DNA from: Methanothrix sp. | Lineage (GTDB): Archaea > Halobacteriota > Methanosarcinia > Methanotrichales > Methanotrichaceae | NCBI GenBank assembly: GCA_012798025.1 | Contig: JAAZNX010000204.1 | Span: 1 to 28,197, forward strand | DNA: 28,197 nt | Reading direction: 5' to 3' | Shown: positions 1-28,197 of the stretch, piece after piece | How positions within the stretch are numbered: the stretch's first letter is position 1 | How the letters are laid out: each line of letters starts with the position of its first letter | Program-made: the position numbers and the translations under genes | Notes under the pieces: generated by a model | Told to the model about the DNA's origin: nothing | The model's input: only the letters and a program-made list of their open reading frames with translations | Databases searched by the model: none

Positions 1-190
1 ATACACCAATATACCAAACTTAGCGTAGAAAAGAAGGTAGCCAGAATAATTTTCTTATCTCAAAAGCTCATTTGTTTATTTGATGAGCAAAATATCGAAA
101 TAAAAGCTATTCCTTTTTTGTGAATCTAGGAGAGGGGTAATAACTCATCTTTGATCAGCCTGACGGGTATCGCCGCATTGAAATAAAAAA

Positions 191-253
191 TAATTTAAAA
201 GATTGACCGAATATCTGCTCGATGGAATTATTTTCGACGAAACTTATATATAT
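191..253 (+). promoter_or_regulatory. Two TATA-like elements before and inside the first ORF
   Basis: An AT-rich element at about 191-200 (taatttaaaa) lies roughly 25 bases before the ATG at 222, the spacing expected for a leaderless archaeal transcript. A second strong TATA-like run at 244-252 (ttatatata) lies inside the first codons of the ORF and would place transcription start near 273, just before an in-frame GTG at 276. The two elements imply different protein starts and sequence alone does not decide between them. I see nothing coding in bases 1-190, which are AT-rich. Confidence 0.4.
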
Positions 254-662
254 GTTATCGCTCTTTATGCGCCTGGTGACCGCTTTGAATACATCCGCCG
301 GCTCGGACCCGAAGGTTGAGCGCGATGAGTTTGCATCCATACTGATGAAGGTTGGCCTCAAGAGGAATGTAGCCAAGGTTTTGACATACCTGGCAGGCGT
401 GACAGAGGCTACATCCCGCGAGATTGAGATAGGTTCGGATCTCAGGCAGCCGGAAGTGAGCATTGCCATGAGAGAGATCAGAAAAATGGACTGGATTTCT
501 GAGAGGGACGAGAAAAACCCGGGAAAAGGCAGGCCTTATCGTATCTATAAACTGAACAGGAGCCTTCCTGAGATAATTGATTATCTTGAGACAGAGAAGG
601 CGAAGGAATCTGAGCAGATAATGAGGCAGATAGAAAAGCTCAAGTCTTTGAAATCCTACTGA
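222..662 (+). CDS. Winged-helix (ArsR/TrmB-like) transcriptional regulator
   Basis: A small cytoplasmic DNA-binding protein of up to 146 residues. A winged helix-turn-helix spans about residues 40-115: a helix with KVLTYLAG, the RQPEVSIAMREIRKM stretch as likely recognition helix, and a basic wing around KNPGKGRPYRIYKLN. A charged C-terminal helix (about 118-146, rich in E and K) probably mediates dimerisation. The architecture resembles archaeal ArsR/TrmB-type regulators; the ligand and target are unknown. The first 15-18 residues are hydrophobic and overlap a TATA-like element, so the true start may be ATG 267 or GTG 276; there is no clear ribosome-binding site before 222. It stands alone, with about 230 AT-rich bases separating it from ftsZ. 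Confidence 0.75.
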   Translation: MELFSTKLIYMLSLFMRLVTALNTSAGSDPKVERDEFASILMKVGLKRNVAKVLTYLAGVTEATSREIEIGSDLRQPEVSIAMREIRKMDWISERDEKNPGKGRPYRIYKLNRSLPEIIDYLETEKAKESEQIMRQIEKLKSLKSY

Positions 663-842
663 TCGGAGGTATTCTCAAGACAAAAAATAATTCTAATGTA
701 ATAGTAATGATATTAAATATGTCAATGTATTTGACGATAAATATGCATTACAAGAGACAGATCCTACGGAATTTCTTCTATTTGATTGATATTTGTTATT
801 GATTATATTTTAATAAATCATCGCACATCACTATGCAAAAAT

Positions 843-889
843 CTATATACTAATAGATTACTAGAATAAACAGAAAAAAAGTAGAGGGG
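843..889 (+). promoter_or_regulatory. ftsZ promoter and ribosome-binding site
   Basis: A TATA box (ctatatac, 843-850) would start transcription near 870 and give a short leader containing gagggg at 884-889. That purine run touches the ATG at 890 but lies 6 bases before the ATG at 896, favouring 896 as start. The stretch 663-842 is very AT-rich and shows no gene. Confidence 0.55.
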
Positions 890-895
890 ATGGAG

Positions 896-2008
896 ATGAA
901 GTACATCATTGACGATGCTCTGGACAGAGCAGAGGTGGAGAGCAGGATAAAGCCCTCCAGCATGATCCAGAGCGATGAGGAGTTAGTGGCAGTTTTAGAG
1001 GAACTGACCACAGTCATCAGGGTCATAGGATGCGGTGGAGGCGGCTCAAATACCATCGACCGCCTAGCTGAGTACGGCATCCAGGGAGCAGAACTCTATG
1101 CCATCAACACCGATGCTCAGCATCTCCTGCACATCAACGCAGACCGACGCTTTCTCATTGGCAGGCGCACCACTCGCGGCCTTGGGGCCGGCAGCCTGCC
1201 AGCAATCGGAGAAGAGGCGGCCCAGGAGGACATCGACGAGATCAAGGCATCTGTGGATGGAGCCGACATGGTGTTCGTAACCTGCGGCCTTGGCGGCGGC
1301 ACGGGTACGGGGGCCTCACCGGTTGTGGCAGAGGCTGCGAGAGAAGCTGGGGCTCTAACAATCGCCATCGTCACCATTCCCTTCAGCGCTGAAGGGACCA
1401 TTCGCATGCAAAATGCAGAAGCAGGTTTGAAGAGGCTGCGAGAGGTCTCTGACACAGTAATAGTGGTGCCAAACGACAGGCTTCTTGATGTAGTCCCGAA
1501 CCTGCCCTTGCAGGCAGCCTTCAAGGTGGCGGACGAGGTCCTGATGCGCTCAGTAAAGGGCATCACGGAGCTCATCACACGACCAGGGCTGATCAATCTG
1601 GACTTTGCCGATGTCAGGACGGTCATGACGAACGGCGGCGTGGCCATGATCGGCATGGGCGAGGCAGAAGGGGAAGAGAAAGCGCGCGACTCCGTCACCA
1701 AAGCCCTGAGAAGCCCACTGCTAGATGTGGATGTCTCCAACGCAACATCTGCCCTTGTGAATGTTGTTGGTGGCGCAGACATGACCATCACTGATGCCGA
1801 GACCGTTGTGGATGAAGTCTACCAAAAGATTAACCCCGACGCAAGAATAATCTGGGGAGCGCAGATCGACCCGAACCTGGAGCATACCATCAGAACCATG
1901 CTCGTTGTGACAGGCGTGTCATCTCCGCAGATCCTCGGAAAGGATATGGGCAAGCGGGTAACCACCCGGCATGGCATCGACTTCCTCTCCCGGCGGGCAC
2001 GCTACTAA
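896..2008 (+). CDS. ftsZ: Cell division protein FtsZ
   Basis: A tubulin-fold GTPase that polymerises into the cytokinetic Z ring under the membrane at mid-cell. Numbered from ATG 896 (370 residues), the nucleotide-binding GGGGSN loop is at about 47-52, the tubulin signature GGGTGTG at about 133-139, and the T7 synergy loop, which completes the GTPase site of the next subunit, carries N234, D236 and D239 (NLDFAD). An N-terminal extension of about 40 residues before the globular domain is usual in archaeal FtsZ. The C-terminus ends in a short basic tail (RRARY) rather than a bacterial FtsA/ZipA-binding peptide. ATG 890 is an alternative start, but the ribosome-binding site fits 896 better. It is monocistronic: the gene behind it is convergent with only 10 bases between them. 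Identity is certain; the FtsZ1 versus FtsZ2 subtype needs a tree. Confidence 0.97.
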
Positions 2009-2018
2009 AGAGTGTATG

Positions 2019-2690
2019 CTACTGTATTAACCAGCACATCCAACAGATATCTGCAGATCTGTAGCCAGAAGCCTTGCCTATATGCAGTACGGCATCTATC
2101 AGGGCCATGTCTCCATCGATGTTCATCTCCCAACCCGCCTCCCTGAGGGCCCTCTCCACAACTCGCCGAACGATTTTATCAGGCATGGCTGTATCAACGC
2201 CCCCCATCATGCGCAGGTATTGGAAGGTGCTGATTCCCACGCCTTTGACCATTCCTATGGGGTCCTCTCTCCATCGGTTCGGGCTGGATTCATGTGCCCA
2301 GCAGGCCAGAGCATCGCGCTCTTCTGGCAAAGAGCGTTCCTCTTGCAGGCGAACCAGATATGAAGCCGCGCCCCTGGCAACCTCCCAGGAACGCCGGTTC
2401 TTCCAAAATATGCGCAGGCTGTCCGGCTCTGCGTCCTGAAGGTCTCGCAAGGAGGAACAGCGGCCCAAAGTCCGGAAACGGTGCACTGCCGGAACAACGG
2501 ATTGAAAGTAGCCGAGGCCCACTGATGTAAAGCTGGCATCCAGGATCATGAGAAGAGGGCTGCCTCCCCAGCGGTTCATGCTGAGACACAGGTCGGCCTC
2601 ATCCCTTGCCCCTGGTGCGTTGGACATGTAACGATCGATGACCTCCTTGAGCTTTTCTTGACTTGGTTTATCTGTGTTAGCATGTGCCAT
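2019..2690 (-). CDS. HhH-GPD/endonuclease III-like protein
   Basis: A cytoplasmic protein of 223 residues whose second half looks like the HhH-GPD DNA glycosylase fold. A helix-hairpin-helix-like stretch (GMVKGVGISTFQYLRMMGG, about 146-164) is followed by VDTAMPDKIVRRV, which corresponds to the VDTHxxRV segment of endonuclease III; D166 sits where the catalytic Asp lies. The lysine of bifunctional enzymes (K in LPGVGRKT) is not present, so if active it would more likely be monofunctional. The C-terminal Cys-x6-Cys-x2-Cys-x5-Cys iron-sulfur motif of EndoIII/MutY is absent. A TATA element about 25 bases before the ATG (2704-2713 on this strand) suggests a leaderless transcript. It diverges from the winged-helix/ligase-like/radical SAM operon, which supports a DNA-related role. 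The fold is assigned by motif only; a non-enzymatic DNA-binding relative is possible. Confidence 0.55.
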   Translation of the reverse strand: MAHANTDKPSQEKLKEVIDRYMSNAPGARDEADLCLSMNRWGGSPLLMILDASFTSVGLGYFQSVVPAVHRFRTLGRCSSLRDLQDAEPDSLRIFWKNRRSWEVARGAASYLVRLQEERSLPEERDALACWAHESSPNRWREDPIGMVKGVGISTFQYLRMMGGVDTAMPDKIVRRVVERALREAGWEMNIDGDMALIDAVLHIGKASGYRSADICWMCWLIQ

Positions 2691-2699
2691 GTCAATCGA

Positions 2700-2774
2700 T
2701 AAAATTATAAGGCGATCATTCGATTAATAAGTGTTTGTCACTTAAGCGGGTGTGATATTATTCTGACCGAGAAG
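2700..2774. promoter_or_regulatory. Divergent promoter region between HhH-like gene and repair-like operon
   Basis: The 84-base gap between the two divergent starts contains a TATA-like element for the minus-strand gene (ttataatttta read on the minus strand, 2704-2713) and one for the plus strand (gattaataag, about 2722-2733), which would start transcription near 2755, some 20 bases before the GTG at 2775. The shared control region means the winged-helix protein encoded next could regulate both directions; that is inference. Confidence 0.4.
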
Positions 2775-3059
2775 GTGAGCGAGGAGCTTGAGATGTTGCA
2801 AAGACACCTGGTCATACTTAAGCAGGTGGTGGAGAACGAGCCCATCGGCATTCTCAAGCTGGCGGAGGAGACGCGGATACCCAGCCATAAGGTGCGATAT
2901 TCTCTTCGGGTTTTGGAGCAGGAAGGCCTCATCAAAGCATCGGCTCCAGGTGCCGTGACCACAGACAAAACCAAGCCATTTCTTCAGGGGCTGGATGCCA
3001 TGATCGAGAACCTGACAAGACGGGCCGAGGACCTGAAGAAGATCAAGATAGAGAGATAG
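2775..3059 (+). CDS. Small winged-helix DNA-binding protein
   Basis: A 94-residue protein with a winged-helix domain at about 20-65: a helix with ILKLAEETRI, then PSHKVRYSLRVLEQEGLI as recognition helix and wing entry. A charged C-terminal helix (about 70-94, LTRRAEDLKKIKIER) probably supports dimerisation. It starts at GTG 2775 with only a weak purine run (gagaag) before it. Its stop at 3057-3059 is followed immediately by the ATG of the ligase-like gene, so the two are almost certainly co-transcribed and translationally coupled. It could be the local repressor of the divergent promoter or a DNA-binding accessory of the downstream proteins; sequence does not separate these. No metal- or ligand-binding motif is visible. 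Confidence 0.75.
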   Translation: MSEELEMLQRHLVILKQVVENEPIGILKLAEETRIPSHKVRYSLRVLEQEGLIKASAPGAVTTDKTKPFLQGLDAMIENLTRRAEDLKKIKIER

Positions 3060-4337
3060 ATGCTATATTCACGAATAGCGGCGCTCCTGGAAGAAGTCTC
3101 TTCGGCCCCTCGCGGACAAAAGGCCAGTTTGACCTCAGAGTTTCTGATAGGCATCGAGCCTGGAATGCTCTGCCCTGCGGTTAGACTTCTTTATGGCGAG
3201 CTGTGGCCGCCGTGGGAAGAAAGAGAGATGGGCATAGGCCCCGAGTCCATAATGGCGGTTCTCGAAGAAGTGTCCGGAGAGGATGTTCTCGCCATTAGAG
3301 AGAACCTTCGTGAGATCGGTAGGGTGTGCGAGGCAGCTTTGCAGCACAAGAGTCAGCATCCGCTAACGAAAGAGCCACTGCAGGCATTATCTGTGTACAA
3401 CGGGCTGCGACATGTCTCCCAGATGAGAGGTCCAGATTCGGAGCACCGAAAGAATGCTGTTTTGAAAGGCCTGTTTCTATCGGCTTTGCCCCAGGAAGGA
3501 AAATACATCGCCAGGACAGCTCTGCGAAGCATGCTGTCGGGCATAGGCCCCCAGACCATGATTACAGCTCTTTCCAGGGCATTTAATTCAGATCAGGATG
3601 AAATTCAAAGGGCTTATAATGCGATGCCGGAGATGGGATTGGTAGCCAGGGCCGCCCAAGATGGAGCGCTGAAACAAATTACGATTCAGTCAGGGAGGCC
3701 CGTGAGGCCCATGATAATCCGCTCCGGTGTGCTGGCAACGCCCAGGGCATTTTTGCCAAGGTACGCTGGTTTAAAGGTGCAGCTTCATATAGCGAGTAAA
3801 GGGTGTTCGGTTTTCACATCCCACCAGAAGAACATCACTTCTGCTCTTTCCAGCTTAGTCCAGCAGCTTGTGGGATTGAAAGATGACCTGATCGTGGATG
3901 CCGACCTGATAGGGTTTCAAGACGGGGGCTTATGCAGCCAGGTTGAGGTGATCAGATACATCAACCGCCGCCATCTCTCACGAAAAAGCATCATATCGCC
4001 AGCGATTATAGCTTATGACCTGATATATCTTAATGGAGAGGACCTTACAGGCCTAAGCTATAAGGAGAGAAGACGAAGATTGCTGAGTGTATTTGGAGAG
4101 CCTAAGAGCATGCCTTTTCAGGGCGTCTCATCTGCAGAGGAGAAGGTTTTAAATGACGAAGGAGAGGTTAGGGATTACTACATCCAGGCGAAGAGATTAG
4201 GCTGCACCGGATTGATAATGAGAGATCTAGAAGCCGCCTACCGTCCAGGCGGCTGCAGCGATAGGGATTTCATCGTAATGAGGCTCGATGCTGCTCTGGA
4301 GGATTTAGACGAGCAGGAGAAGATCAGCACAAGATGA
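3060..4337 (+). CDS. Degenerate ATP-dependent DNA ligase homologue, probably catalytically inactive
   Basis: A 425-residue homologue of archaeal ATP-dependent DNA ligases. It keeps the N-terminal all-alpha DNA-binding region (about 1-205), the conserved PVRPMI element (214-219) and the adenylation-domain scaffold, with motif IIIa as YDLIYLNGEDLTGLS (319-333). Active-site positions are altered. Motif I, normally KYDGER, reads RYAGLK at 234-239, so the lysine that becomes adenylated is Arg and the following Asp is Ala. Motif III has D282 in place of Glu. Motif IV, normally EGLxxK, reads TGLIMR (383-388). The motif V region reads DFIVMR (403-408) without its lysines. The protein ends there, lacking the OB-fold domain of roughly 130-150 residues found in full-length enzymes of about 550-600. 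The frame is open with ordinary codon use, so it looks maintained rather than decayed. Likely roles are nick or end binding, or a scaffold for the coupled radical SAM protein; both are inference. Confidence 0.8.
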   Translation: MLYSRIAALLEEVSSAPRGQKASLTSEFLIGIEPGMLCPAVRLLYGELWPPWEEREMGIGPESIMAVLEEVSGEDVLAIRENLREIGRVCEAALQHKSQHPLTKEPLQALSVYNGLRHVSQMRGPDSEHRKNAVLKGLFLSALPQEGKYIARTALRSMLSGIGPQTMITALSRAFNSDQDEIQRAYNAMPEMGLVARAAQDGALKQITIQSGRPVRPMIIRSGVLATPRAFLPRYAGLKVQLHIASKGCSVFTSHQKNITSALSSLVQQLVGLKDDLIVDADLIGFQDGGLCSQVEVIRYINRRHLSRKSIISPAIIAYDLIYLNGEDLTGLSYKERRRRLLSVFGEPKSMPFQGVSSAEEKVLNDEGEVRDYYIQAKRLGCTGLIMRDLEAAYRPGGCSDRDFIVMRLDAALEDLDEQEKISTR

Positions 4338-5200
4338 TTCTGAGACCTTTCGATCCCTGGAAAAGCCAGCTATGTACCTGTCCGCCCAAGATGAGCCTGA
4401 ATCCCTACACAGGATGTCCGCATGGATGTCTTTATTGCTATGCATCCTCCTATATTCCCCATTTCCATGAGTGCCGGGCCAAAGCAGGTCTGCTAAGACG
4501 TCTGGCACGGGAAGCGGCAAAGATCAATCCCGGAACCCTTGTGGCCATGTCCAACAGCTCTGATCCATATCCTGCAATGGAAAAGGAACTTGAGCTGAGC
4601 AGAGGATGCCTGCAGATTCTAAAGGAGAAAAGCTTGCCGGTACAGATTGTAACGAAATCAGATCTCGTAATTAGGGATGCAGATCTGCTGAGCAGCATGA
4701 GGTCCACAGTGGCCATCAGCATCACAACACTCAGCGATTCCATCTCCAGGAAGCTGGAGCCCGGTGCACCATCACCCTCGAGGCGACTGATGGCCATACG
4801 CAGGCTGACGGACTACAACATACCTGTATCCGCCAGAATCGACCCTATCATCCCAGGCATAAACGAATCCGAGATCGAAGAGCTGGTCCTTGCCGTATGT
4901 CGAGCAGGGGCAGAGCACATAATCTCCTCCACCTACAAAGCCCGCAAAGACAATCTGAGAAGGGTCTGCTCAGCATTTCCAAGGGCTGGCGATGCTCTAA
5001 AGGTTATGTTCCAGAGAGGGTGCAGCATCTCCAGAAGCCTGTACCTTTCCCCAGATATGAGGCAGGAGTTGATGCGAGAGGTAGAGAGGAGCGCATTGCG
5101 AGAAGGCGTGACCTTCTCGGCCTGCAGGGAAGGGTTTGCACCCCACGATGGCATAAACTGCGATGGAACTCATCTGTTATTGTGCAAAAATCATGCCTAA
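4334..5200 (+). CDS. Radical SAM protein, spore-photoproduct-lyase-like (SplB/COG1533 type)
   Basis: A 288-residue radical S-adenosylmethionine enzyme. The [4Fe-4S]-binding CxxxCxxC motif is C28, C32 and C35 (GCPHGCLYCYA), preceded by LNPYTG as is common in the SplB-like family (often labelled DNA repair photolyase in databases). A partial TIM barrel follows, with TLVAMSNSSDPYPAMEKEL (about 68-86) and ARIDPIIPGINESEIEEL (about 166-183), both typical of this family. Extra cysteines occur near the C-terminus (within FSACREGF and DGINCDGTHLLLCKN), which could hold a second cluster or a hydrogen-donating thiol. Its ATG overlaps the ligase-like stop by 4 bases (ATGA), so the two are co-translated. 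Characterised SPL repairs the thymine spore photoproduct, but most archaeal members have no known substrate; the DNA context here makes a nucleic-acid lesion plausible but unproven. Confidence 0.85.
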   Translation: MILRPFDPWKSQLCTCPPKMSLNPYTGCPHGCLYCYASSYIPHFHECRAKAGLLRRLAREAAKINPGTLVAMSNSSDPYPAMEKELELSRGCLQILKEKSLPVQIVTKSDLVIRDADLLSSMRSTVAISITTLSDSISRKLEPGAPSPSRRLMAIRRLTDYNIPVSARIDPIIPGINESEIEELVLAVCRAGAEHIISSTYKARKDNLRRVCSAFPRAGDALKVMFQRGCSISRSLYLSPDMRQELMREVERSALREGVTFSACREGFAPHDGINCDGTHLLLCKNHA

Positions 5201-5356
5201 TCTGCGCAAAATTTGGAATCATTCTGCATTAATGCCTTATTTTAGCAGATAGATGGACAAGAATTGATCTTGGAAGGCTGAAGTTTCTTTGGCCACAGAC
5301 AGAAAAGAATAGATATAAATGCGATGCGGCCTCCATTTAACAGTCTTTAGCTATGA

Positions 5357-5387
5357 AAGTCTATTTATATGAAGAATAACTAGACTT
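5357..5387 (+). promoter_or_regulatory. TATA box framed by a 7-bp inverted repeat
   Basis: Arms aagtcta (5357-5363) and tagactt (5381-5387) are perfect inverted repeats around a TATA-like run (tttatat, 5364-5370). This is a good candidate for a regulated promoter of the secreted-protein gene starting at 5468, with transcription start near 5395. The rest of 5201-5450 is AT-rich and holds no gene. Confidence 0.4.
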
Positions 5388-5467
5388 CACGACAGTTCTT
5401 CTCAAAAGGGAGGATGTTCAAGCTACAGTCATAAGTATACGCGCTAGAGGAATTGGAGGTATTCAAT

Positions 5468-6286
5468 ATGAGGAAAGTTTTGGCTATCACAGTGGCCCTC
5501 ATGATAGCAGCTATCGTTTTTGCGCCTGCCTTAGGGTACACCATACAGTCCGCAGGAAATCAGTCATACACTGTAACTTCTGGATCGAAAGTCGCCTACA
5601 GCATCAGCAATGGAGCTCCTGCTCATAATTTGACTGCTGATATGATCGCAAATAAGTATTCGTTCCAGGCACCTGCTGTGCAGAGCACAAGGGTTCCCTA
5701 TTCGTTCAAAGAGGGATCTGCCCAGCCTTACTCCACGAAGTTGGTAGGTGTCAGTGGGGTACCAGAAGGCATCCAGACCACTAAGGAGGTCGCCACCGTA
5801 GGAGAGACTGCAAAGACTCAGGAGACCACAGTAACAGCCACACCGGTTGAAGAAGCCGCAGCTGCAAATGTTACAGCACCTGCAGTCGAGAACGCTACCG
5901 CTCCGGCCAATGTGACAGCCCCAGCACCAGTTGTAGAGCCCAAGTTCACCATCGAAGGAATCGTTCAGGACGGCAATGAAACTGGCCTGGCCAACTGGAC
6001 GGTCAATCTCGAGCAGCCCGCAGGAACTGTGATCAAGAATGCAACAACTGCTCTTGACGGCAAGTTCGCGTTCATGGACTTGGCCGCTGGAGAGTACACG
6101 GTCTCTGAGGTTATACAGATGGGATGGAACCTCGTAACTCCAGTCGACGGCAAGTTTATGGTGACCATCACAAACGAGAGCGTGACCGACCTGGCGTTCA
6201 TCAACATGCCCGTGCCCGCTGCGCCTGAGAATGTGACAGCTCCAACCAATGCAACTGCACCGGTCAATGCAACTGCTATAGCTTAA
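5468..6286 (+). CDS. Secreted surface protein with Cna-B/SpaA-like domain and Asn-Thr-rich tail
   Basis: An exported protein of 272 residues. A signal peptide (MRKVLAITVALMIAAIVFAPALG) precedes a Ser/Thr-rich N-terminal region with no recognised domain, an Ala/Thr/Val-rich linker (about 105-157), and a beta-sandwich region at about 159-248 (FTIEGIVQDGNETGLANWTV, then DGKFAFMDLAAGEYTVSEV) resembling Cna-B/SpaA-type prealbumin-like domains. The tail repeats NVTAP/NATAP units. About a dozen NxT/NxS sequons suggest heavy N-glycosylation, as in archaeal cell-surface or sheath proteins. The start is ATG 5468, not the upstream in-frame TTG 5453, because gganggt-type sequence (ggagg, 5455-5459) lies 8 bases before 5468. 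No transmembrane anchor is visible, so it may be released or attached through other surface proteins. The biological role is unknown. Confidence 0.8.
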   Translation: MRKVLAITVALMIAAIVFAPALGYTIQSAGNQSYTVTSGSKVAYSISNGAPAHNLTADMIANKYSFQAPAVQSTRVPYSFKEGSAQPYSTKLVGVSGVPEGIQTTKEVATVGETAKTQETTVTATPVEEAAAANVTAPAVENATAPANVTAPAPVVEPKFTIEGIVQDGNETGLANWTVNLEQPAGTVIKNATTALDGKFAFMDLAAGEYTVSEVIQMGWNLVTPVDGKFMVTITNESVTDLAFINMPVPAAPENVTAPTNATAPVNATAIA

Positions 6287-6306
6287 GGTTGAAATCAATT
6301 AGCAAA

Positions 6307-6331
6307 CCCTGGGATCTCTCAGGGCTTTTTT
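6307..6331 (+). terminator. Hairpin plus T-run terminator
   Basis: Arms ccctg (6307-6311) and caggg (6320-6324) pair around an 8-base loop and are followed within one base by a run of six T. It starts 20 bases after the stop of the secreted-protein gene and separates it from the next gene. Confidence 0.65.
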
Positions 6332-6393
6332 CTTTCATTCCCAACCAAAAATCTTTCATAGATGGGCGAGCACAAGCCATTGGGGGATTATTT

Positions 6394-6798
6394 GTGAGAC
6401 TAAAAGCGTGTTGTATGCTGATGGCCCTGATTTTTGCCCTGATGGCAGAACCAGCGTGGGCCACTGGTCTGGGCGGAATTGGCCCGGGATATACGGCAAG
6501 AAACGCCATGGAAGCCTATTGCCTGAACCACGGCGGAACTCCCAGCGGAGGGTATTGCTACTTCCCGGACGGCTATTGCGATCTTCGGTCCTTCTATAAC
6601 GGAACGTGTCCTGGGAAAGGATACTACGAGGATGCCCTCTGGATGTCGGAAGCCTATCGATTCCTTTACGGGGACGAATTATATTACACGCCGTCTATGC
6701 CATACGTTACCGCGAACAACGTCTTGAGCTACCCATACTACTACAACTATTACTACTGGCCGACATACCTGCCAGGATACGGGCCGAACTGGCTATGA
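6394..6798 (+). CDS. Secreted DUF333-like (hemolysin-annotated) Cys- and Tyr-rich protein
   Basis: A 134-residue exported protein. A signal peptide (about 1-23, ending AEPAWA) leads to a region matching the DUF333 pattern: NAMEAYCLNHGGTP, then YCYFPDGYCDLRSFYNGTC. This is the layout of small periplasmic proteins often annotated as putative hemolysin without evidence. Four or five cysteines could form disulfides. The C-terminal 40 residues are strikingly rich in Tyr and Pro (YPYYYNYYYWPTYLPGYG). I choose GTG 6394 as start because gggggat (6382-6388) lies 5-6 bases upstream and the signal peptide begins there. An upstream in-frame ATG at 6289 would run through the terminator hairpin of the previous gene. 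The role is unknown. Confidence 0.75.
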   Translation: MRLKACCMLMALIFALMAEPAWATGLGGIGPGYTARNAMEAYCLNHGGTPSGGYCYFPDGYCDLRSFYNGTCPGKGYYEDALWMSEAYRFLYGDELYYTPSMPYVTANNVLSYPYYYNYYYWPTYLPGYGPNWL

Positions 6799-6802
6799 TC
6801 GG

Positions 6803-6881
6803 TTGAGATCAAATCTCAAGCAAAAAGCGGCGTCGATCTAACGCTGGTTCGGCTCGCGGGACGACAGGCATAATCGACGCC
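6803..6881. repeat. Two inverted repeats in a 351-base gap (6799-7149)
   Basis: Directly after the DUF333-like gene a perfect 7-bp hairpin (ttgagat/atctcaa, 6803-6819, 3-base loop) is followed by a 9-bp inverted repeat (ggcgtcgat 6829-6837 and atcgacgcc 6873-6881, 35-base spacer). The first may aid transcript ending; the second has no known role. The rest of the gap has no convincing gene. A 31-codon ORF at 6990-7085 (starting MKREAGMLNKWSL) has some protein-like character but is too short to support, and a 66-codon TTG frame at 6920-7120 lacks a ribosome-binding site. Confidence 0.45.
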
Positions 6882-7149
6882 ATGAGCTCCTTTTACGCTG
6901 GCCAGGCTCAGTACATTGATTGGATTGCAACTTCGTTCTGACGCGAACTAGAGTCGAACTCATGCCTGCGAAGAACCCTAAGGTGCTCTATGAAGCGGGA
7001 AGCTGGCATGCTGAACAAGTGGAGCCTGGTGGCAGTTTACTGGAAGCATCACCCCAAGTCCGTGCTCTACGTGATCTTCAGATGAGGCTCACAGGAGACT
7101 TAAAGCTATATAAGATATAACACGAGGGCCTGCAAAGAGGTGTGATGAT

Positions 7150-8184
7150 TTGAGATTTGGTTTCATCAGCTTATGCCTGCTGGTCATGTGCTTTACCATA
7201 GGCGCGACTGCTGGGCAGGGCTTAAACCTGCAGCAGACTATTGGCATCAGCAGTGGATTTATTGATGATAATTTTATAAACAGCCTGCTGAATCTGGGAG
7301 AAGAAGCAGGACTTCCATGGTCTGGACCTAATTTTGAAAATTCCAGCCAAACATACTCGTTCTTCAGCGAGTTCTACATCAACACCAGTATGCCATTGGT
7401 GGGTGGATTCACTCCTGTAAAGGTCGATGTTACTCATAAGACGCCTTCCAAGGTCTACTTCGGCAGCGGCAGGGAAGTCACCTTCACTCAGTATCAATCT
7501 GCAGTTGCGTCTACCAGGAGCAATGAGCTTTGGATTCAAAAGGGTGCAGACTGGTCACAATATGCCATTGTTCCAGCAGGAACTGGGTTGCAGCTCATCG
7601 CTTTTACGCCTTTCGGCGGGCAGGCTGATTACTACGAGGTCACCCAAACAGACTCAGCGGGTGTAACTAGCAAGCGCGTAAACTTCTACTCCGGCTACAA
7701 CAGTATAAATTATGCGGCGGACAAAGTTGGCAGACACATTCTAGTCTTCGTCCTCAACAATCAGCCCAGCAATGCCGTCGTAATAGACGTCATAAGCCAG
7801 GCACCTTCATCACCGCAGACCACAATCCCTGCGTCGTCCGTGGGACAGACAACCACCTACGGTGGATCGGCTCAGCATCAAACATACAGCACAACTTATG
7901 TGCCGCAGACGAGCGTTGTGACTGGCGACACACCTGTGACCATCCAGACCACGATGAAGGGCTACGATGTATACGTTGATGGTGTCCTCGTGGGCAAAGA
8001 TGGCGCTGTTGGAGACCAGCTAGACGGCGTCTTCAAATTCACTGTGCTAGGTGGTCAGATGCACACCATCCGGATCTTCGACGGGATGAACAATTATGAG
8101 AAGCCCATGTACTTCGAGAGGGGAGTTGCCAAGGTCATCAACGTCCCTCCGGCCACGACAGTTTATACCACAGGCGGGCTCTAG
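7150..8184 (+). CDS. Secreted protein with C-terminal PEGA-like domain
   Basis: A 344-residue exported protein of unknown function. The signal peptide is about residues 1-21 (MRFGFISLCLLVMCFTIGAT). The mature part is beta-strand-rich with aromatic and Gly residues (about 25-215), followed by a Ser/Thr/Gln-rich linker (about 220-260). The C-terminal segment (TPVTIQTTMKGYDVYVDGVL and onward, about 262-335) resembles a PEGA-type surface domain: a strand-rich unit with a xVYVDGxxxG turn. The start is a TTG at 7150, supported by gaggtg (7137-7142) 7 bases upstream. It is followed 20 bases later by the convergent DUF362-like gene. The family label is by pattern only. Confidence 0.7.
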   Translation: MRFGFISLCLLVMCFTIGATAGQGLNLQQTIGISSGFIDDNFINSLLNLGEEAGLPWSGPNFENSSQTYSFFSEFYINTSMPLVGGFTPVKVDVTHKTPSKVYFGSGREVTFTQYQSAVASTRSNELWIQKGADWSQYAIVPAGTGLQLIAFTPFGGQADYYEVTQTDSAGVTSKRVNFYSGYNSINYAADKVGRHILVFVLNNQPSNAVVIDVISQAPSSPQTTIPASSVGQTTTYGGSAQHQTYSTTYVPQTSVVTGDTPVTIQTTMKGYDVYVDGVLVGKDGAVGDQLDGVFKFTVLGGQMHTIRIFDGMNNYEKPMYFERGVAKVINVPPATTVYTTGGL

Positions 8185-8204
8185 CTGAGCCCGTTTCAAT
8201 CTAT

Positions 8205-9311
8205 TTAAATCTCAATCAGCTTGTATTCTTTGTTCCCAAGGCCGATCCTTGATCCATACTCCACCTGAATGTGACCGAGTGTGCTCTCCCAGACGCCCTG
8301 GAACTTGTCCTGCCCAGGTTTTTGGTTTTTTTTCAAAAGCGTATTTTCAATGCCCGTCTGGCTGTTCACTAGATCGAAGCTGGCCTGATCAATGGCCACC
8401 GGATCGCAGGAGGCAAGGATGCCAATGTCGGGCACAAGGGGCGCATCGCTCCAGGGAACACAATCGCAGTCCGGCGTGATGTTCAAGAGAAAATTGAAGA
8501 AGCCCACACGATCCTTCTTTCCAGCTATTGCACCCAGCGCGTACTCCGTCAACCTTTCCATAAATGGGGGAACCTCCACGAACCAGTCGAAGTCGATTGC
8601 GTGTGTCTGGCAGACTCTCAGGCATTTGCCGCATCCAGTGCAGACCTCGTAATTCACCGCCGAGATCTTCTTTTGAACTGTAATGGCAGAGTTTGGACAG
8701 CACTCCATGCACTGCCGGCACCCTGTGCAAAGCTCGGCGTTGAAGATGGGCTTGGTGGAATGCTGCTCCGCCTTTCCGATGGCGGGAGCGCAACCCATCC
8801 CAAGGTTCTTTATTGCACCCCCAAATCCTGCCGGCAAGTGGGCCTTGAAATGAGATATCACCATCATGCTATCTGCACCGACAATTTCGCCCGCGATCTT
8901 TACCTTCTGGAAATGCTTCCGGTCGATCCTCACTTCTCGGTAAAAATCGCTTCGAAGACCATCAGCTATTACGACAGGTGCGCCTGCTACGGTGTATCCA
9001 AACCCATGCTCGGTAGCCGTTTGAATATGATCCACAGCATTAGCCCTGCTCCCGCCGTAAAGCGTATTGGTGTCAGTGAGAAATGGCTTGGCACCCAATG
9101 AACTGATCATCTCAACGATGGGCTTGACAAAGATTGGATTTACGAAGGAATCATTACCTCTTTCTCCAAAGTGGAGCTTTATCGCAGTCAAATCGCCTTT
9201 CCTTATCACCTTGTTCATGCCAGCAGCGTCAAAGAGCCTTCGGATCCTGCTCGTCTTGTTCTCTTTAAAGCTCCTTGCCCTGACGCTTGAAAAATAAACG
9301 GCGCTCTGCAA
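8205..9311 (-). CDS. DUF362-type protein with two [4Fe-4S] ferredoxin motifs (COG2768-like)
   Basis: A 368-residue cytoplasmic iron-sulfur protein. It has the DUF362 fold (LHFGERGNDSFVNPIFVKPI near 46-65; SHFKAHLPAGFGGAIKNLGMG near 153-173) with an inserted bacterial-type ferredoxin region carrying two complete CxxCxxCxxxC sets: C195, C198, C201, C205 followed by Pro, and C224, C227, C230, C234. It should hold two [4Fe-4S] clusters. Proteins of this type are common in methanogens and anaerobes, but the electron partner and reaction are not established. The start is TTG 9311, because ggagga (9324-9319) is 7 bases upstream of it; an in-frame TTG at 9326 overlaps that ribosome-binding site. The preceding gene on this strand ends about 330 bases upstream, so it is probably monocistronic. 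Confidence 0.85.
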   Translation of the reverse strand: MQSAVYFSSVRARSFKENKTSRIRRLFDAAGMNKVIRKGDLTAIKLHFGERGNDSFVNPIFVKPIVEMISSLGAKPFLTDTNTLYGGSRANAVDHIQTATEHGFGYTVAGAPVVIADGLRSDFYREVRIDRKHFQKVKIAGEIVGADSMMVISHFKAHLPAGFGGAIKNLGMGCAPAIGKAEQHSTKPIFNAELCTGCRQCMECCPNSAITVQKKISAVNYEVCTGCGKCLRVCQTHAIDFDWFVEVPPFMERLTEYALGAIAGKKDRVGFFNFLLNITPDCDCVPWSDAPLVPDIGILASCDPVAIDQASFDLVNSQTGIENTLLKKNQKPGQDKFQGVWESTLGHIQVEYGSRIGLGNKEYKLIEI

Positions 9312-9387
9312 TCTGTCTTCCTCCAACGTAGTAGCGATTTAGAATCTCGATCTCAGCGAACGGACCAAGATCGTCTGACGCATTAAA

Positions 9388-9666
9388 TCATACAGTGATG
9401 CTCATCGGCTGTACGGCGACGAGGCCGCCATCCATAGCTGGATCGGCAACCAGCTTTCCGGAAGCGTTAATCGAGTGACCAACCGGCAGATTTCCCCAAT
9501 TCCAAAGACCGTTTGCGGTATCATTAGTGGAGTTGGTCTGGTTGGAGGTGCTGTTGAATGCATCTAGGATGGCTCTGCCGACATCTCCGCTGAGCTGTAG
9601 TGGTGCAGCATAACAATTCAGAGCCAATAATGAAAAGATCAGTCCGAATATCATCGTGTTCTTCAT
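9388..9666 (-). CDS. Small secreted protein
   Basis: A 92-residue exported protein starting MKNTMIFGLIFSLLALNCYA, a clear signal peptide. The mature part contains an Asn/Thr/Ser-rich segment (NSTSNQTNSTNDT) with several glycosylation sequons, then NWGNLPVGHSINASGKLVAD. No family recognised. A longer in-frame reading back to 9894 is an artefact: those upstream codons are the alternative frame of the AbrB-like gene. It lies 41 bases downstream of the AbrB-like stop on the same strand and may be co-transcribed with it. Confidence 0.65.
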   Translation of the reverse strand: MKNTMIFGLIFSLLALNCYAAPLQLSGDVGRAILDAFNSTSNQTNSTNDTANGLWNWGNLPVGHSINASGKLVADPAMDGGLVAVQPMSITV

Positions 9667-9707
9667 ACCACAACCCAAGTAGTCGCTCAGCCAATAAATA
9701 GTCTGTG

Positions 9708-9884
9708 CTAGAAATGAGTCAAAGCTGGCGAGACACTTCTTTCGATCTTCTTGAGTATGATCGTTCCATCTCCCAGGTGGTCCACAGCAATCTTGTCTCC
9801 TGGGCACAGGTCCAACCAGTAACGGATAGTAAGAGGAAGTTGGACCCTTCCATTTGCATCTATATTGGTAATCATACCACTCAC
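9708..9884 (-). CDS. AbrB/SpoVT/MazE-like small DNA-binding protein
   Basis: A 58-residue protein read in a frame that a longer spurious ORF hides. From the internal ATG (9875) it begins MITNIDANGRVQLPLTIRYW and continues through LDLCPGDKIAVDH and GTIILKKIE. This is the swapped-hairpin AbrB pattern: a xIDxxGRxxLPxxIRxxL N-terminal part, then xPGDxIxV, then a closing strand ending in LKK. Such proteins form dimers and act as transcription factors or as antitoxins. The start is GTG 9884, with aggtg (9896-9892) 7 bases upstream, or ATG 9875 if leaderless. No toxin-like partner (PIN/VapC, MazF) is beside it; the next gene is a small secreted protein. A stand-alone regulator is therefore more likely than a toxin-antitoxin pair. 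Confidence 0.8.
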   Translation of the reverse strand: MSGMITNIDANGRVQLPLTIRYWLDLCPGDKIAVDHLGDGTIILKKIERSVSPALTHF

Positions 9885-9902
9885 CAAAGCGCACCTAGAC
9901 CT

Positions 9903-9914
9903 AGCTTTATAAAA
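9903..9914 (-). promoter_or_regulatory. TATA box for the AbrB-like gene
   Basis: Read on the minus strand, tttataaag lies at about 9904-9913 and would put transcription start near 9884, at the GTG itself or a few bases before ATG 9875. This supports the hidden reading frame as a real gene. Confidence 0.5.
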
Positions 9915-9957
9915 GGATTATTTTGAGATGAGGTTCACATGAAACCTAAAAATGCCT

Positions 9958-10653
9958 TTAACAATCCAGGTCATCGCATCCAAGCTGCCGTTTCTCCTTC
10001 ACAGGGTTCTCGTGGAACTTGAGCGTCTTTTCCACCTCGAACTTGCCGGTGAAGGCCTCATGGACCTTGACATCCTTGCTGAGCAGCTTATGCATCCTTG
10101 CGTCCGTCTGCCAGGTTCCATTGAAGGAATTCTTGGTCTTGATGCCCACAGTATGAACTGGACTTTCAGCAAGTATCTGAGCTATTTTATTAATATCAGT
10201 TATATACGATGTCGGATCGGTAGATGCGAAGTATGTGCTGCCTTCTCGCTCCATCTCTGTGACTGAGAAGGATTCTGTGACCTCAGCGCCGATTCCTCCC
10301 CAGAACGACTTGGAGTTGATATACTTCATTCCGACCATGGGGGTCTTGCCTGAGTATATGATCTTGGTATTCTCGTAGAGGTTTAGCGGCACAGCTGAAC
10401 CATTGCCCATTCCAGGAAGCTTTGCTGCTCTTTGCGCCTCCACTGTGCTGGTGTCCATCTCCAGGTCGCCGTCTCCGGACATGAAGTTGGAATATTCCAG
10501 GGCAAGCTGCCTATCCTTCACGGAGACGCCCACCTCGAAGGCGCCCGTCCCCGTCACCCTTAGCCTGTTGCAGAAATCTCCATCCTGGATCGGCTCAGTT
10601 ATAGCAGGTGTTCCTGCCGCCAGGTCCAGGCTTAAGAGGGATAATAACAACAA
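9958..10653 (-). CDS. Exported protein of unknown function with a possibly frameshifted signal peptide
   Basis: About 231 residues, no recognised domain. The mature part is rich in charged and beta-prone residues (FEVGVSVKDRQLALEYSNF near 39-57) and ends in a Cys-containing tail (GCDDLDC). In frame, the only usable start is TTG 10653, giving a hydrophobic leader (MLLLSLLSLDLAAG) without the usual positive N-terminus. The eight codons before it read RTKGAAVA behind an in-frame TGA. An ATG at 10687 lies one base out of frame; removing a single base between 10687 and 10672 would give MGLKTKGAAVALLLL, a textbook signal peptide. Either a real single-base insertion, a sequencing error, or a TTG start explains this. 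It diverges from the HAD-like gene. Confidence 0.65.
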   Translation of the reverse strand: MLLLSLLSLDLAAGTPAITEPIQDGDFCNRLRVTGTGAFEVGVSVKDRQLALEYSNFMSGDGDLEMDTSTVEAQRAAKLPGMGNGSAVPLNLYENTKIIYSGKTPMVGMKYINSKSFWGGIGAEVTESFSVTEMEREGSTYFASTDPTSYITDINKIAQILAESPVHTVGIKTKNSFNGTWQTDARMHKLLSKDVKVHEAFTGKFEVEKTLKFHENPVKEKRQLGCDDLDC

Positions 10654-10835
10654 TGCTACTGCTGCTCCCTTCGTCCTTCAACCCCATTAGAGATCTATAG
10701 ACCTAGTTGTACTCTTCTAGCTAAAAAAGTTATTGTAGCAATGCGCCATACAATTGAAAATCCAATGCAAATACCTATCGCACGAGATCCGTCACCGACA
10801 GTTTGATCTCTTCTATAGGTCAATTGAAAGGATCG

Positions 10836-11633
10836 ATGTCCGAAGATCTTGCAGTGGTCATGGACGCAGCAGGGACCATCTTGAGGATGTATCGTGTGGC
10901 CAAGGATATGGTCCGTGGCATCATGCTTGAGAAGGTCATCACCTGGGAGCTGATCATGGAGAAGGAGGGCAGAGCTCTGGTGGTACCTCAGATAGACCCC
11001 ATGACAGTCATATCCCTTTCACCAGACGACCACATTGCGTCTATCATCAAAGGTCGAGAGAGGTTCGTGGAGATAAGCTGTAGCAGCAGCCCGATGTCAA
11101 AAGAGGATGCATTGAGCATTCTTTATGGCTCTAAAGTCAAAGTTCGCGAGCTGCATGAGGTCTATCAAGCGGTAAAAGCCAGGTGCCCGGACAAGTACCT
11201 GACCACAGGTATGATAGTAGACGAAGATTTGCGAGAGATCACTCATGTCTTGAGCACTGGCGGAACGCCTTTTCCTGGGCTGAGGGATGTTCTGCAAAGC
11301 CTTGAACTTCAGGGGGCAGATGTTTATGTGGCCTCGGGAGATAGTATGATCAGCCTCGTGAACCTCAAGGACCTTGGCTTCGACCTGAGCCGGATATATC
11401 CTATCTCCAGTCCTAGACGCAAGCAGGAGATTGTAGTGGCTCTGAAGAGAAGATACCGCCGTGTGATAATGGTCGGCGACGGCTTGAATGACCTGTATGC
11501 TCTGCTTGCCGCAGATCTTGGAGTGTTGACAGTTCAACAGGATACCAGGCCTGCATTGAAATTGCGTGAGGCGGCAGATAAGATCATAATGGATATTCAG
11601 GAATTGCCAGAGATCGTCAGGTCATCTGTGTGA
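10836..11633 (+). CDS. HAD-superfamily protein resembling soluble P-type ATPase catalytic domains
   Basis: A 265-residue cytoplasmic protein with HAD phosphohydrolase motifs. Motif I is VVMDAAGTI with nucleophile D10; the usual second Asp (acid/base, two residues later) is Ala, as in DxAGT-type HADs and parallel to the DKTGT of P-type ATPases. Motif II is the Ser in VYVASGDS (about S167), motif III the Lys in RRKQEI (about K196), and motif IV GDGLND (about 214-219), which binds Mg. A helical insert of about 140 residues follows motif I. It resembles the stand-alone P-type ATPase-like HADs of methanogens, of uncertain substrate. ATG 10836 is preferred over an in-frame TTG at 10803 because it has a purine run (gaaagg) just upstream and removes an unconserved-looking leader. 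It is monocistronic and diverges from the exported-protein gene. Confidence 0.75.
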   Translation: MSEDLAVVMDAAGTILRMYRVAKDMVRGIMLEKVITWELIMEKEGRALVVPQIDPMTVISLSPDDHIASIIKGRERFVEISCSSSPMSKEDALSILYGSKVKVRELHEVYQAVKARCPDKYLTTGMIVDEDLREITHVLSTGGTPFPGLRDVLQSLELQGADVYVASGDSMISLVNLKDLGFDLSRIYPISSPRRKQEIVVALKRRYRRVIMVGDGLNDLYALLAADLGVLTVQQDTRPALKLREAADKIIMDIQELPEIVRSSV

Positions 11634-11640
11634 TGGCTCA

Positions 11641-11656
11641 CACGACTCAAGTCGTG
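11641..11656 (+). terminator. Near-perfect hairpin after the HAD-like gene
   Basis: Arms cacgact (11641-11647) and agtcgtg (11650-11656) pair perfectly around a 2-base centre (folding as 6 bp with a 4-base loop). It begins 7 bases after the stop codon and may help end the transcript, although no T-run follows. Its sequence also recalls terminal hairpins of some IS200/IS605-type elements, but no transposase-like gene is nearby. Confidence 0.4.
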
Positions 11657-12235
11657 GGCATCTCAACCAACGCCATGCAGCTCCAGGGCGATTGTTTCAT
11701 GGCTGCATTCTGATCATGTGCTGGATTTATAATGAGCGACGGTGAAGAATTCGATAAATTGGATGGCAACTGGGTAGCAGAGGTTCCGAGTCATCCAGAG
11801 CACTATGAAGGCAAAAACCAACCTGCACATTGCAGATTCCTGGCTATTTCCGGTGGGATCAGGGCGTTCTTGTAATACATTGATACACTTGTAATACGGT
11901 ATTATCCTGGGATGGATGATACATCTCAACTGCTCCGGCCATCAGTGATGCTCAGTTCCTGAGAAGCAGTTGCTTGGGGATAGACGCGAAGACCAACTTG
12001 CAACAGGATATGCTCTCCTCGGACTCTCGTGCAGGAAAGATGGCCAGTCATGGACAGTATTTAATATTATCCCAACACTATGAGCTTTACGAGCTACTAA
12101 CCAAAGCTCTGGAAACGGATCCTCCGCCATAAGAAAGCCCAAAAACTCGCCGGCAAAATCAACAATAGATTTGGCTACTGATTTTTTTCCAATATCCTCA
12201 TCCCCATCGATCCGCACGTTAGGCTTGCCAAACAC
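11657..12235. other. About 580 bases without a well-supported gene; two weak ORFs
   Basis: This stretch holds two weak candidates. On the plus strand, 11732-11875 encodes 47 residues (MSDGEEFDKLDGNWVAEV onward) directly after a TATA-like tttata but without a ribosome-binding site. On the minus strand, 11942-12235 encodes up to 97 residues (RIDGDEDIGKKSVAKSIVDF, then LMAEDPFPELWLVARKAHSV); it reads like protein for its first 65 residues and then less so, suggesting a small or truncated gene. Neither matches a family I recognise. An inverted repeat (atgcagc 11675-11681, gctgcat 11702-11708) is also present. The region may be a decayed insertion or gene remnant. Confidence 0.3.
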
Positions 12236-12274
12236 TTCCTAACTTAGTTCGGATTACTGATTTATCGACCTAAC
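12218..12274. promoter_or_regulatory. feo promoter with three GTTAGG/CCTAAC half-sites
   Basis: GTTAGG at 12218-12223 and CCTAAC at 12238-12243 form a perfect inverted pair 14 bases apart; a further CCTAAC lies at 12269-12274. A TATA-like gatttatc (about 12259-12266) precedes the third copy, so that copy sits between TATA and the expected transcription start near 12290. CCTAAC matches the half-site of known DtxR/IdeR-type operators (TTAGGTTAG/CTAACCTAA), and a DtxR-family gene lies 3 kb downstream. Function as an iron operator is inference. Confidence 0.45.
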
Positions 12275-12315
12275 AGCGTTGGATGACGCAAATTCTCAGA
12301 GGTGATAGCAGCACA

Positions 12316-12558
12316 ATGTCAATGATGAAACGTCTGGATGAGCTGATGCCTGGCCAAGGGGGGCGCATAGCCTCAATTTCTTCCTGCGGCAACCTGCGTC
12401 GAAGGATGATGGAAATGGGCCTGGTGATTGGATCGGAGCTAAAAGTGATCCGGCTAGCTCCTACAGGAGATCCAGTAGAAGTCCTCCTGAGAGGTTACAG
12501 CTTAGCCTTGAGAAAGAACGAGGCAAAACAGGTAATTCTTGAGGTTGATGCAGCTTGA
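12316..12558 (+). CDS. feoA: FeoA-domain protein (first copy)
   Basis: An 80-residue cytoplasmic SH3-like FeoA protein, an accessory of the FeoB ferrous iron transporter. The family pattern is clear: LDELMPGQGGRIASI, then RRRMMEMGLVIGSELKVIRL, then DPVEVLLRGYSLALRKNEA, the three strands of the small barrel. The start is ATG 12316, with gaggtgat (12298-12305) about 10 bases upstream and the predicted transcription start at about 12290; the longer in-frame ATG at 12283 would probably precede the transcript. It overlaps the second FeoA gene by 4 bases (TTGA), so it opens the feo operon. Confidence 0.93.
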   Translation: MSMMKRLDELMPGQGGRIASISSCGNLRRRMMEMGLVIGSELKVIRLAPTGDPVEVLLRGYSLALRKNEAKQVILEVDAA

Positions 12559-12818
12559 ATAGCAGTGGTTCGGTATCCGGTGGCCGCCTGCCCCTTGCCT
12601 TTCTTCCCGAGGGGGCAGAGGGCATAGTACTTGAGGTACGTGGCGGGCAGGGTGTTACAAGACATCTTGAAGATATGGGCTTTGCATCACCTGCAAGGGT
12701 GAAGGTCCTGAAGTCCTGCCCACCTGGAGCCATGCTCGTGATGGTGAAGGACTCGAGGATTGCACTTGGAAGGGGCATGGCCATGAAGATACTTGTGAGA
12801 AGCATTGAGGAGCCCTGA
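12555..12818 (+). CDS. feoA: FeoA-domain protein (second copy)
   Basis: An 87-residue FeoA-type SH3-like protein, distinct in sequence from the copy before it. It contains LPLAFLPEGAEGIVLEV, VTRHLEDMGFASPARVKVL and SRIALGRGMAMKILV, corresponding to the FeoA pattern of a xxLxxMGxxxG turn and a closing xALxxxxAxxIxV strand. It starts at TTG 12555, overlapping the previous stop by 4 bases, and ends 6 bases before feoB. Two adjacent feoA genes occur in various archaea and bacteria; they may bind as a hetero-pair to FeoB or to each other. How each contributes is not known from sequence. Confidence 0.9.
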   Translation: MNSSGSVSGGRLPLAFLPEGAEGIVLEVRGGQGVTRHLEDMGFASPARVKVLKSCPPGAMLVMVKDSRIALGRGMAMKILVRSIEEP

Positions 12819-12824
12819 AGATCC

Positions 12825-13559
12825 ATGATTCGAGCGGCACTAATCGGCAACCCCAACGTGGGCAAGACCGAGATTTTCAACCGCCTGACAGGGCTCTCTC
12901 AGAAGGTGGGCAACTTTCCTGGAGTAACAGTTGAGAAGAAGGCCGGAAGGCTGGTTCATCAGGGACGGGAGATAGAAGTGGTAGACCTGCCAGGCACCTA
13001 CAGCCTCACAGCTCACTCAGTTGACGAGCTTGTGGCCAGGGACTACATAGTTTTGGAGAGGCCGGAAGTGATCGTTGACATCGTTGATGGGACCAACCTG
13101 GAGCGAAACCTCTACCTTACCTTGCTCTTGCTTGAGATGGATGCCAATCTCGTGGTCGCCCTGAACCGATGGGATATGGTGAAGGCGAGAGGCATGGAAA
13201 TAGACATCGAGAAGCTTTCAGAACTCCTGGGCTGTCCTGTGGTGCCGACTGTCGCCATCACCGGAGACGGGCTGGAAGATCTAAAGGATTCGATAGTTGA
13301 TGCAGCAGGGCAGAAGAGGGCAAAAGGCCAGGATGCTGCTTTGAACTACGGATGCGATATTGAGCGGCTCATAAGCAAAGTCGAAGATTTGATCCGGAAG
13401 AGCCCCGCGCTTGTTGAGAAATACCCTCAAAGATGGCTAGCCATAAAGATGCTGGAGGGAGATGAGATGGCCATGGAGCAGACTAGAGCCTGCCTATCGT
13501 CATCCCAGTTGGCAGAGATTCTGAGCATAATTGAAGCTGTGGAGGCAGCAATCAAATGA
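12825..13559 (+). CDS. feoB: FeoB cytoplasmic GTPase domain, encoded as a separate protein
   Basis: A 244-residue soluble protein equal to the N-terminal half of FeoB. G1 is GNPNVGKT (8-15), G2 Thr is T35 in FPGVTVEKK, G3 is DLPGT (54-58), and G4 is NRWD (114-117); G5 is probably in AITGDG (about 145-150). The helical spacer (GDI) domain follows to the end, with RWLAIKMLEGD as a typical family segment. In most organisms this is fused to the membrane permease. Here the frame ends and the membrane part begins at an ATG overlapping by 4 bases (ATGA), exactly at the domain boundary, so this is a genuine gene split rather than an error. GTP binding would gate ferrous iron uptake. Confidence 0.93.
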   Translation: MIRAALIGNPNVGKTEIFNRLTGLSQKVGNFPGVTVEKKAGRLVHQGREIEVVDLPGTYSLTAHSVDELVARDYIVLERPEVIVDIVDGTNLERNLYLTLLLLEMDANLVVALNRWDMVKARGMEIDIEKLSELLGCPVVPTVAITGDGLEDLKDSIVDAAGQKRAKGQDAALNYGCDIERLISKVEDLIRKSPALVEKYPQRWLAIKMLEGDEMAMEQTRACLSSSQLAEILSIIEAVEAAIK

Positions 13560-14860
13560 GCGAATACGCTGAGAACCTAAGCTCTGCCCTTGTGCAAAGG
13601 AGATATGAGTGGATAGCATCTACAGTGGACTCCACCGTTAAGAAGGGCAGTGGCGAAATATTCACGTTAACGGATATGCTGGACCAGGTATTTTTAGATA
13701 AGCATCTAGGCATACCGATATTCCTGACGATACTCTGGACGATGTTCCAGTTTGCATTTGCCGTTTCAGAGCCATTTGTGGTCATTATCGAGAGGGTCTT
13801 TGAGATGCTCGGGGCCTGGGTCAATCAGGCCATATCCGACCCCTATTTGGCGTCCTTCGTCTCCGTGGGCGTCATCGGCGGCCTGGGATCGGTGCTGGTA
13901 TTCGTCCCTCCGATCTTCGGCCTCTTTTTAGCGCTCTCCATTCTGGAGGACAGCGGCTATATGGCCAGAGCTGCGTTTGTGATGGACCGGTTCATGTATC
14001 GACTGGGCCTGCATGGCCGCTCGTTCATACCGCTGATGATCGGCTTTGGCTGCAACGTTCCGGCAATAATGGCAACACGCAGCATGGACAGCGAAAAGGA
14101 CAGGATGATCACAATGTTGATCTCCCCTCTCATAAGCTGCAGCGCCAGGCTTCCTGTTTATGTGCTGATAGCAGGAGCGCTTTTTGGTGCGTCTTATGCT
14201 GGAACCGCCGTTTTTGCCGTGTATGCTCTGGGAATCGTGCTGGCGGTTGTAATGGCCCTGATATTTCGAAGGACGCTCTTTAAGGGAGAGCCTTCGCCCT
14301 TCGTTTTGGAGCTGCCGACCTATGCCGTGCCTGATGCCTCAAGCGCAATCCTTCACATGTGGTCCCGGGGCAGGATGTTCCTGAAAAAGGCGGGAACGAT
14401 CATATTCTGGGCGACGATTATCGTCTGGCTCCTTTCTGTGCACCCATGGGAGGCAACGTCCGGCGGCCAGGTGATAGCCGAATCCTACATTGCCTGGATA
14501 GGCCATGCCATTGAGCCGGTGTTCCAACCATTCGGATGGGACTGGATGGCTGCTGTCGCGCTTCTGTTCGGCCTGGTCGCAAAAGAGGTGGTTGTCGGCA
14601 CATACGGCATTTTGCTCGGTGCTGAGGAAGCCGGCCTGGGAGATGCGCTTGTAAGCCAGGGGCTATTTACGCCGCTGACAGGCTTCGCATTCATGGCCTT
14701 CGTCCTGATCTACGTGCCTTGCGTTGCGGTCATAGGTACGATTGCGAAAGAGACGAACTCGTGGCGGTGGCCTGCCTTTGCGCTCGTATACCAGACGGCA
14801 CTTGCCTTCATAGTCACAGGCGTAATTATCGCAGTGGGCAGGTTGGCAGGTTTGAGCTAG
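13556..14860 (+). CDS. feoB: FeoB ferrous iron permease, membrane domain
   Basis: A 434-residue integral membrane protein forming the channel half of FeoB. The short N-terminal segment (RRYEWIASTVDSTV, about 15-28) is the linker that normally follows the spacer domain. Two Gate-like halves follow: SILEDSGYMARAAFVMDRFM (about 128-147), then GFGCNVPAIMATRSM (about 162-176) and LISPLISCSARLPVYVLIAG (about 187-206), which carry the conserved Cys residues (C165 and the Cys in SCSARLP), and a later LIYVPCVAVIGTIAKE segment with a third Cys. About eight or more hydrophobic helices are visible. It must pair with the separately encoded G-domain upstream. The length matches the normal FeoB membrane part. 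Confidence 0.94.
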   Translation: MSEYAENLSSALVQRRYEWIASTVDSTVKKGSGEIFTLTDMLDQVFLDKHLGIPIFLTILWTMFQFAFAVSEPFVVIIERVFEMLGAWVNQAISDPYLASFVSVGVIGGLGSVLVFVPPIFGLFLALSILEDSGYMARAAFVMDRFMYRLGLHGRSFIPLMIGFGCNVPAIMATRSMDSEKDRMITMLISPLISCSARLPVYVLIAGALFGASYAGTAVFAVYALGIVLAVVMALIFRRTLFKGEPSPFVLELPTYAVPDASSAILHMWSRGRMFLKKAGTIIFWATIIVWLLSVHPWEATSGGQVIAESYIAWIGHAIEPVFQPFGWDWMAAVALLFGLVAKEVVVGTYGILLGAEEAGLGDALVSQGLFTPLTGFAFMAFVLIYVPCVAVIGTIAKETNSWRWPAFALVYQTALAFIVTGVIIAVGRLAGLS

Positions 14861-14905
14861 GGGCGATGCGAGCTGATGAGCAGCAATATTGATGGAGATT
14901 GAAAA

Positions 14906-15322
14906 ATGGAAGAACTAAAGCATAGCACAGGTAAATGGCTTGGAGCATACGCCCTTATCTTGGGAATTGGATACGCCGCAGCAGCCCTCGCCGAGGCGAC
15001 TAGAAACCCGGAAATAATTCCCGGAGGACTCTTGAGCATTGCCGTTCTTCTGGTGATATCGGCAACTTACCTGATGGGAGTTAAGGGCCTCATAGGCGGC
15101 CGAAGAGAGGGGCTTTCCTTCCTCATGGGAGGACTGCTCCTCTCGGGCGCTGTTGGAGGGCTATATCTGATGATGGCAGGAGCTGACTGGCTGATGTATC
15201 TGCTGGGTGAGACGGAGGATTTCGCGGTGACCTATGAGACCTCTTTAGTGACGATCCTGCTGATCCTAGCAATGCCCTTGATGCCGATTCTAAGGAAGAT
15301 GACGCGGAAAATGGCCTGGTAA
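14906..15322 (+). CDS. Small four-helix membrane protein of the feo operon
   Basis: A 138-residue hydrophobic protein with about four transmembrane segments (around 12-30, 40-60, 72-92 and 112-130). Short basic loops (GGRREG; the C-terminal RKMTRKMAW) suggest cytoplasmic faces. No known family recognised. The start is ATG 14906, with ggag (14894-14897) 8 bases upstream. It lies 45 bases after feoB with no visible terminator, so it probably belongs to the feo transcript. By position it may be an accessory of the Feo system in place of FeoC, but it has none of the FeoC winged-helix features; this is inference. Confidence 0.7.
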   Translation: MEELKHSTGKWLGAYALILGIGYAAAALAEATRNPEIIPGGLLSIAVLLVISATYLMGVKGLIGGRREGLSFLMGGLLLSGAVGGLYLMMAGADWLMYLLGETEDFAVTYETSLVTILLILAMPLMPILRKMTRKMAW

Positions 15323-15390
15323 AGCGATTCTGCCTGTTGAACGATTAAAGTAGAGTTTTTAACTTTGAACTCATTTATTCTAGACCGAAT

Positions 15391-15897
15391 ATGAAGAGAG
15401 ATCTATCCCGGAAGGCAGAGGATTATTTAGAGGCGGTCTATGTCATATCCCAGAAAAAGGGAGCTGTCAGGATCAGGGATATCTGCAAGCAGCTAGGGAC
15501 CAAGCCACCGACAGTTGTGGAGATGGTCAAGAAGCTGAACGATCAGGGCTATCTTGTCTATAAGAAAAACGAAGGGGTATCCCTCACCGCAGAAGGCGAG
15601 GAGATCGGAAGGGTCATCGAGGATCGGCACAGCACAATATTTGCATTCCTGAAGTTCATCGGGGTTCCAGAAAAGATAGCCGATGAAGATGCCTGCGTGA
15701 TAGAGCATGAGCTCCACCCCAAGACCGTAGAGCAAATCAAGAGCCTGGTGAGCTTCATACAGACCGCCCCCGATCGTCCCCAGTGGCTGGACCACTTTGC
15801 GATCTACTGCGATCTCGGCAAGCATCCCTGCAGAAAGGATGAAATATCGAGTAAACTCATGAGAGCGACAGGAAAAGAGCGAATAAGCGGAGAATAA
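15391..15897 (+). CDS. DtxR/MntR-family metal-dependent transcriptional regulator
   Basis: A 168-residue regulator: an N-terminal winged helix (about 4-70; SRKAEDYLEAVYVI, then RIRDICKQLGTKPPTVVEMVKKL) and a helical dimerisation/metal-binding domain (about 72-140; RHSTIFAFLKFIGV, ACVIEHELHPKTVEQIKSLV). There is no SH3 domain, as in MntR-length members. Metal ligands align well: D11, E14 and H80 match MntR D8, E11 and H77, while C102, E105 and H106 match MntR E99, E102 and H103. Cys at the E99 position is the DtxR-type choice and points towards iron rather than manganese sensing. With bound metal it should repress uptake genes. It lies between the feo operon and the CDF exporter, which starts 4 bases after its stop. 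Confidence 0.92.
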   Translation: MKRDLSRKAEDYLEAVYVISQKKGAVRIRDICKQLGTKPPTVVEMVKKLNDQGYLVYKKNEGVSLTAEGEEIGRVIEDRHSTIFAFLKFIGVPEKIADEDACVIEHELHPKTVEQIKSLVSFIQTAPDRPQWLDHFAIYCDLGKHPCRKDEISSKLMRATGKERISGE

Positions 15898-15901
15898 TCC
15901 C

Positions 15902-16849
15902 GTGATGCAGCATCCATCCAAGTCGATCGAGTCCCGCTTCCGGATATCCATTGCTCTCACCTGCTCCATATTCATCATTGAGCTGGTGGGAGGATGGTGG
16001 ACGGGAAGCCTGGCCCTGCAGTCCGATGCAGCCCATGTCTTCCTGGATGTCTTCGCCTTAGCCCTGAGCTATGCTGCCCTTCGTCTGTCCTCGCTTCCGG
16101 CTGACGAGAATCATACTTTTGGCTACCACCGTCTCGAGGTCTTTGCGTCGCTGATCAACGGGATAACGCTGGCGATAATATCCGCGGGCATCTTCTGGGA
16201 GGCTTACCGTCGTTTCGTCTCGCCCCAGCCTGTCATGGGCATTGAACTCTTGGCAATTGCAATGCTCGGACTGGCCGGAAATCTGGTGGTAGCCTTCATC
16301 CTTGGGGGACATCACCAGGCAGACCATCAAAAACATAATGACGATCATGGCCACCATCATGCTGCGCTGGAGGATGCAAATGTGCAGAGCGCCATGTTCC
16401 ATGTCCTCGGGGATGCAGTGTCATCTCTGGGTGTGATCGCGGCGGCGATTGTGATCTGGCGGACAGGCTGGATGCTTGCCGATCCTCTGGCAGGCTTGCT
16501 GATAGGAATGATCATCATCGCTGGATCCTGGAGAGTGATGAAGTCAGCTGCACAGATCTTGATGGAAGGGACCCCGGCCTGCATCAAATTGCAGGAGGTA
16601 GAAGAGCATATGCGCAGCTCACCGGGCGTGGCCGATGTGCATGATCTTCATATCTGGAATCTCTGCTCTCACAACGCTATCCTCAGCGCCCATGTGGTGA
16701 TGGACGACGAGAGTCAGGACTCCTGGCCAAAGGTCATGAGAGATTTAAAGTCCCGGCTCAAAGATGAGTTTGGAATCGAGCATACTACTCTGCAGGTGGA
16801 GCACGAGTGCTGCGAGAAGGATTCGATATGCAGAACCCGTAAGCCTTGA
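15902..16849 (+). CDS. Cation diffusion facilitator (CDF) metal exporter
   Basis: A 315-residue CzcD/ZitB-type metal/proton antiporter with six transmembrane helices. The metal site motifs are H45xxxD49 in helix II (SDAAHVFLD) and H167xxxD171 in helix V (HVLGD); two His in these positions are typical of zinc-type CDFs, though iron cannot be excluded. A His-rich cytoplasmic loop lies between helices IV and V (about 137-153, including DDHGHHH). The cytoplasmic C-terminal domain (about 225-300, with VADVHDLHIWNL) is the usual dimerisation fold and ends in extra Cys (HECCEKDSIC). It starts at GTG 15902 (ggag 15889-15892 upstream; ATG 15905 is possible) and is coupled to the DtxR-like gene, so the regulator probably controls this exporter too. 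Confidence 0.93.
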   Translation: MMQHPSKSIESRFRISIALTCSIFIIELVGGWWTGSLALQSDAAHVFLDVFALALSYAALRLSSLPADENHTFGYHRLEVFASLINGITLAIISAGIFWEAYRRFVSPQPVMGIELLAIAMLGLAGNLVVAFILGGHHQADHQKHNDDHGHHHAALEDANVQSAMFHVLGDAVSSLGVIAAAIVIWRTGWMLADPLAGLLIGMIIIAGSWRVMKSAAQILMEGTPACIKLQEVEEHMRSSPGVADVHDLHIWNLCSHNAILSAHVVMDDESQDSWPKVMRDLKSRLKDEFGIEHTTLQVEHECCEKDSICRTRKP

Positions 16850-16920
16850 AGGTCACCACAATTAGGATTGTTTTCTTTTCAAGTTCGCTATGGGCTGCCA
16901 CAACCCCTCATATCAGACCG

Positions 16921-16998
16921 TTATTTATTTATAGAGCCAATATTCACCTTGAACTTAAGAAATCTTGAGTTAAAAAAAGCATACTTGACAATCGGAGG
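16921..16998 (+). promoter_or_regulatory. Promoter with palindrome before the binding-protein genes
   Basis: A TATA-like ttatttatttatag (16921-16934) places transcription start near 16955. There an imperfect 9-2-9 palindrome is present (aacttaaga 16952-16960, tcttgagtt 16963-16971, one mismatch), a good position for a repressor. The ribosome-binding site ggagg (16994-16998) is 6 bases before ATG 17005. The palindrome does not match the CCTAAC motif seen upstream of feoA. Confidence 0.45.
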
Positions 16999-17004
16999 AC
17001 GATG

Positions 17005-18111
17005 ATGAACGCCAATTCGAGTTTTTTGATATCGCTTGTATTATGCATCGTGCTGACCTGCAGCGTTTCGGCTATGGATGCTTACCCAAGGACTATCACC
17101 GATTCAGCAGGCAGAACAGTTACCATTCAGATGCCCATCGAGAGGATAATTGTCCAAAGTGGGTATGCCGCGCAAGCAGTCACAATTCTGGGAGATGCCG
17201 ATAAGATCATAGGTGTTATCGATACGATACACAAGAGAAACGAACTGTATCCTAACCTCAAGGATACACAGGTAGTGGGCACCTGGAACACCTTCGACTA
17301 CGAGCTTATCGGACAGATGGTATCCGAGAACGACACAATTGTCCCGAATGTTCTTGTCATCTGTTACTCCTATGGCACCAGCGGCGGCAAGTCCTATGCG
17401 GTGGATCTCCACGAAAAAGGCTTCGCTCCCCTCAAGAATATTACCGTAGTGGGGCTCGACTTCTCCAATTCAGAGAACGTCACGGACTCCATGACCAAAC
17501 TGGGAGCCATCCTTGGAAAAGAAGAGGAAGCACAAAGTTATGTAAACTGGTATGAGAAGAGGAAGCTCGATGCAGTGAATGCTGTAGAAGGCCTCTCTCT
17601 GCCAAAGGTCTATATAGAGTCCAGCTCCGCGGGTGGCTTGGGAGCTCTCACATTATACGGCGCAGCGTCTGGGTTCGGAGAGCTTGTCAGATTGGCGGGC
17701 GGCTTTAATGTTGCCAAAGACCTGAAAGACAGATTCCCTAAGGTAACCTGGGAATGGGTGCTCACTCGGAATCCAGACGTCATGATCAGATATCAATCCG
17801 CAGATACCTTTGGCTGGCAGGCTGAACCAAGCTCTGACACAGTTGCTTTGGAGAAGACCAGAAACGAGATGATGAGCCGACCTGGTGGCGATGGCGTCAG
17901 CGCCATAAAGAGCAATCGCGTCTATCTGTGCTATTCAGAGATGCTTTACGGACCAGGCAGCGTTGTAGGCCTTACATATCTTGCCAAGATGCTCCATCCC
18001 GAAGCGGACCTTGATCCATTAAGCGTCTACAAGGAGTATACAGATCTGTTGGGAATAGAATTCCCAGAGAAAAGAACCTTCGTCTATCCTGAAATCTCGA
18101 CTAATGCCTAA
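17005..18111 (+). CDS. Secreted iron/cobalamin-type ABC transporter substrate-binding protein
   Basis: A 368-residue exported protein of the FecB/BtuF class III binding fold (PF01497-like). The signal peptide (about 1-22, FLISLVLCIVLTCSVSA) is followed by the typical opening RTITDSAGRTVTIQMPIERIIV and AVTILGDADKIIGVID, a long connecting helix, and a C-terminal lobe with NPDVMIRYQSA and the closing region near AIKSNRVYLCYSE. A Cys within LTCSVSA is not a clean lipobox (LTC rather than LxGC), so lipid anchoring is uncertain. Ligand may be an iron chelate, haem or a corrinoid; the neighbouring Feo/DtxR genes favour iron. No permease or ATPase gene is adjacent, so the transporter it serves is encoded elsewhere. 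Confidence 0.88.
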   Translation: MNANSSFLISLVLCIVLTCSVSAMDAYPRTITDSAGRTVTIQMPIERIIVQSGYAAQAVTILGDADKIIGVIDTIHKRNELYPNLKDTQVVGTWNTFDYELIGQMVSENDTIVPNVLVICYSYGTSGGKSYAVDLHEKGFAPLKNITVVGLDFSNSENVTDSMTKLGAILGKEEEAQSYVNWYEKRKLDAVNAVEGLSLPKVYIESSSAGGLGALTLYGAASGFGELVRLAGGFNVAKDLKDRFPKVTWEWVLTRNPDVMIRYQSADTFGWQAEPSSDTVALEKTRNEMMSRPGGDGVSAIKSNRVYLCYSEMLYGPGSVVGLTYLAKMLHPEADLDPLSVYKEYTDLLGIEFPEKRTFVYPEISTNA

Positions 18112-18167
18112 AGATCGATGAGAGCATCTGTCACTCTGGAACACGACTAAAGGGATGATGACCCAAA

Positions 18168-19106
18168 ATGGAGAGCAGAGGTCTTTTGATAGATGGCGAA
18201 GCATGCAGAGCAGCGCCCTGTCCGCCCGAGAGGATTGTCTCACTGACACCTGTAGCATCGGAGCTTATATGCGTCTTCGGCGGCCTGGATAGGATAGTCG
18301 GTCGAGATGATCATTCCAATTATCCTCCCGGCTTGGATGAGAAGCCAGCTTTGGGAAGCAGCGTTAGAAAGACTATCAGAGTCGAGCAGATCGTTGGCCT
18401 GCGTCCTGACGTAGTGGTCACTGGCTGCCACATTTCGCCAGAGACTGTTGAGAGGATAAAGTCTTCAGGCATCCCCGTGTTCTTTGTGGGCACGAGCTGT
18501 GAGTTGAGATCTCTTATCAAAAATGCTCAGATCTTGGGCGGTATGATGGACGCCAAAAAGAGGGCTGTAGAACTCATCGAATTCTTGGAAGGGTATGCGA
18601 ACATTGTCATGGAGCGGACAGGGGACCTCGAGCTCAAAGACAGGCCGCGCATCTATCACGAGTGCGCCTTTGAGAAGTACAAGACCACAGCCACCTGCAC
18701 ATCGGCAAATGAGTGCATAACCCTTGCGGGCGGCGTAAATATCGCCCGCGCTGAGGCTCCTGGAAGGTCGGTCGTGAGTGGAGAGTGGGTAGCCATGAAC
18801 AACCCAGACATAATCATCTCCCAGATCTCCACTCTCTTTTCAACAACAGCGAGAACGCTGATGGAGAAGAGGGATGAGATCTTATCGCGTCCGGAGCTGA
18901 AAAGTACCAATGCAGTCAGGAACAAAAAGGTCTACATAAGCCATCTCTCTATCAGAAGAGGGCCTAGACTGATCGGATATCTTCTCCATTTGGCCAAATG
19001 GTTCCATCCCGAACTCTTCGAGGATATAGATCCCGGGGTGGTTCACAGAGAGCTTCTCTGCAAGTTCTTCTGCCAGGAGCCCGATGGTGTGTACGTCTAT
19101 CCGTGA
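18168..19106 (+). CDS. FecB/BtuF-like binding protein without signal peptide
   Basis: A 312-residue protein with the same binding fold as the gene before it: ERIVSLTPVASELICVFGGLDRIVGRD (about 21-47), VEQIVGLRPDVVVTGCH (about 72-88), NPDIIISQIS near 211-220. Unlike its neighbour it has no hydrophobic leader: an in-frame TGA lies 9 bases before the ATG, which rules out an upstream extension. It should therefore be cytoplasmic unless exported by another route. It has an unusual number of Cys (C13, C18, C35, C87, C110 and others), which could bind a metal or cofactor. It follows 56 bases after the secreted paralogue and is likely co-transcribed. Cytoplasmic members of this fold are rare; a metal- or corrinoid-handling role inside the cell is inference. 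Confidence 0.8.
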   Translation: MESRGLLIDGEACRAAPCPPERIVSLTPVASELICVFGGLDRIVGRDDHSNYPPGLDEKPALGSSVRKTIRVEQIVGLRPDVVVTGCHISPETVERIKSSGIPVFFVGTSCELRSLIKNAQILGGMMDAKKRAVELIEFLEGYANIVMERTGDLELKDRPRIYHECAFEKYKTTATCTSANECITLAGGVNIARAEAPGRSVVSGEWVAMNNPDIIISQISTLFSTTARTLMEKRDEILSRPELKSTNAVRNKKVYISHLSIRRGPRLIGYLLHLAKWFHPELFEDIDPGVVHRELLCKFFCQEPDGVYVYP

Positions 19107-19186
19107 TGAGGAGGATGTATATGATTATCATTACAATTCATGAAGTTTCGGAGTAAATATTGAGGATGGACCGGATGGCTGAATAG

Positions 19187-19792
19187 TTACCTCTTTATAA
19201 AATATCCTGCAGCCAAACCGACCAGCAGTCCGGCAATATGTGCCATATGTGCGATGTTGTCTCCTGACCCCATGGTCAGAAAATCCACAAGAGCAAACAG
19301 CACAACAGCTGCTCTGATGCTGAGCGGTATCACGAAGAACAGCAGCACGCGGATCTCAGGAGCAATTATGGCCAGGCATCCAAGAACACCGTAAAGAGCG
19401 CCGCTTGCACCTACCAGGTTTGCAGGAGATATCATCAACTGGGCCAAGGCTGCCACAATTCCCGAGAAGATGTATATCTCCAAAAATTTTGCTTCTCCGA
19501 CTCTGCGCTCCAGCTCCATGCCAAAGAAGAATAAAAAGAGCATATTCCAGAAGAGGTGGTCGAAGTTAGCATGTACAAACATGTGAGTGATAAGCGTCCA
19601 GGGCCTTTGCATCAGATAGTGCGGGCTCAGGCCAAGATAGTTATAGACTAGGGCAGGCATCACCAAGCTCAGAAAATAGACTGCGATGCATATGGCTAGG
19701 ATCGCGCCTGAAACTGAGATCGGCAGGTCAAAAGGTACCCGATCTCGCTGACGATAATCATCTCTTTCACCAAAAGCCTTCCAATCAGCCAT
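19187..19792 (-). CDS. Rhomboid family intramembrane serine protease
   Basis: A 201-residue membrane protease with about six helices. The catalytic Ser is S130 in GASG (128-131) and the catalytic His is H185 in AHIAG; the oxyanion-site HxxxN motif is H79-N83 (HLFWNMLF). These match the rhomboid core (GxSG plus AHxxG). A charged cytoplasmic N-terminus of about 22 residues precedes the first helix. It cleaves single-span membrane substrates; none can be inferred here. A TATA-like gtttttaaat on this strand (about 19818-19828) would start transcription near 19799, leaving a very short leader. It is the last gene on the minus strand before the metal island. Confidence 0.94.
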   Translation of the reverse strand: MADWKAFGERDDYRQRDRVPFDLPISVSGAILAICIAVYFLSLVMPALVYNYLGLSPHYLMQRPWTLITHMFVHANFDHLFWNMLFLFFFGMELERRVGEAKFLEIYIFSGIVAALAQLMISPANLVGASGALYGVLGCLAIIAPEIRVLLFFVIPLSIRAAVVLFALVDFLTMGSGDNIAHMAHIAGLLVGLAAGYFIKR

Positions 19793-19866
19793 CTCAACCC
19801 AGCTATTATCTCATCAGATTTAAAAACTCTCATAGATGAGACAGACGAAGTCCTCTTCATCAGACC

Positions 19867-19912
19867 ATCGGTATTACACATATCGGTATTACACATATCG
19901 GTACGGTATTAC
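19867..19912. repeat. 15-bp tandem repeat
   Basis: Two perfect copies of atcggtattacacat (19867-19881 and 19882-19896) are followed by a partial, rearranged third (atcggta then cggtattac, to 19912). They lie in the 290-base gap between the rhomboid and EamA-type genes, about 75 bases upstream of the rhomboid start. The rest of this gap is AT-rich; no supported gene. Confidence 0.7.
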
Positions 19913-20082
19913 TAATATCGAAATACTTAATAATAAATAAACTAAAATCCGAAAAACCATGATACACCCTCAACGTGAGTCGCAACCTGACTGGGAAGGC
20001 TCCACAGTTTCGGCTTGACGAATCCAAGCAACAATGCAGCATCCTGCCCAAAACACATACCAGTTATGAATGTATATCCTAT

Positions 20083-21009
20083 TTAGCTCACGAGATATAT
20101 CCCCGTCAACACAATCAGGAACGAGAAGGATTTTTGGATCAGAGCATTCCGGTCAGTTTTTTCTTTTATATCCGACGCTAGGCTTGGCGCAAATAATCCT
20201 AGTGCAAGAATCAACAGCACCGTCAGGATTGGCTGCAGTGCTCCTATGCTTGAAACCAGTGACACTGATCCGACCGCATAGGCGAAGATGGATGATATAG
20301 TTCCCATGAACTGGAATGCCTCCTCTGAGATCAGCACTCCAATAGCACGGTTTCCCCTGCCAAAGAAGCTTATGACCTCAAGACGGGTGGACGGAACCGT
20401 CATGAGTGGCATGATTGCCGCCAGGCTACCCAGAGATGACCAGGTATAGAGATGCCACTCATCAATGGAGATCAGCAGGTACTTCATAGATAGATAATAT
20501 GCAGCAGTCATGATCCAGTAGGACAGAAACGGCTTGATGGCAGGAGACAACGCCAGGATGCCAGCCTGACGTTTTTCACCTCTCGAACAGTTATTTCTGT
20601 ACGAGATCAGAAGCGTTCCGGCCAGAAGCATTAGCACCCCTGCGCATTGCTTCATCTCAAGTACCTCTCCTAGTAGTAATACTGAGCCTATGAAAACGAA
20701 CAGGGGATAAACATATTCCAGGGCCGTAACCTTTGAGGCCTCCTCAATCTGCATAGCTCTCATGTAATAAAAGGATGGAAGAACCTGCAGGCATCCGAAG
20801 GCTACAGCATAAAGAGATTCGGGGTATATGAAATTCGTGCCAACTATCATGATTACGGGTAGAGTGAAGATCTGCTGGATCAATATCTGGCAGACGATAT
20901 ACGCCTTGGAATCGTTTGCATCGCTGCTAAGAAGAAGCTTATCTAACACTCCAGCAGCGGAAAAGAATACCGTGCTCAAGAAGGCGAAGACAATCCACTC
21001 CAATCCCAT
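20083..21009 (-). CDS. EamA/DMT-superfamily transporter
   Basis: A 308-residue integral membrane protein with about ten hydrophobic helices arranged as two five-helix halves, the drug/metabolite transporter layout. The first half shows LEYVYPLFVFIGSVLLLGEVL (about 97-117; a typical EamA signature in which Pro and Glu are conserved), and the second half has the matching SSIGALQPILTVLLILALG (about 258-276). Substrate cannot be told; family members export amino acids, nucleosides or other metabolites. The start is ATG 21009, with ggag 4-5 bases upstream. It stands alone; upstream lies about 450 bases of AT-rich DNA with a tandem repeat. Confidence 0.88.
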   Translation of the reverse strand: MGLEWIVFAFLSTVFFSAAGVLDKLLLSSDANDSKAYIVCQILIQQIFTLPVIMIVGTNFIYPESLYAVAFGCLQVLPSFYYMRAMQIEEASKVTALEYVYPLFVFIGSVLLLGEVLEMKQCAGVLMLLAGTLLISYRNNCSRGEKRQAGILALSPAIKPFLSYWIMTAAYYLSMKYLLISIDEWHLYTWSSLGSLAAIMPLMTVPSTRLEVISFFGRGNRAIGVLISEEAFQFMGTISSIFAYAVGSVSLVSSIGALQPILTVLLILALGLFAPSLASDIKEKTDRNALIQKSFSFLIVLTGIYLVS

Positions 21010-21097
21010 CTTCTCCAGTAAACCAAATACATAACTCGATGAATGGTAGATAAACTTAACTAAAATTGTAATTATTATATTTTAAAGTTAGCATAGG

Positions 21098-21223
21098 TTT
21101 TATAGATAATATAAGTAATTTTATAAATAATATAAGTAATATTATAAATAATATAAGTAATTTTATAAATAATATAAGTAATTTTATAAATAATATAAGT
21201 AATTTTATAGATAATATAAGTAA
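21098..21223. repeat. Six-copy 21-bp AT-rich tandem repeat
   Basis: Six head-to-tail 21-bp units (21098, 21119, 21140, 21161, 21182 and 21203 as starts) share the core ttttataaataatataag, with only one or two substitutions between copies (g for a near position 8; a for t near position 2). Each unit carries TATA-like sequence and the period is two helical turns. The array lies in the 449-base gap 21010-21458, upstream of the EamA-type gene and downstream of a secreted-protein gene on the same strand. A translation of the array into Leu/Ile/Lys repeats is not a gene. The rest of the gap holds nothing I can support. Confidence 0.9.
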
Positions 21224-21458
21224 TAATATATAAATATAATTATGCCTTGTTGCGTTGCGCGAGGTCAACAAACAATTGCTTAAAATTTTTTCTATGTTAT
21301 AATTATTTCTATGTTATTTTTGTGAGGCTCAATGGGATCCATAGATCATATTCGGCATTCAAAATCGTCGCGAGCTTTCGATTGGCCAATCCCGACCGAT
21401 GAGTTGGTTGGGACTGGCCTTGCATCGTGGGTTTGGGTCTTTGAACAATCAGTGACAT

Positions 21459-22082
21459 CTACAGCGGAGCCATTCTCGGCAATATGTTGGGATTTATCCC
21501 CTTAGCCAGTTGTGTGACGTCCTTGAATTTACTCGTCGAAGACGCTGCAGGCTGCTCGGTGGTCTGTGCACCATTGGCGCCCTGCTGTGCTAGTGGTGCA
21601 GCTTCTTGAACGGTCTCCACAGCGTTGACCTTCGCTGGCGTATAGCCAGAGGTGTCCGGGCTGATCATGGTGGCAGCAAACTCGCCTTTGGCAGCATGGC
21701 CGCTGCTCTCAGATCGAACGTAGGCTCCGGCAATCGAGCCTTCTACAACGGTGCCGCTCATGAATGTCGAAGCCAGGACATCGCCCTGTATTGCAGCAAG
21801 GGAGAGGTAAATCTCATTGCCAGACAGCGACCCCGCAACTGCTCCGTTCCATGGATCGTCGCCCTCGAACTTGGCCAGACCAAAGAGGGACTGCCCGGAC
21901 TGGTTCAGAGCCATGATCACATCAATGCCTGCCAAAGAGACCTTCCAGATTCCCTGCACGATTATAGGAGCCTTCGTCTGGTTCCCAAGTGCCTGAGAGG
22001 CGTCCTCGGCCATTGCAGGGGAGATCGAAGCTCCGAATGTAAATAGAAAGATCGCAATCAATGCATTTAGTTTCATCGTCAT
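21459..22082 (-). CDS. Secreted protein of unknown function
   Basis: A 207-residue exported protein. The signal peptide (MTMKLNALIAIFLFTFGASI, cleaved after AMA near 25) precedes a beta-rich domain at about 40-140: GIWKVSLAGIDVIMALNQSG, then LFGLAKFEGDDPWNGAVAGS and IYLSLAAIQGDVLASTFMSG, a strand pattern that looks like a small barrel. A low-complexity Ala/Gln/Thr/Ser tail follows (about 150-190). The start is ATG 22082, because gagggt lies 7 bases upstream; the in-frame ATG 22097 overlaps the ribosome-binding site. It diverges from mch. No family is recognised. Confidence 0.75.
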   Translation of the reverse strand: MTMKLNALIAIFLFTFGASISPAMAEDASQALGNQTKAPIIVQGIWKVSLAGIDVIMALNQSGQSLFGLAKFEGDDPWNGAVAGSLSGNEIYLSLAAIQGDVLASTFMSGTVVEGSIAGAYVRSESSGHAAKGEFAATMISPDTSGYTPAKVNAVETVQEAAPLAQQGANGAQTTEQPAASSTSKFKDVTQLAKGINPNILPRMAPL

Positions 22083-22110
22083 AGCACAACCCTCCATTTA
22101 TCTGCTCTAT

Positions 22111-22147
22111 CTATTTAAGCTGATCTTCATGGATACCTCTTTATATT
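22111..22147. promoter_or_regulatory. Divergent promoters for the secreted-protein gene and mch
   Basis: For the minus-strand gene, cttaaatag (read on that strand, 22111-22119) gives a transcription start near 22090. For mch, tttatatt (about 22139-22146) gives a start near 22166, followed by ggagga and aggtga (22165-22176) before ATG 22186. The two TATA elements are only about 25 bases apart, so the promoters may compete or share regulators. Confidence 0.5.
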
Positions 22148-22185
22148 GCCTTTTGCTCCTCTGAGGAGGAAGGTGACCTGGCTTG

Positions 22186-23148
22186 ATGGGAATCAACGAG
22201 ATGGGATTCGAGGTATTCGAAGAGATGCTCGACTACGAGGACGAGCTGCAAATCGAGGTTCACGAGCTTGAGAACGGCACAGTGGTTGTTGATGCCGGTG
22301 TGGAAGCGCGAGGCGGAATCGGGGCTGGAATATACCTGAGTCGCATTTGCATGGCCGACCTCTCGGACATTCAGCTGACACCCTGCGAGATCAATGGCGT
22401 TCTGCTCCCAGGAGTGCAGGTGGCAACTGATTACCCTGCGGTCTCTTGTATGGCATCGCAATGCGCCATGTGGCAGGTCAAGGCGGAAAAGTATTTTGCC
22501 ATGGGCAGCGGGCCCGCGCGTGTGCTCGCGCGCAAGACCCGTGACCTCTACGAGAAGATAGGCTTTGAGGAGTTCTCAGATGTGGGCGTTCTGGTCCTGG
22601 AGTCCAACAAGTTGCCGGATGCGAAGATCTCATCCCAGATCGCTCAAAATTGCAACATAGATCCCGCAGACCTGCGGTTGGCCGTCGCTCCCACAAATTC
22701 CGTGGCAGGACTGGTGCAGGTCTCAGCTCGCGTAGTTGAAACCGGGCTGCACAAGCTCTTCACAATGGGCTTTGACATCACTACCATCAAGAGCGGTTGG
22801 GGCAGGGCGCCCATCTCACCGATTGCGGGCGATGCTACCATGTGCATGGGCTCATCCAACGATGCCATAATCTACGGCGGAGAGACCTATTACACTCTTA
22901 GTTACGAGAACGTCGCTGAGCTGCAGCAGTATCTGAGAGGTTTGCCGTCATCAGCATCCCGTGACTACGGAATGCCTTTCTACAAGATCTTCAAGGCAGC
23001 CGGCTTTGATTTCTTCAAGGTTGACCACAACGTCTTCGCCCCTGCCAAGGTAGTGATGAATGAGACCCAATCTCGACGGACATTTGTGAGCGGCAGAGTA
23101 AATCCAGAAGTGCTCATGGATTCCTTCAATCTGGAGGTCATAAAATAG
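22186..23148 (+). CDS. mch: Methenyltetrahydromethanopterin cyclohydrolase
   Basis: A 320-residue cytoplasmic enzyme that interconverts N5-formyl- and N5,N10-methenyl-tetrahydromethanopterin (or -sarcinapterin), a central one-carbon step in methanogenesis and in its oxidative reverse. The family block YPAVSCMASQCAMWQVKAEK (about 83-102) followed by YFAMGSGPAR is diagnostic. R182 and E185 (ARVVETG) fall in the RxxE arrangement described for the catalytic pair of the Archaeoglobus enzyme. The length is normal. ATG 22186 is chosen over the adjacent TTG 22183 because aggtga (22171-22176) is 9 bases upstream. It is monocistronic with a hairpin behind it. Presence supports a methanogen or related methyl-branch archaeon. 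Confidence 0.97.
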   Translation: MGINEMGFEVFEEMLDYEDELQIEVHELENGTVVVDAGVEARGGIGAGIYLSRICMADLSDIQLTPCEINGVLLPGVQVATDYPAVSCMASQCAMWQVKAEKYFAMGSGPARVLARKTRDLYEKIGFEEFSDVGVLVLESNKLPDAKISSQIAQNCNIDPADLRLAVAPTNSVAGLVQVSARVVETGLHKLFTMGFDITTIKSGWGRAPISPIAGDATMCMGSSNDAIIYGGETYYTLSYENVAELQQYLRGLPSSASRDYGMPFYKIFKAAGFDFFKVDHNVFAPAKVVMNETQSRRTFVSGRVNPEVLMDSFNLEVIK

Positions 23149-23149
23149 A

Positions 23150-23170
23150 ACTTTTGGGCTCTCCAAAAGT
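23150..23170 (+). terminator. Hairpin after mch
   Basis: Perfect 8-bp arms acttttgg (23150-23157) and ccaaaagt (23163-23170) with a 5-base loop start 2 bases after the mch stop. A short pyrimidine run (cctttc) follows. It probably ends or stabilises the mch transcript. Confidence 0.6.
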
Positions 23171-23366
23171 CCTTTCATGGTCACTGTTATCTCGAATCCT
23201 GGCAACCATGCCACATCATCGGGCGCCGCGATCTCTCAGGAGACCTCGATTGCTTTCGAGCTCACCTAAATGTTTGGGATGCGCAATTCGACTCGCTGAA
23301 GCCCTTCGCACCCCAGTGTGGAATGGATCCCCACGCGAAGCGAGCGATGGACTCTGATCCTAGACA

Positions 23367-23429
23367 AGATCCGTCTACTCATCGGACAGATCCGTCTACT
23401 CATCGGACAGATCCGTCTACTCATCGGAT
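23367..23429. repeat. Three-copy 21-bp tandem repeat at the end of the coiled-coil gene
   Basis: Three head-to-tail 21-bp units (starting 23367, 23388 and 23409; shared core atccgtctactcatcgga) differ only at the last base of the third. Read on the minus strand each unit encodes SDE-stop-TDL, so the first copy met by the ribosome supplies the last codons and the stop of the 80-residue coiled-coil gene, and two further copies of codons plus stop follow it. Between the mch hairpin and the array (23171-23366) I see no supported gene; a 30-codon ATG frame at 23177-23269 has no family resemblance. Confidence 0.85.
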
Positions 23430-23659
23430 TCGGAGAGAGCTAATTCAAGGCCTTTGATCAATTCCTCCATTAGTGGTGCAACCTTCTCCTTCATCTCAGG
23501 ATGTGAGCTCAATAGCGTATTTATGGTTATCATGGAGCCAATCGTACTCATATTGGAATTCAGCTCTGATAGCTCCTCGCATATGTTTTCAAGCTCTTCT
23601 GAGATCTCCATCAGCGATTCATTGAGATCTTTCATCTGAACCTCTTTTGACTTTGCCAT
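23417..23659 (-). CDS. Small acidic coiled-coil protein
   Basis: An 80-residue protein with heptad-like hydrophobic spacing from about 12 to 45 (LNESLMEISEELENICEELS), then MKEKVAPLMEELIKGLELAL as a second amphipathic helix. It is strongly acidic, with no signal peptide or membrane segment. Such proteins are often small oligomeric adaptors; no family is recognised. A TATA-like catttaatta about 25 bases before ATG 23659 (23683-23692) suggests a leaderless transcript; ATG 23635 with gaggt upstream is an alternative. Its stop lies within a 21-bp tandem repeat. It diverges from the trp operon. Confidence 0.65.
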   Translation of the reverse strand: MAKSKEVQMKDLNESLMEISEELENICEELSELNSNMSTIGSMITINTLLSSHPEMKEKVAPLMEELIKGLELALSESDE

Positions 23660-23746
23660 GATCTGCGATAATGGTGATCTGTTAATTAAATGCTAGCATT
23701 CACCACAGATCATTTGATGGCAGACTATAACCTATAATGCGCAATC

Positions 23747-23792
23747 TTTAAATACATTGTATCTTTTAACTCAGTAAAGTACAATATTATAC
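23747..23792 (+). promoter_or_regulatory. trp operon promoter with two palindromic elements
   Basis: A TATA-like ctttaaatac (about 23746-23755) gives a transcription start near 23780. Overlapping its 3' end is the palindrome atacattgtat (23752-23762, perfect 5-bp arms about one central base). Across the expected start lies the near-palindrome GTACAATATTATAC (23779-23792, 12 of 14 symmetrical). Both contain TACA/TGTA-type half-sites, which recall the TGTACA boxes bound by the archaeal tryptophan regulator TrpY. Binding here is inference; no trpY-like gene lies in the window. Confidence 0.5.
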
Positions 23793-23801
23793 ATTAAATC
23801 G

Positions 23802-24836
23802 GTGATCACTTTGGATTATCTTCAAAAGATCGTAGATGGACACGACCTGAGTGTCGAGGAGGCTGAGGCTCTGCTGGGCGATGTCTTCACCTCTGCAACT
23901 GATGCGCAGATTGGAGCTCTGCTCATTGCCCTTCGCATGAAGGGCGAGACCGTCTCTGAGATTGCAGGCTTTGCCAGGAAGATGAGAAGCTCTGCAGTTC
24001 GTATCAACCCACGGGTAAAGGGCATCCTTGTGGACACCTGCGGCACAGGTGGGGACGCTACCAACACAATAAACGTGAGCACTGCAGCTGCCATAGTCAC
24101 AGCAGCCTGTGGCGTTCCCGTGGCCAAGCACGGCAACTACGCAGTTAGCTCGAAATGCGGAAGTGCCAACGTTCTTTCGGAACTTGGCGTGAACATATCT
24201 CCCCAGCCCGAGGCGGTCCAAAATATGATCGAGACCTTTGGAATCGGATTCATGCTGGCCCCGCTCTTTCACCCAGCCATGAAACGCGTGGGTCCCATCA
24301 GACGGGAGCTGAAGATGCGCACCATCTTCAACATATTAGGCCCGCTAACCAACCCTGCCGGCGCAAAGGCGCAGTTGATCGGGGTATACGACCCAAAGCT
24401 TTGCGAGAAGCTGGCTCACGTGCTCAAGATACTTGGAACCGAGCGGGCGATGGTCGTGCATGGAATGGGCATGGACGAGATCACGAACACCGGCAAAACC
24501 ATAGTGTCAGAGCTTAAAGACGAAAAGGTGTTAAACTACACACTTCATCCACAGGATTTTGGCTATGCTGTGGCCAAAGTGAAGGATATCTCCGGGGGAA
24601 CGCCAGGGGACAACGCCAGAAAGCTGGTGGAGGTGATGCAGGGCGAGCGATCCCGGGCCAGGGATATCATCGCAATGAACTCAGGTGCTGCCGTCTATGT
24701 GTCCGGCCTGGCCCAAACTCTTGCAGAAGGCATTGAGTTCTCTGAAGATGCAATTGATTCCGGAAAGGCTCTCAAAACCTTGAAGCAGATGGTGGACATC
24801 AATGGTGAGCCTGAGAAGCTCGAGAGGTTCCTGTGA
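23802..24836 (+). CDS. trpD: Anthranilate phosphoribosyltransferase
   Basis: A 344-residue cytoplasmic enzyme that joins anthranilate to PRPP, giving phosphoribosylanthranilate, the second step of tryptophan synthesis. The PRPP-binding GTGGD motif is at 81-85 (DTCGTGGDATNTINVSTAAA, 78-97), with KHGN (109-112) and the Mg-binding Asp-Glu in GMGMDEIT (about 223-224). The length is typical. It starts at GTG 23802 without a strong ribosome-binding site and leads the operon; its stop overlaps the trpF GTG by 4 bases. Order here is trpD-F-E-G-C, so the transferase precedes the synthase that supplies its substrate. Confidence 0.97.
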   Translation: MITLDYLQKIVDGHDLSVEEAEALLGDVFTSATDAQIGALLIALRMKGETVSEIAGFARKMRSSAVRINPRVKGILVDTCGTGGDATNTINVSTAAAIVTAACGVPVAKHGNYAVSSKCGSANVLSELGVNISPQPEAVQNMIETFGIGFMLAPLFHPAMKRVGPIRRELKMRTIFNILGPLTNPAGAKAQLIGVYDPKLCEKLAHVLKILGTERAMVVHGMGMDEITNTGKTIVSELKDEKVLNYTLHPQDFGYAVAKVKDISGGTPGDNARKLVEVMQGERSRARDIIAMNSGAAVYVSGLAQTLAEGIEFSEDAIDSGKALKTLKQMVDINGEPEKLERFL

Positions 24837-25459
24837 CCCGTGTCAAGATCTGCGGCCTGACCGATCGACGCGACCTCGAATATGCTCTGGCAGCCGGCGC
24901 AGATGCTGTAGGCTTTGTGGTTGAGATTGAGCGATCCTGCCATTGCATAACCGCAAAAAAAGCACGCGCGTTGATCGAGTGCATTCCTGTATTTGTAAAT
25001 AGCGTGGCAGTCATCTCGCCCCCGGATTTGGACGACGCAGTCCGTCTCTCTCGGGAGACGAACGCTGACCTTCTGCAGGTCCACAGCACCCTTGGCCCTG
25101 ATGAGGTCTGCGCCTTGAGGAGGATGGTGCCCCAGAAGATCATCGCCGCAGCAGCTCCAGGATCAAAGGACGCTCGCCTGTTTGAGGGCGCAGCCGATGC
25201 GGTCCTCCTTGACACGCTCAAAGATGGAATGCTTGGTGGGTCGGGTGAGACTCACAACTGGGACTTGAGCGCTGCCCTTGCCAAGAGCCTACAGCTTCCA
25301 GTGATCCTGGCCGGGGGTTTGAATCCGTCCAATGTTAAAGAGGCAATTTTAAGGGTGCGACCATACGCCGTGGACGTATCCAGCGGAGTGGAAACCGATG
25401 GCATGAAGGATCCGTCTAAGATGAAAGCCTTTGTGGATCAGGTGAGATCATGTCCCTAG
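24833..25459 (+). CDS. trpF: Phosphoribosylanthranilate isomerase
   Basis: A 208-residue TIM-barrel enzyme catalysing the Amadori rearrangement of phosphoribosylanthranilate to CdRP. The general base is C7 (VKICGLT) and the general acid is D127 (VLLDT). The phosphate-binding end contains ILAGGLNPSNV (about 163-173) and VDVSSGVE (about 184-191), both family signatures. It starts at GTG 24833, overlapping the trpD stop by 4 bases, and overlaps trpE by 10 bases, so it is translationally coupled on both sides. It is a stand-alone gene, not fused to trpC as in some bacteria. Confidence 0.96.
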   Translation: MTRVKICGLTDRRDLEYALAAGADAVGFVVEIERSCHCITAKKARALIECIPVFVNSVAVISPPDLDDAVRLSRETNADLLQVHSTLGPDEVCALRRMVPQKIIAAAAPGSKDARLFEGAADAVLLDTLKDGMLGGSGETHNWDLSAALAKSLQLPVILAGGLNPSNVKEAILRVRPYAVDVSSGVETDGMKDPSKMKAFVDQVRSCP

Positions 25460-26892
25460 AACCGGTACTTGTGGACGTATCCGACAAGGTCAGTGTAGAT
25501 GCGCCGCTTTCGCTTTATCTGGCCCTTAGGCAGCGCAGATATCCATATCTCCTCGAATCAGTCGAGAAGTCGGGCAACAGAGCGCGCTTCTCCTTCGTGG
25601 GGGCCGATCCTTCAGCTCTTGTGACAATCAAGAACCGCCATCTAACCATGGAATTCTTCAATGGCGGAAAGGAGCAGATGAAGGAGCGCCTCTCCAGTTG
25701 CATTGACGTTCAGGAGCTGGGCTCAAGACTTTCAGGCCAGATCAAAGAAGGCTTTGACCTCTTCGATGCCCTGCGCGCCTCCATCCCCTGCCGAAGATGC
25801 CAGGACGTCAACGGCTTTGGGAGGCAGGTATTTTTCGGGGGTGGCATAGGCTATCTGGCATACGACCTGGTCAAGGAACGCCTGGGCAAAAAATCATGCT
25901 CCTCCACGCCCGATGCACAGTTCGCAGTAGCTGAGAGCACCTTCATATTCGATCACCTCATGAGAAAGGTCTACTTTGCAGTAGCCCCCATATTTCCCGG
26001 GGCCAAGACAGACCTGATCGAGATAATCGAGGGCATAGACCCCGAGGACGACGAGACCGACGAGCTTGAAGGTGAACTGATAGGCGCAGGAGACGCTGAT
26101 CGCTATATGAAGGGGGTCCTCAGGTCCAAAGTTCACATTATGGACGGGGATATCTTTCAGGTAGTTTTGGCCAGGTCAGCGAAGGTGAGGTGCACAAATC
26201 CCGTTGGGCTTTACCGCAGGCTGCGCAGCATAAACCCCAGCCCTTATACATATCTCTTCGAGTTTGGCGATCTCTCCATTGTGGGTGCATCTCCTGAGAC
26301 GCTGTTTTGCGCATTTGCGGGCAAGCTCAAAGTGAACCCCATTGCAGGAACTTGCCCGCGCGGAAAAACTGCAGAGGAGGATGATGCTCTGGCCAGGGTC
26401 ATGCTTGAGGATGAGAAGGAGAGGGCCGAACACGTCATGCTGGTAGATCTAGGCCGCAATGACGTGCGGTCGGTCTGCCGCTCAGGAACTGTCAGAGTGG
26501 AGGACTTCATGTCAGTTCTGAGGTACTCCCACGTGCAGCACATAGAGACCACAGTCGTTGGAAGTCTTCGCGAGGAGTGCGACCAGTTCGATGCGGCACG
26601 TTCCGTCTTTCCCGCTGGTACCCTCTCCGGAGCACCCAAGTTGCGGGCCATGGAGATCATCGATGAGCTGGAAGAAGAGCCGCGGGGCCTTTATGGAGGT
26701 GGTATCGGCTACTTCTCCGTTGATGGTAGTGCGGACTTCGCCATAGCCATTCGAAGCATCCTTCTGCAAAATGACATTGCTTCAGTGCAGGCAGGTGCAG
26801 GCATTGTGGCCGACTCCGACCCAATCAGAGAGTATCAGGAGACCGAACGAAAGATGGCGGCGATGAAGCGCGCTCTTGGGGTGGCTGAATGA
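25450..26892 (+). CDS. trpE: Anthranilate synthase component I
   Basis: A 480-residue chorismate-utilising enzyme that makes anthranilate from chorismate, with ammonia supplied by TrpG. The LLES motif at 34-37 (YPYLLESVEK) is the feedback tryptophan-binding element of TrpE, so the enzyme is probably inhibited by tryptophan. Catalytic-domain signatures include DGDIFQVVLAR (about 232-242), SIVGASPETLF, NPIAGTCPRGKT (about 296-307) and the FPAGTLSGAPKLRAM block (about 386-400). The LLES element separates it from PabB. It overlaps trpF by 10 bases and trpG by 4. Confidence 0.97.
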   Translation: MSLEPVLVDVSDKVSVDAPLSLYLALRQRRYPYLLESVEKSGNRARFSFVGADPSALVTIKNRHLTMEFFNGGKEQMKERLSSCIDVQELGSRLSGQIKEGFDLFDALRASIPCRRCQDVNGFGRQVFFGGGIGYLAYDLVKERLGKKSCSSTPDAQFAVAESTFIFDHLMRKVYFAVAPIFPGAKTDLIEIIEGIDPEDDETDELEGELIGAGDADRYMKGVLRSKVHIMDGDIFQVVLARSAKVRCTNPVGLYRRLRSINPSPYTYLFEFGDLSIVGASPETLFCAFAGKLKVNPIAGTCPRGKTAEEDDALARVMLEDEKERAEHVMLVDLGRNDVRSVCRSGTVRVEDFMSVLRYSHVQHIETTVVGSLREECDQFDAARSVFPAGTLSGAPKLRAMEIIDELEEEPRGLYGGGIGYFSVDGSADFAIAIRSILLQNDIASVQAGAGIVADSDPIREYQETERKMAAMKRALGVAE

Positions 26893-27479
26893 CCGCAAGC
26901 AGGCCCATACTCTTCGTGGACAACCATGACTCCTTTGTCTGGAATCTTGTGGACTACGTCTCCCAGTTTTACGAGAGTACCATCGTCCGCTCCAATCAGA
27001 TCCGGATTTCAGAAGTGAAGGGCATGAAGCCCCTGGGAATCGTCATATCGCCAGGGCCCGGCCATCCAGCCAATCCAAGGGATATCGGAAGCTGCCTGGA
27101 GATCATCCGACTGTTTGAATGTACGCCCATCCTGGGAGTCTGCCTGGGCCATCAGGCCATGAATCTGGTCTACGGAGGCACCATCTCTCACACGAAGCCT
27201 CTGCACGGCAAAACCTCAGAGATTTTGCATGACGGGCTTGGCATCTTCAGGGGTGTGGAAAATCCAATATTGGGTGGTCGATATCATTCCCTTTCAGTAG
27301 ATCGACTCGCTCCCGAAATGGTGATCTCGGCCACCACCGCAGACGGGGTAGTTATGGGCATTCGACACAAGACCAGGCCCCACTGCGGCGTCCAGTTCCA
27401 TCCCGAGTCCGTGCTCACGCCCTCGGGAATGAAGATCATCTCCAACTGGGTGCAAGATGTGATCGGATGCACCAAGTAG
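26889..27479 (+). CDS. trpG: Anthranilate synthase component II (glutamine amidotransferase)
   Basis: A 196-residue class I glutamine amidotransferase that releases ammonia from glutamine for TrpE. The catalytic triad is C85 (LGVCLGHQAM), H171 and E173 (FHPES). The opening VDNHDSFVWNLVDYV and SPGPGHP (about 54-60) are typical. It is a separate gene rather than a TrpG-TrpD fusion. It begins with ATG overlapping the trpE stop by 4 bases, and its 3' end overlaps trpC by 13 bases. It could serve PabB as well, but linkage favours TrpE. Confidence 0.97.
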   Translation: MTASRPILFVDNHDSFVWNLVDYVSQFYESTIVRSNQIRISEVKGMKPLGIVISPGPGHPANPRDIGSCLEIIRLFECTPILGVCLGHQAMNLVYGGTISHTKPLHGKTSEILHDGLGIFRGVENPILGGRYHSLSVDRLAPEMVISATTADGVVMGIRHKTRPHCGVQFHPESVLTPSGMKIISNWVQDVIGCTK

Positions 27480-28195
27480 TGGAGGGGATCATAAAAGCCT
27501 CAAGAGAGAGAGGCTTTGGACAGGTATCCTGGCCGAAGGATGAAGGCAGGGATTTGATAGCCTCGGCACGCGCTATGAGGGGCAGGGGTTACAATCCGAT
27601 CATTGCGGAGATCAAGCCAAAAGCCATTGGAAGGGCACTCACCGCTGATGAGGTTGCAGCTTATGCAAGATCCTATGCAAATAACAATGCCTGTTCAATT
27701 TCGGTCCTGACTGAGCCCACGTACTTCAAGGGTGCTCTGGAGAACGTCACCATTGCCAGAAGGACGAAGCTGCCGGTTTTGAGAAAGGACTTCATCTTCG
27801 ACGAGAGGCAGCTGGGGGAGGTCCAGGCAGACCTCGTGCTGCTGATAGCATCGCTTGGAATAGATCTGGGGCGTTTTGTAGAACATGCCGTGTCCTTGGG
27901 AATGGAGCCACTTGTGGAGGTTCATACCCCCGAAGAGTTGGAGGCTGCGCTGAAGACGGATTCGCGGATCATAGGGATCAACAACCGCAACCTGGATACC
28001 CTGGAAGTCGATCTTGGGACATTCGAGCGACTGGCCCCGCTGGCACTGGATGCAGGCGTGTTTTTAGTGGCAGAGAGTGGAGTTCATACCAGAGAAGAGG
28101 CCCAAAGGATGATGGATGCAGGGGCTGATGCACTGCTGATTGGGACTGCGCTGATGGACGGACCAGAGAGGCTGGCATGGCTCACCAGGCGATAG
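27467..28195 (+). CDS. trpC: Indole-3-glycerol phosphate synthase
   Basis: A 242-residue TIM-barrel enzyme that closes CdRP to indole-3-glycerol phosphate. The first catalytic Lys is K50 in IIAEIKPKA (the usual motif is AEIKxxSP; here KPKAIG takes the place of SPS), and the second is K107 in LRKDFI; the Glu in VAESGV (about 203-208) completes the set, with INNRNL (about 175-180) as family signature. It starts at ATG 27467 inside the end of trpG. The stop is at 28193-28195, two bases before the window ends, so the gene is complete while any trpB/trpA would lie beyond. Confidence 0.96.
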   Translation: MHQVVEGIIKASRERGFGQVSWPKDEGRDLIASARAMRGRGYNPIIAEIKPKAIGRALTADEVAAYARSYANNNACSISVLTEPTYFKGALENVTIARRTKLPVLRKDFIFDERQLGEVQADLVLLIASLGIDLGRFVEHAVSLGMEPLVEVHTPEELEAALKTDSRIIGINNRNLDTLEVDLGTFERLAPLALDAGVFLVAESGVHTREEAQRMMDAGADALLIGTALMDGPERLAWLTRR

Positions 28196-28197
28196 CA

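Follow-up and report, generated by a model that had tools for sequence, protein, structure and literature searches.

The window analysed here, meaning the whole stretch of 28,197 nucleotides from a Methanothrix genome, contains on its forward strand an open frame of 425 codons at positions 3060 to 4337 that encodes a homologue of DNA ligase. Both the open frame and its coupling to the two neighboring genes, claimed earlier by a sequence-only reading, were confirmed: the stop codon of a winged-helix (wHTH) gene abuts its ATG, and an ATGA overlap joins its end to the start of a radical SAM gene. The genes and features of the locus are as follows.

890..2008, forward strand: ftsZ, a conserved neighbor of the wHTH and pseudo-ligase pair
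2775..3059, forward strand: wHTH gene, its stop codon abutting the pseudo-ligase ATG
3060..4337, forward strand: pseudo-ligase gene, ATG start, 425 aa; Lig1-type DNA-binding domain and nucleotidyltransferase shell, OB core deleted, catalytic residues lost
3060..3662, forward strand: N-terminal DNA-binding domain (DBD), residues 1-201 (Pfam DNA_ligase_A_N)
3672..4277, forward strand: predicted inactive nucleotidyltransferase (NTase) domain, residues 205-406 (Pfam DNA_ligase_A_M; AF2 mean pLDDT 91)
3759..3776, forward strand: degenerate motif I RYAGLK, residues 234-239 (alignment)
3897..3905, forward strand: degenerate motif III DAD, residues 280-282, DGE in intact ligases (alignment)
3957..3989, forward strand: family-specific conserved basic block YINRRHLSRKS, residues 300-310 (alignment; low model confidence)
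4014..4037, forward strand: motif IIIa YDLIYLNG, residues 319-326, aromatic kept in 146/160 aligned members
4206..4223, forward strand: degenerate motif IV TGLIMR, residues 383-388 (alignment)
4266..4283, forward strand: degenerate motif V DFIVMR, residues 403-408, Asp403 kept in 154/160
4278..4325, forward strand: probable C-terminal remnant of the OB domain, residues 407-422 (shuffle test against long forms)
4334..5200, forward strand: radical SAM gene resembling the PA0069/Rv2578c type, ATGA overlap with the pseudo-ligase end

The open reading frame encodes a Lig1-type ATP-dependent DNA ligase homologue with the ligase DBD and NTase fold. Pfam DNA_ligase_A_N matched residues 3-172 (1.4e-27, 97.4 bits against a cut-off of 24.6) and DNA_ligase_A_M matched residues 235-397 (2.4e-16, 60.5 bits against a cut-off of 26.2); the C-terminal OB family was absent from the Pfam matches. 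Archaeal ligases were the best sequence matches in the PDB (E 1.4e-45). The AF2 model was confident, though less so over residues 301-310 (mean pLDDT 65), and Foldseek placed archaeal ligases at ranks 1-6 (TMq 0.80-0.87), DNA ligases or ligase complexes making up all of the best 50 matches listed in each structure comparison. Structural alignment to the archaeal replicative ligases (Lig1 type) of Thermococcus (3rr5, 9dfa), Pyrococcus (2cfm) and Archaeoglobus (3gde) gave 25-27% identity; unlike these enzymes, the window copy lacks KxDG, the Lys of motif IV, the motif V lysines and the OB core. Human DNA ligase 1 wraps its DBD, NTase and OB domains around nicked DNA. In contrast, the window copy appears to lack both the clamp-closing OB domain and the chemistry. 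The same genome also encodes an intact ligase of 557 aa (L002, G000:C212) with 10/10 catalytic positions, to which the window copy is homologous over residues 13-399 at 28% identity.

Catalytic residues have been lost throughout the active site of the window copy. The sequence-only reading had placed RYAGLK at residues 234-239 with Arg at the nucleophile position, and this is indeed what aligns to KxDGxR of intact ligases. It was also right that the motif IV and V lysines are replaced, in TGLIMR (EGLMLK in intact ligases) and DFIVMR (WLKIKP); the motif V lysines, however, align to Ile405 and Met407 rather than to Arg, with Met407 assigned from the ungapped sequence as the alignment column is gapped there. 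Passages of PMC4609770 describe the motif V lysines as essential for adenylylation and sealing in the T7 and Chlorella virus ligases. Further changes are motif I Asp to Ala236, motif III Glu to Asp282, motif IV Glu to Thr383 and a conserved Arg to Ser254, and both Pfam and the alignment find no OB domain with motif VI RxDK. Ten positions were scored (motif I Lys, Asp and Arg; Arg270; motif III Glu; the motif IIIa aromatic; motif IV Glu and Lys; two motif V lysines; numbers such as E248 and R270 follow the intact ligase of the host), and of these the window copy retains a single one, the aromatic of motif IIIa.

The loss extends across the family. We aligned 160 pseudo-ligase members, comprising 41 genome copies and 119 from the best 120 of 206 database matches, with 40 intact ligases, of which 32 come from same-class genomes and 8 from genomes of other classes; some of the 160 are the same protein twice, so they do not represent 160 independent cases. 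All 40 intact ligases keep 10/10 catalytic positions. Pseudo-ligases keep between 0 and 6, and 91/160 keep three. Orthologues with an intact KxDG, which would have marked the window copy as a recent mutant, were looked for and none was found among the 160 aligned members, the relatives of the window copy included: 0/160 carry the Asp of motif I, and 0/160 the first Lys of motif V. R270 is lost in all 160, and the Glu that precedes motif I (E248) is Leu or another non-acidic residue in 160/160. The motif VI Lys column holds Lys in 0/160 and a gap in 77. The motif I Lys position is K in 96, R in 40 and another residue in 24 (basic in 136/160), the motif IV Lys is retained in 4/160 at a position that is basic in 157/160, the motif I Arg position is basic in 152/160, and the motif III position is acidic in 127/160. 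The sequence-only reading had asked whether the Arg substitution is shared; it is not common to the family. We reject Lys-to-Arg as the defining change since K is still present in 96/160; Lys and Arg alternate among the closest relatives of the window copy, and one that is 85% identical (G012) has Lys. The change is drift on top of a family-wide loss of catalytic residues. A recent null mutant is likewise rejected, with no aligned relative carrying KxDG, as is a pseudogene, the frame being open and omega 0.204. Judged from its sequences, with key adenylation residues missing in all aligned members, the pseudo-ligase family is predicted to be non-catalytic.

The OB domain has a separate history. 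The sequence-only reading had the OB fold missing; its core is indeed gone from the window copy, but residues 407-422 look like a remnant. They match the extreme C-terminus of OB-bearing long forms, and shuffled sequences matched as well in 0/500 cases against G023 and G018 and in 5/500 against G006 and G016. It is probable from this similarity that the OB core was lost internally, with the 407-422 remnant joined to the NTase domain; the G021 copy likewise resembles an in-frame internal OB deletion. Nor is the truncation common to the family. Dividing long from short forms at 510 aa, the 35 genome copies in the tree comprise 22 short and 13 long forms, and 16 OB losses are needed if regain is impossible (15-17 over 100 sampled of 1000 bootstrap trees), a count that includes soft cases, as G002 stops at a contig edge and G034 was scored long though its tail is not OB-like. 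In G022, G013 and G032, also soft cases, OB relics are frame-shifted or detached, whether truly so or through assembly error. An ancestral OB loss is rejected, given the 13/35 long forms, a match to the Pfam ligase C-terminal family in 10/61 long forms (and in those only), and a long form (G004) that was modelled as DBD-NTase-OB with pLDDT 88.

The pseudo-ligase is a feature of the Methanotrichaceae, a family of acetate-using methane-producing archaea. A first search of 60 related genomes, including that of the window, found a copy in 36/37 Methanotrichaceae genomes; the 23 other same-class genomes gave only weaker ligase matches (best 138.7 bits). Motifs were read in the main ligases of 4 of those 23 genomes and in three second ligases, all KxDG, and for the rest the score decided. 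When 392 genomes of the phylum were searched with a profile, all 15 Methanotrichaceae genomes drawn were positive, at 301.6 bits at least; no pseudo-ligase was recognised in the 377 non-family genomes, which scored no higher than 281.7 bits or gave no match at the 1e-10 threshold, and the eight higher-scoring non-family matches that were retrieved are intact ligases. With both searches pooled, the pseudo-ligase is present in 42/43 distinct Methanotrichaceae genomes, the only one without it (G005) being 56% complete. It is also kept in genomes of only 1.7-2.0 Mb. Record names among the matches listed were Methanosaeta/Methanothrix, Methanotrichaceae archaeon, uncultured Methanosarcinales archaeon, Methanothrix sp. 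and uncultured archaeon. In G022 (97% complete) only the pseudo-ligase was found and a second, intact ligase went unmatched, probably through an assembly gap. The G025 copy (L087, G025:C403) follows the family over residues 1-307 only, after which its frame departs, through a broken gene or an assembly error. In some same-class non-family genomes there is a second ligase with complete motifs, of KYDGER type, which belongs to a different clade (L054, L055, L057).

In the tree, the pseudo-ligases form a single clade split from the intact ligases (100/100), that of the host genome included. A sister relation to same-class intact ligases gave an AU p of 0.048, a borderline rejection of duplication of a Methanosarcinia ligase as the source; with branches this long, the source may be an in-class duplication, a deeper origin or a transfer. 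A viral origin was considered and rejected: one pattern-based scan of viral contigs returned 8 loci at 18-26% identity, over the NTase part only.

Purifying selection, for which the sequence-only reading had looked to dN/dS, was found. Codon models fitted to the same 17 genomes put omega at 0.204 in the pseudo-ligase and at 0.107 in the intact ligase. When the window copy was compared pairwise with four relatives, dN/dS was 0.13-0.36; in these comparisons ftsZ gave 0.01-0.04, the wHTH gene 0.04-0.09 and the radical SAM gene, where computable, 0.15-0.30. The pseudo-ligase was less conserved than the intact ligase in 351/351 genome pairs, at about 2.1 times the log-identity distance, and 18 columns are invariant among 78 pseudo-ligase sequences. 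The C-terminal tail of the window copy is hardly constrained, the last 26-27 codons giving a dN/dS of about 1.3 against G012 and G015. By domain, the contrast over 17 genomes is small (DBD 0.185, NTase 0.207), and only in the 12 long forms does omega clearly favor the DBD (DBD 0.133, NTase 0.235, OB 0.294); between the window copy and G012 the DBD ratio lies above the NTase ratio (0.30/0.40 versus 0.23/0.29). Median pairwise identity among pseudo-ligases is 0.51 in the DBD and 0.43 in the NTase domain, where intact ligases reach 0.69 and 0.70. Of 201 DBD columns, 55 are at least 90% identical among pseudo-ligases and 51 among intact ligases; of 202 NTase columns, the numbers are 31 and 75. Sampling in this comparison is unequal, as the intact set covers more classes. 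Our reading of these columns and rates is that the DBD is apparently held and the NTase domain relaxed, and that the residues held have shifted.

The shift bears on DNA binding in both directions. The pseudo-ligase consensus differs from that of intact ligases at 27/55 conserved DBD columns and 15/31 conserved NTase columns, the notable family-specific residues being R42, W49, W52, R130 and the basic block at 300-310 (YINRR..SR.S). Seven DBD and 18 NTase positions carry a basic residue in at least 90% of intact ligases; of these, four in the DBD (R86, R168, R177, K209) and nine in the NTase domain are basic in fewer than 60% of pseudo-ligases. Because of these losses, the nick sensing or end binding proposed by the sequence-only reading is weakened, and with 13/25 conserved basic positions given up over both domains, nick specificity is not to be assumed. 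On the other side, K97, K131 and R152 of the DBD are basic in at least 96% of both groups, and the pseudo-ligase DBD has gained conserved basic residues at 18, 42, 130 and 136. Since the DBD is as well conserved as that of intact ligases, and has retained some conserved basic residues and acquired others, we infer that the protein may still dock on DNA.

Linkage of the pseudo-ligase to the wHTH gene is tight, and the radical SAM gene usually adjoins as well. In 34/35 flanks, all except that of G029, ftsZ and the wHTH gene are found upstream, their order unchanged. The wHTH stop directly abuts the pseudo-ligase ATG in 24/41 genomes; other junctions are a one-base start/stop overlap (4), a 6-nt gap (4) or irregular (3), and in 6/41 genomes, all of one genus, the wHTH gene is not upstream. 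In many genomes the two genes are in frame and one stop apart. Readthrough of that stop is rejected: the codon varies between TAA, TAG and TGA from genome to genome, which argues for coupling instead. The wHTH gene also occurs in 21/23 same-class non-family genomes, which have no recognised pseudo-ligase. In three such genomes (L149, L150, L151) it sits between two other genes, recurrent in all three, and not beside ftsZ or a ligase, so the arrangement with ftsZ and the pseudo-ligase is a Methanotrichaceae feature.

Downstream, the radical SAM gene follows in 28/35 flanks, though in G001 only 4.7 kb on, and two of the seven flanks without it (G002, G025) end at or near a contig edge. The ATGA overlap occurs in 15/35, and is exact in eight short forms, including that of the window. 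The protein matches NCBIfam rSAM_PA0069 (5.1e-43) and, weakly, spore photoproduct lyase (SPL; 0.0016); it resembles PA0069/Rv2578c-type radical SAM proteins yet falls below the curated cut-offs. Judged by score, its orthologue is confined to Methanotrichaceae among the 60 related genomes. It is missing from G028, G033 and G036, which keep the pseudo-ligase, and we therefore reject the idea that the two genes are obligately paired. The pseudo-ligase strictly needs neither the wHTH nor the radical SAM neighbor. Further along the window, at 12825-14860, FeoB is split into two genes that overlap by ATGA, one for a GTPase and cytosolic helical domain protein of 244 aa and one for a Gate and FeoB_C protein of 434 aa; downstream of them come genes for an iron-dependent repressor, for cation efflux and for two periplasmic-binding proteins.

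Adenylation residues have thus been lost, and the DBD and NTase shell are retained under selection; with motif I Asp in 0/160 and omega at 0.20, the conserved non-catalytic homologue proposed by the sequence-only reading is supported. We consider it somewhat better than an even chance that this is a conserved non-catalytic pseudo-ligase which lost self-adenylation before the Methanotrichaceae diversified and which probably binds DNA. A Lig1-type paralogue would first have lost self-adenylation and then have been retained for a non-catalytic task. Its DBD and NTase shell could go on docking onto duplex DNA, perhaps where this is broken or distorted, but would seal nothing. Once docked, the protein may shield or mark the site, or pass it to a partner, for which the SPL-like radical SAM protein or the wHTH protein, both encoded alongside, would be the simplest candidates. 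Loss of the clamp-closing OB domain would then yield a weaker, open and reversible binder. The main rival to DNA docking is a scaffold in which the ligase fold no longer binds DNA and instead binds a partner, be it the product of the co-translated wHTH gene or of the radical SAM gene, the intact ligase or some other repair factor. We regard this as somewhat unlikely. The shift at 27/55 DBD columns would also fit a new protein partner, and the shifted columns of both domains (R42, W52, R130 and YINRR..SR.S among them), the surrendered basic positions and a wHTH gene that abuts directly in 24 genomes, and overlaps by one base or lies 6 nt away in 8 more, all suit a scaffold; the basic residues that the DBD keeps and gains do not, and every candidate partner gene has exceptions to co-inheritance. 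A more specific proposal is that the wHTH, pseudo-ligase and SPL-like radical SAM genes form a co-translated module beside ftsZ, in which the pseudo-ligase might act as a read-only sensor of strand breaks or lesions, sit on damaged DNA while leaving it unsealed, and control repair (or division) through the wHTH or radical SAM protein. This we hold to be unlikely.

A decaying relic, or a frame held open only by translational coupling to the radical SAM gene, would account for the faster evolution in all 351 genome pairs, the roughly 16 OB losses with their frame-shifted relics, the loose tail, the copy that departs from the family frame after residue 307 and the ATGA overlap in 15/35. It is quite unlikely, since omega outside the tail is about 0.2 and not near 1, the 18 invariant columns persist, and the gene survives in genomes that lack the radical SAM gene or carry it at another place, as well as in those of only 1.7-2.0 Mb. 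The altered pocket could instead bind ATP, AMP, NAD or another nucleotide non-covalently as a signal, without chemistry, a role for which the stacking aromatic of motif IIIa and the basic positions of motifs I and IV, together with the acidic motif III position, would be suited. With the E248 equivalent non-acidic throughout and both R270 and the first motif V Lys gone in every member, we think a nucleotide sensor very improbable. More improbable still is a ligase or nucleotidyltransferase that remains active through another nucleophile or metal site: Lys does persist at the motif I position in 96/160, but KxDG and the first motif V Lys are found in no aligned member, the best keeps 6/10 positions, and the window copy combines an Arg at the nucleophile position and a lone aromatic with the absence of OB and motif VI.

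No description of such a pseudo-ligase was found in the open PMC literature, subscription papers and preprints lying outside the scope of that search. DNA ligases are textbook enzymes, and a dead ligase that is family-wide and under selection would be a pseudoenzyme of the ligase fold. Many pseudo-ligases among the matches listed are named "DNA ligase" in sequence sources, which would mislead functional ligase counts. The pseudo-ligase would represent a natural separation of DNA recognition from ligase chemistry, and it shows a domain lost repeatedly once catalysis has gone; with it, the role of a ligase DBD and NTase shell without adenylation becomes directly testable. Should the sensor module prove true, the Methanotrichaceae would have converted a ligase fold from an enzyme into a sensor.
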